Source: Chitinophaga pinensis
Lineage (GTDB): Bacteria; Bacteroidota; Bacteroidia; UKL13-3
Assembly (NCBI GenBank): GCA_945870425.1
Contig: CAMBSD010000006.1
Location: 1 to 64,000 of the forward strand
Direction: 5' to 3'
Length of the DNA stretch: 64,000 nucleotides
Positions 1 to 64,000 of the stretch are shown piece after piece (within the stretch, counting starts at the first letter, position 1; every line of letters begins with the position of its first letter). Both the position numbers and the translations under genes were made by a program. The notes below the pieces were generated by a model. The model saw only the letters and a list, made by a program, of their open reading frames with translations. It made no database searches and was not told where the DNA came from.

Positions 1-178
1 ATTAAGCTGCTAACTCTTAAATCCTCTCCTTTTTCATACCTGCCATATTGTGAACGCGAGATTCCATGGTCATATGCAAAATACTCATAACTTGAATAGC
101 CTTTATCTATTCTCAATTGCTTTATTCGTTTTGAAAGCTTTTGAATAAAGACTTTGTCTATTTTTTTTCGGTTGGCAT
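1..178 (-). CDS. XRE-type helix-turn-helix regulator, partial, apparent frameshift
   Basis: The minus strand encodes a typical small Cro/C1-type HTH domain running off the left edge. Recognisable pieces are KRIKQLRIDKGYSSYE (helices 1-2) and SRSQYGRYEKGEDLR (recognition helix and following turn). The only ATG (176-178) reads MPTEKK and then hits a stop, because the poly-A run (T run at 161-168 on the + strand) has eight bases. With nine bases the ATG would be in frame with the HTH. The HTH frame itself has no ATG, GTG or TTG before its conserved part. So this is a sequencing slip, a phase-variable tract or a pseudogene. Small Bacteroidota XRE proteins of about 80 residues look like this. Seen: HTH frame and frameshift. 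Inferred: DNA-binding regulator. Confidence 0.6.
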
Positions 179-210
179 ATGTTCAAAAAAACTTTTAAAG
201 ACACTAAATG

Positions 211-246
211 GTTACCACTAATTAAATACCATTGTTTAGTGGTAAC
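211..246. promoter_or_regulatory. inverted repeat, candidate operator
   Basis: Perfect 11-bp arms GTTACCACTAA (211-221) and TTAGTGGTAAC (236-246) are separated by 14 bases. The site lies 33 bases upstream of the HTH gene's ATG, in the divergent intergenic region. No T-run follows on either strand, so a terminator is unlikely. Autoregulated XRE proteins usually bind such dyads; that role here is inference. Confidence 0.45.
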
Positions 247-312
247 TATTTATAACAATTTTTATTTTCTTGCACAAATATAATGTTTATTGAACGTACA
301 TATTAACAGTCA

Positions 313-362
313 TTTATATCATAATTAAATTGATTTGTGGTCACACAAAACTTGGACAAAAA
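313..362 (+). repeat. imperfect direct repeat, copy 1
   Basis: This stretch shares TTTATATC, GTCACACAAA and a trailing GGAC-N-AAA pattern, in the same order and similar spacing, with 1753-1802. It lies about 120 bases upstream of the MFS gene. The matching copy lies upstream of purD. Confidence 0.4.
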
Positions 363-481
363 ACAACTTGATATACAGTAAAAAAAGTAATAATGACCTG
401 CATAATGTTTCAAACTTCTTTTGATTTAGAATACAATTTGATTGCTGAAAAATCTTTCATTTTTAGATTAAAAATGAAATA

Positions 482-1723
482 ATGAGCAAAGACAAATCAG
501 AAGATAAATTCGAATTCTCCCCTTATCAAATAATTGTTATTGCCCTTTTAGCAATCACTCAGTTTTCGGTGATATTAGATTTTATGTTGATTTCGCCTTT
601 GGGTGATATGCTCATGAAATCCATGTCACTTAGCACCAAACAATTTGGCTTTGCTGTATCCATTTATGCCTTTAGCGCAGGGGCTTCTGCGCTCTTAACA
701 GCAGGCTTTGCAGATAGATTTGTTCGCAAAAAGATTTTATTATTTTTTTATACTGGATTTATTTTGGGCACCTTAGCTTGCGGACTTGCTACATCTTACC
801 CAATGCTTATTGCAGCTAGACTTATCACAGGTTTTTTTGGTGGGGTTATAGGCTCTATTTCAATGTCTATTGTAGTTGATTTGTTTCCCATGTATAAGCG
901 AGGCAGGGTTATGGGTTTTATGATGATGGGCCTTGGCGCAAGTCAGGTTTTGGGTATTCCCATTAGTTTATACTTAGCCAATATATGGGGTTGGCAATCT
1001 CCCTTTTTAATGATTGCGGCATTGGCTGGAATAGTTTGGATAGTCATATTTATTAAAATGCACAACGTTACCGAAAACCTAAAAATAAAAAGTGATCGAA
1101 ATGCTTTTGCCCATTTGTGGCATACTGCATCAAAAAGAAAATATCGAATCGGATTTTTATCAACTCTATTCCTATCCATAGGTGGATTTATGATGATGCC
1201 TTGGGGAAGCGCTTTTGCAATAAACAATTTGCGTGTTAAACCTGAACAACTTCCTTATCTTTTTTTCGTGGGCGGCTTAAGTTCGCTCATTGTAATGCCA
1301 TTGATTGGAAACTTGTCAGATAAGATGGATAAGTTTAAACTTTTTGTATTGGCTTCTATTTGGATGATACTGACGGTGCTGGTTTATACCAATCTCCCTC
1401 CAATTTCATTTTGGATAATTATGCTTATGTATGCGTTGATGATGGTTGGCATTATGAGTCGCATGACGCCATCAACGGCTTTGTCATCTGACTTACCTGA
1501 ACCACAAGACCGTGGCGCATACATGGCTATCAATTCATCTCTTCAACAAATTGCTGGTGGTGTAGCTGCCAATGTAGGCGGATTAATATTAGTGCAAAAA
1601 GATAATTTTAGCCCTATTGAACATTACGATACCGTAGGTTATGTGATTGCTATTATATCACTTGTCAATATTTTTTTCGTTTTCAGAGTTAGCAAATTAA
1701 TAAAAATAACTAATGCAAATTAG
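482..1723 (+). CDS. MFS transporter, drug/sugar efflux type
   Basis: A 413-residue inner-membrane protein with about twelve hydrophobic helices and a cytoplasmic loop near residues 195-225. This is the normal size and layout for a major facilitator superfamily permease. The loop after helix 2 carries GFADRFVRKKIL (about residues 75-86), the MFS motif A form (GxxxDRxGRKxxL). The second half has a related GNLSDKMDKFKL. It most resembles AraJ-like proton-driven exporters; the substrate cannot be read from sequence. The ATG at 482 starts a polar N-terminus (MSKDKSEDK) before helix 1. It stands alone, transcribed away from the HTH gene, which might regulate it (inference only). Confidence 0.85.
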   Translation: MSKDKSEDKFEFSPYQIIVIALLAITQFSVILDFMLISPLGDMLMKSMSLSTKQFGFAVSIYAFSAGASALLTAGFADRFVRKKILLFFYTGFILGTLACGLATSYPMLIAARLITGFFGGVIGSISMSIVVDLFPMYKRGRVMGFMMMGLGASQVLGIPISLYLANIWGWQSPFLMIAALAGIVWIVIFIKMHNVTENLKIKSDRNAFAHLWHTASKRKYRIGFLSTLFLSIGGFMMMPWGSAFAINNLRVKPEQLPYLFFVGGLSSLIVMPLIGNLSDKMDKFKLFVLASIWMILTVLVYTNLPPISFWIIMLMYALMMVGIMSRMTPSTALSSDLPEPQDRGAYMAINSSLQQIAGGVAANVGGLILVQKDNFSPIEHYDTVGYVIAIISLVNIFFVFRVSKLIKITNAN

Positions 1724-1752
1724 TCCAAGCTTGGTATCTGCACCCATCCTTC

Positions 1753-1802
1753 TTTATATCGAAATAGATTTGGTTTTTTGTCACACAAACCACGGACTAA
1801 AT
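1753..1802 (+). repeat. imperfect direct repeat, copy 2
   Basis: Counterpart of 313-362, with TTTATATC followed by GTCACACAAA and C-CGGAC-TAAA. It lies between the MFS stop and purD, 65-115 bases upstream of the purD start. Confidence 0.4.
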
Positions 1803-1854
1803 ATGATTCAAATTTAGTCAAGACAAAGTCCCTAAAACATTCTGATATTGGTAT

Positions 1855-1862
1855 TATATTCG
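1855..1862 (+). promoter_or_regulatory. candidate -7 element TATATTCG before purD
   Basis: TATATTCG is one base off the Bacteroidota -7 consensus TAnnTTTG. It ends four bases before the purD ATG, which implies a very short or absent leader. The same octamer precedes the genes at 7310 and 12707. Confidence 0.35.
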
Positions 1863-1866
1863 CCAC

Positions 1867-3144
1867 ATGAATATTCTCTTAATAGGTTCGGGTGGGCGCG
1901 AACATGCATTTTCATATTATCTAAGTAAAAGTAAGTTATGCAGCGATTTATACATAATGCCTGGTAATGCGGGTACCGCTGCATGCGGAACAAATGTTTC
2001 CATCAACCCTTTGCAATTTGATAAAGTAGCCGAATTCTGTATTGAAAAAAATATTGAATTATTGATAGTAGGTCCTGAAGAACCATTGGTGAAGGGAATG
2101 CGCAATTATTTTGAAACAAACGAAAAAATAAAACATATCAAATTTGTTGGTCCAGACCAAGCAGGAGCTGCTATGGAAGGCAGTAAGGATTGGAGCAAAG
2201 CCTTTATGGCAAAATACAATGTACCTACTGCGGCCTATAAAACTTTTACTGCCGACAATTTGCAAGAAGGCTTGGCATATGTGAAGCAACATAGTCTACC
2301 CATAGTATTAAAAGCAGATGGATTGGCTGCAGGCAAAGGTGTTCTTATCTGCCAAACACATGCTGAAGCAGAATCAGAATTGGAGCAAATGATTAGCCAA
2401 AGCAAGTTTGGTGATGCCAGCAAAAAAGTGGTGGTTGAAGCATTTTTAGATGGTATTGAGCTATCTGTTTTTTTGCTATGTGACGGAAATTCTTATAAAA
2501 TTTTACCATCAGCCAAAGATTATAAAAGAATTGGCGAGGGTGATAAAGGCTTGAATACAGGTGGTATGGGAGCCATATCCCCTGTTCCGTTTGCAGATGA
2601 ACAATTCATGGGAAAAGTGGAAAGCCGCATTATCAAACCAACGATTGAAGGATTAAAACAAGAAGGCATAAAATATGTAGGTTTCATATTTATAGGATTA
2701 ATGAAGGTAGGCGATGAACCATGGGTAATAGAATACAACAGCCGCATGGGTGACCCTGAAACTGAGGCTGTGCTACCAAGAATAAAAACCGATTTTGCCG
2801 AGTTGATGTTGGCAAGTGCTGAAGGAAGATTACATGAAATGCAATTGGAAATAAGCAATCAAACGGCTGCCACAGTGATGTTGGTTTCTGAAGGATACCC
2901 TGGTGATTATGCCAAAGGCAAAGTGATGACGGGTTTTGAGGATATAAATGATTCTATACTCTTTCATGCGGGTACCAAACTCAATGTGAACAATGAGGTT
3001 GAAACCAATGGAGGCAGGGTATTGGCCATTACTAGCCTAGCCGATACTATTCAAGAAGCTGTTGCTTTATCTATGAAAGCTGCCGAAAAAATAGACTACG
3101 AAGGGAAGTATTATAGAAGAGATATTGGTTACGAATTCATATAA
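1867..3144 (+). CDS. purD: phosphoribosylamine--glycine ligase (GAR synthetase)
   Basis: This cytoplasmic enzyme makes glycinamide ribonucleotide from phosphoribosylamine, glycine and ATP, the second step of de novo purine synthesis. At 425 residues it is the standard single-domain length. It opens with the GARS N-domain glycine loop (IGSGGREHA, residues 5-13). The ATP-grasp domain follows, with GLAAGKGV (about 155-162), NTGGMGAISP (about 227-236) and the metal-binding EYNSRMGDPETE (about 290-301), then the C-domain. No other purine genes are adjacent. The downstream membrane-protein gene starts nine bases later, so they are probably co-transcribed. Confidence 0.97.
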   Translation: MNILLIGSGGREHAFSYYLSKSKLCSDLYIMPGNAGTAACGTNVSINPLQFDKVAEFCIEKNIELLIVGPEEPLVKGMRNYFETNEKIKHIKFVGPDQAGAAMEGSKDWSKAFMAKYNVPTAAYKTFTADNLQEGLAYVKQHSLPIVLKADGLAAGKGVLICQTHAEAESELEQMISQSKFGDASKKVVVEAFLDGIELSVFLLCDGNSYKILPSAKDYKRIGEGDKGLNTGGMGAISPVPFADEQFMGKVESRIIKPTIEGLKQEGIKYVGFIFIGLMKVGDEPWVIEYNSRMGDPETEAVLPRIKTDFAELMLASAEGRLHEMQLEISNQTAATVMLVSEGYPGDYAKGKVMTGFEDINDSILFHAGTKLNVNNEVETNGGRVLAITSLADTIQEAVALSMKAAEKIDYEGKYYRRDIGYEFI

Positions 3145-3153
3145 AACAAAAGT

Positions 3154-4797
3154 ATGCTAATTACAGCCCTAATTCTACTACAAGCTTTTTTCGTAAGTTA
3201 TTATTTCGGTTATCTAGGTTTTACTCGGTTTCAGTATGTATTGGTAAGCAAAACTGAATCCTTTAAAGTTCATGTAAGCCTTTATCAATTGATGGGTTTG
3301 GCTTTATTGGCTTTTATTTGCTCTGTACTGCATTTGTGTTATCCCATCAATGCGTCCTCATTTTACCTTATAAGTTTTAGTGCATTAGCAAGTGGTTTTA
3401 TGATGCAGCCAAGGATATTTAAAGAAGCTACGAGGCATTTAATGGAGGGTATTAAGGCCAATAAATTCCCATATCTAATAAGCCTTATCATTGCTGTGTT
3501 AAGTATTTGCTCCAGACCTGGCATAGGCGACATTGCAGACTATCATTTACAAGCACTCAAGTGGGCTGAACAATATAAAAATATTATAGGTTTAGGTAAT
3601 TTCAACCGTCCATTGGCAAACAACAATTGGTGGTTTAATATTCAAGCTCTTTTTGGAAATGCATCTCATTCTATTTATGTTCTGAATGCACTTATGTTCA
3701 TATTGGTTTTTACCTTTCTTGTGAATAATGAAAGCAAAAACAACATGCTGAAAATATTTGGTTTTGTATTAGCTGGTTTTGTGGCTGTCTCTACCAAAAC
3801 AGCCTTTGTGGGCAGTGTTACGCCTGATTATGCCATTACCAATTTGATTTTTATTTGCAGTTATTTATTCCTTAGTTATCATTTTAGTAAAGAAAAAACA
3901 TACTTACATCTCATCATTTTATTTGCTCTTTTTGCTGTAACCATCAAACTTAATTCAGTTCTTTTGCTTGGCTTGGCTTTATTGTCATTTATTGAGCTAA
4001 TAAAAGATAATCACTCAAAAAAATATTGGATTGGATATTCAGTAATTGCATCATTCACACTAGGCATTTGGGTATTGGGTAATGTCATGGTATCAGGCTG
4101 GCTTTGCTATCCTGCAAGTGGTTTGGATTTATTTCAGTTCGACTGGAAAATGCCAAAAGAGGTGCTAGATATGGAGCGTTTTAGCATCAAACAATGGGGA
4201 AAAGTTCCTTTTCAAGATATTCAAATAACTGCACAAATGAGCCTAGCTGAATGGCTCCCACTCTGGTTAGAAAAGCTTGATTTTTTCAATAAAGGACTGC
4301 TTGGTTTAAGTGTATTAACTACACTGCTATTTATCATCAAATATGCTTTCGAAAAAGAAAAACAAAAGACTATTCTAAGTCTAGCCATAATAAGTTTGAT
4401 AGGTATTACTTTTTGTTTTTCAAATGGCCCACATGTTCGATATGCCTATGGATATATAGTTGTTCTGCTCGCCTTGGGTTTGGCTTATCTCCTGAGTAAA
4501 AAAATCAATTTAATAAACAAATGGATGATGATAACAACGCTTGTTATATCGATTGTTGGAGTTGCTCCCAAGATAGTTTCTATGAAAAATGAAGGTATTT
4601 TATCTAGCTCAATAGTGTATCCAAAAGCCTATCCTATTTACAATTTAGATAGCATGATATCAAATGGAAATACATTATACATTACCAAACAAAACAGTAC
4701 TTGTTGGACATGCTTTCCATGTTCGTATTATATGCTCAAAAATTGTCAACTTAGGGGTAATACCTTTGAAGAAGGATTTAGGGTGAATCATCCTTAA
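3154..4797 (+). CDS. polytopic membrane protein, LIC_10190-like
   Basis: A 547-residue inner-membrane protein with roughly a dozen hydrophobic segments. A conserved-looking loop GIGDIADYHLQALKWAEQY lies near residues 123-141, followed by LGNFNRPLANNNWWF. This resembles the LIC_10190 family of putative glycosyltransferase-like membrane proteins, which have GT-C topology. The C-terminal region has a periplasmic-looking tail with several cysteines (STCWTCFPCSYYMLKNC). The gene follows purD by nine bases but has no evident metabolic link to it. Family assignment is from memory of motif pattern; activity is unknown. Confidence 0.6.
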   Translation: MLITALILLQAFFVSYYFGYLGFTRFQYVLVSKTESFKVHVSLYQLMGLALLAFICSVLHLCYPINASSFYLISFSALASGFMMQPRIFKEATRHLMEGIKANKFPYLISLIIAVLSICSRPGIGDIADYHLQALKWAEQYKNIIGLGNFNRPLANNNWWFNIQALFGNASHSIYVLNALMFILVFTFLVNNESKNNMLKIFGFVLAGFVAVSTKTAFVGSVTPDYAITNLIFICSYLFLSYHFSKEKTYLHLIILFALFAVTIKLNSVLLLGLALLSFIELIKDNHSKKYWIGYSVIASFTLGIWVLGNVMVSGWLCYPASGLDLFQFDWKMPKEVLDMERFSIKQWGKVPFQDIQITAQMSLAEWLPLWLEKLDFFNKGLLGLSVLTTLLFIIKYAFEKEKQKTILSLAIISLIGITFCFSNGPHVRYAYGYIVVLLALGLAYLLSKKINLINKWMMITTLVISIVGVAPKIVSMKNEGILSSSIVYPKAYPIYNLDSMISNGNTLYITKQNSTCWTCFPCSYYMLKNCQLRGNTFEEGFRVNHP

Positions 4798-4965
4798 TTT
4801 TTATTAAACTCAGCCCTCTGACGCATGTCTCACCCATGTCAAATAATGGTTTGAGGCAATTTCAAAAAGCATACAAGTATGGTATATCAACAATACATTT
4901 TAAAGGTTAAAGAAATGGTATAATAAATAATAAATTTTGAGTGAAATGGTTGCGCTTATTAATTA

Positions 4966-6105
4966 CTAAAATGCTTCACCTAAAGTAAAATACATACCTT
5001 GTATACCATTTTCACCTCGCCCATAATCGATACGTAGATTGATACGTTCTTTGCGCATAGCAATGCCTCTAATACCTATGCCATAGTTGGGTTTTATATT
5101 TTCAAACAAATTACTCAAAGTATTGCCAACATTACCAGCCCCAGCAAAAACCACCATAGAAATGGGCCCCCATACTTGTTTACGCAGCTCTGCTTGAACG
5201 GCAGCGGCATGCTTATCTCTAAATCGACCATTGTAATAACCGCGCATGTACATATCACTGCCAATTGTTCCCATTTGCCTAAATGGAATATTTCCCTCGT
5301 TAAAATTACCAAATGCCTGCAGTGCCAAAACATTATGGTTCCATAATTTGATATAGGTTCGGGCATCTACTGTCAAGTTATTGAATTCATAATTACTGCC
5401 GATAGCTTTGCTATTAAACAAAGTGCTGATGTCAATTAAATGACCATGAAGAGGATAATAGATATGGTCACGGTTATCAAAACTAAGGACCAAACCTGCA
5501 CCGGCTGTATAGCTATTATTCACACCAATGATGTTTGAGGCTTTTAAGGCACTGCCATCCACAAAACCCAAATCACTCATCTTGTCTGTTTCAAGGTTGA
5601 TACCGGCATATACATTTTTATATATTTGATAAGTCCCTCGAAGCTGTAATCTATTTAAAGTAAAATCGTAAAGCTCCTTGCTAGCATCTGTTTGTGTATT
5701 GCCGATGCCCCAATAGTTTTCGATAAATTTGGTATAGGTAAAAGAACCCTTGAAATTGAAATTATTTCGATTGGTAAAAATATCAAAATAAGGTTTGATA
5801 CTGCTTTGTTTGTTTTGTGTATATTGTCCGTTCAACCTTACCAATGAAGGTCGAGTTACAACATCCTTTTTGGTATGAAATAAATACACTAAACTCAATC
5901 CCAATCTCCAACCTGTTTCAGGATAAAGGCCCCATATGGGTAATGCCATAAAGTATTTTTTGTTGGGTTTGCTTGTGTCACCTTCTACTTTATCATATAT
6001 CTTGTCTATAAATTTTTCAAGTTTACCTTTCTTTTGTGCATGAACTTGGCTTATCGATACAATACCAAAGACTAACAGGATGATAATTCTTTTGGTTATA
6101 ACCAT
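4966..6105 (-). CDS. BamA/TamA-type outer membrane beta-barrel protein
   Basis: A 379-residue protein with a signal peptide (cut after VHAQ, about residue 23) and then beta-barrel sequence to a terminal aromatic (FTLGEAF). Features of the Omp85/bacterial surface antigen barrel are visible. These are alternating hydrophobic strands, an MGTIGSDMYMRGYYNGRFRD segment matching the family's loop 6 (R-G-Y/F-x-G-R-F-x-D), and a closing strand INLRIDYGRGENG. There are no POTRA repeats, so it is barrel-only, as is common for accessory family members in Bacteroidota. It begins inside the end of the upstream DUF4421-like gene (10-bp overlap), which suggests translational coupling. Function: outer-membrane assembly or transport, inferred. 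Confidence 0.8.
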   Translation of the reverse strand: MVITKRIIILLVFGIVSISQVHAQKKGKLEKFIDKIYDKVEGDTSKPNKKYFMALPIWGLYPETGWRLGLSLVYLFHTKKDVVTRPSLVRLNGQYTQNKQSSIKPYFDIFTNRNNFNFKGSFTYTKFIENYWGIGNTQTDASKELYDFTLNRLQLRGTYQIYKNVYAGINLETDKMSDLGFVDGSALKASNIIGVNNSYTAGAGLVLSFDNRDHIYYPLHGHLIDISTLFNSKAIGSNYEFNNLTVDARTYIKLWNHNVLALQAFGNFNEGNIPFRQMGTIGSDMYMRGYYNGRFRDKHAAAVQAELRKQVWGPISMVVFAGAGNVGNTLSNLFENIKPNYGIGIRGIAMRKERINLRIDYGRGENGIQGMYFTLGEAF

Positions 6106-7106
6106 TTGATTGCAGGAATTAATGTATGAAAACGAAAACCTGCATTAAAACCAATGCTAGTAGATTGAAAAGCAACAAAGTTAGGATAACCAAACATGTT
6201 CAAATTAGCATCATAAGTGGCAAATACATTAAAGAAATATTTCTTTCCATTTCTACCAATGGATAGTTTAGCATGTGCATCAAATTCAGGACTTATTCCA
6301 CGGCTGTTATCTGTAATACTTTTTATCTGATAAGACGCCAAACCAAGTCCAGCAAATGCAGATGGAGAAATAAACCAAGTACCACCCTTCATGCAGAAAT
6401 TGTAAGCATATCCTGGCCTTACATTCAAATGAGTCATACTTAAACTTCTCATACCCGTAAGCTCACCATAATTTTTTATTACATCAATATCGGGCGGAAT
6501 CAGGGGTTGAGGAGAATCAATTTTTCTGTAACCCAAATTCATCATCAACAAAAATGCCCCAGATGATTTCTTTTGAAACTCAGCCATGCTCAAAGCACTG
6601 CGGTAAGAAAATTTACGATGATTAAAATTGTAGTATAGAGTTAAACCATGCATTTGAATATTAGCATCCGGGAGTTTTGAAATACTACTAGTATCAATCA
6701 TACCTGTGCTTCTATAAATGCCGCTAAAAGAGCGTGAATAGACCTCACCACCTGAGCGAGATTGATAATAGCTGAATGAGAAATCATAAAAGCGTGTTCG
6801 GCCAAAAGTCTTTTCATCACGATTGGTATAGGGTACCTGCACACCGAAAGCTACTGTCACATATTTTAATCCTAAAGACAAACCTGTCTGCCAACTTGAG
6901 TTGGGTGATAGTTGCAGCAATTGTTGCGAATTTGTAAATCTTGGAGGGTTAATGAAAAAGTCGAAATTATTTACCCACGTGTTAAACTGCACATTATAAG
7001 GTCTTTCAAACTGAACAATATAATTGCTGTCTTTCTGTGCAATGCCTATGCAACAAAAAACTACTATGAAGATTAACAGCAAAACGATTCTTCTCATTTG
7101 CTGCAA
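6096..7106 (-). CDS. DUF4421-like outer membrane protein
   Basis: A 336-residue protein with a signal peptide (MRRIVLLLIFIVVFCCIGIA, then QKD) followed by amphipathic beta-strand sequence. It resembles the DUF4421 family of Bacteroidota envelope proteins. Recognisable patterns are LSPNSSWQTGLSLGLKYVTV, GRTRFYDFSFSYYQSRSGG and a late FYNFNHRKFSYRSA-like segment (here YYNFNHRKFSYRSA). Function is unknown; a small outer-membrane barrel is likely. It is the first gene of a two-gene unit with the BamA-like barrel protein, whose ATG lies inside this gene's 3' end. Confidence 0.7.
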   Translation of the reverse strand: MQQMRRIVLLLIFIVVFCCIGIAQKDSNYIVQFERPYNVQFNTWVNNFDFFINPPRFTNSQQLLQLSPNSSWQTGLSLGLKYVTVAFGVQVPYTNRDEKTFGRTRFYDFSFSYYQSRSGGEVYSRSFSGIYRSTGMIDTSSISKLPDANIQMHGLTLYYNFNHRKFSYRSALSMAEFQKKSSGAFLLMMNLGYRKIDSPQPLIPPDIDVIKNYGELTGMRSLSMTHLNVRPGYAYNFCMKGGTWFISPSAFAGLGLASYQIKSITDNSRGISPEFDAHAKLSIGRNGKKYFFNVFATYDANLNMFGYPNFVAFQSTSIGFNAGFRFHTLIPAIKWL

Positions 7107-7291
7107 TTATACAATGCTTTCGTTTTAAAATCTATTAGCACTATGGATATAATAATTTGTTTACTTGAAAATGCATGCATTTGGATGCATATTTTAAGTC
7201 CAGTATTAGGTTTTAGTGACACCATTTTTGTTTTAGAATGGCAATTACATCTGTTTAGCCTAAGCCATCATGCAATAACAGCCTAAATTTA

Positions 7292-7299
7292 TATATTCG
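7292..7299 (+). promoter_or_regulatory. candidate -7 element TATATTCG before glycosyltransferase
   Basis: TATATTCG ends ten bases before the ATG at 7310. The 200 bases between the divergent genes (7107-7309) hold no credible coding sequence, and this is the only promoter-like element I see there. Confidence 0.35.
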
Positions 7300-7309
7300 C
7301 GCTTCAAGG

Positions 7310-9265
7310 ATGAAACTTTCGGTTGTTATAGTAAACTACAATGTAAAATACTTTCTGGAGCAAGCGCTTCATAGTGTTCGCAAGGCCTGCCAAGGTTTGG
7401 ATGCCGAGGTTTTTGTGGTGGATAATAATTCTGTAGATGGTAGTTGTGATATGGTTCGTCTTAAGTTTCCAGAGGTAATCCTTATTGATAACAAAGAGAA
7501 TACAGGTTTTAGCAAAGCCAATAACCAAGCCATTCGTCAAGCCAAAGGAGATTATGTTTTGCTCTTAAACCCGGATACGGTGGCGGAGGAAGATTGCTTT
7601 AAAAAGGTTTGTGATTTTATGGATAGCACTCCTGATGCAGGTGGGTTGGGCGTGAAAATGATAGATGGAGCAGGTAAGTTTTTGCCTGAATCCAAAAGGG
7701 GATTACCTACTCCAGATGTGGCATTTTATAAAATTTTTGGATTGGCCTCACTTTTTCCTAAATCAAGAAAATTTGGTAAATACCATTTGGGTTTCCTTGA
7801 CCGCAATGAAGTACATTCAGTAGAAGTATTGGCTGGAGCATTTATGTTACTTCGCAAAAGTTTGCTTGATAAGATTGGTCTTTTAGATGAAGACTATTTT
7901 ATGTATGGTGAGGATATTGATTTGAGTTATCGCATAACCACATCAGGTTTTAAAAATTATTACTTCCCTCATACCACCATCATACATTATAAGGGAGAAA
8001 GCACTAAAAGAACAAGTGTTAACTATGTATTCACCTTCTATCATGCCATGATTATTTTTGCTAAGAAGCATTATAGTCAAAAGCATGCCAGAACATTCAG
8101 TTTTCTTATCAATTTTGCCATTTATGTGAGGGCTTTGGCAGCAGTAGTATTGGGTTTTGTGCGTAAAACTTTATTACCAACGCTTGATTTTGTGTTTATT
8201 CTTTCTGCGTTTTTACTCATCAAAAATTATTGGAGTGAGTACCGTTTTGAAAGTCAAACGGCTTATCCAAAAGAGGCCGTATGGTTGAATGGAATCGTGT
8301 ATACCTTACTTTGGATGTTTGGTCTTTTTGTGGCAGGTGCTTATCATAAACGAAAAACTTTTTTGAGTGTGTTAAAGGGCGTAACAGCAGGCACCGTTGC
8401 CATTGCAGTCTTTTATGCTTTTGTGGATGATGCCTATCGTTTTTCAAGGGCCTTGATAGTGCTTGGGGCTTCTGTGGCTGTATTGGTTAGTTATTTAGAT
8501 AGATTGCTCATTTATTTCTTAAGCTACAAGAAACTGAGTTTGGGCCTTGGAGGCGAATTGAAAACCATTATCGTGGGAAATATTAATGAAGTAAGTCGTG
8601 TGCAAGATTTATTGGTTAAAAGCAAGAGCCAAAGCGAATACATTGGTTTTGTTGGCATTGACGATAGCTCAGTGGATGATCATCATTTCTTAGGAAATAT
8701 TCAGCAATTGGCTGATTTGGTCGAAATCTATCGAATAGAGGAAATCATTTTTTGTAGTAAGGATTTATCAATCTCTCACATTATCGAATGGATGGGAAAG
8801 ATTGGTAGACCTGATATTATGTTTAAAATTGTGCCTGAAGAAAGTTTGTTTATCATAGGTAGTAATAGCAAAAATGCTCCTGGTGATTTTTATACCATCG
8901 AAATAAATCTATTGTTAAACAAACCTTTTGAACAACAGAAAAAACGCGTATTTGATATTGCCTTTAGCATCTTGGCTTTAGGGCTTTCACCTATTTTGGT
9001 ATTGTTTCAAAAGAAGCCTTTTCATTTCTTTAGCAATTGGTTTCAGGTACTATTGGGTCGCAAAACTTGGGTGGGTTATGCCAAAAGCGAAAATGTGAAA
9101 TTATTACCTCGTATAAAGGAGGGTGTATTGAGTCCTTTGGATAAAAACAGCAGGATTTTAAATGAAATCAGCATACAAAAATTAAACTTTTTATATGCCA
9201 AGGATTACTCCATTGAAAAGGATTTTATCATATTATTGAAATCTTTAAGAAGTTTAGGCAATTGA
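7310..9265 (+). CDS. GT2 glycosyltransferase fused to a degenerate sugar-phosphate transferase
   Basis: Residues 1-250 are a GT2 (GT-A fold) glycosyltransferase of the WbbL/rhamnosyltransferase type. It begins SVVIVNYNVKYFLEQAL, with NTGFSKANNQAI and the LLNPDT metal motif, then EDIDLSYRI near residue 204. Next come about four membrane helices (residues 270-400). A Rossmann-like segment (KTIIVGNINEVSRVQDLL) follows, resembling the N-terminal domain of WbaP/PglC polyisoprenyl-phosphate sugar transferases. Last is a helix KRVFDIAFSILALGLSPI that copies the start of their catalytic domain. The rest lacks the family's catalytic Asp-Glu region, so this half is probably not catalytic. Likely role: membrane-anchored transferase in cell-surface polysaccharide synthesis. 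Confidence 0.85.
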   Translation: MKLSVVIVNYNVKYFLEQALHSVRKACQGLDAEVFVVDNNSVDGSCDMVRLKFPEVILIDNKENTGFSKANNQAIRQAKGDYVLLLNPDTVAEEDCFKKVCDFMDSTPDAGGLGVKMIDGAGKFLPESKRGLPTPDVAFYKIFGLASLFPKSRKFGKYHLGFLDRNEVHSVEVLAGAFMLLRKSLLDKIGLLDEDYFMYGEDIDLSYRITTSGFKNYYFPHTTIIHYKGESTKRTSVNYVFTFYHAMIIFAKKHYSQKHARTFSFLINFAIYVRALAAVVLGFVRKTLLPTLDFVFILSAFLLIKNYWSEYRFESQTAYPKEAVWLNGIVYTLLWMFGLFVAGAYHKRKTFLSVLKGVTAGTVAIAVFYAFVDDAYRFSRALIVLGASVAVLVSYLDRLLIYFLSYKKLSLGLGGELKTIIVGNINEVSRVQDLLVKSKSQSEYIGFVGIDDSSVDDHHFLGNIQQLADLVEIYRIEEIIFCSKDLSISHIIEWMGKIGRPDIMFKIVPEESLFIIGSNSKNAPGDFYTIEINLLLNKPFEQQKKRVFDIAFSILALGLSPILVLFQKKPFHFFSNWFQVLLGRKTWVGYAKSENVKLLPRIKEGVLSPLDKNSRILNEISIQKLNFLYAKDYSIEKDFIILLKSLRSLGN

Positions 9266-9281
9266 TAATCAGATAATTTTA

Positions 9282-9289
9282 TATATTTG
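9282..9289 (+). promoter_or_regulatory. -7 element TATATTTG of the lipoprotein gene
   Basis: TATATTTG matches the Bacteroidota -7 consensus. A TTG at 9262-9264 lies 17 bases upstream as a possible -33. It would give an untranslated leader of about 55 bases before the ATG at 9351. Confidence 0.45.
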
Positions 9290-9350
9290 TTTCTATGTAT
9301 TAAACCTTTGTATTCATGTTACATCATAACATTACTAAACCAATAAAAAT

Positions 9351-10160
9351 ATGAAAAAGTTACTTCAATTAAGTTTAATAGCGGCATTGGCCCTATCGCT
9401 TAGCGTTACAGGATGTAAAAAGAAATCATCTGAAGAAACAGACACAGATACGCAAACTAGCCAAAATCAAAATGCATTGGAAAATGATTTTGACCAAGTC
9501 TCTTCACAAGTTGACAATGCTGCCAATAGCAATGGTTTGAAAAAAGCGGGACCAGTAATTACAATAGATACTGTAAATTCAACCCGCAAAATGACTGTTG
9601 ACTATGGAACTGGTACTTTATGTGATGATGGCAAAATGAGGAGCGGTAAAATATTGGTTACTTGGACTGGTAAATTCCGCGACCAAGGAACAACCAAAAG
9701 CATAGCTTTCGAGAACTTTGTACAAAATGGAAATGCGGTAGACAATAGTAGTACCAAGACTATTCAAAACATGGGCCGTGATGCGAATAACCGCATGTAT
9801 TGGAATATCAGTGTAAATGCAACAGTGGCATTGGCAAATGGTTCAACCATCGAGTGGCAATCAACTCGCACCAGAACATGGATAGCGGGTGAAAGCACCC
9901 CAACTGTTTGGAATGACGACAAATACCAAATTACTGGAACAACTACAGGTATTAACAAAAAAGGTCTTAACTATACTTGTACCATAACTACTCCATTAAC
10001 TGTTGACTTAAGCTGCGATAAACGCAGAATTACAGCAGGTGTGATAGAAATGAAACCAGAAGGTAAATTGACAAGAACCATTGATTATGGGAGTGGAGAA
10101 TGCGATGGAACGGTTACTGTTAGTATTGGAGGAAGAACCTACAGCATAACCAGGTTGTAA
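9351..10160 (+). CDS. putative lipoprotein of unknown function
   Basis: A 269-residue protein with a lipoprotein signal peptide (lipobox LSVTGC, lipidated Cys about residue 22). An acidic, Q/N-rich linker of about 35 residues follows, then a beta-rich domain. The domain carries two related motifs, VDYGTGTLCDDGK (about residues 83-95) and IDYGSGECDG (about 244-253), each with a cysteine, which suggests internal duplication or a disulfide. I recognise this as a recurrent Bacteroidota lipoprotein type but know no function. It is monocistronic, with its own promoter-like element and a strong terminator. Probably envelope-anchored facing the periplasm or outside. Confidence 0.8.
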   Translation: MKKLLQLSLIAALALSLSVTGCKKKSSEETDTDTQTSQNQNALENDFDQVSSQVDNAANSNGLKKAGPVITIDTVNSTRKMTVDYGTGTLCDDGKMRSGKILVTWTGKFRDQGTTKSIAFENFVQNGNAVDNSSTKTIQNMGRDANNRMYWNISVNATVALANGSTIEWQSTRTRTWIAGESTPTVWNDDKYQITGTTTGINKKGLNYTCTITTPLTVDLSCDKRRITAGVIEMKPEGKLTRTIDYGSGECDGTVTVSIGGRTYSITRL

Positions 10161-10180
10161 GATATTTTTTGAAATGATCT

Positions 10181-10210
10181 AAAGGCTGTCTCGTAAGGGC
10201 AGCCTTTTTT
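10181..10210 (+). terminator. rho-independent terminator of the lipoprotein gene
   Basis: A 10-bp stem, AAAGGCTGTC / GGCAGCCTTT with one G-T wobble and a 6-base loop, runs into a T-run. It starts 21 bases after the stop codon. Confidence 0.8.
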
Positions 10211-10239
10211 TATGCAAAAATCAGTAGATTTCTTTCAAA

Positions 10240-10335
10240 ATTGATTGTCTTTGCGAATCATGATGCATCGGGATGAATCAATCTCTCAAAAAATCAGATG
10301 GCTTCGTGCCTCGTCATGACGCAATAGAAACGCAA
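10240..10335. repeat. possible degenerate intergenic repeat
   Basis: The gap between convergent genes contains ATTGATT (10240-10246) paired with AATCAAT (10276-10282). It then has a GGCTTCGTGCCTCGTCATGACGC stretch in two parts (GGCTTCGTGCCTCG, TCATGACGC) of the kind often scattered between Bacteroidota genes. No coding potential is seen. Repeat status needs genome-wide counts. Confidence 0.3.
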
Positions 10336-10351
10336 TAATTATGATCATGTT

Positions 10352-11050
10352 TTAATAAACAAACTGATCTCGAATGCCTTGTTCCAAGGCTGTCCATTTG
10401 CCTGTTTTGAAGCTAATGGTTTTTAAGCAATCATTGGTCCAGGTATTGCAAGTGTGAAGGAGGTTAAACGATTTTGACGAATCATAAATTCTTTCAGCAC
10501 CTCTATAGGAGCCCAAAGCAAGCGGGATCAATTTACTGCCGTCATTTTGTTTGAAGCTAGATTTAATGAAGGATACCAATTTGGAATATTGTTCCTTGCT
10601 CAAATATATTTTTCGACAAAACCTTCTTTTAAAAGGGTATTCACCTTCCACGCCCACATGCATAATGCCCGAACCTAAGCCTAATCCAGATTTGATGGTG
10701 GTGCCATAGTTCATCACCTGCCAACTGTGGTTTTGCAGGTAAAAATCCTTTTCGGCAAAGCCAAAGCTAATAAATGGGGCTTTTTCTATTTCGCCTCCAA
10801 AATCATCATTATTGATATAATCGGTCCAATTGCAGATTTCATTTTTTGTAGGCAGAATGATATCTGTGTGCATGCCATCACCCCCCACATACATCAAAAT
10901 ACCCGTAGTTCTAATGAGTCTGTCGTTGTTTATGGTCATTAAAGGCAAAATCAAACACAGCAAAAAGTAAAAAAGTCCAAGAGAAATAAGGCCTATAACG
11001 CTTTTCACCACAATTTGAATGATGCGAATATGTAGGGGAAGATGCGACAT
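10352..11050 (-). CDS. TIGR02117 (DUF2459) family protein
   Basis: A 232-residue protein with one N-terminal membrane helix (about residues 15-40) and a periplasmic domain. The domain shows GDGMHTDIILP (about residues 58-68), GFAEKDFYL, GLGSGIMHVGVEG and a C-terminal HTCNTWTNDCLK segment. These are the characteristic His and Cys-Asn-Thr-Trp positions of the TIGR02117 (DUF2459) family, for which no biochemical role is established. The fold is suspected to be papain-like because of the Cys/His arrangement; that is inference. The gene is divergent from the pseudouridine synthase. Confidence 0.75.
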   Translation of the reverse strand: MSHLPLHIRIIQIVVKSVIGLISLGLFYFLLCLILPLMTINNDRLIRTTGILMYVGGDGMHTDIILPTKNEICNWTDYINNDDFGGEIEKAPFISFGFAEKDFYLQNHSWQVMNYGTTIKSGLGLGSGIMHVGVEGEYPFKRRFCRKIYLSKEQYSKLVSFIKSSFKQNDGSKLIPLALGSYRGAERIYDSSKSFNLLHTCNTWTNDCLKTISFKTGKWTALEQGIRDQFVY

Positions 11051-11086
11051 CTTAAACTTATATTATTGATTTACAAAAATGCAAAG

Positions 11087-11094
11087 TACCTTTG
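11087..11094 (+). promoter_or_regulatory. -7 element TACCTTTG of the pseudouridine synthase gene
   Basis: TACCTTTG matches TAnnTTTG, with a TTG at 11066-11068 eighteen bases upstream as -33. Transcription would begin near 11100. The upstream ATG at 11079 therefore could not be the start, and 11106 is favoured. Confidence 0.55.
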
Positions 11095-11105
11095 TTGCAA
11101 GTATT

Positions 11106-12638
11106 ATGCAACGAAAAAATAACAACAAGGGAAAATTTGGCTCAGATGCACCTAAGCAAACACGTGCAAACAGCAGCAAATCTTCAGCACCTTCAAGCCG
11201 TTTTGGCAAAAGAACACCTGCAAAAAAAACAAGCGGCAACAGCCGATTTAACAAGTCTGATAGTGGAGATTTTGGTGTAGAAAGAGAATTTAAAAAGCCA
11301 GTAAGTCGCACAAAGTCATTTGATAGCGATAGACCAAAGACCAGAGCGTCTAAATTTGATGATAAATCTTCATCAAGCGAAAATAGATACAAAAAGCCTG
11401 CAACCGAAAGAGGCAGATTTGCTAAAAGCGATGACAAACCAAGGTTTGGAGCAGATAGAGAAAAAAAATCGACTTATAGCCGTGGCGCTAAATCTGAAAA
11501 TACTGGAACAAGCTTCCGTAAGTTTGATGATAAAGACAAAGGAGGAAGTAGGAAGTATGGCAAATCGTTAAGCGAAGGTAAACTGAGATTTGCTAAGCGC
11601 GATGACAAGCCTTCGAGATTTGATGACAGTGACTCAGCAAGCGAGAACAAATACAGAAAATCAACCACAGGCAAATTTAGCAAACGTGATGAAAAGCCTG
11701 CTTCAAGAAGTAAATTCAGCAGAGCTGCCGATGATGACAAAAAATCGAATTCAGATAGACCTTTTACCAAAGCTACCAGAACATCAAAATTTGATTCTAA
11801 AGATTCAAAACCACGCACAAGTAAGTTTGACGACAAACGTGAGTCGAAGGGAAAAGACAGAGAAGTAAAAAACGACAAGAGCAAAAGAACTGAAAAAGAA
11901 GATTTGAGCTTGGGTGGAGAATTGAGGTTGAACCGTTATTTAAGCAATGCGGGTGTGGCTTCAAGGCGCGAAGCGGATGATTTGATTGGTGCAGGCTTAG
12001 TTTCGGTAAATGGAAAAGTGGTAACTGAAATGGGTTACAAAGTGGAGCCTAATGATGATGTAAGATACAATGGACAAAGACTTTCCATTGAACAAAAAGT
12101 ATATATTCTATTAAATAAACCAAAAGACGCTATTACTACAAATGATGATCCTGAAGGTAGAAATACCGTAATGGACATTTTTGAAGGTCAAATGAAAGAG
12201 CGTATATACCCTGTTGGTAGATTGGATAGAAACACGACTGGTGTTTTGCTTTTGACCAATGATGGTGAGCTTGCCCAAAGGTTGATGCACCCTAAATATG
12301 AGGTGAAAAAAGTTTACAAAGCCACTTTGAATAAAGCCTTCAAAAAAACCGATTTGTTTAACCTAGTTAACAATGGCGTTGATTTAGAAGATGGACATAT
12401 CCAACCAGATGGTGTAGCTATTCCGAATCCTAACGATAAGACGGTTGTAGGTATTGAAATACACAGCGGTAGAAATCGTATTATCCATAGAATGTTTGAA
12501 GCGATGGGTTATGTGGTAGATAAGCTAGATAGAATTTCTTATGCTGATATTACCCGCAGTGGGCTGGATAGAGGTCATTGGAGACATCTAAATGATAAAG
12601 AACTTAAAGGGTTAAAACGTAAGTTGAAACTTAGCTAA
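11106..12638 (+). CDS. RsuA/RluB-type rRNA pseudouridine synthase with long basic N-terminal tail
   Basis: The last 235 residues form a normal RsuA/RluB/RluE enzyme. An S4 RNA-binding domain (RLNRYLSNAGVASRREAD) precedes the synthase domain with the catalytic-Asp motif VGRLDRNTTGVLLLTNDG and the late HSGRNRIIHRMFE. It isomerises a uridine in ribosomal RNA. The first 270 or so residues are low-complexity, rich in Lys, Arg, Ser and Asp, with repeated RF(A/S)K(S/R)D(D/E)KP and SKFDDK units. This is probably a disordered RNA- or ribosome-binding tail. The start at 11106 (MQRKNNNKG) is preferred over 11079 because a promoter -7 element overlaps the codons between them. Confidence 0.9.
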   Translation: MQRKNNNKGKFGSDAPKQTRANSSKSSAPSSRFGKRTPAKKTSGNSRFNKSDSGDFGVEREFKKPVSRTKSFDSDRPKTRASKFDDKSSSSENRYKKPATERGRFAKSDDKPRFGADREKKSTYSRGAKSENTGTSFRKFDDKDKGGSRKYGKSLSEGKLRFAKRDDKPSRFDDSDSASENKYRKSTTGKFSKRDEKPASRSKFSRAADDDKKSNSDRPFTKATRTSKFDSKDSKPRTSKFDDKRESKGKDREVKNDKSKRTEKEDLSLGGELRLNRYLSNAGVASRREADDLIGAGLVSVNGKVVTEMGYKVEPNDDVRYNGQRLSIEQKVYILLNKPKDAITTNDDPEGRNTVMDIFEGQMKERIYPVGRLDRNTTGVLLLTNDGELAQRLMHPKYEVKKVYKATLNKAFKKTDLFNLVNNGVDLEDGHIQPDGVAIPNPNDKTVVGIEIHSGRNRIIHRMFEAMGYVVDKLDRISYADITRSGLDRGHWRHLNDKELKGLKRKLKLS

Positions 12639-12679
12639 TCACATAGCTGCTTAATTTCTAATCATACAATCATAATTTT

Positions 12680-12687
12680 TATATTCG
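12680..12687 (+). promoter_or_regulatory. candidate -7 element TATATTCG before the ABC transporter
   Basis: The same octamer as upstream of purD and the glycosyltransferase, 19 bases before the ATG at 12707. Confidence 0.35.
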
Positions 12688-12706
12688 TAGCTTATTTAGC
12701 GCAATA

Positions 12707-14530
12707 ATGAAAGGATACCTTCAATTTTTAAAATATGCAAAGCCCTACAAAGCTCTTGCAGCTTTAAATATTTTATGTAATATTCTCTCTATCATATTTG
12801 GTTTGTTTTCTATCACTTTGATTATTCCTTTCTTGGGATTGCTTTTTGATAAAACTAAACTGGTATATGTAAAGCCAGAATTGACGCTTAGCTTCGATTC
12901 AGTTAAGAATTATTTCTCATATTACATCTCAGGAGTGATACAAACAGAGGGCGCTGAAACTGCTCTCTTATACATTTGTGGCATGGTGGTATTCATGATT
13001 TTGTTGAAGAATTTATTTCGCTATTTAGCCCTCTATTTCATGGTTCCATTGCGCAACTATGTGGTGAGTGATTTAAGAGAAAAACTTTATCAGCACATTA
13101 TCATTTTGCCTTTGTCTTATTTCAGTGAAGAGAAAAAAGGCGATTTGATAAGCCGCATGACAAGTGATATCATGCAAGTAGAAGTGGCTATCATGAGTTC
13201 ATTAGAAGCATTGTTTAAAGAACCTTTAACCATTGTGTTTTACCTAAGCATGCTCATTTGGATGAGCCCTATGCTGACATTAATAGTATTTTTATCACTT
13301 CCTGTTTCTGCTCTGTTTTTAGGTAGAGTTGGTAGAATATTAAAAAAACTATCTCAACGTGGTCAAAGCAAATTTGGTGAGTTGGTATCCCTTTTTGAAG
13401 AGACTTTGATGGGAGTGCGAGTTATTAAAGCATTCAACTCTCAAGAGTTTTTTATGGCTCGTTTCAAAAAGTATAATGAGCAATATACACGCATCAACAT
13501 TGCTTCAAACCGCACAGGTGATGGTGCATCGCCTATCAGCGAAACCATCAGTGTGGGCATGCTTGCCCTTATTTTATGGATTGGTGGCAAAATGGTTATC
13601 AATGGTGATTCGAATATTGATGCTGAAATATTTATTGGATATATTGGTATTTTCTCTCAATTGTTATCGCCTTCAAAAGCTTTTTCAACGGCTTACAGTT
13701 CTATGCAAAAAGGTAGGGCTTCGCTAAATAGAATTGAAGAAGTACTTCAAAGTGAAGAGGTGATTACCCATGTTGATAATCCTATTTCTATCCAACATTT
13801 TAACAAGAACATTGAGTTTAAAAACGTAAGTTTTAAATATGCCGATGAGTATGTTTTAAAGAATATAAACTTAACCATTGAAAAAGGCAAAACCATTGCT
13901 TTGGTTGGTCCTTCAGGAAGTGGTAAATCTACCTTGAGTGATTTGGTGCCTCGTTTCTATGACCCTATTGAAGGGGAGGTAATGATTGATGGTATAAACA
14001 TAAAAGAGTATAAAATCCTTGAATTGCGTGGCTTAATGGGAATTGTAACACAAGAATCTATTTTGTTTAACGATACCATTTATAACAACATTGCCTTTGG
14101 TAAATTGAATGTGGGTCAAGAACAAATAGAATTGGCAGCTAAAACAGCCAATGCACATCAATTTATTATGGATACCGACAATGGCTACCAAACCAATATT
14201 GGCGACAGTGGTAATAAACTCAGCGGTGGACAAAGACAAAGGATAAGCATTGCACGTGCAGTAAATACCAACCCTGATATTTTGATTTTAGATGAAGCTA
14301 CTTCAGCCCTTGATACAGGTAGTGAACGTGTGGTGCAAGAGGCTTTGGCCAATGTAATGAAAAACCGCACCACCATTGTGATTGCACATCGTTTAAGCAC
14401 CATACAAAATGCAGATTTGATTGTGGTGTTAGACAAAGGAAGAATTGTGCAACAAGGCACCCACAATGAATTAATCAACCAAGAAGGTATGTACAAAGAG
14501 CTTAACAAAATGCAGCAATTGGCTGAGTAA
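12707..14530 (+). CDS. ABC exporter, fused permease and ATPase, MsbA-like
   Basis: A 607-residue half-transporter of type IV exporter design. An N-terminal transmembrane domain with about six helices (residues 15-320) is followed by a nucleotide-binding domain from about 350. Visible ATPase motifs are Walker A GPSGSGKST (about residues 401-409), signature LSGGQRQR (about 505-512), Walker B ILILDEATSALD (about 525-536) and the switch His in AHRLST. It works as a homodimer or with a similar partner in the inner membrane. MsbA-type lipid or lipid-A flipping is the likeliest role, but substrate is not determined by sequence. Confidence 0.9.
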   Translation: MKGYLQFLKYAKPYKALAALNILCNILSIIFGLFSITLIIPFLGLLFDKTKLVYVKPELTLSFDSVKNYFSYYISGVIQTEGAETALLYICGMVVFMILLKNLFRYLALYFMVPLRNYVVSDLREKLYQHIIILPLSYFSEEKKGDLISRMTSDIMQVEVAIMSSLEALFKEPLTIVFYLSMLIWMSPMLTLIVFLSLPVSALFLGRVGRILKKLSQRGQSKFGELVSLFEETLMGVRVIKAFNSQEFFMARFKKYNEQYTRINIASNRTGDGASPISETISVGMLALILWIGGKMVINGDSNIDAEIFIGYIGIFSQLLSPSKAFSTAYSSMQKGRASLNRIEEVLQSEEVITHVDNPISIQHFNKNIEFKNVSFKYADEYVLKNINLTIEKGKTIALVGPSGSGKSTLSDLVPRFYDPIEGEVMIDGINIKEYKILELRGLMGIVTQESILFNDTIYNNIAFGKLNVGQEQIELAAKTANAHQFIMDTDNGYQTNIGDSGNKLSGGQRQRISIARAVNTNPDILILDEATSALDTGSERVVQEALANVMKNRTTIVIAHRLSTIQNADLIVVLDKGRIVQQGTHNELINQEGMYKELNKMQQLAE

Positions 14531-14550
14531 ATTAAATTCTAAATCTTTTT

Positions 14551-14670
14551 GTGAGGTAGGGTGTTGCCAACTTCCACTTGAATTATGTCGGGAAGTAATT
14601 CCCGACAACACCCAAACGATGCTTCGTCATTATTCAATTTTTGAAGTGTGGTCGGGTGTTACCACCCGAC
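14551..14670. repeat. REP-like element with two GTCGGG hairpins
   Basis: Hairpin 1 is GTCGGGAA (14587-14594), loop GTAA, TTCCCGAC (14599-14606). Hairpin 2 is GTCGGGTG (14651-14658), loop TTAC, CACCCGAC (14663-14670). An outer pair GGGTGTTG (14559-14566) and CAACACCC (14606-14613) abuts hairpin 1, giving a branched structure. Neither hairpin is followed by a T-run. A related fragment begins at 15548, beyond the next gene. Confidence 0.6.
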
Positions 14671-14727
14671 TCTCGAATAGCTCCCCAACAAGAAACTAAC
14701 AACATTTTCGCATTTCCAATATTTAAA

Positions 14728-14735
14728 TAGATTTG
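14728..14735 (+). promoter_or_regulatory. -7 element TAGATTTG
   Basis: An exact TAnnTTTG octamer six bases before the ATG at 14742, predicting an almost leaderless mRNA. It also overlaps the upstream in-frame TTG at 14733, so that codon is not the start. Confidence 0.5.
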
Positions 14736-14741
14736 TATCTC

Positions 14742-15500
14742 ATGGATTTTATAACAGAGTTAAAATATAGAAACGAAGTGCTTTTCTATTTTGGTTTGGC
14801 TAACTTGATAGCAGCCATTGTATTTCTTGTGTTGGCTTACACCACATCCAATATGATAAGTGGGGTCAATGCTTGGTTCAAGCCCTTTAAATTTGCCATA
14901 TCAACAACCTTGTATTGTTGGTCTATGCTCTGGTATTGCTATTATTTGCCAAATTTTGATACCAAATTATTCAATTGGACTATCATAATAACCCTTGGTT
15001 TTGAAGTGGCCTATATTGCTTTTAGAGCAGGGAGAAACGAATTATCTCATTTCAATATTGCTACACCCATCGCAAGCTTTTTGTTTTCATTAATGGCCAT
15101 TGCTGCCACCATTGCCACCCTTTACACAGCTTATGTGGCTTTTCTATTTAGTGTCAATACGTTTCCAAGCTTACCTTCTTATTATATTTGGGCTATAAGA
15201 CTGGGTTTGATTTTATTTGTAGTTTTTGCTTTTGAAGGATTTGCTATGGGAGCTAGGATGTCACATTCGGTAGGTGGTTCAGATGATTCTTTAGGTATTC
15301 CTATTTTTAATTGGAGTAAAAAGTTTGGCGATTTGCGTATCGCCCATTTTATAGGAATGCATGCCCTGCAAGTATTACCCTTGATTTCATATTACTTTCT
15401 TAAAAATACCAAGTTCACCATTTTCATAGCTGCACTATATGCATTTCTAGCGTTGCATACGCTTATTCAAGCATTGAAAGGGAAATCTTTTTTTGCATAG
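14742..15500 (+). CDS. seven-helix membrane protein of unknown function
   Basis: A 252-residue protein with about seven hydrophobic helices spread over its whole length and short loops. Charged loop features include INSGVNAWFKPFKFAIST-like residues (here SGVNAWFKPFKFAIST, about 37-52) and RMSHSVGGSDDSLG (about 171-184). Late in the chain it has FGDLRIAHFIGMHALQVLP, with two histidines in a membrane segment that could be ligands. I do not recognise a characterised family. The gene is monocistronic, flanked on both sides by REP-like sequence. Start at 14742 was chosen because a -7 element overlaps the more upstream TTG. Confidence 0.7.
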   Translation: MDFITELKYRNEVLFYFGLANLIAAIVFLVLAYTTSNMISGVNAWFKPFKFAISTTLYCWSMLWYCYYLPNFDTKLFNWTIIITLGFEVAYIAFRAGRNELSHFNIATPIASFLFSLMAIAATIATLYTAYVAFLFSVNTFPSLPSYYIWAIRLGLILFVVFAFEGFAMGARMSHSVGGSDDSLGIPIFNWSKKFGDLRIAHFIGMHALQVLPLISYYFLKNTKFTIFIAALYAFLALHTLIQALKGKSFFA

Positions 15501-15547
15501 GTTAAGATTTGTTCTTGAATTAATTTTCAAATAAAATCTACTTTCAA

Positions 15548-15592
15548 GTGAGGTCGGTTTTTGCCAAATGACATTTAAAATTTCACCTTGAA
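15548..15592. repeat. diverged partial copy of the 14551 repeat
   Basis: GTGAGGTCGGTTTTTGCCAA (15548-15567) resembles GTGAGGTAGGGTGTTGCCAA at 14551-14570. A CACTTG/CACCTTG-like end follows in both. This copy lacks the GTCGGG hairpins. Confidence 0.35.
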
Positions 15593-15606
15593 ACTAAGAA
15601 AATAGA

Positions 15607-15635
15607 AAAGCCCTTCTACATAGCAAAAGGGCTTT
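15607..15635 (-). terminator. terminator between convergent genes
   Basis: A 9-bp perfect stem, AAAGCCCTT (15607-15615) with AAGGGCTTT (15627-15635), lies 40 bases beyond the TonB-protein stop. T-rich but interrupted tracts occur on both sides, so it may act in both directions. Confidence 0.6.
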
Positions 15636-15674
15636 GGGTTTAATTGATTGGATGTTTTCTTTTTCTCTTTCTGT

Positions 15675-16502
15675 TTATTCTTGTGTGAAATTAATGGGTA
15701 AAATTAATCTTACAGGTACTTGCGTTCCATTTTGTATACCAGGTCTCCAAGTGGGCATTTCGCTTATCACCCTCATGGCTTCATCATCGCAGCCAAATCC
15801 TATGCCTTGCATGATATTGATATCACTTATGCTACCATCTGCATTCACCACAAACGATAACATGACTCTACCTGTTCGGTTGCTTTCTTTGGCTAATTTA
15901 GGATATTGCAAATTGTTAGTTATATAGTTATACATGGCCTGCATACCACCTGGGAATTCAGGCATGGTTTCTACTATGTCAAATGGTTTTTCAGGAGCTT
16001 TAAGGGTTGGGAAATTTCCTGCTTTGCCTATGCCATTTCCTCCTTGTCCAATGGTTGGCAAACTGCCAAGGCCAGCGCTCATGATACCTGAGCTGTTTTG
16101 TATAATTTGTGTACTTATGGTTGTGATGCTATTATTTTTTTTGATAGCCTTTTTGATGTCTTTATCCTTAACGATATTATTATAATCTATCACATCACTT
16201 ATCTTCTCAAATGATATATCGGGCACAATTTGAAGGTTCTCTATTTTGATCACCGCAGTTTCTATTATTTTTTTCGTATCACTTTTCAAAGCTGTTAAAG
16301 TAGGTGTTGTATTGCTTGAATGTGTTTTACCATAGACAAGGGCAAATAAAGACAATAAAATAAAGGGACTTAGAGCATAGGTCATACCCAAATTGGTGTA
16401 TTTGGCTGCATCTTTTCTCAATGCATAGGCACCATACATTTTGTTGCGGTTTTCAAATACAATCTCGTCCAGATTGTTTTTTGAAGGATTGAAAATATTC
16501 AT
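15675..16502 (-). CDS. TonB-family energy-transducing protein
   Basis: A 275-residue protein of the Bacteroidota TonB type. It has an N-terminal cytoplasmic stretch with ENRNKMYGAYALRK (about residues 17-30), which is typical of this group, one membrane helix (about 40-60) and a periplasmic linker. The C-terminal TonB domain (about 185-275) begins PEFPGGMQAMYNYITNNLQYP and ends in WRPGIQNGTQVPVRLILPI. It would pass proton-motive energy from ExbBD to outer-membrane receptors; no exbBD genes are present here. It lies 81 bases downstream of the multi-PAS kinase on the same strand. Its start codon sits in the arm of a 12-bp perfect inverted repeat. Confidence 0.9.
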   Translation of the reverse strand: MNIFNPSKNNLDEIVFENRNKMYGAYALRKDAAKYTNLGMTYALSPFILLSLFALVYGKTHSSNTTPTLTALKSDTKKIIETAVIKIENLQIVPDISFEKISDVIDYNNIVKDKDIKKAIKKNNSITTISTQIIQNSSGIMSAGLGSLPTIGQGGNGIGKAGNFPTLKAPEKPFDIVETMPEFPGGMQAMYNYITNNLQYPKLAKESNRTGRVMLSFVVNADGSISDINIMQGIGFGCDDEAMRVISEMPTWRPGIQNGTQVPVRLILPINFTQE

Positions 16503-16547
16503 AGCATAATTGATTATACCTGATAAACTTTAATCATGCTATGAATA
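16496..16547 (-). promoter_or_regulatory. start-codon-occluding inverted repeat before the TonB gene
   Basis: Perfect 12-bp arms TATTCATAGCAT (16496-16507) and ATGCTATGAATA (16536-16547) are separated by 28 bases. Inner GATTA/TAATC pairs could extend the stem. On the mRNA the TonB ATG (16500-16502) is in the 3' arm, so a folded leader would hide the start codon. It could instead be a DNA operator. No T-run follows. Confidence 0.45.
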
Positions 16548-16583
16548 GTATTATTAATTTTCTTAATGACGAAATCATGACAA

Positions 16584-19500
16584 TTAATGATCAGGCAATG
16601 AGAAGTAAAATCGGGTGCCCTTGCCTAAATCGGAATCTAACCATACATGGCCTCCTTTGTCTTCCACTATTTTTTTAACAATGGCCAATCCTACACCAGT
16701 GCTCTCAAAAGAGTCGCGTGATTGCAGGGTTTGAAATATTTGAAAAACTTTTTCGTGAAATTCAGGTGATATACCAGGTCCATTGTCTTCCACGCAAAAT
16801 TCGTGCATTTGCCCTTTAAATTGATACCTCACAAAAACTTCAGGATTTTCGTTTGAATTGTATTTAATGGCATTGCTTATATAATTGGTCAACACTTGCT
16901 CAACAGCGATGGGCTCGTTGTGTATTTTAGGCAAGTTATCCTGAACATGTATTTTGAATTTTTCTGGAACAGCTATAGAGTCCACAATCTCTTTCACCAT
17001 AAAATTCAAGTCAATATCAACTGGGTTTGGTTTCATCCTACCTGCTCTTGAATATTCTAAAATACCATTGATTAATGACTCCATTCTATTTACGCGGGTC
17101 CTAAGCAAATCAAAATTGGTTTTCACATCACCTTTCATTTGACCTTCTAAATCTTCTTCAATCCACATAGATAGGTTGTTGATGCCTCGCAATGGTGCTT
17201 TTAAATCATGAGATACAATATATGCAAATTGGTCTAGCTCTTTGTTCTTACGTTCAAGTTCATTTGTATACTCTAACAATTTGCGCTCAATTTCCTTCTG
17301 ACTAGTAATATCCTGAAGGATACCGCTAACAATAAGTTTGCCGTTTCTTTTCTCAGGAATACCTTTAGTTCGCACATCAACATAATTTCCTTTTTTAGTG
17401 ATGATTTGACCTTCTATTTCAAATGCTTCTTCCTTGTCAATAACATTCTTAAATTTTTCTAAGAAACGGGTTCTCGATTCTTCAGTATAAAATTTAAACG
17501 CCTCGTTAATGCTTAATGAAATCGGCTCATCAATTTCGTATATATTATACATTTCCTTGGCCCATTTCACAGTGTGCTTACTTACGTCAATCTCCCAACC
17601 ACCTACTTTCGCAATACGTTGCGCCTCTTCTAAGTCTTGTTGGTATTTTAAAATTTGTTCTTCAGCAAGTTTTCTTTCAGTAATATCAAAGTTAACTCCA
17701 ATTAATCGTGATGGTTGATTTTGATGGTCTTTAAATAATTTTGAAAAGGCAGCCACATGCCTTACCTCATTTACAGAATTGATTATTCTAAACTCACCTT
17801 TATAGCCATCCAAATTTTGAATAGAATATTGAACTTCTTTGTTTACCTTAATTTTATCATCAGGGTGCAATGTTTTTTCAAAAGCATCGTAATCACCCGA
17901 AAATTTATTGGGTTCTAAGTCAAAGATTTCATACATGGATTTACCCCAAATAAGTGTATTATTTGTGATATTCCAATCCCAAATACCAAGATTCGCTGCA
18001 TTGGTAGCAAGTAATAGACGTTCTTCACTTTCTCTAAGTTTTTCTTCAGCTAATTTACGCTCAGTAATATCAATACCAAAACCAATAACGTTTGTTACCG
18101 CTTCATTATTATCAACAATCGGATACATTCTACGTAACATCCATTTATTGGATCCATCCGGTTTTAGGATACTCTCCTCGTATTCATATATTTGTTTTGA
18201 ATTATAAGCTCTATTAAACACCTCTCTTCTGGCATCAGCTATTTTCGTATCTCTTCCATAATGATCGCAGTATTCGTAATCATTATGACCTATAGCCCAT
18301 GTTCGTTTTTCAGCATCCTGAATGGCTACTTCATTTATAAATAAATATTTATGATTGCTGTCAAACACAACTATATCACTTGGAATTTTATTCAAAATTC
18401 TTTCATAGAAATCTTTGAGATGTTTAATTTCTTGTTCGGCTTTTTTTCGTTCAGTAATATCCCTTGAGTTAACAACTAATCCGCCAATTTCATCATTAGA
18501 GATAAGATTATTTCCAATTGATTCAATATTTAAATAATGCCCATCTTTATGTCTAAATCTAAATTCAAATAAATCAGAAACACCTCCTTTATCAATACCT
18601 CGATTAAATTCGGCAATAACCCTTTGCATATCTTCAGGATGCACAAAATGGAGTATATCTTGATTTAAAGTTTCATCTACCGTGTAACCAAAAACCCTAT
18701 AAAAAGAAGGACTTTCATATATTATTTTCCCTTCTTTTGATAATACGGTGGTAATATCTGTGGCATTTTGTACAAGAGACCTAAAGCGGTTTTCGCTTTG
18801 CTCAAGTTTTTGTTGAACCATTTTGCGCTCAGTGATATCTCGTATGGTAGCTATGATGAGCTCTTGACCTTCGATTTTTGCATATTTTATGCTTGCTTCT
18901 ACCGGGAAAGTGCTGCCATCAGATCTAATATTTTCACCTTCTAATAGCAGTTCGGATTTTTCTTTTACCTCTGCAAAATGTTTTTGCCAATCCTTTTTAG
19001 TTTGAAATATCTTCTCTATCTCCATCATAGTGGAGCCTATAATTTCTTCCTTTTTTTTGCCTAAATTTTTTGCATGTGTTTGATTCACATAAACTAGTTT
19101 TCCGTCCCAATCAGCTACAGATATGGCATCACTAATTCGCTCTGTAATTTGGTTGTAGAGTAATATTTGTTTTTCACGTTCTTTGATATTTGTAATATCA
19201 GTTAAAACGCCAATAATATATTTACCACCTGCATTTTTGAGACAACTTTTCTTAACTAAAAGAATTTTAGTTTCGTTTTTTTCATCTACAAAAATACCTT
19301 CATTTAAAAAGTCAATTTTGGTTGCAAATTGTTTTTCGTCTTCACTAATATATTGGTTGCCTAATTCCTCCCCAAGAAACTCAACCTCTGTTTTGCCAAT
19401 AATATCCTCTTTCTTTTTGTTGATTAATTTGCAATAGGCTTCATTTGCAATTACCCATCTATGATTTCTATCTTTTGCAAATACGGGATTAGGAATAGAA

Positions 19501-21356
19501 TTAAGGATTGAATCTAGGAAATTATTGTTTGAAATAATTTCATCTTGCGCCATTTTAAGTGCTGTTATTTCCCTTGCTATGGCTTGGTATCCAACAAGTC
19601 TTCCATTCTTATAAATGGATTGAACATTTTGTCCAATCCATTTTACTTTATGGTCTTTGGTTACAATAGGAAACTCGTGGTAAAGTACGTCATTTTCATG
19701 TTCCTTTTTTCTAAGATAAACTTCGGTTACCACTTTTTTGAAATCGTCTCTTACCAAATCAAGATACCTCATGTTAAGTAGTTCTTGATTGGAAAATCCT
19801 GTAATGCTGGATGAAACTTCATTTACGTAAGTGAATTTTCCTTGTGTGTCAGAATTATAAAAAATGTCAGAAGCTGATTCAATTAATAATCTAAATTTTC
19901 CTTCGCTTTCTTTTAATTTTGATTCAGCTTCGTATCGCTCAAATGCGCCTCCCAAACTGTTAGCAAAATTTTGAAGTAAACCAATTTCAGTATTACTCCA
20001 TGATTTTTCATAACTTACTACATCAAACCCAATAAAGCCCCAATAATTACCGCTAACCATGATAGGAACTAATAATACCGAGACAATATTTTGTGGTAAT
20101 AGCTGTGCTTGCTCAGTTTCAGGAAAACTGCTTGTTAAACCCCCAATATAATTTCCTTTAACAAAATTAGTATACCATCTCTCATAGCCTAGTTCTTGGT
20201 AGGATAACTTTTGATGTTTTGAAGCATAAGTAAAATAGCTTTTCTTTAAATTGTCAAAGGTATACCTGTGGCTGAATACTGGACTTTCATTCCGTAAATA
20301 CTCATTTTGAAAAATAGTTATTTTATCAATGGAAATATTTTCAATTAGATTTTTTAATATTTTCTCAATGGCATTATTAAAATCATTGTTAGTTAGTAAT
20401 TCAGACGATGCAAAATTGATGGCTTGTAATAACTTTTCATTTTCTTGCAGTCGATGTTCTACTTCCTTTCTTTCTGTGATATCAGTCTCTATAGCTATGA
20501 AACCTATATGGTTTTTATTGCCATCGTACATGGGTGTAATTGCTGTTGACAGCCAATATCCTTTGCCAGATTTTGAATAATTATAAATTTCGCAATTACA
20601 TTCTGATAATGAAGTTATGGCATCGCTAATTAGCTTTTTTGTATTCGGGTCAGTCTTTTCCCCATGCAATAATGTACCGGGCTTTTTTCCTATTATTTCT
20701 TCCGTACTATATTCTGTTAAGCGAGAAAATCCTTTGTTAATCCAAATGATAGTTCCATCTTGGTCTGAAACACTTACTGCACTATGCGTATTCTCTGCTA
20801 TTAAGGCTAGTTTAGTAATTTCCTCTTCAAATGATTTTCTTTTTGTGATATCATATGATATCGACATAAATTGAATGGGAAGACCAAGGTTATTATTAAA
20901 AGGAATGATTACAGTATCTAACCAGAAATATTGCCCATCTTTATTTTTATCTTTAATTTCGCCTTTCCATACCTCACCAGCTAGTATGGTATCCCACATT
21001 TCTGAAAAAAAATCTTTACTGTGGTAATTTGAGTTAATTTTTTTGTGAGATGAGCCTATAAGTTCGGCATCATTATAACCTGATATGTCGCAAAAATTTT
21101 GATTTACATAAGTTATTTTTCCTTTTATATCGGTAGTGGCAACAATTACTGCAGTATTTACAGCCCATTTTAGATCATTTAATTCTTTAAAAGATTCTTT
21201 GGAGCTTAATTCAAGTGTTCTTTCTAGTTGATCGTAATCGTTCTGAAATTGATGATAAGTCTGATTAATAATTTGAATTAAACTATCTATATCTTCAGTA
21301 TATTTAGAATCCTCTCCAAAAAGTCTTATCAGTTGTCGTTTTAGTAAGCGATGCAT
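16584..21356 (-). CDS. soluble multi-PAS/GAF sensor histidine kinase
   Basis: A 1590-residue cytoplasmic kinase with no membrane helix or signal peptide. After a short coiled region it has two PAS domains (about residues 60-300), a GAF domain (about 310-465), and seven more PAS domains. Most PAS domains end in the DITERK-type linker helix. The kinase core starts with the H-box VSHDLKAPLRG (phospho-His about 1380). It then has the N-box NYISNAIKYNSNEN, G1 EDNGPGIS and G2 STGVGLAIVKK. The kinase is complete but carries no receiver domain, so its partner is elsewhere. The upstream hybrid kinase gene ends 12 bases before it, indicating one operon. Confidence 0.92.
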   Translation of the reverse strand: MHRLLKRQLIRLFGEDSKYTEDIDSLIQIINQTYHQFQNDYDQLERTLELSSKESFKELNDLKWAVNTAVIVATTDIKGKITYVNQNFCDISGYNDAELIGSSHKKINSNYHSKDFFSEMWDTILAGEVWKGEIKDKNKDGQYFWLDTVIIPFNNNLGLPIQFMSISYDITKRKSFEEEITKLALIAENTHSAVSVSDQDGTIIWINKGFSRLTEYSTEEIIGKKPGTLLHGEKTDPNTKKLISDAITSLSECNCEIYNYSKSGKGYWLSTAITPMYDGNKNHIGFIAIETDITERKEVEHRLQENEKLLQAINFASSELLTNNDFNNAIEKILKNLIENISIDKITIFQNEYLRNESPVFSHRYTFDNLKKSYFTYASKHQKLSYQELGYERWYTNFVKGNYIGGLTSSFPETEQAQLLPQNIVSVLLVPIMVSGNYWGFIGFDVVSYEKSWSNTEIGLLQNFANSLGGAFERYEAESKLKESEGKFRLLIESASDIFYNSDTQGKFTYVNEVSSSITGFSNQELLNMRYLDLVRDDFKKVVTEVYLRKKEHENDVLYHEFPIVTKDHKVKWIGQNVQSIYKNGRLVGYQAIAREITALKMAQDEIISNNNFLDSILNSIPNPVFAKDRNHRWVIANEAYCKLINKKKEDIIGKTEVEFLGEELGNQYISEDEKQFATKIDFLNEGIFVDEKNETKILLVKKSCLKNAGGKYIIGVLTDITNIKEREKQILLYNQITERISDAISVADWDGKLVYVNQTHAKNLGKKKEEIIGSTMMEIEKIFQTKKDWQKHFAEVKEKSELLLEGENIRSDGSTFPVEASIKYAKIEGQELIIATIRDITERKMVQQKLEQSENRFRSLVQNATDITTVLSKEGKIIYESPSFYRVFGYTVDETLNQDILHFVHPEDMQRVIAEFNRGIDKGGVSDLFEFRFRHKDGHYLNIESIGNNLISNDEIGGLVVNSRDITERKKAEQEIKHLKDFYERILNKIPSDIVVFDSNHKYLFINEVAIQDAEKRTWAIGHNDYEYCDHYGRDTKIADARREVFNRAYNSKQIYEYEESILKPDGSNKWMLRRMYPIVDNNEAVTNVIGFGIDITERKLAEEKLRESEERLLLATNAANLGIWDWNITNNTLIWGKSMYEIFDLEPNKFSGDYDAFEKTLHPDDKIKVNKEVQYSIQNLDGYKGEFRIINSVNEVRHVAAFSKLFKDHQNQPSRLIGVNFDITERKLAEEQILKYQQDLEEAQRIAKVGGWEIDVSKHTVKWAKEMYNIYEIDEPISLSINEAFKFYTEESRTRFLEKFKNVIDKEEAFEIEGQIITKKGNYVDVRTKGIPEKRNGKLIVSGILQDITSQKEIERKLLEYTNELERKNKELDQFAYIVSHDLKAPLRGINNLSMWIEEDLEGQMKGDVKTNFDLLRTRVNRMESLINGILEYSRAGRMKPNPVDIDLNFMVKEIVDSIAVPEKFKIHVQDNLPKIHNEPIAVEQVLTNYISNAIKYNSNENPEVFVRYQFKGQMHEFCVEDNGPGISPEFHEKVFQIFQTLQSRDSFESTGVGLAIVKKIVEDKGGHVWLDSDLGKGTRFYFSLPDH

Positions 21357-21368
21357 CTTTTTTCTCTC

Positions 21369-24300
21369 TTAGTCTAATTGATAACCATGTTTTGTTAGTT
21401 TCACAAATAAATCATCTTGTTTGAATGGTTTAGATATGAAATCATTCATTCCACATTCCAATGCCTTTCTTTTTATTTCCGGAAAAGCATCGGCAGTCAA
21501 GGCAATGATAGGTACATGATGATTGAGTACTTTTGAGTTCTTATCTCTTATTATCTTGGTAGCTTCATATCCATCCATTAATGGCATCTGTAAGTCCATC
21601 AAAATTACATCATAGCTTTTCTGGCTCAAGATTTCAATTGCTTCTACTCCATTGTTAACTGTGTCAACATAGGCATTCCATTTATGTAAGATTTGTTTGG
21701 CTACAATTTGATTCATGTTATTGTCTTCAACTACCAATATTTTCAGATCAGTTAAATCTTTCAAATTAGAAACTACTTTTTTAAATTTATGAAGTTTTCT
21801 GCTAATACCAAATGGTAAATCTAAAATAAATTTAGATCCAACTCCTAATTCACTTTCAACCTTTATTTTCCCATGCTGCAATCCGACTAGTCTCTTGGAG
21901 ATTGTTAATCCAAGCCCAGTACCACCATATTTGCGGGTAATTACATTACTTTCTTGGGTGAAGCTTTCAAATATGGTTTCAATTTTAGAGGGTGCTATGC
22001 CAATTCCTGTATCTGCTATTTTGAAAGCTAATTGTATAGAGTTATCTTCAATGTTTAAGATGTCAACACCGAAAGTGATACCCCCTTTTTCTGTAAACTT
22101 AATGGCATTGTTTATTAAATTTACTAAAATTTGATTTAATCTATAAGGATCCCCTATCAGCTGTTGAGGAAGATTTTCATCAATATTAATTTCAAAGTAA
22201 ATACCCTTCTGTGAAGTCTTAAGCAAAAAAGTTTTTACTAAATTGTCAAGTAATTCTGTTACATCAAACTCTATATGCTCAAGTTCAACCTTGCCAGCTT
22301 CGATTTTACTAAAGTCTAAAATATCATTAATTATCACCAATAGATTATCAGCAGAGTGTTTAATAATGTTTAAGTTATCTTTGAATTTTATGTCAATATT
22401 ATCGCCAAGTAAAATATCAGTTATACCCACAATGGCATTCATAGGGGTTCTTATTTCATGACTCATATTGGTTAAAAAGAGCATTTTTGCTTTTTCAGAT
22501 GATTCGGCCACCAGCTTTGCGTGAATTAGTTCTTGCTCATTTTTTTTGTTTTGAGAAATATTTATTGCCACACAAGTAGCTGTTTTTTTATCTTGTTTGA
22601 AATTTTCTGAGTAGGGTGAAAATCTTATTTCATATGTAATCTCTTTACCAAATTTTGTAAATGATAATTCAACAGACTCTTGTGATTGATGAGCAAAGCA
22701 ATTATGGATGGCCTGGTTAATTTTTTGTTTGTATTGCTCTGGAAGCTGATCAACCAGTCTTTCATTGTTAGTTAGGTTTATATCAAGGTGATTGTTTTTT
22801 TCATTCACAAAAGATTCAACTACAAATCCTTTATCGTCAATAATAAATGGAATAATGGGTAACGAACCTCCTAAGTTTTTTAATTGCTCTTGTTTCTGAT
22901 GAATCAGCTTTGATGACTTTGATTGAGTAACTATAAAAATGTAGGCCCCAATTAGAAGAAGAATAACTAAAATAGATATAGGTATTACATATAATTTAGA
23001 GAGATAAAATGGGTAAGGAATAAGAATTTCTAGTTCTGTAATATTGTTATCGTATTGATTAGGCAATTCGCTATGTGAACGAATCTCAAAACGATGCTTT
23101 CCATAGTTCAATTCTTGAATACTAATATCTCCAATTGTATTTGCTTGCCATTTCCCCCCATCAATTCTCCACATAGCACTAATTTTACTGTTATTCAATA
23201 TCATGTTTTTCGACAGGGCTTTCCAATGAATAAATAAACTTCTGCCTACCGATATTTTTCCTGTAATTTCAATAATCGGATGAGATTCATTTATTCGTTT
23301 AAGATTGAAAACATTTAGGCCACCTCCATATGTTCCTATTAGAATTTTGTTATTTTTATATTTTATAGGCCAAGACGCCTGACCTGAAAGCCCTTCGGCA
23401 GAGCCGATTTTATAAAACAAGCCATTTTGATATGCTGTTAAGAATTCTTTACCACCATACCATAGTGTATTATTGCTGTCAAATTCAATATCACAATAAT
23501 CGAGAGGAAAATCTATGTTATTTTCAATACTTACAGATATTAAGCTGTCATGATTCTTTAGCATCGAAATGCCAGCACCTGCAGAAGCAAACCAAATGTT
23601 TCCATATTTATCACTGGCAATATCACTTACCTTACCAATAATATTTTCTCCAATCTTTGACCACTTTCTTATGTTATAATTATTATCTACTTTAATTAAA
23701 TCTGAATTTGTTCCTAACCAAACCGTACCATTCTTTTCAAATAGCATCGAATAGAGTCTTGTGCCATTTGTTAGTATTTTATTAATGGGTGTGATTTGTT
23801 CAAATTTACCATTTGCAAGCTTGTATACCCCGACAGTTCTATTTTTATTAGGGTCGCGGTTATCGAAAACTGAAAACCATAAGTCTCCATTCGTATCCTT
23901 CCATATTTTATGAACACATTTATCTGTAAAACCGTTTGCTAGGCCTATTCGAGAGAATCTTGAACCATCAAACTTATAGGTGCTATTTTCTTGAACTCCG
24001 CTCCCAATCCAAATATTCCCTTTCTTATCCTGGTTAATAGTTGTGATGTCTTGAATAGTAATTCCAAGAATATCATTTATGTCTGTGTGCCTATTTTTAT
24101 TATCAATTTTGGTAAGACCTCTGTATTTTGCCAACCATGTATTTTTATAACTATCAATAAAAATATCATAAATAGCATTTGTTTCGTATGTATTTCCTAC
24201 ATCAATTTTTTTGCATTTTGTTTCGTTGGTATTATAACAGAGTAATTTGTTGATGCATCCAATCCAAATATTTCCATCAGGAGAAAACTGAATAAAACAC

Positions 24301-25205
24301 TTGTTATAATAATTTTCAAAAATACCCGATTCATTCCATTCATTATTTTGTTTGATAAGAATTTTTCCAATATCAGAAAGTGCCATGATACTTCCATCTT
24401 TGTCAACATCAAAACTCTTGCATAAATTACTTGAAAAAGGGTTTTCTCTTGATAGTTTTCCGTCTTTTGTGTAAGTATAAATGCCATTTAAGGTATAGTT
24501 GCTATTTAAACAGAAATACAAATTACCCTTGTTATCTACTTGGCTATTTATTAATTGTGCCGACCAATTTAGTCTTTCTGTGATAGGTTTTAAAATTCCT
24601 TTTTGAGACAATGAGAATATTTGACGTTCATCATTAAAAAGCATACTATTATCTCTATTTTGAAGTAATCGAACAGAGCCTGCATTTTGAACATTGTTGA
24701 GCTTTTTTAAGACACTGTATTTTTTTCCTTTTTTTTGAATTAATTTTATTTCCGCATAATTATTTCCAACATGGCAAATGAAATATTCGCTTCCATCTGG
24801 TAATAATGCATAATCTATTATGCGCTGAACTTTATTGTCAATTGTATATAATAACTTTCTATATTTATTGTTTTTAATTTCGTAAAGTGTATCAAGGTAT
24901 AAGCAAATTAAGGTGTTTTCATCTTTCTCTCGAATGGTTAGGTTTTGATTACCTATTCTGTTTGAATGAATGAATTTAATGTTATTCCATTTGTAGCCAT
25001 CAAACTTCGCAATGCCGCTCTTTGTGCCCAGCCACGTGGTACCATTCTTTTGAACATATATTCCATAGGTTTTCCCTTCAGGCAAACCTTCATTTTGTCC
25101 AAATGACACTATTCTCCAAGGTTCATTATATTGTATGGCACTTGCATGCCTAGGAGCTAAGCTTGCAAATAAAATAAAGAATAAATATATATACCTTAAT
25201 TGCAT
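21369..25205 (-). CDS. propeller-type hybrid sensor kinase/response regulator
   Basis: A 1278-residue protein. A signal peptide (cut near SAIQ) leads into a periplasmic two-component-regulator propeller of about 620 residues with repeated W-(I/L/F)-G-(T/S/C) blades such as GTTWLGTKSGIAKFDG and GNIWIGSG. A Y_Y_Y-type immunoglobulin-like domain follows (about 640-725), then one membrane helix (about 740-762) and a PAS-like segment. The kinase has H-box NMSHEIRTPMNA, N-box NLINNAIKFTEKGG and GGTGLGLTISK. A C-terminal receiver has VVEDNNMNQ, DLQMPLMDG (phospho-Asp about 1202) and SKPF. Unlike many propeller hybrids it has no AraC-type DNA-binding domain, so output is phosphotransfer. Its ATG overlaps the FIST stop by one base. 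Confidence 0.93.
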   Translation of the reverse strand: MQLRYIYLFFILFASLAPRHASAIQYNEPWRIVSFGQNEGLPEGKTYGIYVQKNGTTWLGTKSGIAKFDGYKWNNIKFIHSNRIGNQNLTIREKDENTLICLYLDTLYEIKNNKYRKLLYTIDNKVQRIIDYALLPDGSEYFICHVGNNYAEIKLIQKKGKKYSVLKKLNNVQNAGSVRLLQNRDNSMLFNDERQIFSLSQKGILKPITERLNWSAQLINSQVDNKGNLYFCLNSNYTLNGIYTYTKDGKLSRENPFSSNLCKSFDVDKDGSIMALSDIGKILIKQNNEWNESGIFENYYNKCFIQFSPDGNIWIGCINKLLCYNTNETKCKKIDVGNTYETNAIYDIFIDSYKNTWLAKYRGLTKIDNKNRHTDINDILGITIQDITTINQDKKGNIWIGSGVQENSTYKFDGSRFSRIGLANGFTDKCVHKIWKDTNGDLWFSVFDNRDPNKNRTVGVYKLANGKFEQITPINKILTNGTRLYSMLFEKNGTVWLGTNSDLIKVDNNYNIRKWSKIGENIIGKVSDIASDKYGNIWFASAGAGISMLKNHDSLISVSIENNIDFPLDYCDIEFDSNNTLWYGGKEFLTAYQNGLFYKIGSAEGLSGQASWPIKYKNNKILIGTYGGGLNVFNLKRINESHPIIEITGKISVGRSLFIHWKALSKNMILNNSKISAMWRIDGGKWQANTIGDISIQELNYGKHRFEIRSHSELPNQYDNNITELEILIPYPFYLSKLYVIPISILVILLLIGAYIFIVTQSKSSKLIHQKQEQLKNLGGSLPIIPFIIDDKGFVVESFVNEKNNHLDINLTNNERLVDQLPEQYKQKINQAIHNCFAHQSQESVELSFTKFGKEITYEIRFSPYSENFKQDKKTATCVAINISQNKKNEQELIHAKLVAESSEKAKMLFLTNMSHEIRTPMNAIVGITDILLGDNIDIKFKDNLNIIKHSADNLLVIINDILDFSKIEAGKVELEHIEFDVTELLDNLVKTFLLKTSQKGIYFEINIDENLPQQLIGDPYRLNQILVNLINNAIKFTEKGGITFGVDILNIEDNSIQLAFKIADTGIGIAPSKIETIFESFTQESNVITRKYGGTGLGLTISKRLVGLQHGKIKVESELGVGSKFILDLPFGISRKLHKFKKVVSNLKDLTDLKILVVEDNNMNQIVAKQILHKWNAYVDTVNNGVEAIEILSQKSYDVILMDLQMPLMDGYEATKIIRDKNSKVLNHHVPIIALTADAFPEIKRKALECGMNDFISKPFKQDDLFVKLTKHGYQLD

Positions 25206-26344
25206 TAATTTTCTTTAAATGTGGTGATGGTCATGGTTTGGTTATGTAATTCGCATTTAGCATTTTTATTGAATGGAGAAATTTCTCCGTATGAATAAAA
25301 CCCACATAGAACAGCGCTTTCACCTAATACCTCTTTTACAGATTCAACCTCTTCTTCAACCATTTGCTTTAAAACAAGTTTTCTACCCACGCAACTAATC
25401 AAAATGGCCAAGTCAGGTGACCCACTATTTTTTTCAATTGTTTTTAATGCGGCTCCTTCTGCACCTTTGATTAGTCGATCAAAATTTGCTTTCATGAGTC
25501 TAACATAACTTCCTTCTGGAATATCTCCTGCAAAGGTTAATGACTGTGCTTCTTCATCTACAGCCAAAATGGTTCTAACAACAGGTATATCATCTGACTC
25601 AGTTCTAAGATTTAGCGGAAATAATAAACCCGATGCTGGAAGATCTGTTGCATGCTCGCCAAGAAATGATTTATATAGTTGAAGGGCCGGCTGTCTATCT
25701 AATTCAAATAACACATTATTCTTTGATTTGGTTACCAGTCTTTCAATACCAAAACTATCCCAACCACCAAGTGAACCATAGGATATTTCAAGTTTTTCAC
25801 CATAAAAGCCAATGGCATTAATAATATTTTCACTTGATTTGTTACCACTACCAATTACATATGTTTCTTTGAAATCGGCACCATCTCCGGCTAAGCCACC
25901 AGTAACTTTAATGTTGTCTGGAAGATTTTCTCTAAAACCTTTTACCAGTTCAGACCCATTTACACCAAGGCCATCTGATAAAACAAAAACATGTTTGAGC
26001 CCATCTTTTGGCAGGATATCTGCCAGTTCTTTCGCTTTTAAATAACTCTCTTCTGACGAATTTATTGAGACATATTTTGAAATCAATTGGCTACTCTCAA
26101 ACTCAACAGCAGTTGCAACCATGCTATCATCATTAACAGTAGTTCCAGTTATTTCACCCGATGTAGAACATCCAATAAGAATAGCTTTTGGGTACTTGAT
26201 TTTAATAAAAGCAAAATTACTTTCATCTTTAATCAGCTTTGTTGCTCCAAAAATGAGGACCAATTGCGTAGTGTCTGAATTTGCCTTGCTTGAGATTTCA
26301 ACCCAACCATTTTTCGCGGTGAATTTTAATTGAGAAATTTTCAA
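25205..26344 (-). CDS. FIST domain sensory protein
   Basis: A 379-residue soluble protein with both halves of the FIST module. FIST-N covers about residues 28-215, with ILIGCSTSGEI and HVFVLSDGLGVNGSELVKG. FIST-C covers about 220-365 and ends in CGFYSYGEISPF followed by CELHNQTMTITTF. FIST proteins are ligand sensors. One branch (NosP) is a haem protein that detects nitric oxide and is encoded next to a histidine kinase, the same arrangement as here. Whether this copy binds haem cannot be read from sequence. It is the first gene of the signalling operon: its stop TAA shares a base with the propeller-kinase ATG. The promoter must lie in the 49 bases shared with the divergent phosphatase. Confidence 0.9.
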   Translation of the reverse strand: MKISQLKFTAKNGWVEISSKANSDTTQLVLIFGATKLIKDESNFAFIKIKYPKAILIGCSTSGEITGTTVNDDSMVATAVEFESSQLISKYVSINSSEESYLKAKELADILPKDGLKHVFVLSDGLGVNGSELVKGFRENLPDNIKVTGGLAGDGADFKETYVIGSGNKSSENIINAIGFYGEKLEISYGSLGGWDSFGIERLVTKSKNNVLFELDRQPALQLYKSFLGEHATDLPASGLLFPLNLRTESDDIPVVRTILAVDEEAQSLTFAGDIPEGSYVRLMKANFDRLIKGAEGAALKTIEKNSGSPDLAILISCVGRKLVLKQMVEEEVESVKEVLGESAVLCGFYSYGEISPFNKNAKCELHNQTMTITTFKEN

Positions 26345-26393
26345 ATGAGTAGTATTTATGTATGCAAAATAATATCTTGCTCGTAAGAAAAAA
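26345..26393. promoter_or_regulatory. short divergent promoter region
   Basis: Only 49 bases separate the FIST start and the phosphatase start, so the two promoters must overlap or sit back to back. AT-rich TATTTTGC-like (minus) and TATCTTG-like (plus) stretches are loose matches to the -7 consensus; neither is exact. Confidence 0.3.
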
Positions 26394-27011
26394 ATGAAAA
26401 AATATAAATTAATCTATATAGTTAGACATGGCGAGACAGAATTTAACAAATTAGGGATAGTTCAGGGGAGTGGTGTCGATACGGATTTAAATGAAACTGG
26501 ACTCTTTCAGGCGAAGCAATTCTTTGATAATTACCAAAATATAGATTTTGATAAAATTTATATCTCAGCCCTTAAACGAACCAAGCAAAGCATTCAATCT
26601 TTTATTGATAAGGGAATTCATTATAAAATCTTGCCTGAATTAAATGAAATTAGTTGGGGCGAGTTTGAAGGTAAAGTGCAAGATTTTAAAGAACGTGAGT
26701 TTTATCAAAAAGCAGTAAGCGCTTGGAATAACGGAAATTATGATGTATCCGTGGCTCAAGGCGAAACCCCCAACCAACTCCAGGCCCGCCAAAGGATTGC
26801 CGTTCAAAAAATATTGGCAGCAAGTGAGGAAAAAACCGTTTTAGTTTGTATGCATGGTCGTGCTTTAAAAAGCATGGTATGCTTACTATTAAATCAGCCA
26901 TTGAGTATGATGGATGAATACCAACATACCAATTTAGGTTTATATCTATTTGCCCATGATGGAGAGAAATTTGAGCTGATTAAGAGAAATGATATTGAAC
27001 ATTTGCACTAA
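26394..27011 (+). CDS. histidine phosphatase (phosphoglycerate mutase-like)
   Basis: A 205-residue cytoplasmic enzyme of the branch-1 histidine phosphatase superfamily. It has the catalytic RHGET motif (VRHGETEFNKLGIVQG, about residues 11-26), an SALKRTKQS segment with the second Arg, the acid ELNEISWGEFEG and the second catalytic His in VCMHGRAL (about 150). Substrate is not specified; relatives include phosphoglycerate mutase and small-molecule phosphatases. It is followed after 12 bases by the prolyl oligopeptidase gene, probably in one transcript, and is divergent from the FIST operon. Confidence 0.9.
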   Translation: MKKYKLIYIVRHGETEFNKLGIVQGSGVDTDLNETGLFQAKQFFDNYQNIDFDKIYISALKRTKQSIQSFIDKGIHYKILPELNEISWGEFEGKVQDFKEREFYQKAVSAWNNGNYDVSVAQGETPNQLQARQRIAVQKILAASEEKTVLVCMHGRALKSMVCLLLNQPLSMMDEYQHTNLGLYLFAHDGEKFELIKRNDIEHLH

Positions 27012-27023
27012 AATTAATTTACC

Positions 27024-29150
27024 ATGAAAAAACTAATAATCCCCATTCTTGTAGCTAGCATGTTTGCTTGTGGCGAGAAAAAAACAGAAAGAAAAGAACT
27101 TACCATGCTTCCTTATCCAAAAACAAAAACAGTAGATCAAGCAGATGATTACCATGGTCACAAAGTGTCAGATCCTTATCGATGGCTCGAAAATGATACA
27201 GCGGCCGAGGTAAAATCTTGGGTGGAAGAAGAAAACAATGTGACCCAGAATTATTTGAAACAAATTCCTTTCAGAGAAAAAATTAAAAATCGCTTAACGG
27301 AGATTTGGAATTATCCAAAATACTCTGCTCCTTTTAGCGAAGGCGAATACATCTTCTTTTTCAAAAATGATGGACTTCAAAACCAAAGTATTTTGTATTA
27401 CCAAAAAGGAGAAAAAGGTACACCTGAAGTTTTCTTGGATCCAAATAAATTGAGTGAAGATGGCACTGCTTCTCTAGCAAGTTTCACAATCAGTAAAGAC
27501 CATAAATATGCAGCCATAGGCATTGCCCAAAGTGGAAGTGATTGGAACGAAATATTTTTAATGGACGTGGCTAGTAAACAAAAAATGTTAGACAATATTA
27601 AGTGGGTGAAATTTGGAGGTGCTACTTGGTACAAAAATGGATTTTACTATTGCCGATACGATGAGCCTAGCAAAGGAAAAGAGTTTAGCAACCAAAATGA
27701 ATACCAGAAAATTTTCTACCACGAATTGGGCAAAGAACAAAAGGATGATAAGTTGGTGTATGAAGATAAAAAACACCCATTGCGTTATTTTGGACCACAA
27801 GTGTCAGAAGATGAAAAGTACTTATTTATTAGTGTGAGCGAAGGAACAAGTGGTAGCGAAATTTGGTTTAAGGATTTATTTGCAAACGATAAAGACTTTA
27901 AATTGTTAGCACCCGGATTTGCCAATAATTACAGTGTGATAGATAATATAGGTGATAAAATTTTAATGGTTACAGATTTGAATGCACCCAAATACAGATT
28001 GGTAGAAGTGGATAGTAAAAACCCAAATCAAAGCAATTGGAAAGATGTGATTGCAGAGCAAAAAGATTTGCTTGAAAACGTAGGAAAAGGTGGCGGAAAA
28101 TTATATGCCACTTACCTAAAAGATGCTTCTTCAAAAGTGTTTCAATACAGCTATGATGGTAAAATGGAACATGAAATTACTTTGCCATCTATAGGTACAG
28201 CAAGTGGTTTTGGTGGCAAAAAATTAGATAAAGAATTTTATTACTCATTTACCTCGTTTACCACCCCAGGAGCTATTTATAAATATGATATTGGAAGTGG
28301 TGAAAGCAAGCTTTTCCGTCAAAGCGAAGTGAAGTTTAATCCTGATGAATTTGAAACCAAACAAGTATTTTATCCAAGCAAAGATGGAACCAAAGTACCT
28401 ATGTTTATTATACATAAGAAAGGTATTAAATTGGATGGTAACAACCCTACCATGCTCTATGCTTATGGAGGATTCAATATTAGTTTAACACCCTCATTTA
28501 GTATTAGTCGCATCATGTTTTTAGAGCAAGGTGGTGTGTATGCATTGGCTAATTTGCGTGGAGGTGGAGAGTATGGAGAAGAGTGGCACAAGGCAGGTAT
28601 GTTGGATAAAAAACAAAATGTGTTTGATGATTTTATTGCTGCTGCCGAATACTTGATAAGCGAAAAATATACCTCTAGCCAAAAGCTAGGAATTATGGGT
28701 GGTTCTAATGGTGGTTTATTGATTGGTGCATGTATGACACAACGACCAGATTTGTATAAAGTCGCCATACCTCAAGTAGGTGTTTTAGATATGTTGCGTT
28801 ACCATAAATTTACTGTTGGTTGGGGTTGGGCTGTTGAATACGGAAGTAGTGATGATGCCAAACAATTTGATTATTTGATAAAGTATTCACCATTACATAA
28901 TGTAAAAGACAGCGTTTCTTATCCTGCTACTTTGGTATGCACTGCCGACCATGACGATAGGGTTGTGCCAGCACACTCGTTTAAGTTTTTGGCCACTTTG
29001 CAAGCCAAGCATAAAGGCTCAAATCCTGTTCTTGGTCGCATAGATAGTAAGGCTGGACACGGAGCCGGAAAGCCTACTGCTAAACAAATTGAAGAAGCCG
29101 CTGATGTGTGGAGCTTTGCCTTATGGAACTTAGGTGCTGATGTAAAATAA
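27024..29150 (+). CDS. prolyl oligopeptidase family (S9A) lipoprotein
   Basis: A 708-residue serine peptidase that cuts short peptides after proline. It has a short lipoprotein signal (ASMFAC, Cys about residue 16), an N-terminal seven-bladed propeller (about 75-425) that begins YHGHKVSDPYRWLEN, and an alpha/beta-hydrolase domain. Catalytic residues are visible: nucleophile in GGSNGG (Ser561), the acid in DHDDRVVP (644 region) and His679 in AGHGAG. Length matches the prolyl endopeptidase family. Membrane anchoring by lipid is common for the Bacteroidota forms. Located 12 bases after the phosphatase gene. Confidence 0.95.
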   Translation: MKKLIIPILVASMFACGEKKTERKELTMLPYPKTKTVDQADDYHGHKVSDPYRWLENDTAAEVKSWVEEENNVTQNYLKQIPFREKIKNRLTEIWNYPKYSAPFSEGEYIFFFKNDGLQNQSILYYQKGEKGTPEVFLDPNKLSEDGTASLASFTISKDHKYAAIGIAQSGSDWNEIFLMDVASKQKMLDNIKWVKFGGATWYKNGFYYCRYDEPSKGKEFSNQNEYQKIFYHELGKEQKDDKLVYEDKKHPLRYFGPQVSEDEKYLFISVSEGTSGSEIWFKDLFANDKDFKLLAPGFANNYSVIDNIGDKILMVTDLNAPKYRLVEVDSKNPNQSNWKDVIAEQKDLLENVGKGGGKLYATYLKDASSKVFQYSYDGKMEHEITLPSIGTASGFGGKKLDKEFYYSFTSFTTPGAIYKYDIGSGESKLFRQSEVKFNPDEFETKQVFYPSKDGTKVPMFIIHKKGIKLDGNNPTMLYAYGGFNISLTPSFSISRIMFLEQGGVYALANLRGGGEYGEEWHKAGMLDKKQNVFDDFIAAAEYLISEKYTSSQKLGIMGGSNGGLLIGACMTQRPDLYKVAIPQVGVLDMLRYHKFTVGWGWAVEYGSSDDAKQFDYLIKYSPLHNVKDSVSYPATLVCTADHDDRVVPAHSFKFLATLQAKHKGSNPVLGRIDSKAGHGAGKPTAKQIEEAADVWSFALWNLGADVK

Positions 29151-29263
29151 GATTATGGATTTTTTGATTTTATATAAAGAGAGTTAATTGATTGTTGAGC
29201 CCAGATCAAACATCTATTTGCTTGATTTATCATTTATAATATTTCATATTTTTTGTGTTCAAA

Positions 29264-29998
29264 ATGGACAAAAAGGTCAATGGAATAATTTTAACTAAAC
29301 AATTATTTTTAATGCTAACTGGAATATATAATTATTTATCAGCTTTTGTGGTTTCTGTAGTACTCTGTGCATTACAATCTTGTCATACTAGCGGAGGTTG
29401 TGAAATGAATTATTCAAATGCTAAAAGTTTGGGCAATATTAGCTTCACAAAAGAAAGCGAAAAGTGGTTGCCTGAAATGGGTTTGGATTCCATATTATTT
29501 GCTAATAGCAATGGAGCAAAATTCTTTTTTACAATTAATCGTTATAAGGATAATAATAATGAATACGAATTATATTTAAATCAAGATTTGAGCGGTGGAT
29601 CATGTGTTACAAGAGATTACAACTACGTTTTAGGTAGTATTCATAATTACAGACTTATCAATAGCCAAGTTCCTTTTTATATTAATATGGATAGAATGTT
29701 GAATCTTATTGAGCGAGCTTGCAGCGATACAATTACACTAAAGGATATTATAAACCTTTCTGATAAAATTAATATTAGGATTGGTTCAAATTATTGTGAA
29801 TTTGTTTTAAAAGACAGTTCAACATATAAAAAGAATGATATCATTATTTTAGATTCTTTATATCATCAGGTATATGAAGTTCCAAGTTTGCGACAGGGAT
29901 ATGAACAGGTTGTTAAAGCATACTATTTTCAATCAGGAAAAGGTTTAATTGGTTTTAAGTTTTCAAACAATGAAATATGGGCAAGAAAAGCATATTAA
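29264..29998 (+). CDS. putative lipoprotein, paralogue A of three
   Basis: A 244-residue protein with a long hydrophobic N-terminus ending in the lipobox-like ALQSC. It contains DSILFANSNGAKFFF, then an NxxxC pattern (GGSCVTRDYNYVLGSI), and ends KGLIGFKFSNNEIW. The same ordered pattern (D-S/T-I/A-x-F/Y-x-x-S-N/D-N/K-G, then a Cys, then paired Tyr, then GL-x(4)-F-x-N-x-x-W) recurs in the next gene and in part in the gene at 33401. I know no function for the family. ATG at 29264 is chosen over the upstream GTG (29255); an internal Met further on could also start the signal peptide. Confidence 0.65.
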   Translation: MDKKVNGIILTKQLFLMLTGIYNYLSAFVVSVVLCALQSCHTSGGCEMNYSNAKSLGNISFTKESEKWLPEMGLDSILFANSNGAKFFFTINRYKDNNNEYELYLNQDLSGGSCVTRDYNYVLGSIHNYRLINSQVPFYINMDRMLNLIERACSDTITLKDIINLSDKINIRIGSNYCEFVLKDSSTYKKNDIIILDSLYHQVYEVPSLRQGYEQVVKAYYFQSGKGLIGFKFSNNEIWARKAY

Positions 29999-30630
29999 TT
30001 CTAATGTTATTTGTACTACTTTTTGTAACATGTGAATGTCCTAAAAAAGTTGATTCCTATCAGGGCATAAGTGCGAGCCAAAAAGAATGGTTTTCGCAAG
30101 GTCCGCGTCAGGATACTGCATTGTATATGCTTTCTGACAATGGACTCACAGACGTAATTCATTATTCTCTTGACAACTTTATAAATGGAAACAATCAATT
30201 AAGTTCAAAAGAAGGAAAATGCCCAACATATCAAGGATATGAAAGTTATGCAGTAAATTATCATTCTTTATTATCTGGTTCAAGTTGGCGTTTTCAATTA
30301 AGTACTCAATCTGGTTCAAATGAGTTCAGTGGGTCGTTTGTTTTGAATAGTGGGAATTATTCTTCTTGTTACTTTACTTTAAGCCTTGATAGTTTAAAAT
30401 TAGTTAAGAAACTATATTATTATCCGAATAAAATTGATCAAAGAGAAGGACTAATTTATGTAGGCGATTCAATATTAAATAATAAAATGTATCATGATAT
30501 TTATAGAATGGATTTGGCTCTTACTAGTAATGCAAATCCTTTGGAAATAAGAAAATTCGTGTTATCAAAAAAGAATGGATTGTTGGCATACCAAACATTT
30601 AATAATGTTAATTGGATGTTTTCAAATTAG
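29977..30630 (+). CDS. putative lipoprotein, paralogue B of three
   Basis: A 217-residue protein with a short lipoprotein signal (LFVTC, Cys about residue 19). It shares with the previous gene the order D-T-A-L-Y-x-L-S-D-N-G, a central Cys (EGKCPTYQGYESYAVNYHSL) and a closing KNGLLAYQTFNNVNW. It overlaps the previous gene by 22 bases, so it is translationally coupled and likely arose by tandem duplication. Function unknown; presumed envelope protein. The divergence is high, so this pairing rests on motif order rather than on strong identity. Confidence 0.7.
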   Translation: MGKKSILILMLFVLLFVTCECPKKVDSYQGISASQKEWFSQGPRQDTALYMLSDNGLTDVIHYSLDNFINGNNQLSSKEGKCPTYQGYESYAVNYHSLLSGSSWRFQLSTQSGSNEFSGSFVLNSGNYSSCYFTLSLDSLKLVKKLYYYPNKIDQREGLIYVGDSILNNKMYHDIYRMDLALTSNANPLEIRKFVLSKKNGLLAYQTFNNVNWMFSN

Positions 30631-30712
30631 TTATTATATTGAAAGTTAACTCAAATTGCAATTAGACTTTCTTTCAAAATTATCTTATTCTTGCTTTGTA
30701 AAAATTTAAACC

Positions 30713-31981
30713 ATGTCGCTAACTACATTCAAAAAATCTATATTTCTATTATCATTATGCTTAACAGGCTTTGGCCTTTCAGCCCAGAAAACAACCACCA
30801 TCATTACAGGTGCTACCATACATGTGGGTAATGGAGAAATTTATGAAAATGGCGTAGTGGTGCTTAGCAATGGAAAAATTGAGATGGTAGGTAAAACCTT
30901 AAATACCTTATATAAAAATGCCAAAACCATTGATGCCAGAGGAAAACATGTATATCCAGGTTTGATAGGCATGAATACCATTGTAGGTTTGAATGAAATT
31001 GATGCGGCTCGTGCCACAAGAGATTTTAACGAGCAAGGGTCTATCAACCCCAATGTGCGTGCACTCATTGCTTATAACACAGATTCTAAAATCATACCTA
31101 CCTTAGTTTTTAATGGTATTCTTTTTACTCAAGTAGTTCCACAAGGTGGACTTATTAGTGGTACATCTAGCCTAATGAAAACACAAGGTTGGAATTGGGA
31201 AGATGCCGCATATAAGAAAGATGATGGTGTGCATATCAATTGGCCTGAGTTCAATCCTTACGGGAATGCCGAAGAACAAAAAGCACATATTGAAAAGGAG
31301 ATGCAACAGCTCTCAGATATTTTTGAACAAGCAGAGCAATACAGCAAATTACAAAAGCCTGAAACCTTCAATGCACGTTTGAATGCAATGAAACTGCTAT
31401 TCAGTTCTCAAGCCAAATTATACGTACATGTGAATTCGGCCAAAGGAATTATCACTGCTATTAATTTTATAAAGAAATACCCTACAATTAAAGTGGTTCT
31501 AGTGGATGCAGCAGATGCCTATTTGGTAACAGACATCATCAAAGAAAATAATATTTCTGTTGTGTTAACCAATATCCATCGTTTGCCTCAGCGCAGTGCT
31601 GAAGATGTTGACCAACCTTATAAAACTGCTGCACAATTAATGAAAGCAGGTATACTAGTAGCCATTAGCAGAAGTGGAAGTTGGGAAGCCCGTAATTTGG
31701 CATTTAATGCAGGTACTACTGCTAGCTATGGTTTAAACAAAGAAGAAGCCCTTGCTACCATCACTTTAAACGCTGCTAAAATAATTGGCGTAGATGCCCA
31801 AATGGGTAGTATTGAAAAAGGAAAAGATGCAAGCATTATGATTTGCAGTGGGGATGTATTAGACATGAGAACCAATACCATCGAGCAAGCTTTTATCATG
31901 GGTGAAGATTTGGATTTGAGCAGTCAACAAAAAGCGCTTGCCGATAAATATTTGAAAAAATTAGGCTTGAAAGTGGATTAG
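30713..31981 (+). CDS. amidohydrolase-like protein lacking the HxH metal motif
   Basis: A 422-residue secreted protein (signal peptide to LSAQ, about residue 25) with the imidazolonepropionase-like amidohydrolase layout. A small beta domain with ITGATIHVGNGEIYENGVVV comes first, then the barrel, then the closing GSIEKGKDASIMI. The strand-1 motif normally reads PGxIDxHxH. Here it reads YPGLIGMNTIVG, so both metal His are replaced (Asn88, Ile90). The late catalytic Asp position reads ISRSGSWEARN instead of a D-S/T form. The metal site is probably absent, so catalysis is doubtful. Such degenerate members often sit beside intact ones, but none is adjacent here. The next gene begins 17 bases later. 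Confidence 0.8.
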   Translation: MSLTTFKKSIFLLSLCLTGFGLSAQKTTTIITGATIHVGNGEIYENGVVVLSNGKIEMVGKTLNTLYKNAKTIDARGKHVYPGLIGMNTIVGLNEIDAARATRDFNEQGSINPNVRALIAYNTDSKIIPTLVFNGILFTQVVPQGGLISGTSSLMKTQGWNWEDAAYKKDDGVHINWPEFNPYGNAEEQKAHIEKEMQQLSDIFEQAEQYSKLQKPETFNARLNAMKLLFSSQAKLYVHVNSAKGIITAINFIKKYPTIKVVLVDAADAYLVTDIIKENNISVVLTNIHRLPQRSAEDVDQPYKTAAQLMKAGILVAISRSGSWEARNLAFNAGTTASYGLNKEEALATITLNAAKIIGVDAQMGSIEKGKDASIMICSGDVLDMRTNTIEQAFIMGEDLDLSSQQKALADKYLKKLGLKVD

Positions 31982-31998
31982 TAAAACACACAACATTT

Positions 31999-33348
31999 AT
32001 GAAACCCAACAAAATCCTGATACTACTTCTTTTATGTTTCACCTTTTTTTGTAGCCAATCATACGCTCAGCGCGACTTGGTAATAGCAAGGTCTAACAAG
32101 GCTTTTGAATGGTTTCAGCAAGAAAAATTCGATTCGGTTTACTCTCTTTTTGATGCTGAGATGAAACGGAAATTAGATGTTTCAAAAATTGAAGGAGCAT
32201 GGCAACAATTTGTGATGATGTATGGCAATGTCAACAGTTCTGATGAGTTGAGGGTTGAAGAAGTAAAATCTCATTTTGTTACAAAACGTTCTGTCAAGCT
32301 TGAGAAAGGCAAGATAACCTTATCAGTTAATTTTGACTCCTTGGCTCAAATTGCGGGGCTTTTCATTAGTCCAGGAGAGATTCCATATACCCCTGCTGAA
32401 TATGTTAATGCTGAATTGTTTACCGAACTGCGCATTGAATATGGTGGCATCTTAGTTAGAAATTCAGGGCGATTAAGCATACCTAAATCAAAGACACCAA
32501 TGCCCGTTGTTATTATCGTTCCGGGTTCAGGTGGTATTGACAAAGACTGTTCTATTGGTCCAAACAAGATATACAAAGACCTGGCTTGGGGCCTTGCATC
32601 CAAAGGCATTGCGGCTTTTAGATACGATAAAAAAACACATCAGTATTTGAACAAATTACTCGAGGATGATTCTTTAGGTAAAGTACCCTTTACGGTTGAA
32701 AACGAATACTTGCAAGACCTTGAAGAAATCATCACGGCCATTGCTGCCCGTAAAGAAATCAATCCAAATCAAATCTATATCATAGGGCACAGCCAAGGTG
32801 GCTATTTGATTCCGATGTTCAATAAAAAATTTAAAAGCATTGCGGGTTTTATCTCTATGGCTGGTACACTTAGAGAAATCCCAAGCCTTGCCATTGAACA
32901 AATTGAGTATATCAATGGGTCTCAAAAGTTGGTTGCTAAAGACTCAATAGCTATGGCTGATTTAAAAGAGAAAATGCAAAACTCAACCCGTACTCGTATT
33001 CATTCTATGACATCAAATTCCCAAGTGATGGGGCCTTATACGCTTGATTATTGGAAATATTTAGCTTCATACAATCCAGAAGAATTGGCTTTAAAAATCA
33101 ATAAACCATTGTATGTTCTGCAAGGTGAAAGAGATTACCAAGTAAAAATGCTTGATTTTGACATTTGGAAAAAGACCATGCAAAACAAAAAGCACGTATC
33201 CTTCAAATCTTACCCTACCTTAAACCATTTGTTTATAGAAGGCAAGGGCCCTTCAACACCTAAGGAATACACCCAAGCAGGCAATATGTCTGAAGAGGTG
33301 ATAAATGATATTGTGAATTGGGTGAGAGTTCAAGCTGAAAGAAAGTAG
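31999..33348 (+). CDS. secreted alpha/beta hydrolase with DUF3887-like N-domain
   Basis: A 449-residue protein with a signal peptide (to SYAQ, about residue 24). A DUF3887-like domain (about residues 30-125, with FEWFQQEKFDSVYSLFDAEM) precedes an alpha/beta-hydrolase domain. The hydrolase has the oxyanion segment IVPGSGGIDKD, nucleophile elbow IGHSQGGYL (Ser265), the acid in LQGERDYQV and a His in LNHLF, so the triad looks complete. Substrate is unknown; esterase or peptidase activity is likely. It follows the amidohydrolase-like gene by 17 bases and is likely in the same operon. Confidence 0.85.
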   Translation: MKPNKILILLLLCFTFFCSQSYAQRDLVIARSNKAFEWFQQEKFDSVYSLFDAEMKRKLDVSKIEGAWQQFVMMYGNVNSSDELRVEEVKSHFVTKRSVKLEKGKITLSVNFDSLAQIAGLFISPGEIPYTPAEYVNAELFTELRIEYGGILVRNSGRLSIPKSKTPMPVVIIVPGSGGIDKDCSIGPNKIYKDLAWGLASKGIAAFRYDKKTHQYLNKLLEDDSLGKVPFTVENEYLQDLEEIITAIAARKEINPNQIYIIGHSQGGYLIPMFNKKFKSIAGFISMAGTLREIPSLAIEQIEYINGSQKLVAKDSIAMADLKEKMQNSTRTRIHSMTSNSQVMGPYTLDYWKYLASYNPEELALKINKPLYVLQGERDYQVKMLDFDIWKKTMQNKKHVSFKSYPTLNHLFIEGKGPSTPKEYTQAGNMSEEVINDIVNWVRVQAERK

Positions 33349-33400
33349 AATGATAAGGAAGACGAATTATTTGATATATGTTTAGACTTAGTAATTTATT

Positions 33401-34003
33401 ATGAAGATAAAATATTCCATCTTGATTGGCCTATTCGTGTTATTATTATTCAGTTGCGAAAAACCAGACCCAAATGGCTGCCACAATGCAATTATCTTTT
33501 ACAAATATTTAACAGATGCAGCGCGAAACCAAACGCCTTATTTTACAAACCCATCTTTTGATACCATTAGTTTTGCCAGCAATAAAGGCGATACGGTAAT
33601 ATTTGTGAAAACAAAAACCGACAGCACCTGGTATAAGGAAGAAATAAACGGAAACCCTGCCTGCGATTGGGATAAAAACTACTACCAAGTACTACATAAC
33701 ACCTATGCCACTATTAAAGGTAGTGGAACTTTTGATGTGAGGCATAGTAAAAAAGACAGTAAATATTTAGATATTATTGAGTTTGATTTTAATAATACAA
33801 TATTTTTTATAGGTGATTATGAAATAAATGACACTAAACATCCTCAATACTTAGGAGATATAATTAAAAATCAAATTTCATATAAAAAGTCGATGTATTC
33901 AAATGATAACAGTGGTAAAGTTAGATGCTACTTGAACCAATCTTTTGGTATATACTACATAGAAGATAATACAAATAATATTATTTGGACATCAATAAAT
34001 TGA
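33401..34003 (+). CDS. putative lipoprotein, paralogue C of three
   Basis: A 200-residue protein with a lipoprotein signal (LLFSC, Cys about residue 19). It contains FDTISFASNKGDTVIF, then a Cys in NPACDWDKNYYQVLHNTY, matching in order the DSILFANSNGAKFFF and SCVTRDYNYVLGSIHNY parts of the gene at 29264. Its last 60 residues are much more Asn/Tyr/Ile-rich and AT-biased than the front. Function unknown. It ends 67 bases before the insertion sequence, so its own downstream region may have been altered by the insertion. Confidence 0.7.
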   Translation: MKIKYSILIGLFVLLLFSCEKPDPNGCHNAIIFYKYLTDAARNQTPYFTNPSFDTISFASNKGDTVIFVKTKTDSTWYKEEINGNPACDWDKNYYQVLHNTYATIKGSGTFDVRHSKKDSKYLDIIEFDFNNTIFFIGDYEINDTKHPQYLGDIIKNQISYKKSMYSNDNSGKVRCYLNQSFGIYYIEDNTNNIIWTSIN

Positions 34004-34010
34004 AACACAT

Positions 34011-34069
34011 GCTGGTGCGAGCGTCCGCTCGTTCTATTCTATGGCTCCCCGCTGGTTCGGATTTGCAAT
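34011..34069. repeat. REP-like palindromic repeat, left part
   Basis: Contains the perfect hairpin CGAGCG-TC-CGCTCG (34018-34031), then GCTGGTTCGGATTTGCAAT up to the insertion sequence. Read with the sequence after the element (35384-35405, TTTGCAAAACCGCACTAGC), it reconstitutes a palindrome around TTTGCAA. The insertion sequence therefore landed in the loop of this repeat. Confidence 0.55.
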
Positions 34070-35383
34070 CACGGTTGTACGAAACATTAGATTTGATATT
34101 TTTGGATAAATAAATTAGGGTCTCCATTACATTCAATAATTATTTGTTTTAATAGTTCATTATCTAGTTCATTGATAAATTTAATTTCGCAATTTTATAT
34201 CCAGATATTTCATTTACTTGTTTATATACCATTAATAACATTGCAGTTACTAGCGTCATATAAATCATTACTAATATTCCATTTTGCCTTCTTGATACCA
34301 AGTGTTTAAAGTTCAATTCTTGTTTTAAAAATCTAAAAAAAACTTCGATATCCCAACGCATTTTATAAATTTCTGTAATTTCGCTGGCCTTTAAATCATC
34401 AATATTTGTTATAAAATACATCATTTCTTTAGTGTCTTTGCTGACAGCTATTATAAGTCTTAATTCACTCTTCACTAAGACTGATTTAGCATTTTTAAGA
34501 TATATTTTATGTTCTTTTTCAATTTTCAGTGTTTCGGTTTCTTGTTTATCTTGCGTTATTGTTTTTACTATTTTATAGTTTTTAGTTGGATTTATTCTTG
34601 TTACAAATAATTTATTCCCATCATTCATTTTCTTGAATTTGTCTCTGCTATTCAAGCCTCTATCAAACACAGCAATACTGTTCTTTTCAAATTCGTTTTC
34701 CATTATTGTTTCAAATAACGAATCGTTTTCAGCTAAATATTTTTGCTCTGTGTAAACTTTTACTTTGTGTGGAATTAAACCATTAAAACCGATGGTAAAT
34801 TTTAGTTGATTTATACTATGTTCACCTTCTTTATTCTTTAAACCATTTTGCATCCCAAAATTCAGTAATTTGGAGCTTAAGGAAACCATGGTAGAATCGA
34901 ACCTTTCAACTGAATATTTGCCAAAATCCTTACGCTTATATTTACGGTTTAACAAGTCCGCTATTTTATAAAATAACTCTTCGAAGTAAGATTGATTAAT
35001 CGTTGTAATTCTATCTCTTATTGAGCTGTGCCGTGTTTTAGAGTCATCTTTTATATCAGAAAGTAATTTAAATTTAGGAGTGTTAAACAGTTCCTCTAAA
35101 ACTCTTAAACTCAATCTTTCACTTTCTAAAATACCCATCAGCAGTAAATTAAATATTAGCTTACCATTCAGTTTTTTTACTTGAAAATCAACATTTGTTT
35201 CTTCTGCAATTTTATCAAAGTACTCAGCTGGTATTAGTGCTAATAAGTCTAGCACTTTCATTTTATTTTGCGCCATATAATTTTGGTTGTCGCAAGTTTC
35301 AAAATTCAAAGACTAATTTTAGATTCTAAATCTTTCGTTATAAACAACAATGTTGTTAAATTGTATTGTTTCGTACAACCGTG
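34070..35383 (-). mobile_element. IS4-type insertion sequence
   Basis: 1314 bp bounded by perfect 17-bp terminal inverted repeats, CACGGTTGTACGAAACA (34070-34086) and its complement (35367-35383). The repeats continue imperfectly inward. One transposase gene fills it. The flanks TTTGCAAT (34062-34069) and TTTGCAAA (35384-35391) agree at 7 of 8 bases, a likely target duplication. Both ends and the gene are intact, so it may be recent or active. Confidence 0.88.
34164..35309 (-). CDS. IS4 family DDE transposase
   Basis: A 381-residue transposase that cuts and rejoins the ends of the insertion sequence. It carries DDE residues in VERFDSTMVSLSS (first Asp), AVFDRGLNSRDKF (second Asp) and YKMRWDIEVFFRFLK. 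The last is the Y-x2-R-x3-E-x6-K signature of the IS4 group with the catalytic Glu. There is no frameshift or stop, and its length is usual. The start may be the Met at 35276 (MAQNKMKVLD), since the first 11 residues add no family similarity. Confidence 0.92.
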   Translation of the reverse strand: MNFETCDNQNYMAQNKMKVLDLLALIPAEYFDKIAEETNVDFQVKKLNGKLIFNLLLMGILESERLSLRVLEELFNTPKFKLLSDIKDDSKTRHSSIRDRITTINQSYFEELFYKIADLLNRKYKRKDFGKYSVERFDSTMVSLSSKLLNFGMQNGLKNKEGEHSINQLKFTIGFNGLIPHKVKVYTEQKYLAENDSLFETIMENEFEKNSIAVFDRGLNSRDKFKKMNDGNKLFVTRINPTKNYKIVKTITQDKQETETLKIEKEHKIYLKNAKSVLVKSELRLIIAVSKDTKEMMYFITNIDDLKASEITEIYKMRWDIEVFFRFLKQELNFKHLVSRRQNGILVMIYMTLVTAMLLMVYKQVNEISGYKIAKLNLSMN

Positions 35384-35405
35384 TTTGCAAAACCGCACTA
35401 GCCCT
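35384..35405. repeat. REP-like palindromic repeat, right part
   Basis: TTTGCAAAACCGCACTAGC is the other arm of the repeat interrupted by the insertion sequence. Its complement GCTAGTGCGG matches GCTGGTTCGG on the left at 8 of 10 bases. Confidence 0.5.
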
Positions 35406-35407
35406 GT

Positions 35408-35962
35408 TTACAATCCCGCCATCATCAATTTTACTTTTAGAACAGCAGCTACTGAAATGCCATCTGTCACCTCGCCTCTTTTTACCATTTGGTATAGCTC
35501 TTCAAAAGGAATTTTCTTTATGATTAATTGCTCGGTTTCTTCGGGTTCAGATTCGGTATATTCTAAGTCCCTTGCCACATATACCAAAGAGTGTTCATCC
35601 GTGGTGGAATTGCTTAGGTGCATTTCCATAATCTTCTCCCATTTATGTGCTATCAGGCCGCACTCTTCTAACAATTCTCTTTTGGCAGATTCAAGCGGGT
35701 CAACACCAATTTTTCCGCCACCTTCGGGTATTTCCCAACTGTATTGATTTAAGGCATAGCGGTATTGCCCTACAATCCAAGTATTGTTATCGCTATCCAA
35801 AGGAATTACACCAATGGCTAGGTTTTTAAAATGCACTACACCATATATGCCAGGCTTTCCGCTAGGGTTTAGTACCTCATTGTGTTGCACCTTAATCCAA
35901 GGATTTTCATAGCCTATTGTGGTGTTTAAGGTTTGCCAAGGGTTTGATTCTTCGTTTTGCAT
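35408..35962 (-). CDS. NUDIX hydrolase, ADP-ribose pyrophosphatase-like
   Basis: A 184-residue cytoplasmic hydrolase of nucleoside-diphosphate derivatives. The NUDIX box reads GGGKIGVDPLESAKRELLEECGL in two parts: GGGKIGVDPLESAK, then RELLEECGL. The metal-binding RExxEExG core is intact. The first Glu position of the classical Gx5E is Val and the loop is two residues shorter than usual. EIPEGGG before it is typical of ADP-ribose/ADP-sugar pyrophosphatases. The gene ends 24 bases from the insertion sequence but is complete. The upstream transglycosylase-like gene is 13 bases away on the same strand, so these are co-transcribed. Confidence 0.9.
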   Translation of the reverse strand: MQNEESNPWQTLNTTIGYENPWIKVQHNEVLNPSGKPGIYGVVHFKNLAIGVIPLDSDNNTWIVGQYRYALNQYSWEIPEGGGKIGVDPLESAKRELLEECGLIAHKWEKIMEMHLSNSTTDEHSLVYVARDLEYTESEPEETEQLIIKKIPFEELYQMVKRGEVTDGISVAAVLKVKLMMAGL

Positions 35963-35975
35963 AGAGCGGATGGTA

Positions 35976-37229
35976 TTAATCTTTACGCTTCAGTTTCTTT
36001 TTTTGTTTTAAGCTCATCGAGTTGATGCGCTTGTAGTAGCCAGTTTTGCTAGCTTTAATCCATATCGTAAGCTTTTTACCTTTGTTTACTTGCTGCTTTC
36101 GTAGCTTGTTCCAACTCTTTATGTCAGCAGCCGAAACATCAAACCAATCGGCAATGTCGGCAAGGTTATCCCCTTTTTTAACAGTATAAAAAACACGTTT
36201 TTTATCAAAGCTATTTTCTTTTTCAGCTTGTCTTTGTTTGATTTTCCTGCTTGCTTTTTCCTCTTCTATCAAGGCAGAGTCAGCTTCGTTTTCGGGCACT
36301 TTGCGTATTTCAACAGGTGTGAATTCAGTAGGGTTGATATTGCGATAAACAGTGTCGTTAAGCAAGTAAAACATTTTGCCTTTGCTTTTTGGCAATTTGA
36401 TAACATAGCCATCCAAATTGAATGGAATGACATCTTTCTTAAACTCTGGATTCAGTTTTCTTAAATCTTCAATAGATACGCCCAAGGTAGAACTGATTTG
36501 TTGAAAGGATAGCCATTTGTTCACCACCACTGTATCTATATCTTCATAAATATCAGGCAAAACACTTTTGATGCCATGTTCCTTGTAATAATTCATTACA
36601 TACACTGCTGCTACATAGCGTGGATACAAGTCGCGGCAAGTGGTAGGTAGGTAATTGTAAACATCCCAGAAATAAAGGCTATTGCCCGCCATTCTGATAC
36701 ACTTGTTTAATGTAACAGGCGAGCAACCATAAGCTGCAATGGCCAAAGGCCAACTTTTGTATATGCTAAATAAATCACGAAAATGAGATGCTGATATTTG
36801 TGTGGATTTAATAGGGTCTCTGCGCTCGTCAATGTATGTTGTCACTTTCAATTTATACATCTTCGACACATTGTAAGCCATCATCCAAATGCCACTATTT
36901 CCACTGGCATTATTGGCTTGAGGTTGTAAGTCAGAAGCTACAACGGCTAAGTATTTTAAATCTGCGGGAACAGATTTTATTTTGAAAGTGCGCTCAATCA
37001 TGGGGAAGTAATACTTACTAGCGCCTAAAATTTCGCGGGTTTTATCAGGATTAGCGAGGTATTCTTCAATAAATTTTTTCACCTCTGGGTGATATACCAA
37101 CTCAAGTTGAGGCTTCAGAGCAGCCAACCTAGTTTGTATAAGTTCATCACTCAGTTTTTGTGCAAAAACCGACCATGATGATGAAAAACAGATGAATAAA
37201 ACAACCAAAAATCCTCTCAAAAATCTCAT
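35976..37229 (-). CDS. MltD-like transglycosylase with LysM, catalytic Glu replaced
   Basis: A 417-residue periplasmic protein (signal peptide to VFAQ). The SLT/MltD-type domain (about residues 70-215) has KYLAVVASDLQPQANNASGN (92-111) then SGIWMMAY. In active enzymes the segment is (L/V)ESxxNPxAxSxxGAxGxWQFM with catalytic Glu. Here that Glu is Ala98 and the WQFM motif is WMMA. Two LysM-like regions follow: a weak one (about 235-280) and a clear one FYTVKKGDNLADIADWF (about 345-390). The end is strongly basic. It should still bind peptidoglycan, but transglycosylase activity is unlikely, so a scaffold role is inferred. Confidence 0.82.
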   Translation of the reverse strand: MRFLRGFLVVLFICFSSSWSVFAQKLSDELIQTRLAALKPQLELVYHPEVKKFIEEYLANPDKTREILGASKYYFPMIERTFKIKSVPADLKYLAVVASDLQPQANNASGNSGIWMMAYNVSKMYKLKVTTYIDERRDPIKSTQISASHFRDLFSIYKSWPLAIAAYGCSPVTLNKCIRMAGNSLYFWDVYNYLPTTCRDLYPRYVAAVYVMNYYKEHGIKSVLPDIYEDIDTVVVNKWLSFQQISSTLGVSIEDLRKLNPEFKKDVIPFNLDGYVIKLPKSKGKMFYLLNDTVYRNINPTEFTPVEIRKVPENEADSALIEEEKASRKIKQRQAEKENSFDKKRVFYTVKKGDNLADIADWFDVSAADIKSWNKLRKQQVNKGKKLTIWIKASKTGYYKRINSMSLKQKKKLKRKD

Positions 37230-37294
37230 ATAGCAATGCTAAGCCTAAAAAAGCTGCGGAAAAGAAAAAGTAATTAAGAAATACACACTAAAAG

Positions 37295-38716
37295 CTATTC
37301 GCTTCTGAAATTTTTTACAAATGCCAATAGCCTGGCTTCGTCAAAAGATTTGGCCATAAACTGCAAACCAATTGGCATATTGTTATTATCAACGCCATTA
37401 GGAATAGAAATAGCCGCGCAGCCAGCAATATTGGCATGTACGGTGAATATATCCGCTAAGTACATAGCCAAAGGATCATCTGATTTTTCACCAATTTTAA
37501 AAGCACTTGTTGGTGAGGTTGGTGACATGATGAAATCATATTGTGAAAAAATTTCATCTGTTTTTTGCTTCACTAGGTTTCTTACTTTTTGTGCTTTGGT
37601 GTAGTATGCATCATAGTATCCTTCACTTAGCACAAAAGTACCTAACATGATTCTACGTTTCACTTCTGCGCCAAATCCCTCTGATCGTGATTTGCGGATG
37701 GTGCTCTCAAAATCGTGGGCATTGCTGCTTCTAAATCCATAATGCATACCTGCAAAGCGAGCCAAATTGGATGAGGCTTCGGCAGTGGTAAGGGTATAGT
37801 AGATGGGAATCAATTTGTCGAGCATATCGAAACTAACTGGCTCAACGGTATGACCTTGTGCACGCAATCGTTCGATAGACTTTTCAATGTTGACTTTTAC
37901 TTCAGGTTGAAGTCCATCCATTTCGATGGTTTCTTTAATATAAGCAATTTTTAGTTTTTGACCGCTAACACTAGCTTGGCTGTATACATCAACAGGCTTT
38001 TCTGAAGAGGTAGCATCATATTCGTCAGCCCCCGAAATCACTTCAAGCAATATTTGGGCATCATCCACACTTTTGGTAAGTGGTCCAATGATATCAAATG
38101 ATGAAGCATAGGCTATTAAACCCCATCTAGAAATACGGCCATAAGTTGGTTTTAGTCCATAAACCCCGCAGAATCCTGCAGGTTGTCTTACGCTCCCGCC
38201 TGTATCGCTTCCAAGGGCAGCCAGGCATAAATCAGCCTGCACCGCTACAGCGCAGCCTCCAGAACTTCCTCCTGAAACCTTGGTATTATCTGCATCGTTT
38301 AAAACAGTTCCAAATGCCGAATTTTCGTTGGAAGCACCCATAGCAAATTCATCACAGTTTAGACGACCAATGATTATGGCATCCTCTGCCAAGAGTCTTT
38401 CAACGGCTGTGGCAGAATAGATAGATGTAAAGCTTTCAAGTATTTTGGAAGAGGCAGAAACTTTATGGCCTTTGTAGCAAAGATTGTCTTTAAGTCCAAT
38501 GACCATTCCGGCTAATTTTCCAGCTTTTCCCTGTTTTATCTTTTGTTGAATGTTGACGGCAGCGCTTTTTGCATCCTCGGTAAACACTTCCAAAAAGGCA
38601 TTAAGATGCTTTTTATCTTCAATGTTTTTCAGGTAATATTCAACTAATTGAGGTAAGCTTATTTTATCAGATTTTATATCCGATTGTATACTTTGTAAGT
38701 GGGTGTATCTTTCCAA
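37295..38716 (-). CDS. gatA: Asp-tRNA(Asn)/Glu-tRNA(Gln) amidotransferase subunit A
   Basis: A 473-residue glutamine amidase of the GatCAB complex, which converts Glu-tRNA(Gln) or Asp-tRNA(Asn) to the amidated forms. The amidase-signature triad is visible: Lys76 in GLKDN, Ser151 in GGSSGG and nucleophile Ser175 in GSDTGGSVRQP. Length is standard. gatB and gatC are not in the window. It is transcribed downstream of tatA but separated by a terminator-like hairpin, so it is probably an independent unit. Confidence 0.95.
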   Translation of the reverse strand: MERYTHLQSIQSDIKSDKISLPQLVEYYLKNIEDKKHLNAFLEVFTEDAKSAAVNIQQKIKQGKAGKLAGMVIGLKDNLCYKGHKVSASSKILESFTSIYSATAVERLLAEDAIIIGRLNCDEFAMGASNENSAFGTVLNDADNTKVSGGSSGGCAVAVQADLCLAALGSDTGGSVRQPAGFCGVYGLKPTYGRISRWGLIAYASSFDIIGPLTKSVDDAQILLEVISGADEYDATSSEKPVDVYSQASVSGQKLKIAYIKETIEMDGLQPEVKVNIEKSIERLRAQGHTVEPVSFDMLDKLIPIYYTLTTAEASSNLARFAGMHYGFRSSNAHDFESTIRKSRSEGFGAEVKRRIMLGTFVLSEGYYDAYYTKAQKVRNLVKQKTDEIFSQYDFIMSPTSPTSAFKIGEKSDDPLAMYLADIFTVHANIAGCAAISIPNGVDNNNMPIGLQFMAKSFDEARLLAFVKNFRSE

Positions 38717-38737
38717 TTGAATGAATGTTTTTGCTTG

Positions 38738-38816
38738 GTTAAATAAAAAATGTCATTCCGCAAGAGCAAAACTAGCAGCAGGGCAACAAAGTTTTAACGC
38801 CAACGGCATGACATTT
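38738..38816 (-). terminator. terminator downstream of tatA
   Basis: Arms AAATGTCATTCCG (38748-38760) and CGGCATGACATTT (38804-38816) pair over 13 positions with one mismatch. On the minus strand the stem runs into TTTTTTATTT. The 43-base loop contains a smaller possible stem. It begins 21 bases after the tatA stop. Confidence 0.65.
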
Positions 38817-38836
38817 ATTTAATACAGTGTTTAAAG

Positions 38837-39031
38837 CTATTCTGCTTTTTTCTCTTTTTCTTTGTCTTTCATGCCATCTTCTATTTGTTGTTTAACATTG
38901 CTTTTTGCATCGTTAAACTCACGCACTCCTTGGCCAATACCACGAAGTAATTCAGGAATTTTTTTACCTCCAAATAATAGAAGAATAACCAATAGAATTA
39001 CAATTAATTCGCTTCCGCCTAATCCAAACAT
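38837..39031 (-). CDS. tatA: twin-arginine translocase subunit TatA/TatE
   Basis: A 64-residue membrane protein that forms the pore of the Tat system for export of folded proteins. It shows the TatA layout: MFGLGGSELIVILLVILLLF membrane helix, the FGGKKIPEL hinge with the conserved Phe-Gly, an amphipathic helix (LLRGIGQGVREFNDAK), and a charged Lys/Glu tail. tatC is not nearby. A -7 element TACATTTG lies upstream (39052-39059). Confidence 0.95.
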   Translation of the reverse strand: MFGLGGSELIVILLVILLLFGGKKIPELLRGIGQGVREFNDAKSNVKQQIEDGMKDKEKEKKAE

Positions 39032-39051
39032 AATTTTTTAAGTTTAAGAGG

Positions 39052-39059
39052 CAAATGTA
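39052..39059 (-). promoter_or_regulatory. -7 element TACATTTG of tatA
   Basis: On the minus strand TACATTTG lies 20 bases upstream of the tatA ATG and matches TAnnTTTG exactly. A clear -33 is not seen. Confidence 0.45.
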
Positions 39060-39170
39060 AATTATATTTTCATTTTTTTATGATGATGTTTTCCCATGCT
39101 TTTAAAAAAAAATGCAAAACCTTTTCAATATTAAAAAGTATTTAATTTCATTTGCCTAAAAGGAAAATAT

Positions 39171-40718
39171 ATGCTTGTAAGAACTTTTGGAAGTGCGGTG
39201 TATGGGGTAAATGCTATTAATGTAACCATTGAAGTAAATGTAGCGGAAGGAAATGGTGTGGGCTATTTTCTAGTTGGCTTGCCCGATAATGCAGTGAAAG
39301 AAAGTCAGCACCGAATTGAGACGGCTTTAAAGAACAATCACTACCGTATACCTCGACAAAAGATAGTAGTTAATATGGCTCCTGCCGATATTCGCAAGGA
39401 AGGATCGGCTTATGATTTGCCTATTGCTATTGGCTATTTAGCAGCGAGCGGGCAGTTGAATGGAGATGATATTGACAAATATATAATAATGGGTGAGTTG
39501 AGTTTGGATGGCTATCTAAAACCCATAAAAGGCGCTTTACCTATAGCTGTTCAAGCCCGAAAGGAAGGATTTAAAGGTTTTATTTTACCAAAAGAAAATG
39601 CGCGAGAAGCGGCAATTGTTAACAACCTAAATGTATACGGAGCAACTCATATTAGAGAGGTAATTGAGTTTTTCAATGGAGATGAAAGTCACCTTGAAAG
39701 ATTTGAAATAGATACCCGAGCTGAGTTCAATAACAACATTCAAAATTTAGATAATGATTTTGCTGATGTTAAAGGTCAAGAAAATATTAAACGCTCTCTT
39801 GAGATAGCTGCTGCAGGTGGGCATAATGCCATACTGATTGGCCCTCCAGGTTCAGGAAAAACCATGTTGGCCAAGAGAATCCCAAGTATTTTACCTCCAT
39901 TAACACTGCATGAAGCTCTAGAAACTACTAAGATTCATTCAGTTGCTGGTAGGTTAACGAAAAACTCGTCATTGGTTTATAACCGACCTTTTCGCGCGCC
40001 ACATCACACCATTTCTGATATTGCTTTGGTAGGAGGGGGTAACAATCCACAGCCTGGAGAAATATCATTAGCGCATAATGGGGTTTTGTTTTTGGATGAA
40101 TTACCTGAGTTCAAAAGGACAGTACTCGAAGTAATGCGTCAGCCACTTGAGGAGAGAAGAGTAACTATCTCTAGAGCTAAGTTTTCGATTGAGTACCCAA
40201 CGAGTTTCATGTTAATTGCTGCTATGAACCCTTGCCCTTGTGGTTATTATAATCACCCTGAAAAAGAGTGTGTTTGTGCACCTGGAACAGTTCAAAAGTA
40301 TTTAAACAAGGTTTCAGGTCCTTTGCTAGATAGGATTGACATACATGTGGAAGTTACACCCGTAAACTTCGACCAATTATCAGATACCCGTAAGGCCGAA
40401 CCTAGCAGCCTCATTCGTGATAGGGTGATGAAAGCAAGAGAAATTCAAAGCAAAAGGTTTGAAAACAATCCTGAGATATATTGCAATGCCCAAATGAGCA
40501 GCACTCAAGTGAGGGAAATGTGTCAAATAAATGCAGTTTCACAAAACCTTTTAAAAACGGCTATGAACAAGCTTCAGTTGTCGGCTAGAGCTTATGATAG
40601 AATATTAAAAGTGGCACGTACCATTGCTGATTTAGCCGAAACTGAAGAAATTAAAGTGGAGCATTTAGCAGAGGCCATTCAATACCGCAGTTTGGATAGA
40701 GAAACATGGGCTGGCTAG
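39171..40718 (+). CDS. YifB/ComM family AAA+ ATPase (Mg-chelatase-like)
   Basis: A 515-residue cytoplasmic ATPase. The N-terminal Lon-like domain (about residues 1-170) begins [20 protein letters not shown] and has [11 protein letters not shown]. The AAA+ Mg-chelatase domain follows, with Walker [12 protein letters not shown] (about 222-232), Walker [10 protein letters not shown] and the sensor region [11 protein letters not shown] with a Cys cluster. The C-terminal helical domain is intact. ComM drives branch migration during natural transformation; other members are annotated simply as YifB. It stands alone here. Confidence 0.93.
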
Positions 40719-40756
40719 CCTTGATTACCAAGGTCTGTTGTTTGCATTGATAACAA

Positions 40757-40791
40757 TCAATATTGGCCTATCGGCTTATCAATATAGGCCT
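40757..40791. repeat. two 13-bp direct repeats, period 22
   Basis: TCAATATTGGCCT (40757-40769) and TCAATATAGGCCT (40779-40791) differ at one base and are 22 bases apart, about two helical turns. They lie about 50-80 bases upstream of the -7 element of the glutamate dehydrogenase gene. The same bases also allow a 7-bp stem (GGCCTAT/ATAGGCC), but no T-run follows. Confidence 0.45.
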
Positions 40792-40837
40792 GTGTGAAAA
40801 AACTAGTTTACACATGTGCATTTTTATAAAATTTGTT

Positions 40838-40845
40838 TAGGTTTG
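40838..40845 (+). promoter_or_regulatory. -7 element TAGGTTTG of the glutamate dehydrogenase gene
   Basis: Exact TAnnTTTG, 31 bases before the ATG at 40877. No convincing -33 is visible. Confidence 0.45.
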
Positions 40846-40876
40846 CCTCACTATACAAAAAAATCATACACACACT

Positions 40877-42157
40877 ATGTCCCAAAAAGATAATGTAATT
40901 AAACATGGCTCAGAAAACCCTTTCGAGTCGATGAAAAAAAGATTTGATGTTGCAGCAAAAATCATTGGCTTAGACGAAAGCGATTACAATGTATTAATTG
41001 CTCCACAAAAAGCCGTGATAGTAAATATACCAGTTACTATGGATGATGGCAAGGTTAAAGTTTTTGAAGGTTTCCGAGTTGTTCACAATGCAAATTTAGG
41101 TCCTTCAAAAGGTGGTATTCGTTATAGTATGGATGTGCATTTGGATGAGGTGAAAGCATTAGCAGCATGGATGACATGGAAGTGTGCTGTTGTTGGTATT
41201 CCATACGGTGGTGGTAAAGGTGGTATCAAATGTGATCCACGCAGCATGAGCAAAGGTGAATTAGAAAGAATGACCAGAGCCTACACCGATTTAATGGTGG
41301 ATGTTTTCGGTCCTGATAAAGATATTCCTGCACCAGATATGGGAACAGGCCAACAAGAAATGGCTTGGATCATGGATGAATATAGCAAATTAGTTGGAAA
41401 ATCTTCTCCAGCTGTAGTTACTGGTAAACCACTGGTACTAGGTGGTTCACTAGGCCGAGTTGAAGCAACTGGTCGAGGTGTAATGGTTTCTACCCGTTCA
41501 GCATTGAGTAAATTGGGTATCAGCCCAGTAGGCGCTACTTGCGCTGTTCAAGGTTTTGGTAATGTAGGTTCCATTTCAGCTAAACTTTTGGCTCAACAAG
41601 GCATGAAAGTATTAGCTATCTCTGACGTTACAGGAGGTTATTATAATCCAGAAGGTTTAAATATCGATGAGGCCATTGCCTACCGAGATAACAATAAAGG
41701 AACTCTAGAAGGATACAAAGGGGGAAGTAGAATTACCAATGAAGATTTGCTTGAATTAGATGTTCAAGTGCTTGTTCCTGCTGCAATGGAAGATCAAATT
41801 ACGGCTGAAAATGCGGATAAGATAAAAGCTAAATTAATTGTAGAAGGTGCTAATGGTCCAACTTCTAGTAGTGCTGATGATATCTTACATAAAAAAGGTA
41901 TTTTAGTGGTTCCGGATATTTTGGCTAATGCAGGTGGTGTTACAGTAAGTTACTTCGAATGGGTACAAAATCGTTTGGGTTATTTCTGGACAGAAGAGAG
42001 AGTATATCGCAGAGCTGATCGTGTTATGAAGCAGGCTTTCGAAGGTGTATACTCAGCTTCAATCGAGCATAATTGCAGCATGCGCATTGGAGCATATTGT
42101 GTGGCTATTAAAAAAGTAGCTGAAGTAGAAAAATTAAGAGGTAAATTCGGTTTATAG
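40877..42157 (+). CDS. Glu/Leu/Phe/Val dehydrogenase (glutamate dehydrogenase type)
   Basis: A 426-residue enzyme that interconverts glutamate and 2-oxoglutarate plus ammonia with NAD(P). The dehydrogenase dimerisation domain carries GPSKGGIRYSMDV and the active-site Lys in PYGGGKGGIKCDP (about residues 112-124), followed by DIPAPDMGTG. The Rossmann domain starts AVQGFGNVGSISAKLL (about 223-238). This length matches the hexameric bacterial GdhA/RocG type. It is monocistronic, with a terminator and tandem repeats upstream that suggest regulation, fitting a nitrogen-balance enzyme (inference). Confidence 0.93.
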   Translation: MSQKDNVIKHGSENPFESMKKRFDVAAKIIGLDESDYNVLIAPQKAVIVNIPVTMDDGKVKVFEGFRVVHNANLGPSKGGIRYSMDVHLDEVKALAAWMTWKCAVVGIPYGGGKGGIKCDPRSMSKGELERMTRAYTDLMVDVFGPDKDIPAPDMGTGQQEMAWIMDEYSKLVGKSSPAVVTGKPLVLGGSLGRVEATGRGVMVSTRSALSKLGISPVGATCAVQGFGNVGSISAKLLAQQGMKVLAISDVTGGYYNPEGLNIDEAIAYRDNNKGTLEGYKGGSRITNEDLLELDVQVLVPAAMEDQITAENADKIKAKLIVEGANGPTSSSADDILHKKGILVVPDILANAGGVTVSYFEWVQNRLGYFWTEERVYRRADRVMKQAFEGVYSASIEHNCSMRIGAYCVAIKKVAEVEKLRGKFGL

Positions 42158-42177
42158 TAAAATACCATAATCTCGTG

Positions 42178-42220
42178 ACGCGGAGATTCAAACTAAAATT
42201 TGGATACTCCGCGTTTCATT
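42178..42220 (+). terminator. terminator of the glutamate dehydrogenase gene
   Basis: Arms ACGCGGAG (42178-42185) and CTCCGCGT (42207-42214) form a perfect 8-bp GC-rich stem. A T-rich tract TTTCATTT follows. It is 21 bases past the stop. Confidence 0.65.
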
Positions 42221-42245
42221 TATAATATAATTAATACATATAAAT

Positions 42246-42890
42246 ATGCTACATAAAGAAGGAAAAGCCACAATACTAATTACATTGATAGGCTTATTTA
42301 TTTTGAATTTTGGGGTAAGTTTCACAGGTGTTGAATGGTTACAGAATGTAATTATTTTCCTATCCGTGATATTCCTACTAATTATTCTTCAATTTTTTAG
42401 AAACCCATCTGTCAGTATCGACAAAAATGAAAACCATGTTATTTCACCTGCTGATGGAAAAGTGGTGGTTATTGAAGAAGTAGATGAACCGGAATTCTTC
42501 AATCAAAAAAGACTTCAAGTTTCTGTATTTATGAGCCCTTTTAATGTGCATGTAAATCGGAATCCTATCGGTGGAATTGTAAAATATTTCAAATACCATC
42601 CTGGACTTTACCTTGTAGCTTGGCATCCAAAATCATCCACCGAAAACGAAAGAACCACTACTGTAATTGAAGGTAAAAAAGCTACGATTCTTTTCCGTCA
42701 AATTGCCGGTGCCTTGGCTAAACGCATTGTTTGGTATGTGAAAGAAGGGCAATCTGCAGAACAAGGTGATGAAATGGGCTTTATTAAATTCGGTTCAAGG
42801 GTAGATATTTTTTTGCCACTTGATGCAAAAGTAAAAGTACAATTAAACCAAAAGGTAAAAGGTGGAAAAACCATATTGGCTGAAATTTAA
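42246..42890 (+). CDS. psd: phosphatidylserine decarboxylase, short form
   Basis: A 214-residue membrane-associated enzyme that makes phosphatidylethanolamine from phosphatidylserine. One or two N-terminal helices (about residues 8-52) precede the conserved VISPADGKVV, FMSPFNVHVNRNP and NERTTTVIE segments. The self-cleavage site is FGSRVDIFLP: Ser184 would become the pyruvoyl group after cleavage of Gly-Ser. The short length and the position of the GS site match the small bacterial Psd type. It stands between two terminators. Confidence 0.93.
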   Translation: MLHKEGKATILITLIGLFILNFGVSFTGVEWLQNVIIFLSVIFLLIILQFFRNPSVSIDKNENHVISPADGKVVVIEEVDEPEFFNQKRLQVSVFMSPFNVHVNRNPIGGIVKYFKYHPGLYLVAWHPKSSTENERTTTVIEGKKATILFRQIAGALAKRIVWYVKEGQSAEQGDEMGFIKFGSRVDIFLPLDAKVKVQLNQKVKGGKTILAEI

Positions 42891-42933
42891 CACTTTGATT
42901 ACACACATCCCTTTTATTTTTAGAATTTAATGA

Positions 42934-42941
42934 TACATTTG
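42934..42941 (+). promoter_or_regulatory. -7 element TACATTTG
   Basis: Exact TAnnTTTG, 24 bases before the ATG at 42966. Confidence 0.45.
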
Positions 42942-42965
42942 TTAAACAATTAAATTAATCAAAAC

Positions 42966-43268
42966 ATGAAAAAATTAGTAGTATTATCAGCATTTTTAAT
43001 GTTCGCCTATGTTGGTGCTCAGGCGCAAAACAAGCCTGTTAGTTTATCTAACGCTAGTCAAAAAGTTGAAGCGGTTTCTGAAGAAGCAAGTGAGAATGAG
43101 AAGCCAGTAAAAATGGAAGCTAAGAAAGAATGTAGCGATAAAAACAAAAAAGTATGCCATGATAAAAAAGGTGGTAAATCGAAAAAATCTTGTTGCTCAA
43201 CCAAATCTAAAAAAGAGTGTGGCGACAAAATGAAAGTTGAAGAAACAGAGCAAAAAGAAACGAAGTAA
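42966..43268 (+). CDS. small secreted Lys/Cys-rich protein
   Basis: A 100-residue protein with a clear signal peptide (MKKLVVLSAFLMFAYVGAQA, then Q) and a mature part of about 78 residues that is nearly all Lys, Glu, Ser and Asp. It has five cysteines: KKECSDKNKKVCHDKKGG, then KSCCSTKSKKECGDK. The spaced Cys-Lys pattern suggests metal binding or disulfides. I know no family. It has its own promoter-like element and a terminator, so it is a deliberate single gene rather than a chance reading frame. Confidence 0.75.
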   Translation: MKKLVVLSAFLMFAYVGAQAQNKPVSLSNASQKVEAVSEEASENEKPVKMEAKKECSDKNKKVCHDKKGGKSKKSCCSTKSKKECGDKMKVEETEQKETK

Positions 43269-43288
43269 TTTTGTTTAGTCATAATAAG

Positions 43289-43322
43289 AAAGTCCGATTT
43301 GCGAAAGCAATTGGACTTTTTT
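43289..43322 (+). terminator. shared terminator of convergent genes
   Basis: AAGTCCGATTTGC and GCAATTGGACTT form a stem, with one bulge and one mismatch, around a GAAA loop. A T6 run follows on the + strand. It lies directly between the convergent small protein gene and the PAS/GAF gene, whose stop is at 43321. Confidence 0.75.
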
Positions 43323-46026
43323 AATGACTTTTTTGCTGGGTGTTTTGCACAATTGATTTAATGATTTTATCAAACTCATGTGCAGAATCTAAAATATAAT
43401 TTAGCAATTGGCGGGTATTTTCGTCTAAGTTGTTCTCATAATTTAATAAATTAATAAGCCCCATCATACGCGCTAATGGTGCCCTTACCATATGCGATTG
43501 TGTCCAAGCAATATCCCTAAGTTTTTGTTTTTGTTCTTCAATGGCTTTCAGATACTCGAAATTTTCGGTTATGTCTGTCAGAAAATTCAATGCGGCTGCT
43601 TGGTCATTCCAATTAATGACAATGCCACTCATTTCAATCCATCTAATGCTTGAGTTTTTGGCAATAATCCTAAATTGAAATTTTGAAATAGTATTATCTT
43701 CTGCAATACGTTTAAGATAGTTTCTTCTCACAAGCATCCTATCGTCTTTATGCACATATTCTAAAAATGGAACCTTCGTAAGTTCATCTTCAGTCTTACC
43801 CATTAATTTTATAACAACTGAATTTACGAATTTCAGATGACTTCCTTGAGCAACCACAATACCTTCGTTTGTAGATTCAATAAGTTGTCTATATTTTTTT
43901 TCACTTTTGTTTAATTCATCAATGGCATTTTTGTTTTCTGTTATATCCAACATAATTCCATGCCAAAGTACATCTCCATTTTCTTGTATTTCAGGAATAG
44001 ATGAAATATTTATCCATTTTATTTCATTTTCAAGCTTCATTCTTCCGGTCCAATCAAAAGGACTAATATGGATTAATGAGTTGTGATTAAGTTTTATAAA
44101 ATCTTCAAATTCATCTTGATGCACCATAGAAAATGCACTCATGGGATCTTCATAGGCTGTTGATAGATCCATGTTAAGCATATTTACAACCGGGGGACTT
44201 ATGAAATCAAATTTGAAATTACCATTTGGTTTACTCCTAATAATAAAAATTCCAATAGGAATTCTGGAAACCAGCTTATCATACTGCAATTTTGAGAGAA
44301 TTAAATCTTCTTCAATTTGCTTTCTTTTGGTAATATCTTGATGCGTTCCCAGCATCATTAAAGGCTTACCATCACTTGTCCATGATATTACTTTTCCTCT
44401 ATCCAAAATCCACACCCATGAACCATTTTTGTGAAGCATGCGCATTTCAAATTCATAGTAATCTATTTCTCCTTTGAAATATCTTTGAAGTATTTGATCA
44501 CTTTTTTTAAAGTCTTCCTTGTGAATACGTTCTATCCATGTATGAACGGTTATAGGTTCTAACTCTTTTAGGGTATAACCAATTATTTCAGCCCATCGTT
44601 CATTAAAGATTACTTCACTTGTTTGTATATTCCATTCCCATGTCCCGCTTCGAGTTCCGCTAATTATGCCTGATAATCTTATATTATTTTCTTCGAGTTC
44701 CTTTTCAGCTATTTTTCTATCAGTTATATTTATAAATGTGCAAACCACGTTTACTACATTTCCTTCTTTATTCAACTCTGGTTCGGCATCCACCAATAGC
44801 CAAACCCTATCTTTTGTTTGTGGTCTGTATACACCCATCACTACCTTGTTTACCGATTGTTTGGAGGCAATGGCTTGGGGCACAGGATGAGTATTTCCAG
44901 GAAAATTGCTACCATCCTCATGTATTACATTCCAATCGCTATCAAAAGATGTTTTACCTAAAAGCTGGTCTTCAGTTATTCCCAGTAATTCTAGTGCCTT
45001 TGGATTGCTTAATATGATTTCGGCATTTGCACCTTGAAGTAAAACACCTACATCCATTTTATGTACTAAAGACCTGAATTTTTTTTCGCTTCCCTTTAAT
45101 TGTTTATTTTTAAGGGAAGCTTCAAAAATAATTTGAATGAGATGGCCAGCTCTTTTTATAGTATTTTCTTCACGTGAATTAGGCGATTTATGCTCTCTGT
45201 AATAATTGGCAAAAGTGGCAATTACATCTCCATGGGAATCAATAATCGGTGTTGACCAGCATGCTTTTAATTTAAATTGTTCCGCAATATCTCGATACTT
45301 TAGCCATCTTAAATCCGTATCAATATCACTAACAATTACTGCTTTTTTTGTGTAGGCTGCAGTGCCACATGAGCCCTCATTTTCTCCAATTTCCATACCT
45401 GAAATTATATTCAGATATTCATCTGGAAGGCTCGGTGCAGCAAGGTTATATATTCTGTTATCTGTTACTTGAAGAATTGAACATATCATACCTGTGTGCA
45501 ATTGTTCTATTCCAGATAAATACAACTTGAAAACTTCTATAATATTACTTTTTCCGGTAGCGTTCAATTCTAATATTTCACGTTCAAGTTTTTCAAGTTC
45601 GCTTAAATATTTATTTTCAGTAAAATCTACAATAGTTTGAAGTATATACTCAACTTCGTTTTTGTCATTTAGTATGGGGATGTTTTCAATTTCTACAAAT
45701 CTCTCGTCTGATAAACCAATTTCAATATTTGGTATTAAGTATCGATGGGTGTTTATTTTATGAGCTTGTTTTGTTTTCAAAACAGTTTCAAGCGAAATCT
45801 TCAAAGCGGATTTATCTTCTATATAAGGTTGTGTAGGATTTATATTGATAGCCTCCAATATGTTTTTTCCAATCCAATCCTCTTCCTTTGAATTTGTGTT
45901 TTTTAAACAAATATTATTGACATCAGCGACAGTGAAATGAGGTGAATTAGGCAGTATTAGGATACTATCAATAGGATATGATTTAAAAATTTTGCCTATG
46001 CTAGTAATATCTGCCATGTATTGCAT
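43321..46026 (-). CDS. PAS/GAF sensor protein with HisKA but no ATPase domain
   Basis: A 901-residue cytoplasmic protein. It has a PAS-like domain (about residues 20-140), a GAF domain (about 160-310, with NEGSCGTAAYTKKAVIVSDI), and four PAS domains (about 315-435, 440-570, 580-690, 695-815), several ending in DITERK-like linkers (DITKRK, DITENK). It ends in a single HisKA helical hairpin with H-box TQSHMVRAPLARMMGLI. The sequence stops about 70 residues after the start of HisKA, and a terminator follows at once. No HATPase sequence exists downstream. It therefore cannot autophosphorylate alone, and may be phosphorylated in trans or act as a decoy. Confidence 0.9.
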   Translation of the reverse strand: MQYMADITSIGKIFKSYPIDSILILPNSPHFTVADVNNICLKNTNSKEEDWIGKNILEAININPTQPYIEDKSALKISLETVLKTKQAHKINTHRYLIPNIEIGLSDERFVEIENIPILNDKNEVEYILQTIVDFTENKYLSELEKLEREILELNATGKSNIIEVFKLYLSGIEQLHTGMICSILQVTDNRIYNLAAPSLPDEYLNIISGMEIGENEGSCGTAAYTKKAVIVSDIDTDLRWLKYRDIAEQFKLKACWSTPIIDSHGDVIATFANYYREHKSPNSREENTIKRAGHLIQIIFEASLKNKQLKGSEKKFRSLVHKMDVGVLLQGANAEIILSNPKALELLGITEDQLLGKTSFDSDWNVIHEDGSNFPGNTHPVPQAIASKQSVNKVVMGVYRPQTKDRVWLLVDAEPELNKEGNVVNVVCTFINITDRKIAEKELEENNIRLSGIISGTRSGTWEWNIQTSEVIFNERWAEIIGYTLKELEPITVHTWIERIHKEDFKKSDQILQRYFKGEIDYYEFEMRMLHKNGSWVWILDRGKVISWTSDGKPLMMLGTHQDITKRKQIEEDLILSKLQYDKLVSRIPIGIFIIRSKPNGNFKFDFISPPVVNMLNMDLSTAYEDPMSAFSMVHQDEFEDFIKLNHNSLIHISPFDWTGRMKLENEIKWINISSIPEIQENGDVLWHGIMLDITENKNAIDELNKSEKKYRQLIESTNEGIVVAQGSHLKFVNSVVIKLMGKTEDELTKVPFLEYVHKDDRMLVRRNYLKRIAEDNTISKFQFRIIAKNSSIRWIEMSGIVINWNDQAAALNFLTDITENFEYLKAIEEQKQKLRDIAWTQSHMVRAPLARMMGLINLLNYENNLDENTRQLLNYILDSAHEFDKIIKSIVQNTQQKSH

Positions 46027-46135
46027 ATTAAATATATTATATTTTGTTTAATATTAACATTTCAATCATTCTCATAAACAAACATATAGTTTTTCAAATA
46101 ATAATGTTGTGTTTTTATTTTTGGATAAAGGTATA

Positions 46136-46171
46136 AATAAAAAAACCTGAGACATATTATGGCTCAGGTTT
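46136..46171 (-). terminator. terminator of the DHH-FKBP operon
   Basis: Perfect 9-bp arms AAACCTGAG (46143-46151) and CTCAGGTTT (46163-46171). On the minus strand the stem runs into a long T-rich tract. It is 21 bases after the last FKBP stop. Confidence 0.85.
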
Positions 46172-46191
46172 CAATATTTAAGGGATATGCA

Positions 46192-47028
46192 TTACTTTAC
46201 ATTTACTAATTCTACATCAAAAATGAGTGTGGCATTTGGTGGTATAACGCCACCGGCACCATTAGGTCCATATGCTAATTCACTAGGAATTATTAATCTC
46301 ATTTTATCTCCAACTTGCATCAGAGCTATTCCTTCTTCCCAACCTTTAATAACCATTCCTCTTCCAATTTGGAATTCAATTGGCTCATCTCTTTCGATAG
46401 ATGAATCAAATACTTTTCCATCCATTAAATAACCAGTGTAATGAACCGAAACGGTGTTTCCTAGGGCTGGTTTTACGCCTGTTCCGCTAGCTACTTTAAT
46501 AAATTTCAAGCCACTTTGCATCTTCACGGTGTCTTTACCTGCCACCTCATAAGGTTTAGCAGATGGAGGTGTTTTGGTATCAATCACTTCAATGTCGAAA
46601 TTTAAGGTAGAATTTGCAGGAATGCTTCCTACGGATCTTTCACCATAACCTATAGCAGGAGGGATAATTAGTGTGGCCTTATCGCCTACATTTAACAATG
46701 CCAAACCTTCATCCCAACCTTTAATTACCTGGCCAGCTCCCACCTTGAATGAGAAAGGTTGATTACGATCTTTCGAACTGTCAAACTTAGTTCCATTGGT
46801 TAATGTACCTGTATAATGAACAGTTACTTTATCACCTTTTAACACTTGGGCCCCTTTGCCTTTTTCGGTTATTTTATATCTTAAACCACTCTCGGTTGTG
46901 TATTCAGTATTCAATTTTATTTTAACTTTTTTAGGTTTACTACTCGCTTCAGTTTTGGTTTGTGCAAATGTGCTTAGCGCTAAAGCACAAATTACCACTG
47001 CTAAAAATATTTTTTTCATATTACTCAA
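46192..47028 (-). CDS. FKBP-type peptidyl-prolyl isomerase, two domains
   Basis: A 278-residue exported protein-folding enzyme (signal peptide to TFAQ, about residue 23). It has two complete FKBP domains: residues 55-155 with [18 protein letters not shown] and [20 protein letters not shown], and 175-278 with [18 protein letters not shown] and [20 protein letters not shown]. Key active-site aromatics are present in both. It starts 8 bases inside the end of the upstream FKBP lipoprotein gene, so the two are coupled. Acts in the periplasm or outside the cell. Confidence 0.93.
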
Positions 47029-47857
47029 CTTTTAATAATTCTACATCAAATATAAGTGAAGAAAAAGGTGGAATTGGTCCTGCACCTTGAGGTCCATAAG
47101 CCAAATTAGAAGGGATAATAAACTTGTATGATTCGCCTTCTTTCATCAATGCCAATCCTTCATCCCATCCTGGAATTACTTGACCCATGCCTACCACGAA
47201 ACTTAATGACGGATTTTCCGGCTTACTTTCATCAAACACAGTGCCATCAAGAAGCATACCTTTGTATTTTACAGTTACTTTACTGTTTTTAACTACTTGC
47301 TTACCGGTTGAAGATTTAACAACCAAATAATTCAGTCCACTTGCAGTTTTCATAACGCCAGTTAGTGATTTTAAATAGGTTTCACAAGCAATAGAATCTT
47401 TTGTTCTCAATTCGCCATTTTGCTCACTTATTTTTTTACGCATTTCTTCTTGATTGTATACATCTTCAACTTTAACTACGAATTTAATCATAGAACCTTC
47501 TTTGATAGCTGCAGGACGAGGTTGTCCAAAACTTTTCAAGAAAAGGGAATCAGCGCTAATTGAAAACTCAGCGCTATCGCCTTTGTGCAGTACTTGAAGC
47601 ACGGCACCCAATGTAGGCTCATCACTTGGTATGTAATAAGGTTTGCTGTTTTTGTATGAATCGAAAATTAACGAATCGTTGTAATCTAATTTACCTACCA
47701 TGTGAAGCATCACTTGGTCGCCTTTAGTCACAGCGCGTGCATCGTCATTTGTATTAATAATGCGGTATTCAATACCTGATTCTGTTTTTTCAAATTTCTT
47801 GGTACATGCAGAAAATACAATGGCCGCAAGAATGGTAATTGAAAGGATTTTTTTCAT
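47021..47857 (-). CDS. FKBP-type peptidyl-prolyl isomerase lipoprotein, GldI-like
   Basis: A 278-residue lipoprotein (lipobox VFSAC, Cys about residue 18). An N-terminal FKBP-like fold lacks most of the active-site motif (about residues 25-135). A full C-terminal FKBP domain follows (about 165-278, [30 protein letters not shown]). Lipid-anchored FKBPs beside a DHH phosphoesterase resemble the gldI neighbourhood of gliding Flavobacteria. The gldI identity is inference and the symbol is withheld. It overlaps the second FKBP gene by 8 bases and begins 14 bases after the DHH gene. Confidence 0.88.
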
Positions 47858-47871
47858 GATTTTATTTTTCT

Positions 47872-48894
47872 TTATTGGGATAATAAGTTTGAATATTCGG
47901 TAATGGCATCTTTAAATTTTGCCTCGACCAATTCTATTGGGTCTTTGCTTTCTCCTCCAGCTGCACTAAAATGTCCACCACCATTAAAGAATCTTCGGGC
48001 AAATTCATTTGCAGGGAAATCTCCTTTTGCTCTGAAACTCATTTTACGGGCCACCGTTCTATCTACAATTAATACAGATAGTCTAACTCCTTCAATAGAT
48101 AAACCATAGTTTACCAGACCTTCGCTGTCGCCAACCATAATTTGGTAGCGTTTTAGTTCATCAGCTGTTACGCAAATTAAGGCGGTATTATATTCTTTAA
48201 TGAGTTGTAACTTTTCATTTAAGCAGAAGCCAATAAATCGAGTTCTGTTTTCTGAATAATGGTCGTATATGGCTTCAAAGATGGTATTGCTTTCAGCCCC
48301 TTTTTCTAATAAATGTGCTGTAATTCTATGAGTGGTTGCAGTGGTTGAGCGATGTTTAAAACCCGCTGTATCAGTCATAATACCTGCGTATAGGCAAGAG
48401 GCTACATCTTTATTTACAAGATGCGTAAAAGACAATTCCTCTGCAAACCAATATATTAATTCACATGTACTACTTGCTAAATTACTCCATAATCTATAGT
48501 CTTCAAAACCCTCTGGCTGCAAATGGTGGTCTATCATTACCTTTTTTGCACTCGACAACCTAACTATTTCTCCAAATTCGTTTATTCTTTTTAAAGCATT
48601 AAAATCTAAGCAAAACACCAAATCTGCTTGGTTCACTATATCTAGAGATTTTTTTTGGTTGTATTCAAAATTAATAACTTCATTTTCACCAGGCATCCAT
48701 TTTAGAAAGTCACCATAGTCGGTTGGGGTAATCACAGTTACATTAACACCAATCTGTTTTAATATTAAACATAAACCTAAAGAGGAGCCAAGCGCATCTG
48801 CATCTGGTTTATGGTGGGTGGTAATGACAACACTAGGCCTATTTTCAGCCTCAAGTATTGGTTTTATGTCGATTATATTGTTCAGAATAGAAAT
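47872..48894 (-). CDS. DHH/DHHA1 phosphoesterase (NrnA-like), unusual start
   Basis: A cytoplasmic phosphoesterase that likely degrades very short RNA or pAp/cyclic-dinucleotide products. The frame contains the first motif VVITTHHKPDADALGSSLGL (about 48824-48765), the DHH motif VMIDHH and the DHHA1 motif FNGGGHFSAAGG. The first conserved motif lies upstream of the only usual start (GTG at 48735), so translation must begin earlier. Between the upstream stop (near 48940) and that motif there is no ATG, GTG or TTG in frame. ATT at 48894 or 48888 is the likely start, or a base is miscalled. Full length about 340 residues, usual for the family. First gene of the FKBP operon. Confidence 0.8.
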   Translation of the reverse strand: MSILNNIIDIKPILEAENRPSVVITTHHKPDADALGSSLGLCLILKQIGVNVTVITPTDYGDFLKWMPGENEVINFEYNQKKSLDIVNQADLVFCLDFNALKRINEFGEIVRLSSAKKVMIDHHLQPEGFEDYRLWSNLASSTCELIYWFAEELSFTHLVNKDVASCLYAGIMTDTAGFKHRSTTATTHRITAHLLEKGAESNTIFEAIYDHYSENRTRFIGFCLNEKLQLIKEYNTALICVTADELKRYQIMVGDSEGLVNYGLSIEGVRLSVLIVDRTVARKMSFRAKGDFPANEFARRFFNGGGHFSAAGGESKDPIELVEAKFKDAITEYSNLLSQ

Positions 48895-49020
48895 TTTATC
48901 GGCCGCAAATGTCGTTAAATAGCATTCAAAAGCAAATATTTAATATGACTTGACATAATAATATTACAAATTAGATTTTTTGACTGCGTGTAAATTTATT
49001 TTTCTCCTTAATTTGCGTCA

Positions 49021-49941
49021 ATGAGACAATTTTTGACACTGATATTTGGAGTTTTTTTGGGCATTCAGATACAAGCACAAACGGAGGATAGTTTATACCT
49101 AAAAGCCAGATTGGCTTATGAAAATGGAAACTTTACAGAATGTGTTAGTCTTTGTAATCAAGGTTTTCAAGCACAAAATGCTAACAACTTATATTATTAT
49201 CACCTTCGTGGCAGAGCCTATTTTAAAATAGATCAACATAATCAGTGTCTTAAAGATTTCGGCCAAGCAATTCTGTTGAATGATACTTTGGCAGGCGTTT
49301 ACAATGATAGGGGATTGGTTTATTTGCTCTTGTTAGATTATAAATTAGCCAAGAAAGACTTCGAAAAGGCTGTAAATTTGGATGAAAAGAATGCAGAGTT
49401 CTATTTTAACCTTGCATATGTATGCACCAAAATGATAAAAATGGATAATGCTATTTTTTATTATAACAAATCGTTAGAAATTGGTCCATCTAATTATGAT
49501 GCTCTAGTAAATAGAGCCTATGTCCATTGTGTGCAGCAGCATTTTAAATTGGCCATTCAAGATTATGACTCTGCTTTGAAACTGCAACCTCGTTCAGCTG
49601 ATTTATACTTACAAAGGGGAATGGCTTTGATATCTCTTAAGAAATACAAGGATGCAATTTCCATGTTTAACAGGGCCATTAAATTCAAGCCAGGATATTA
49701 TCATGCCTACTACAGCCGAGGTAGAGCAAGACTTGAAATGAAAGAATTCAAAACGGCTATCTTAGATTTTGACACTGCAGTCTCCATTAAGCCTGATTTT
49801 GAAATTGCTTATTTCACGAGAGGAATTGCCAAACTAGAATTGAATAGCCTATTAAGAGATGCTGCTTGTGCCGATTTAAGAAAGGCCGCAAGATTGGGCT
49901 ATGGCGAAGCTTACAACTATATTAAAAAATACTGTGAGTAG
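49021..49941 (+). CDS. secreted tetratricopeptide-repeat protein
   Basis: A 306-residue protein with a signal peptide (to QIQAQ, about residue 20) and about seven tandem TPR units, for example KIDQHNQCLKDFGQAILLND and AVYNDRGLVYLLLLDYKLAK. The units have the usual A/G, Y/L and A spacing and form a protein-binding solenoid. The role is unknown; TPR proteins often accompany type IX secretion and gliding machinery in this phylum. It is divergent from the DHH operon and convergent with gldJ. Confidence 0.88.
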   Translation: MRQFLTLIFGVFLGIQIQAQTEDSLYLKARLAYENGNFTECVSLCNQGFQAQNANNLYYYHLRGRAYFKIDQHNQCLKDFGQAILLNDTLAGVYNDRGLVYLLLLDYKLAKKDFEKAVNLDEKNAEFYFNLAYVCTKMIKMDNAIFYYNKSLEIGPSNYDALVNRAYVHCVQQHFKLAIQDYDSALKLQPRSADLYLQRGMALISLKKYKDAISMFNRAIKFKPGYYHAYYSRGRARLEMKEFKTAILDFDTAVSIKPDFEIAYFTRGIAKLELNSLLRDAACADLRKAARLGYGEAYNYIKKYCE

Positions 49942-50041
49942 CGCTATCATTAAATTAGCACAGTTATTAGAATAGTTGAAATCCCCAATAAATATTTTAA
50001 CTCAACATTTTATAAATGATACCCTGTCCATTTTAAATTGA

Positions 50042-50078
50042 TCAAAAAAAGAAAGGCTATCTTTACAGATAGCCTTTC
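50042..50078 (-). terminator. terminator of gldJ
   Basis: Perfect 11-bp stem GAAAGGCTATC (50051-50061) and GATAGCCTTTC (50068-50078) with a 6-base loop. It runs into a T7 tract on the minus strand, 18 bases after the gldJ stop. Confidence 0.9.
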
Positions 50079-50095
50079 AAATATGTTGAATTTGA

Positions 50096-51547
50096 TTATT
50101 TTCTTCCTTTTTTAACTTGGTCACCTACTCTGTCCATCACACAGCGGAAACCAATAGTTGCAGTTGCTTGCTCTTGGTCTAAATATCTGCGAGTTCCTGG
50201 TGATAACCAATATGCTCTATCGTGCCATGATCCACCTTTGTATACACGCGCTGCGTTATCAATCAAAGAGGTTACGCTATATTCATACTTTTGCTCTAAA
50301 TCTGGGTATTCCAATTCGTCTTTATAGCCAATGTTATTTGCTTTTTTATAGTTACGTCTTTTGGCGTTTTCTTCTTCAGTTACATCCTTATATATAACTC
50401 GACCTAAGCTATCTTTTTCAGTAATATATCCATCAGCATCTTTAACCTGAGTTTTGTAATCATTGCCTCGGAATGGATTTGCATCATTCATGTCTTCAAG
50501 CGACAATGGACGATAAATATCGCTAACCCATTCGCTTACATTACCTGCCATGTGGTATAAACCAAAATCGTTTGGTAGGTATCCTTTACTTTTTACAATA
50601 CATGTATATATAGAGGCATCATTTAAATTACCTGCAATACCGGCTTGGTCACCACGTCCACGTGTATAGTTAGCATGCATGCGACCTCTAGATTTTTCTG
50701 TATCACTTCTTCTAAGTGTTAAACCACTCCAAGGATAAATTCTACGGTTATCAACGTTTTCATTGTATGAAGCCGTTTTAAATCCGCTAGATGCATATTC
50801 CCATTCAGCTTCAGTCGGCAGGCGGTAGTTAGGTAATAGTATACCATCTTCCATGCGCACACCACGTTTTTTGTTGCCTGTTGGCGAGTAATCTTTTAAT
50901 AATTTTTTGTCAATTGGTTTGTATAAACCCAATAAATATGCTTCAGTATTAAAGTTGTTATCAGCCACAGCACCTTGAATATCTAATTTCATAATGCCTT
51001 CACGAACAAGAATCATCTCGTTAACACGATCCGTTCTCCATTTGCAATACTCAGCAGCTTGCAACCAATTAACGCCCACAACTGGGTATTCACGATAGGC
51101 TGGGTGACGTAAGTAATACAAAACGTAAGGTTCGTTGTAAGAAAGTTTGTTTCTCCATACCAGCGTATCAGGCAAAGCTTTGTAATAGACAACAGGATTA
51201 TCGCCACCATACACTCGGTTCAACCAATGCAAATATTCAAGGTAGTCAAGGTTAGTAACCTCAGTTTCGTCCATATAGAAACTACTAACAGACACGCGTC
51301 TTTTCATATTATTTCGGTCGAAGGTAAGGTCTTGCTCAGTTGCACCCATAACAAAGGTACCGCCTTGCACGTACACTAAACCCGGACCTGTTTCTTGTTC
51401 TTTGAATTTATGCTTTTCAAAGCCACCCCATTTTGGGTCGTTGTATTTCCAACCCGAAGTCTTTGATTTGTTGTTACTACAAGATGTTGAATACATCATA
51501 GCAGAAACGGCAAATCCATACATAAATAGTTTCGATAAAACTCTCAT
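50096..51547 (-). CDS. gldJ: gliding motility lipoprotein GldJ
   Basis: A 483-residue outer-membrane-associated lipoprotein (lipobox STSC, Cys about residue 23) required with GldK-type proteins for gliding and type IX secretion in characterised Bacteroidota. Evidence for GldJ: SGWKYNDPKWGGFE near the N-terminus, then PGLVYVQGGTFVMGATEQD and RRVSVSSFYMDETEVTNLDY, typical of GldJ. A C-type-lectin/formylglycine-generating-enzyme-like fold follows, with RLPTEAEWEYA, GNVSEWVSDIYRP and the closing YKGGSWHDR and GFRCVMD. The catalytic cysteine pair of true formylglycine-generating enzymes is not present. It lies next to porP, porU and porV, which strengthens the call. Confidence 0.9.
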   Translation of the reverse strand: MRVLSKLFMYGFAVSAMMYSTSCSNNKSKTSGWKYNDPKWGGFEKHKFKEQETGPGLVYVQGGTFVMGATEQDLTFDRNNMKRRVSVSSFYMDETEVTNLDYLEYLHWLNRVYGGDNPVVYYKALPDTLVWRNKLSYNEPYVLYYLRHPAYREYPVVGVNWLQAAEYCKWRTDRVNEMILVREGIMKLDIQGAVADNNFNTEAYLLGLYKPIDKKLLKDYSPTGNKKRGVRMEDGILLPNYRLPTEAEWEYASSGFKTASYNENVDNRRIYPWSGLTLRRSDTEKSRGRMHANYTRGRGDQAGIAGNLNDASIYTCIVKSKGYLPNDFGLYHMAGNVSEWVSDIYRPLSLEDMNDANPFRGNDYKTQVKDADGYITEKDSLGRVIYKDVTEEENAKRRNYKKANNIGYKDELEYPDLEQKYEYSVTSLIDNAARVYKGGSWHDRAYWLSPGTRRYLDQEQATATIGFRCVMDRVGDQVKKGRK

Positions 51548-51614
51548 CGTTAAAAAATTAGTTTTTTACAATTTTCAAATAAACGAAATTCTTTTCACAA
51601 TATTTCAACTGAAC

Positions 51615-52622
51615 TTAAAATTCTGGACATTTTATTGGTTTTCCAAATCGATTCATGTTATTTCTCACCTTTGTTTTTATTTCAAAACCAATGGATAACT
51701 CATGCGAACCTCCAGTAGCTGTGCGCGCATCTGATACCGTAAAATCATATGAATATCCCAGTCGGAATGAGGGTAGACGGAGTCCGAGAAGAAAAATAAG
51801 GGCATCTGTATTTCTTGAGGTTTGCCTAAACCAACCACCAACTGTTATGTTTTGACGTTTTAGGTAAAAGCCTAAGTTCATCTGATAAAAATTTCGTTGC
51901 TGCATAAAAAGAACATTCGGTGAAAGGAAAACTCTGTTTGCTTCGTTTCTTGATTTTACTAAATCGATACTTATTCCTGCATGAACGGTATATCTTCTGG
52001 GTAGTCTTAGTTCTGCAGCATCCCCATTTGGATTAAAGAAAGATTGGTTGGGCTCCAACAGGTTATGAACCGCGACTCCTCCGTAAAAATTGGCATTGTA
52101 GGCCATGATGCCGGTGCCAAAGTTCATGAAACTTTTGGTTTCATTTCTATTTGGTTCATTAGTTGACAATACTGCACCCCTAATATCGTCAATCATATCA
52201 GGGAAAATAAGACGATTAAAATCATATCCTCTCTGAATATATGAACCTTGAATGGCAGTATTTACCGCCCATTCTCTGTTAATGTTTAAATTATAACTGT
52301 AGACACCATTAAATGAAATACTTGTCAACTGCCCATCACCAGCTCTATCTGCTAAGGCCATCACTCCTATGCCTCCATGAAGAGGTCTAATATATGCATC
52401 AATAGCTGCAACAGATGTTAGAAAATTATTATTTAATGATGAATACTGATTTCGACCACTAGCAGTGAAACGAATTTTTTTAGTTGACCCAACAAAAGCC
52501 GGATTAGTATATATGGGTGCAGCGTAAAATTGTGATAATTGAGGGTCTTGTGCACTTGCAGTTAAGCAATTTGCTATGGCAACAACAGCTAATATAAATA
52601 TTTTATTTATGCGTGAAAGCAT
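51615..52622 (-). CDS. type IX secretion PorP/SprF family membrane protein
   Basis: A 335-residue outer-membrane protein with a signal peptide (to TASA). The family hallmark DPQLSQFYAAPIYTNPAFVGS follows in two parts (DPQLSQFY, AAPIYTNPAFVGS). Beta-strand sequence continues to the end, finishing in GGSHELSIGFE and the final Phe. PorP/SprF-like proteins anchor or display type IX cargo and link to the gliding machinery. It is the second of two tandem copies; the first ends 10 bases upstream. Which one, if either, is orthologous to the essential PorP cannot be told. Confidence 0.92.
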   Translation of the reverse strand: MLSRINKIFILAVVAIANCLTASAQDPQLSQFYAAPIYTNPAFVGSTKKIRFTASGRNQYSSLNNNFLTSVAAIDAYIRPLHGGIGVMALADRAGDGQLTSISFNGVYSYNLNINREWAVNTAIQGSYIQRGYDFNRLIFPDMIDDIRGAVLSTNEPNRNETKSFMNFGTGIMAYNANFYGGVAVHNLLEPNQSFFNPNGDAAELRLPRRYTVHAGISIDLVKSRNEANRVFLSPNVLFMQQRNFYQMNLGFYLKRQNITVGGWFRQTSRNTDALIFLLGLRLPSFRLGYSYDFTVSDARTATGGSHELSIGFEIKTKVRNNMNRFGKPIKCPEF

Positions 52623-52632
52623 AAGTAGAAAT

Positions 52633-53700
52633 TTAAAAATCAGGACATCTAACAGGTCGAACTACTTTTTTGTATTTACGTTTTTTCAATTCAAAAGCAA
52701 GTGAAATTTCATGGGAACTTGGAGCGCCTGGGTTAGCCTGAGACATAGTAGCATCATAGCTATATCCAATTTTCACTTTTTGCGTTCTTAAGCCTAAAAC
52801 AACGATAAAAGCATCTGGGTTTCTTGCTCCTGCGGTAATTTGACGATAATAGAAACCGCCTACTAATTGACCTCTACTTAGGTAACAACCTAAATTTACT
52901 TGTGATGCAAATCCTTGCTGCATGTATACAATGTTGGGATACAAGTTAGATACCCTGCTTTGATTTCTACTTTCAATAATGGGAACTACCATACCAGCGT
53001 GACCAGTATACCTGCGTTCTTGTTTGATATATCCATTCTTCACACCCATGAGTGACTGTGAAGGTTCAGTAAGATTGTGAGCGGCCAGACCTGCGTAAAA
53101 ATATTTTGAGTAAACAATCATACCTGCTGAAAAATTTGGGTAAGAAACCGTAGGGTTTGAATTGGCTAAAGGCTCTTTTGAATCGCGAACAATACCATTT
53201 TGCTGTTCAAATTGGTCAAACCAGTTCAAAGCACTCATATCAATAGATTTTTGAACAAATCCGGCTTGTATAGCTGCTTGTATAGTTATATATTTAGTTA
53301 TTGGAATTTGATAGGCATAGATAGCGTTAGCTGTTACGGTTCTGAGTTTTCCTACACCCTGCTCATCGTAACTTGCCATGGCGCCAAATCCGCCATTAAT
53401 TGCATCATAATGTTCGTCAAATGATACAGAACCCGTTCTGAATGTACCAGCAATACTAGGCCATTGGTTACGAGCATTGGCCACAATACGACCAACAGTT
53501 GAGCTGCCAGCAAAGGCAGGGTTAGTGTAAATTGGATTGGCGTAAAACTGAGAGAATTGTGGATCTTGTGCAAAAACATTTGTACAAGCAAAAAGACATA
53601 GCGCAAAAGGCAACATTTCTTTGCCTAAAAACTGTTTAAATGCACTATGTAACTTCATTTTTTTCTTGTGCGATGCTTTATTTTTTACTTCGTTAATCAA
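52633..53700 (-). CDS. type IX secretion PorP/SprF family membrane protein
   Basis: A 355-residue protein of the same family as the next gene, about one third identical by eye. It has a signal peptide (to VFAQ) followed by DPQFSQFYANPIYTNPAFAG and the strand pattern to PSSHEISLAFE. The start may be the Met at 53658 (MKLHSAFKQF), which gives a more normal signal peptide than the Met at 53700. A -7 element lies at 53765-53772 on this strand. The tandem pair is a duplication. Many Bacteroidota pair each PorP-like gene with its own giant secreted partner, but none is adjacent here. Confidence 0.9.
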   Translation of the reverse strand: MINEVKNKASHKKKMKLHSAFKQFLGKEMLPFALCLFACTNVFAQDPQFSQFYANPIYTNPAFAGSSTVGRIVANARNQWPSIAGTFRTGSVSFDEHYDAINGGFGAMASYDEQGVGKLRTVTANAIYAYQIPITKYITIQAAIQAGFVQKSIDMSALNWFDQFEQQNGIVRDSKEPLANSNPTVSYPNFSAGMIVYSKYFYAGLAAHNLTEPSQSLMGVKNGYIKQERRYTGHAGMVVPIIESRNQSRVSNLYPNIVYMQQGFASQVNLGCYLSRGQLVGGFYYRQITAGARNPDAFIVVLGLRTQKVKIGYSYDATMSQANPGAPSSHEISLAFELKKRKYKKVVRPVRCPDF

Positions 53701-53764
53701 AAAAATTATTCAAAAGGTTTATTTATAAACACAGCAATTTTTTTCCATTACTTATCGTTATTTG

Positions 53765-53772
53765 CAAACCTA
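53765..53772 (-). promoter_or_regulatory. -7 element TAGGTTTG for the porP pair
   Basis: On the minus strand TAGGTTTG lies about 65 bases upstream of the 53700 start and matches TAnnTTTG exactly. It lies in the divergent gap to porU. Confidence 0.4.
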
Positions 53773-53807
53773 ATGAAGTTTCAATTATAAATAAAAACAT
53801 ATTTTAT

Positions 53808-56800
53808 ATGCAATTTTTAATAGAAAATACCTTGAAAGAAGCAAAAAAAATCACTCAAGTGCTGATTTTCATGGCAGTTTGTATTTGCAATTTACAAGCG
53901 CAAAATGAACAAAAATTTGAGTTTAAACGAAATTTTGTTTGGAATGAGTATAAAAACTACCAGGTTGGCGAGATTTTTTTTAGGCAATTACTAAAATTGA
54001 AAGACTTCGATAACTCTCAACAATTTGAGAACTTACCTCTTTTTAAAGAGGTTTTTAACACCAAAGGAAATGAAATTGTTTCGGTAAGTTTGGAGGATGA
54101 GGTATACAACCAAATAGATTTGATCGAAAGTAAGTGGGCTAAAATTCTTAAGAATAATGCAATTGTTAAATCACAAATGGCATATGAAAAAGGGATTCCT
54201 AAAACGGTAGTTAGTATTCTACCTATCCGACTTTCAGGTAGTAAACTAGAATTATTACAATCGGCCAATATTGTTATAAGAACTAGGCAAAATTCTAATT
54301 TGCTATTAAAAAAGAAAGCAAGCTATGCTGCAAATTCTGTTTTGTCCACCGGAGATTGGTTTAAAATTGGGGTGGTTAATTCAGGTGTACAAAAGATAGA
54401 TTATAATTTTTTGAAACAATTGGGAATGAACTTGGAAGGATTGAACCCTAAAAAAATAAGATTGTATGGAAATGGGGCAGGCATGCTGGCACAGCCCAAT
54501 AGTGCTTTTAGATTTGATGATTTAGAAGAGAATAATATTTGGATTAATGGTGAGTCGGATGGTAAGTTCAATGCAGGTGATTATATTTTGTTTTACGGCA
54601 AATCTCAAAAAGATAATTGGATTTATGATGCAAGCGCTAATCAATACTTAAGAAAAAAGAATATTTACAGCGACACCACTTATTATTTTATAACAGTTTC
54701 GAGTTTGAATGGTGCAAGAATAAGTACCAATCCATCGTCTATTAACTATGATACCACCATTACCAATTATGATTTCCTAGCATTTGTAAGTGATGAAAGT
54801 AAGAATTTGGTAAAGTCAGGAAGAAATTGGGTGGGAAAGGAATTTGATAGAGAAACCACCCAACAAGGCATGAGCGTGAATGTACCTTTTATTGTTCCCA
54901 ATTCAGAGGTTAAAATAAGGTCATCTGTAGTTACACGTTCTTTTGTTCCAAGTCAGTTCAATGTAAGTGTGGACGGAAATACTGTTTTAACCCATATTGA
55001 TGGTTCTGTTCCTTCAAGTTATGAATATTATGCCAATAGCCCCAATACGCAAACGGCTACCTTTAAAACAAGTAATACAAATATTTCATTGATTTATGAT
55101 TACAATAAACCTGACCCTAGTTCAATTGGGTGGATTAATTTTATTGAATTGTGTGCTTTGAATAATTTGGTGTATTCTGGCGGAAGTTTGATTTTTAGTA
55201 ACAGTAAGTCAATTAAAACTTCTCGATTTGTAAGATACAGCATCACTACTGGACAACGACTAAGATTATGGGATGTGAGTAATCAAATCAGGCCTAGTGA
55301 GATTGTAGGTAGTTTAGATTCGGATAATGGTGTATATAATTTTACTACAAAATCAGATTCATTAATAACCTTTGTGGCATTTGATGGAAATAACTTTAAT
55401 GTGCCAGTTGCGGTTGGAAAAATCAATAATCAAAACTTGCATGGTATGGCTGCTGCGGATAACATAATCATTACGCATCCATCTTTTATTAATGAGGCCA
55501 ATAGATTGGCTGAATTTCATAAGCAAAAGCAGGGTTTAAAAGCAGCGGTAGTTAATATTCAAGATATTTACAACGAATTTGGCTCTGGAGCTCAAGATCT
55601 ATCAGCCATTAGAGATTATTTGAGAATGATGTATAATAAGTTCTCTGTAAGTGAAAGGCCTAGATTTGTAACTTTATTTGGACGAGCCTCATATGATTTC
55701 AAATATCGAATTGCAGAAAACACCAATTTTGTCCCTACATACGAGAGTGATTATTCATATGATTTTACCAATAGTTATAACAGTGATGACTATATTGCTT
55801 TACTAGATGATAACGAGGGAACTTGGGATAGCCAAAATGATGCTGATGAATTGTTAGATATGGGTGTTGGTAGGTTACCAGTAAAAAATATAGATGAAGC
55901 CAAAACCTTAGTTGATAAAATTATACACTATGAGGCTACAGAAAGTAAAGGCGATTGGCAAAATAAATTGGTATTTGTTGGAGATGACGAGGATGATAAT
56001 TTACACATCAATCAAGCAAATTTGATGGCAAATAATATCATTAATAAGTACCATGAATACAATGTACAAAAAATATTTGTAGACGCTTATCCAGAAGTGA
56101 CCGGTGCTGGAGGTAAAAGAAATATTGAAGCACAATCAGCCCTAGTTAGATCGGTTCAAAAAGGCTGCTTGGTTTTTAATTACACAGGACATGGTGGTGA
56201 AGTGGGATTAAGTAAAAAACGTATTTTAAATACGGATGATATTAACTCATGGTCCAATTATGATGCCTTGCCATTATTTATGACTGCTACATGTGAGTTC
56301 AGTCGATTTGATGACCCATCGAGAAATGCAGCAGGTGAAATGACTTTACTAAATCCAAATGGAGGTGGTATAGCCTTATTTACTACAGTTAGATTGGTTT
56401 ATATTAGTGAAAACAATGCCCTCAGTAATTCATTTTACAATAACCTGGGTATAGATTCTATATCTCAGTTATCCCCTCAGTATTTTGGCGACATCATGCG
56501 AAGAACTAAAAACGGTTATCAATCAAAAAACACAAGAAATTTCACCTTACTAGGTGACCCTGCATTGCCACTTGCTTTTCCGCGTTATTTTGTAAAAACA
56601 GATTCAATGAACGGAAAATCTATTACCGTTTTTGCCGATACAGTTAAAGCTTTGTCTAAAGTAACTATATCTGGACGTGTAACCAATGAAAGCGGAAATG
56701 TGATGAATGATTTTAATGGTTTTGTGTATCCAACTGTTTTTGATAAAAAAACAACTTATCAAACCCTACAAAACAATGCGACTAGTCCAAAAGTTGATTT

Positions 56801-57689
56801 TGTAATGCAAAACAATATTATTTATAAAGGCAAGGCAACTGTCAATAATGGTTTTTTTAGTTTTACCTTCATTGTTCCAAAAGATATATCCTACCAATAT
56901 GGCTATGGTAAAATTAGTTATTATAGCAACAACGATAGTTTGGATGCCAATGGCTATTATGAGCAGTTTATTGTAGGTGGAACAGCAGATGTAGTTGATA
57001 AAGATACAAAAGGACCAGATATCAAATTGTTTATGAATGATAAGAAGTTTGTAAATGGTGGTACTACTGACGAAAACCCATTATTTATTGCCACCTTATT
57101 TGATGAGAATGGCATAAACACGGTTGGACGAGGCGTAGGAAGGGATTTGGCTGGCACGCTTATTAGGGTTGAAGAAAAATCAGCTGATAATGCTACAAGC
57201 GCTGTTATTTTAAATGATTATTACCAAGCATCTACCAACTCCTACCAAAGTGGTGAGATCAAATATAATATCAAGGCGTTGAGCAGTGGAAATAAATATA
57301 CCATGAAATTAAGGGCATTTGATGTGTTTAATAATTCAAGTGAGTCGGCCTTAGATTTTGTAGTGGAGTCTAACGCGGGATTGGCTTTGCAACATGTATT
57401 AAATTACCCCAACCCATTTGTGAACCATACCACTTTCCACTTTGATCACAATATGGCCAATCAGCCATTAACGGTGCAAATTCAAATTTTTACCATTTCT
57501 GGTAAATTAATAAAAACCCTTAGTACTGATTTGCTATCGGCTAAGTCTCATTTTGAGGATATTAGTTGGGATGGCAGAGATGAGTATGGTGATGTAATTG
57601 GTAAGGGAGTGTATATTTACAAAGTGAAGGTGAAAACCCCAAGCAGTAAAGTAGAAGAGAAATTTGAGAAATTGGTCATTTTAAATTAA
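53808..57689 (+). CDS. porU: type IX secretion sortase PorU, gingipain-type C25 peptidase
   Basis: A 1293-residue outer-membrane-bound protease that removes C-terminal signals of type IX cargo and attaches A-LPS. It has a signal peptide (to LQAQ), a pro-domain, then the C25 peptidase domain. Catalytic residues are visible: His795 in YTGHGGEVG and Cys829 in TATCEFSRFDDP, spaced as in the family. The end (about 1200-1293) carries the type A C-terminal signal-like domain with LNYPNPFVNHTTFHFDHN and WDGRDEYGDVIGKGVYIYKV. PorU itself is known to carry such a domain. It is followed directly by porV. Confidence 0.95.
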   Translation: MQFLIENTLKEAKKITQVLIFMAVCICNLQAQNEQKFEFKRNFVWNEYKNYQVGEIFFRQLLKLKDFDNSQQFENLPLFKEVFNTKGNEIVSVSLEDEVYNQIDLIESKWAKILKNNAIVKSQMAYEKGIPKTVVSILPIRLSGSKLELLQSANIVIRTRQNSNLLLKKKASYAANSVLSTGDWFKIGVVNSGVQKIDYNFLKQLGMNLEGLNPKKIRLYGNGAGMLAQPNSAFRFDDLEENNIWINGESDGKFNAGDYILFYGKSQKDNWIYDASANQYLRKKNIYSDTTYYFITVSSLNGARISTNPSSINYDTTITNYDFLAFVSDESKNLVKSGRNWVGKEFDRETTQQGMSVNVPFIVPNSEVKIRSSVVTRSFVPSQFNVSVDGNTVLTHIDGSVPSSYEYYANSPNTQTATFKTSNTNISLIYDYNKPDPSSIGWINFIELCALNNLVYSGGSLIFSNSKSIKTSRFVRYSITTGQRLRLWDVSNQIRPSEIVGSLDSDNGVYNFTTKSDSLITFVAFDGNNFNVPVAVGKINNQNLHGMAAADNIIITHPSFINEANRLAEFHKQKQGLKAAVVNIQDIYNEFGSGAQDLSAIRDYLRMMYNKFSVSERPRFVTLFGRASYDFKYRIAENTNFVPTYESDYSYDFTNSYNSDDYIALLDDNEGTWDSQNDADELLDMGVGRLPVKNIDEAKTLVDKIIHYEATESKGDWQNKLVFVGDDEDDNLHINQANLMANNIINKYHEYNVQKIFVDAYPEVTGAGGKRNIEAQSALVRSVQKGCLVFNYTGHGGEVGLSKKRILNTDDINSWSNYDALPLFMTATCEFSRFDDPSRNAAGEMTLLNPNGGGIALFTTVRLVYISENNALSNSFYNNLGIDSISQLSPQYFGDIMRRTKNGYQSKNTRNFTLLGDPALPLAFPRYFVKTDSMNGKSITVFADTVKALSKVTISGRVTNESGNVMNDFNGFVYPTVFDKKTTYQTLQNNATSPKVDFVMQNNIIYKGKATVNNGFFSFTFIVPKDISYQYGYGKISYYSNNDSLDANGYYEQFIVGGTADVVDKDTKGPDIKLFMNDKKFVNGGTTDENPLFIATLFDENGINTVGRGVGRDLAGTLIRVEEKSADNATSAVILNDYYQASTNSYQSGEIKYNIKALSSGNKYTMKLRAFDVFNNSSESALDFVVESNAGLALQHVLNYPNPFVNHTTFHFDHNMANQPLTVQIQIFTISGKLIKTLSTDLLSAKSHFEDISWDGRDEYGDVIGKGVYIYKVKVKTPSSKVEEKFEKLVILN

Positions 57690-57719
57690 TTGTTTAAGAT
57701 AAAAAAGAAAATATTTTTG
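57690..57719 (+). promoter_or_regulatory. internal promoter of porV (-33 TTG, -7 TATTTTTG)
   Basis: TTG at 57690-57692, 19 bases, then TATTTTTG (57712-57719), an exact TAnnTTTG. It starts the base after the porU stop and lies nine bases before the porV ATG. The TTG is thus a -33 element, not a start codon. Confidence 0.55.
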
Positions 57720-57728
57720 CATCCATTC

Positions 57729-59003
57729 ATGAAAAAACAAAATATAGAAAAAATTGCATTGGCCATTGTTTTGTGTGTTATATCCATTTCAAAGTCAAAT
57801 GCTCAAATATCTGCTTCTAATTTAAATGGTGGCCAAAACACCATTACCACAGCGGTCCCCTTTTTATTAATATCTCCTGATGCAAGGGGTGCTGGTTTAG
57901 GAGATGCTGGTGGCGCTATGCCCAATGATGTGAATGCCATGCATTGGAATATTGCCAAGCTTCCATTCAATGAAAAAAAAGGAGCAGTTGGTCTATCTTA
58001 CACACCATGGTTGAGAAATCTAGTTCCTGATATTTCCTTATCTTACCTCTCATTTTATAGTAAGTATGGAGACAGAGGTGCTTTTGCCGGCTCACTTCGT
58101 TATTTCTCTCTAGGTCAAATTAATTTCACAGATAATTTTGGAAATCCACTTGGAAATTATACCCCTAATGAATTGGCTGTTGATTTGGGATATGCAACTA
58201 AGTTATCAGAAAACTTTTCGGTAGGTATCGCGTTCAGATATATTTATTCAAATTTAGCGGCTGCCTTCAATCAATCTCAAAATGCTATCAATGCAGGTAC
58301 TTCCTTCTCGGGAGATATTGGAGCTTATTATAAAAACAAATTTAAATACGAAGGTAAAAAATTTGATTATGGTATTGGTTTAAGTGTAAGTAATATTGGT
58401 TCTAAGTTAACCTACACAAGCGCCCAATATGAAAATTATATACCTATCAATTTAAGACTTTCAACTTATACCAATGTAGAAATTGATAAGTATAACACAG
58501 TTGCTTTCTTGTTAGATTTTAATAAATTATTAGTTCCAACTCCTCCTATTTTTTATAAAACGGCAAAAGGGTATGACTCTTTGGATATTAACAAAAAGCC
58601 AGTGATTCAAAGTGGTCAAGACCCTAATGTGCCTGTTGTGCAAGGTATGTTTCAGTCTTTCTATGATGCACCAAGAGGATTTAGCGAGGAGCTAGATGAA
58701 ATCAATATTTCAGCAGGTTTAGAATATTGGTACGAGAAACAATTTGCACTTCGTGGTGGCTATTTTCATGAGCCACAATCTAAAGGTAACCGCCAATATG
58801 CAACTGTTGGTATTGGTTTAAGATACAATGTGTTTGGCTTAGATGTGGCTTACTTATGGCCTTTCCAACAAAGACATCCATTGGAAAATACATTACGCTT
58901 TACCTTGTTGTTCGACTTTGATGCTTTTGTGAGCCAAAAGGATGAAGACAAAAAGAGTAAAAGAAGCAATGGTAACAACGAAGATGATGCACCTAAAGAA
59001 TAG
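57729..59003 (+). CDS. porV: type IX secretion outer membrane protein PorV (LptO)
   Basis: A 424-residue outer-membrane barrel of the FadL-like class that carries cargo from the SprA translocon to PorU. A signal peptide (to SNAQ, about residue 26) is followed by the PorV-typical TAVPFLLISPDARGAGLGDA and MHWNIAKLPF. Strands continue to a DFDAFVSQKDED end. The start is the ATG at 57729; the upstream in-frame TTG belongs to a promoter. Gene order porU-porV is the usual one. Confidence 0.94.
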   Translation: MKKQNIEKIALAIVLCVISISKSNAQISASNLNGGQNTITTAVPFLLISPDARGAGLGDAGGAMPNDVNAMHWNIAKLPFNEKKGAVGLSYTPWLRNLVPDISLSYLSFYSKYGDRGAFAGSLRYFSLGQINFTDNFGNPLGNYTPNELAVDLGYATKLSENFSVGIAFRYIYSNLAAAFNQSQNAINAGTSFSGDIGAYYKNKFKYEGKKFDYGIGLSVSNIGSKLTYTSAQYENYIPINLRLSTYTNVEIDKYNTVAFLLDFNKLLVPTPPIFYKTAKGYDSLDINKKPVIQSGQDPNVPVVQGMFQSFYDAPRGFSEELDEINISAGLEYWYEKQFALRGGYFHEPQSKGNRQYATVGIGLRYNVFGLDVAYLWPFQQRHPLENTLRFTLLFDFDAFVSQKDEDKKSKRSNGNNEDDAPKE

Positions 59004-59006
59004 AAG

Positions 59007-59477
59007 ATGCGCATAGGATTTGGTTTTGATGTTCACCAACTTTCAGAAGACAGAGAGTTTTGGTTAGGGGGTATAAAAATACCTGCTGCCAAAGGTATAT
59101 TGGGTCATAGTGATGCCGATGTTTTGCTGCATGCTATTTGCGATGCCATTTTGGGTGCCTTGGCTTTGGGTGATATAGGAAAACATTTTCCTGATACAGA
59201 CCAAAGTTTTAAAGGTATTGATAGCAAAATCTTACTAAGTAAAACCATTGAACTTATTTCTCAAAAAGGTTACAGAATAGGTAATATTGATTCTTCTGTT
59301 GTGCTCCAACAACCAAAGATAATGCCTTATGCGGATGATATGCGTAAATGCATTGCAGAGCTATGCCACATAAGCATGGATGATGTTTCAATTAAAGCCA
59401 CCACCAACGAAAAAATGGGTTTTATAGGCCGCGAAGAAGGCATTGTAGCCTATGCGGTGGTATTGTTGTTAAAATAA
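59007..59477 (+). CDS. ispF: 2-C-methyl-D-erythritol 2,4-cyclodiphosphate synthase
   Basis: A 156-residue cytoplasmic trimeric zinc enzyme that forms the cyclic diphosphate in the MEP isoprenoid pathway. It opens RIGFGFDVHQL, with zinc ligands Asp8 and His10, then GHSDADVLLHA with the third ligand His42. It closes in KATTNEKMGFIGREEGI, which is diagnostic. It begins three bases after the porV stop, so it is translated from the same transcript. Its 3' end overlaps the convergent regulator gene by nine bases. Confidence 0.96.
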   Translation: MRIGFGFDVHQLSEDREFWLGGIKIPAAKGILGHSDADVLLHAICDAILGALALGDIGKHFPDTDQSFKGIDSKILLSKTIELISQKGYRIGNIDSSVVLQQPKIMPYADDMRKCIAELCHISMDDVSIKATTNEKMGFIGREEGIVAYAVVLLLK

Positions 59478-60152
59478 ATAGTTTGTTTTCTTACTTATAG
59501 AATATTCCAATTCTGTATTTGTAACCAATCCATGCAAAGCTGCCCAAGATGATAATTGTGCGGAATTTTTCAAGCCTATTTTTTGCAGTATTTTAGATTT
59601 CATGATGTCTATAGTTGCTATTGAATTACCCAACAGCGGGGCTATTTCAGAGGATGTTAAACCACATGAAACCAATTTAACTACCCTAATTTCTTTGTTG
59701 TTTAGTTCAAATGATATTTGGGTTTTAATTGCCACAGTTTGCTTTTTTTGCCAGTTGATATAATACTCTTCATCAAAAAAATCATAGCCTTTTGTAATCA
59801 TATCAAGGGTGTTTTTTATTTCAAATAAATCATTATTGCAATATGCGTTAATCCCAAATGATTTGCATTTTGCTGGCAAGTGTTCCAAGTAATGATTAGA
59901 TACTAAAATTACCTTACCCACATAGTTATTTGTTTTCAATAAATGAAATATTTCAATACCTTTAAGTATTGGCAATTGATAATTTAAAATTACTACATCA
60001 GGATGGGTATCTGAAAGGGTTTTTAATAACTCAATTCCACAACATAAAGAGTATTTTACATTGTATTTTGGAGAGTTTTCAAGATGGGATTTTAAATGCA
60101 ATAGTTGCTCTAGGTTGTTATTGCAGCGAGATATTGTAACTTTCATATTCAA
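59469..60152 (-). CDS. LuxR-type response regulator with atypical receiver
   Basis: A 227-residue protein with a receiver-like domain (about residues 3-120) and a C-terminal LuxR helix-turn-helix (about 148-212, NNKEIRVVKLVSCGLTSSEI and IDIMKSKILQKIGLKNSAQL). The phospho-acceptor site reads PDVVILNYQLP: Asn57 replaces Asp. The N-terminal acidic pocket is ISRCNNN, and the usual Lys loop is CNNDLF, so all three phosphorylation sites are missing. It is probably controlled by something other than phosphate. It ends inside ispF (9-bp convergent overlap) and reads away from the tail-fibre-like gene. Confidence 0.88.
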   Translation of the reverse strand: MNMKVTISRCNNNLEQLLHLKSHLENSPKYNVKYSLCCGIELLKTLSDTHPDVVILNYQLPILKGIEIFHLLKTNNYVGKVILVSNHYLEHLPAKCKSFGINAYCNNDLFEIKNTLDMITKGYDFFDEEYYINWQKKQTVAIKTQISFELNNKEIRVVKLVSCGLTSSEIAPLLGNSIATIDIMKSKILQKIGLKNSAQLSSWAALHGLVTNTELEYSISKKTNYLF

Positions 60153-60297
60153 TCAAATGAGGTATTACAAGTATACATCAACAAATTAAAATTACAATAT
60201 AGGTTCTTATATTAATTAACGAAAACGGCATATAAATATAGGAAATTATATTTTAGGTAGTGATACTGGCTTTTATTATTGTCTAAAACTTATCAAT

Positions 60298-61800
60298 ATG
60301 AAAAAATTAAGACTATCTCTTTCGATTCTTTTATCCATAATTATTTGTAACCAGTTAAAAGCGCAAACTTGGAATATTAATGGTAATACTATAATTAATA
60401 CACCTAAAACAGGCATTATTGGAACGGATGCGAATAGTAATATTAATAATTTAATGATGCTATACAATGGCCAAGAGGCAATGGCAATATCACAAGGAAA
60501 TCCAAGTATTGGATATAATTTAAGTATAGGAAACACTAACACCTTTCAACAATTTAATAACTTTGCTATAGGCTACAGAACCACTATGAATAGTACTAAT
60601 TGTTTTTCTATTGGATTAGATAATACAATTGGAGCCATTGATATGGATAATTCATATGCCATTGGAACTAATATTGATGCGCCCTCTAATCATGCCTTAT
60701 TCTTTGCATTAGGGCGAAATATCTATTTTGATAATGGTAGAAACGCTGGTGGATTTGTAATTGGAACAGGTGTTGACGCTACAACTCAATTGCAAGCATG
60801 TGATGAACCTAATAGTTTAAGCATTGGATTTAATAGTGATATTCCCACTTTGTTTGTGGGTGCCTCTGCTGGCCGCAAAACCACGGGTAATGTGGGTATA
60901 GGCGATGGGTTTGGAGCTAACGGAACTAACCAGCCATCTTATAAATTGGATGTTCATGGTACTTTTCACGCTACTATGGCAAGTATATTTGATAATGATT
61001 TAGTTGTTGGACACGACTTAACGGTTAACAACAATTTGAATATAAGTAATGCATTGGTAGCACCCAACATTACGGCAAGCAACAATGTAACGGCAGGCAA
61101 TACCATTTCTGGGCCAATAGGTATTTTTAATAATAAAATTACAGTTCTTAATAATGCATATATAGGCAGTGCAAGCAGTTTAGTAGGAGCCAAATTTGAA
61201 GTTTCTAATAACACAAATGCCCTTACTCAATTTATTTATAATCCTACGGGCACAGCTCGATTATTAAGATTAAAGGGTGGTTTTGGTGGTGGCACCCAAT
61301 CTTTATTACAAATTGAAGCAAATAATACAAGTGGCGATAATACACTTGAGGGAAATATTAAATTCAAAGTGCAAGCCAATGGATGTGTATTGTTAAACTC
61401 TACAACCCCAGAGGCTGTTTTTCACATACAGTCTGGATATTTCGGGGTAAACAATGCTTTATTAATTAAAGACCCCAATGGGGTGAACATATTTAAAGTA
61501 GACAATGGAGGAAATACCTATGCAAAAAAAATAATGGTTGTGTCAAATATAGTTGCAGATTATGTATTTGAAAAAAACTATCATTTGCTGAGTGTACCTG
61601 ATTTGGATAAATATGTAAGAGCAAACCACCACCTGCCTAATGTACCTAGTGCAGGTGACATTAAAAATAACGAAAACCAAATTGATGTGGCTAGTTTTCA
61701 AATGACTTTATTAGAAAAAGTTGAAGAATTAACTTTATACATTATACAACAGCAAAAAGAAATTGAAGCTTTAAAAGAAGCGATGCAAAAAAATAAATAA
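60298..61800 (+). CDS. secreted tail-fibre/trimeric-adhesin-like protein
   Basis: A 500-residue secreted protein (signal peptide to KAQ, about residue 23). The N-terminal half has repeated NAxGxxT-type head motifs (FAIGYRTT, FSIGLDNTIGA, SYAIGTNID, LSIGFNS) similar to trimeric autotransporter heads. A middle part is Asn-rich and strand-forming. The C-terminus carries ADYVFEKNYHLLSVPDLDKY and HLPNVPSAGDI, then a coiled coil (LLEKVEELTLYIIQQQKEIE). This C-terminus is widespread in Bacteroidota surface proteins with tail-fibre-like domains. No phage genes are near, so it is a surface structure rather than a prophage part. Confidence 0.8.
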   Translation: MKKLRLSLSILLSIIICNQLKAQTWNINGNTIINTPKTGIIGTDANSNINNLMMLYNGQEAMAISQGNPSIGYNLSIGNTNTFQQFNNFAIGYRTTMNSTNCFSIGLDNTIGAIDMDNSYAIGTNIDAPSNHALFFALGRNIYFDNGRNAGGFVIGTGVDATTQLQACDEPNSLSIGFNSDIPTLFVGASAGRKTTGNVGIGDGFGANGTNQPSYKLDVHGTFHATMASIFDNDLVVGHDLTVNNNLNISNALVAPNITASNNVTAGNTISGPIGIFNNKITVLNNAYIGSASSLVGAKFEVSNNTNALTQFIYNPTGTARLLRLKGGFGGGTQSLLQIEANNTSGDNTLEGNIKFKVQANGCVLLNSTTPEAVFHIQSGYFGVNNALLIKDPNGVNIFKVDNGGNTYAKKIMVVSNIVADYVFEKNYHLLSVPDLDKYVRANHHLPNVPSAGDIKNNENQIDVASFQMTLLEKVEELTLYIIQQQKEIEALKEAMQKNK

Positions 61801-61821
61801 ATAGGTTTCATATTTGTGCTA

Positions 61822-62628
61822 ATGAAACCATTAATCATGAAAAAATATTTATACATATTAAGCATATTTTGTACCCTGCTATGCAGCACTTGCAGCTATG
61901 AGGATATAGTACCGGAGAACCCTTGTGCGAATCAAGAAGAGGTAAAAGCAATAATTGAAATGGCTCAATATATGGGTAGAAACTTTGATAATAAAGATAC
62001 ATTTATTGTGGAGCCAACTGATATCTTTTCGAATGGCTCTATTAGATTTGATGCTTTAATTGAAAATGCGAAATACACTTGGATTTTAGGAGCAGAAACA
62101 CTTTATACCAAAAGTTTTATAAGGAATATGTCAACAGTACCTCCAGGGCAATATCAGGTAACCTTGATAGTGCAGAAAACTCCAAATAAAACTTGTTTTC
62201 CAAGAGATAATGGAATGGATACATTTACACGAGTATTTAGCACAACAGATGAAGCCTGTAGCTTTTTAACTAATAATAGTTTTAAAGGTGTTTGGGTAAA
62301 TGAATCGGCTGATTCATTTGAAATAACCATTGCCAATTGGAATGTTTTAGATGGCAATTGGACAGTTAGAGACAGTTGCAGAGGAAATGTAAATTTCGTC
62401 AATCTCAATAAGGGTGTTGCGTTTAGACCCGATGTAAAACATGATACCATTTGGGGTCCATATAGTAGTTCGTTAAACACAAATACATTTGTTTATATGA
62501 GAGGAGAAGGAGTTGATTGGCAGGTTCCTCATGGCTTTTTAAAAGTAAATCCAGTTGATACAAGCATTGAAGGTACATATTCTTTACAGAATAAGACACA
62601 TCATTTTAAAGGAAGATTAATAAAATAA
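61822..62628 (+). CDS. putative lipoprotein of unknown function
   Basis: A 268-residue protein with a lipobox-like LLCSTC (Cys about residue 24). Two beta-rich parts follow, the second (about 165-268) with WVNESADSFEITIANWNVLD and a closing GTYSLQNKTHHFKGRL, as in lipocalin-like barrels. No family is recognised. ATG 61822 is chosen; the later ATG at 61837 (MKKYLYILS) gives a more usual signal peptide and is equally possible. The gap to the previous gene is 21 bases and the next gene begins 3 bases later, so these three form one unit. Confidence 0.7.
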   Translation: MKPLIMKKYLYILSIFCTLLCSTCSYEDIVPENPCANQEEVKAIIEMAQYMGRNFDNKDTFIVEPTDIFSNGSIRFDALIENAKYTWILGAETLYTKSFIRNMSTVPPGQYQVTLIVQKTPNKTCFPRDNGMDTFTRVFSTTDEACSFLTNNSFKGVWVNESADSFEITIANWNVLDGNWTVRDSCRGNVNFVNLNKGVAFRPDVKHDTIWGPYSSSLNTNTFVYMRGEGVDWQVPHGFLKVNPVDTSIEGTYSLQNKTHHFKGRLIK

Positions 62629-62631
62629 ATT

Positions 62632-64000
62632 ATGAAAAAACAAATAATTCTATTGCTGATTATTGGTATCTGTCATAATACTAATGCTCAAACTAATAAT
62701 TGCTATACGGGTAAGGGTATTTCTACAAATCCTGCTAATCCAATAAATCCGGAAATGGATTTACTTTTTTCAAATAAAATAAATCCATGGCTCAATTCTT
62801 TTAATATTGGGTTGAATAATGGTGCGTCTTTTAGCCCAATACCATTAAACAAAAATGCCGTTTGGAATATACCAGGTTGGAGTCCAACACAAACTCAAGA
62901 TTACCAAATGGTAAATCCATTTAGCTTTAACATGCCAGGAGAGTACAGCTATTTACAACAACCAACAAACCCAATTGGTATGAGGGATTTTAATTGGCAA
63001 GATGGCTGGGAATTATTATGGATGAACACAGGATATTACCCTAATCAATCAACCACAAATCATAATGGAAATATTAATATTTATGATGTCAACAGGATAT
63101 ATCCTTATGTTTCTAATCCAGCCCACTCTAGGTATCCTTATATTATTCTTTATAACAAATATAGAGGCACGATGCGAATGTTTGGCAAAGTATTAGAAGA
63201 CCAAGGTAGTTTTCAAAATGTTCAACTTGTTTTGAAATTCCCTAGTCCTCCTCCAGGTGTAACACAAACGCAAGCAACTGGTATATTCAGGCATCTAAAT
63301 GGTTTCGATTTGCCTCTTGATAAACCCACTGAAATAACAAACTACAGTGCAGCAAACAAAAATGATAATAACTCTACTATATGGACAAGCAGTGATGTTC
63401 AATTAGGTTACGACCCTTGTATATGCAATCATAAATCTGAATTAGAAATGCGATTTGTCACATTTGATACATGGGATGTTAACTTATATGGACATAGTAT
63501 TGGCACAGTGCTTCCATTACAAGATGCGAATGGCAACCCTATATATGGAGACTTTTTGAGTCAAAGCGCAGTGAACGAAAACGCTTTATCATCAAATGCT
63601 CCGAGTGGAAGTTTAATTTATAAAAATTTGAACAGCATGATTGAAAATTATCGAGTACAATTAGATTATTATAATACAAGAACAAAAGATTTAAATACAT
63701 TGGATAACACTTTAAAAAGAGAATTATTAGGTATTGTCAAAACCATAGGTATAGATGGGATGGCTAATTTCATAGCCCCAACAGGAGCGTTAAAAGACTT
63801 TATATTTAAAAATGCAATACAATTAAACCCGAATACTAAATTACCAAAAGACGCAAGCGAAGCAGAAGATTGGGCTAAAGCAATAAATAATGCAGCGAAG
63901 GGCGTTTTAGGTAGTGGGTTTGATTTATTAAGCGCTCAATTTCTAGGTTCTCTAACACCTCCAGTTAGACCAAATATGCCAACCGCTACCTTTGAAGAAA
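62632..64000 (+). CDS. large secreted protein, partial at right edge
   Basis: An open frame of 456 codons without a stop, running off the edge. Signal peptide (KKQIILLLIIGICHNTNAQ-type: MKKQIILLLIIGIC, then HNTNAQ), then TNPANPINPEMD, WLNSFNIGLNNG and NWQDGWELLWMNTGYYP. Further on come RYPYIILYNKYRGTMRMF and LGYDPCICNHKSELEMRF with a Cys pair. I recognise the order W-E-L-L, YNKY-G, and YDPC-C as a family of large (often over 1000 residues) Bacteroidota secreted proteins without known function. It starts three bases after the lipoprotein gene. Confidence 0.8.
   Translation, partial: MKKQIILLLIIGICHNTNAQTNNCYTGKGISTNPANPINPEMDLLFSNKINPWLNSFNIGLNNGASFSPIPLNKNAVWNIPGWSPTQTQDYQMVNPFSFNMPGEYSYLQQPTNPIGMRDFNWQDGWELLWMNTGYYPNQSTTNHNGNINIYDVNRIYPYVSNPAHSRYPYIILYNKYRGTMRMFGKVLEDQGSFQNVQLVLKFPSPPPGVTQTQATGIFRHLNGFDLPLDKPTEITNYSAANKNDNNSTIWTSSDVQLGYDPCICNHKSELEMRFVTFDTWDVNLYGHSIGTVLPLQDANGNPIYGDFLSQSAVNENALSSNAPSGSLIYKNLNSMIENYRVQLDYYNTRTKDLNTLDNTLKRELLGIVKTIGIDGMANFIAPTGALKDFIFKNAIQLNPNTKLPKDASEAEDWAKAINNAAKGVLGSGFDLLSAQFLGSLTPPVRPNMPTATFEE

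Follow-up and report, generated by a model that had tools for sequence, protein, structure and literature searches.

The window (the whole 64,000-nucleotide stretch of Chitinophaga pinensis DNA that was analysed) contains a compact signaling locus on its reverse strand, in which a gene for a FIST-FIST_C protein is followed by genes for a propeller hybrid histidine kinase and a soluble many-PAS histidine kinase, and then by a TonB-like gene (Table 1). The FIST stop codon and the ATG of the propeller hybrid have base 25205 in common (TAATG), giving a 1-base overlap, and a 12-nt gap (21357-21368) separates the propeller hybrid from the many-PAS kinase; both features had been read off by the first-pass annotation and are confirmed by the open reading frame coordinates. 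Pfam assigns FIST and FIST_C to the first protein, Reg_prop, HisKA, HATPase_c and REC to the second, PAS repeats, GAF, HisKA and HATPase_c to the third, and TonB_C to the protein beyond the unit. Together with hydropathy, these assignments agree with the earlier description of a close gene set for a FIST sensor and a many-PAS kinase, both soluble, and for a propeller hybrid in the membrane. No DNA-binding domain was found by Pfam in the three-gene unit, again as had been stated. The gene set is not due to chance, as it consists of three long open reading frames with strong family matches, and its order is repeated in two further genera (G029/L030 and G304/L165).

Table 1. Features of the FIST locus in the window (coordinates from the first letter of the window)
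Feature	Coordinates	Strand	Description
Divergent histidine phosphatase gene (His_Phos_1)	26394..27011	+	Marks the orthologous locus by synteny in relatives
FIST-FIST_C protein	25205..26344	-	379 aa, TTG start; candidate cytosolic ligand sensor (Pfam, AF2)
Propeller hybrid histidine kinase	21369..25205	-	Signal peptide (by eye), Reg_prop ectodomain, TM 740-758, HisKA (H916), HATPase_c, receiver (D1204)
FIST-partner module, residues 1-72 of the third protein	21141..21356	-	Helix 3-13 and long helix 21-76
Soluble many-PAS kinase (third gene)	16584..21356	-	1590 aa; FIST-partner module, nine PAS, one GAF, HisKA (H1383), HATPase_c, no receiver
TonB C-terminal-domain protein	15675..16502	-	Pfam TonB_C; 81 nt downstream of the many-PAS kinase
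Terminator-like hairpin	15607..15635	-	13 pairs, T-rich tail; strong; 3' of the TonB-like gene

Between the many-PAS kinase and the TonB-like gene (81 nt) no terminator-like site was called, and one was called 3' of the latter, so a four-gene transcript that includes the TonB-like gene is possible. The earlier remark that TonB lies next holds for this locus and does not extend to relatives: among the genomes looked at, a TonB-like gene adjoins the unit in the window genome only and is absent from the corresponding place elsewhere. The Bacteroidota-type promoter pattern occurs at a frequency no higher than chance, and none lies upstream of FIST.

The first protein is a clear member of the FIST family, scoring 144.3 bits against Pfam FIST (PF08495; cut-off 23.2) and 128.9 bits against FIST_C (PF10442; cut-off 28.5), both above the curated thresholds. 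It is encoded by the single FIST gene of the window genome, its TTG start is backed by orthologues that start at the same residue, and hydropathy predicts no transmembrane helix. The AF2 model (pLDDT 94.5) finds its nearest PDB folds in the FIST chains of human FBXO22 (E 1e-10, TM about 0.5), followed by chorismatase and cyanuric-acid-hydrolase folds; a search of its sequence against PDB sequences gave no match. It thus has the FIST-FIST_C architecture and fold in common with the wider family, FBXO22 included, but differs from the human protein in lacking an F-box and in being encoded with bacterial signaling proteins. A C-terminal histidine, H367 (motif LHNQT), is near-invariant among orthologues. 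Separately, a Legionella anisa plasmid encodes a FIST protein that is 46% identical to that of the window and has no adjoining kinase (L045:4476-5642).

The second protein has one transmembrane helix by hydropathy and, judged by eye, a signal-peptide-like N-terminus; the periplasm is the predicted location of its sensor part. It carries the sole receiver of the unit, with D1204. Like the hybrid two-component systems (HTCS) of Bacteroides, it combines a periplasmic Reg_prop propeller, HisKA, HATPase_c and REC in one membrane protein. Unlike HTCS, its chain ends after REC, with no HTH or AraC match in place of the C-terminal DNA-binding domain, and it is encoded together with FIST and a second kinase. 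The third protein resembles multi-PAS soluble histidine kinases, which have many PAS domains, HisKA and HATPase_c and no transmembrane helix. A search with the protein cut into ten segments confirmed the nine PAS domains and one GAF domain that had been counted before, the GAF being weak and barely over the cut-off; a single weak hydropathy peak (424-442, score 1.73) lies inside the GAF region. What sets this protein apart from other multi-PAS kinases is a helical stretch at its N-terminus, which we designate the FIST-partner module.

This module covers the first ~70 residues of the third protein (MHRLLKRQ…LERxLELSSKE) and corresponds to a stretch common to the genes after FIST in relatives, M-x-LLxRQ-(K/R)(K/R)...AY...D...LERxLELSSxEL. 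The AF2 model of the module consists of a short and a long helix (pLDDT 86, pTM 0.53). No Pfam model reached its cut-off over the module, NCBIfam gave no match, and we found no published name for it in the open-access literature searched. The window module scores 109 bits and is the only module match in its genome; its gene lies 4.3 kb from FIST, with the propeller gene in between. We define a FIST/LLxRQ-module class as a FIST gene with a module-bearing partner, usually the next gene, and the window locus belongs to it.

The pairing of FIST with the module extends far beyond Bacteroidota. Of 80 loci selected with the FIST alignment as sole query and searched for module genes in six frames, 77 have a module gene directly downstream of FIST on the same strand, and no gene intervenes between the two in these wider loci. 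They come from more than a dozen phyla, the 80 including Bacteroidota, Pseudomonadota, Acidobacteriota, Planctomycetota, Cyanobacteriota, Gemmatimonadota, Nitrospirota, Patescibacteria and others. In one more of the 80, L122 (Cyanobacteria), the order is reversed, with the module gene upstream of FIST. Counted from the side of the module, 29 of 32 matches in 247 Bacteroidota genomes have FIST at a distance of 5 kb or less, where simple arithmetic expects well under 1. These 247 genomes also hold other FIST classes without the module; the Bacteroidota family f38, genus g76, has many genomes with a FIST match of a different class and no module match. Within the 64 genomes of the window's family, 24 have both FIST and module, 7 the module only and 32 neither, and the one genome with FIST only is cut by a contig end. 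In one of the seven module-only genomes (G022, L170), the module kinase (4185-7226) is closely preceded by a decayed FIST reading whose match contains one TGA and five TAA stop codons.

The proteins that carry the module vary in their output. They comprise HisKA kinases, hybrids, a HisKA_2 kinase, and GGDEF, EAL and SpoIIE proteins; among 59 module proteins, HATPase_c was found in 54, REC in 26, GGDEF in 3, EAL in 2 and SpoIIE in 1. Three further FIST partners, in relatives, consist of the module followed by an apparent SpoIIE-type phosphatase (L031:13111-14106, L032:4786-5790 and L033:4719-5699; Pfam-tested for L031 only). A search of plasmid records gave no match to the module; this search is insensitive, since an A. 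oryzae plasmid kinase carries it.

Given the occurrence of the module beside FIST across many phyla, the conserved partner of the window's FIST is most likely the third gene, the many-PAS kinase, and not the propeller hybrid that FIST overlaps. In the comparison of neighborhoods in other Bacteroidota, proposed in the first-pass annotation, the three-gene order recurs in G029 and G304; the first-pass annotation was not in a position to recognise the third gene as the partner. The 1-base overlap, which suggests translational coupling, could instead mean that FIST regulates the propeller hybrid and that the many-PAS kinase belongs to a system of its own. We consider this very unlikely, because the module kinase rather than the propeller hybrid directly follows FIST in almost all other loci, a relative (G018) keeps the propeller orthologue without FIST, and the hybrid lacks the module and has its sensor part on the predicted periplasmic side.

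Colinear full-length orthologues of the propeller hybrid occur in L030 and L163, with others in G304 and, in part, G001. A profile built from three colinear orthologues and searched against the 64 genomes of the window's family recovered orthologues of full or nearly full length only in G000, G001 (contig-cut), G018, G029 and G304. In all five, which span several genera, a module kinase gene comes immediately after the propeller gene; G018 is the one without FIST. The propeller hybrid is thus a family-specific addition, which also accords with the uninterrupted FIST/module pairs of the 77 wider loci. Its tie is to the kinase and not to FIST, since in G018 it persists beside a kinase that has neither FIST nor PAS domains. 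An explanation of the propeller as a recent insertion into a FIST/kinase pair was dropped, as G018 has propeller and kinase without FIST and G304 has the same three-gene order. Most relatives have no propeller at the orthologous locus, as would be expected of a chance neighbor functionally unrelated to the other two genes; the constant placing of all five family orthologues directly upstream of the module kinase, across several genera, makes such a coincidence rather doubtful.

The conservation of the module was compared between loci with and without FIST. The syntenic locus is recognised by the divergent histidine-phosphatase gene on one flank; several genomes also have rplM-rpsI-rpsB-tsf-pyrH-like genes (named by eye) on the opposite flank. 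The locus holds FIST, propeller and kinase in G029 and G304, FIST and kinase in G003, G016, G301 and G311, propeller and kinase in G018, and the kinase alone in G008, G019, G033 and G302. Pairs of FIST-bearing loci share 73% identity in the kinase core, and pairs of a FIST-bearing with a FIST-less locus 67%; for the whole module, the corresponding values fall from 68% to 35%. The fall is steepest in module residues 41-62, from 84% between FIST-bearing loci to 27% in five FIST-less kinases; the loci compared are related sequences, and the figures carry no formal p-value. Most FIST-less kinases lack PAS1 as well, which blurs the test. G033, the sole FIST-less kinase that keeps PAS1, has this domain unchanged (61%) and residues 41-62 down to 49%. 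FIST-less kinases are scattered over several places of the core tree (in which many forks are weak and branches long), which suggests that FIST was lost repeatedly at this locus. The module may have a second role, as module kinases persist without FIST in G033, G302, G008 and G019.

The first-pass annotation had linked the unit to NosP-type nitric oxide (NO) sensing, in which the FIST protein would bind haem, sense NO and control the adjacent kinase. Published work on NosP does concern stand-alone FIST proteins acting on a kinase (PMC12570481, PMC11237717), and the window protein is a FIST family member encoded with kinases. The near-invariant H367 has a counterpart, judged by eye, in the corresponding motif of an annotated NosP (HVNQT); the open-access papers searched name no haem-ligand residue. 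Against this stands the score of the window FIST on the NosP model (NF041558), 78.8 bits against an equivalog cut-off of 450, on which an annotated Azospirillum NosP, run as a control, reached 500.5 bits. In a tree made by a quick method and with very long outer branches, the window FIST falls in a large clade of 38 rows apart from Azospirillum NosP. NahK, the kinase of the annotated NosP locus, has a different N-terminus without the FIST-partner module. Neither window kinase looks like a NahK/ErcS-type partner; the propeller hybrid scores 166.9 bits on near_NosP_CTERM, short of its 400-bit cut-off, and this family is not among the best 25 listed for the third protein. On model score, clade and partner type, the window protein was rejected as a NosP. 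As for the function, NO and/or haem binding by FIST is given only as a possibility in a review (PMC8846402), and we regard NosP-type NO sensing here as unlikely; it would gain weight if the NosP partners of Burkholderia or Legionella were to carry the module. The earlier interpretation of the unit as a whole is thus partly supported. By analogy, the unit may act in the manner of NosP-NahK without belonging to that class. It shares with the NosP-NahK/NosK-NarR/NosR systems a stand-alone FIST protein encoded with the histidine kinase it is thought to control, but differs in its low NosP score, in the module that true-locus NahK lacks, and in having no c-di-GMP response regulator adjoining its kinase.

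We therefore lean towards an auxiliary-sensor two-component unit, which we hold to be the better-than-even explanation of the locus. The gene order, the domains, the near-obligate FIST/module pairing, the decay of the module without FIST and the constant placing of the propeller beside the module kinase are observed; the ligand, docking, direction of control, phosphotransfer route and output are inferred. Cytosolic FIST would bind a small ligand and dock on the N-terminal two-helix module of the many-PAS kinase, thereby changing the activity of this kinase, with the PAS and GAF domains acting as further cytosolic inputs. The propeller hybrid would form a lineage-specific membrane branch, whose periplasmic propeller senses a ligand outside. 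The many-PAS kinase has no receiver, which leaves D1204 of the hybrid as the nearest candidate acceptor for its phosphoryl group, and signals from inside and outside could meet there before output leaves the unit for proteins encoded at other loci. For such kinases, the receiver of the propeller hybrid cannot be the sole acceptor, since several relatives (L025-L028) have FIST and a many-PAS kinase with no propeller and no adjacent receiver.

An auxiliary sensor with kinases is an ordinary kind of system; the gene set is unusual, and the finding of wider interest is the FIST-partner module. In our estimate it is probably a portable two-helix docking module that couples one FIST clade to many outputs (histidine kinases, GGDEF/EAL proteins and SpoIIE phosphatases) in more than a dozen phyla; in the family of the window, a single gene unit would then wire this inside sensor to a propeller sensor in the periplasm. 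For FIST proteins, a widespread class of sensors, the module offers a concrete, testable candidate docking site. As a marker, it predicts the FIST partner even across an intervening gene, as in the window, and it advises caution in annotating FIST proteins of the module-paired kind as NO sensors.

The genes downstream of the module kinase also recur to some extent. A receiver protein is encoded by the next gene in 20 of 37 sampled loci. In several relatives, a small protein directly follows the module kinase at the same locus (L163:13673-14158, L030:13511-13993 and L165:12725-13213), with a Kazal-type match in L030.
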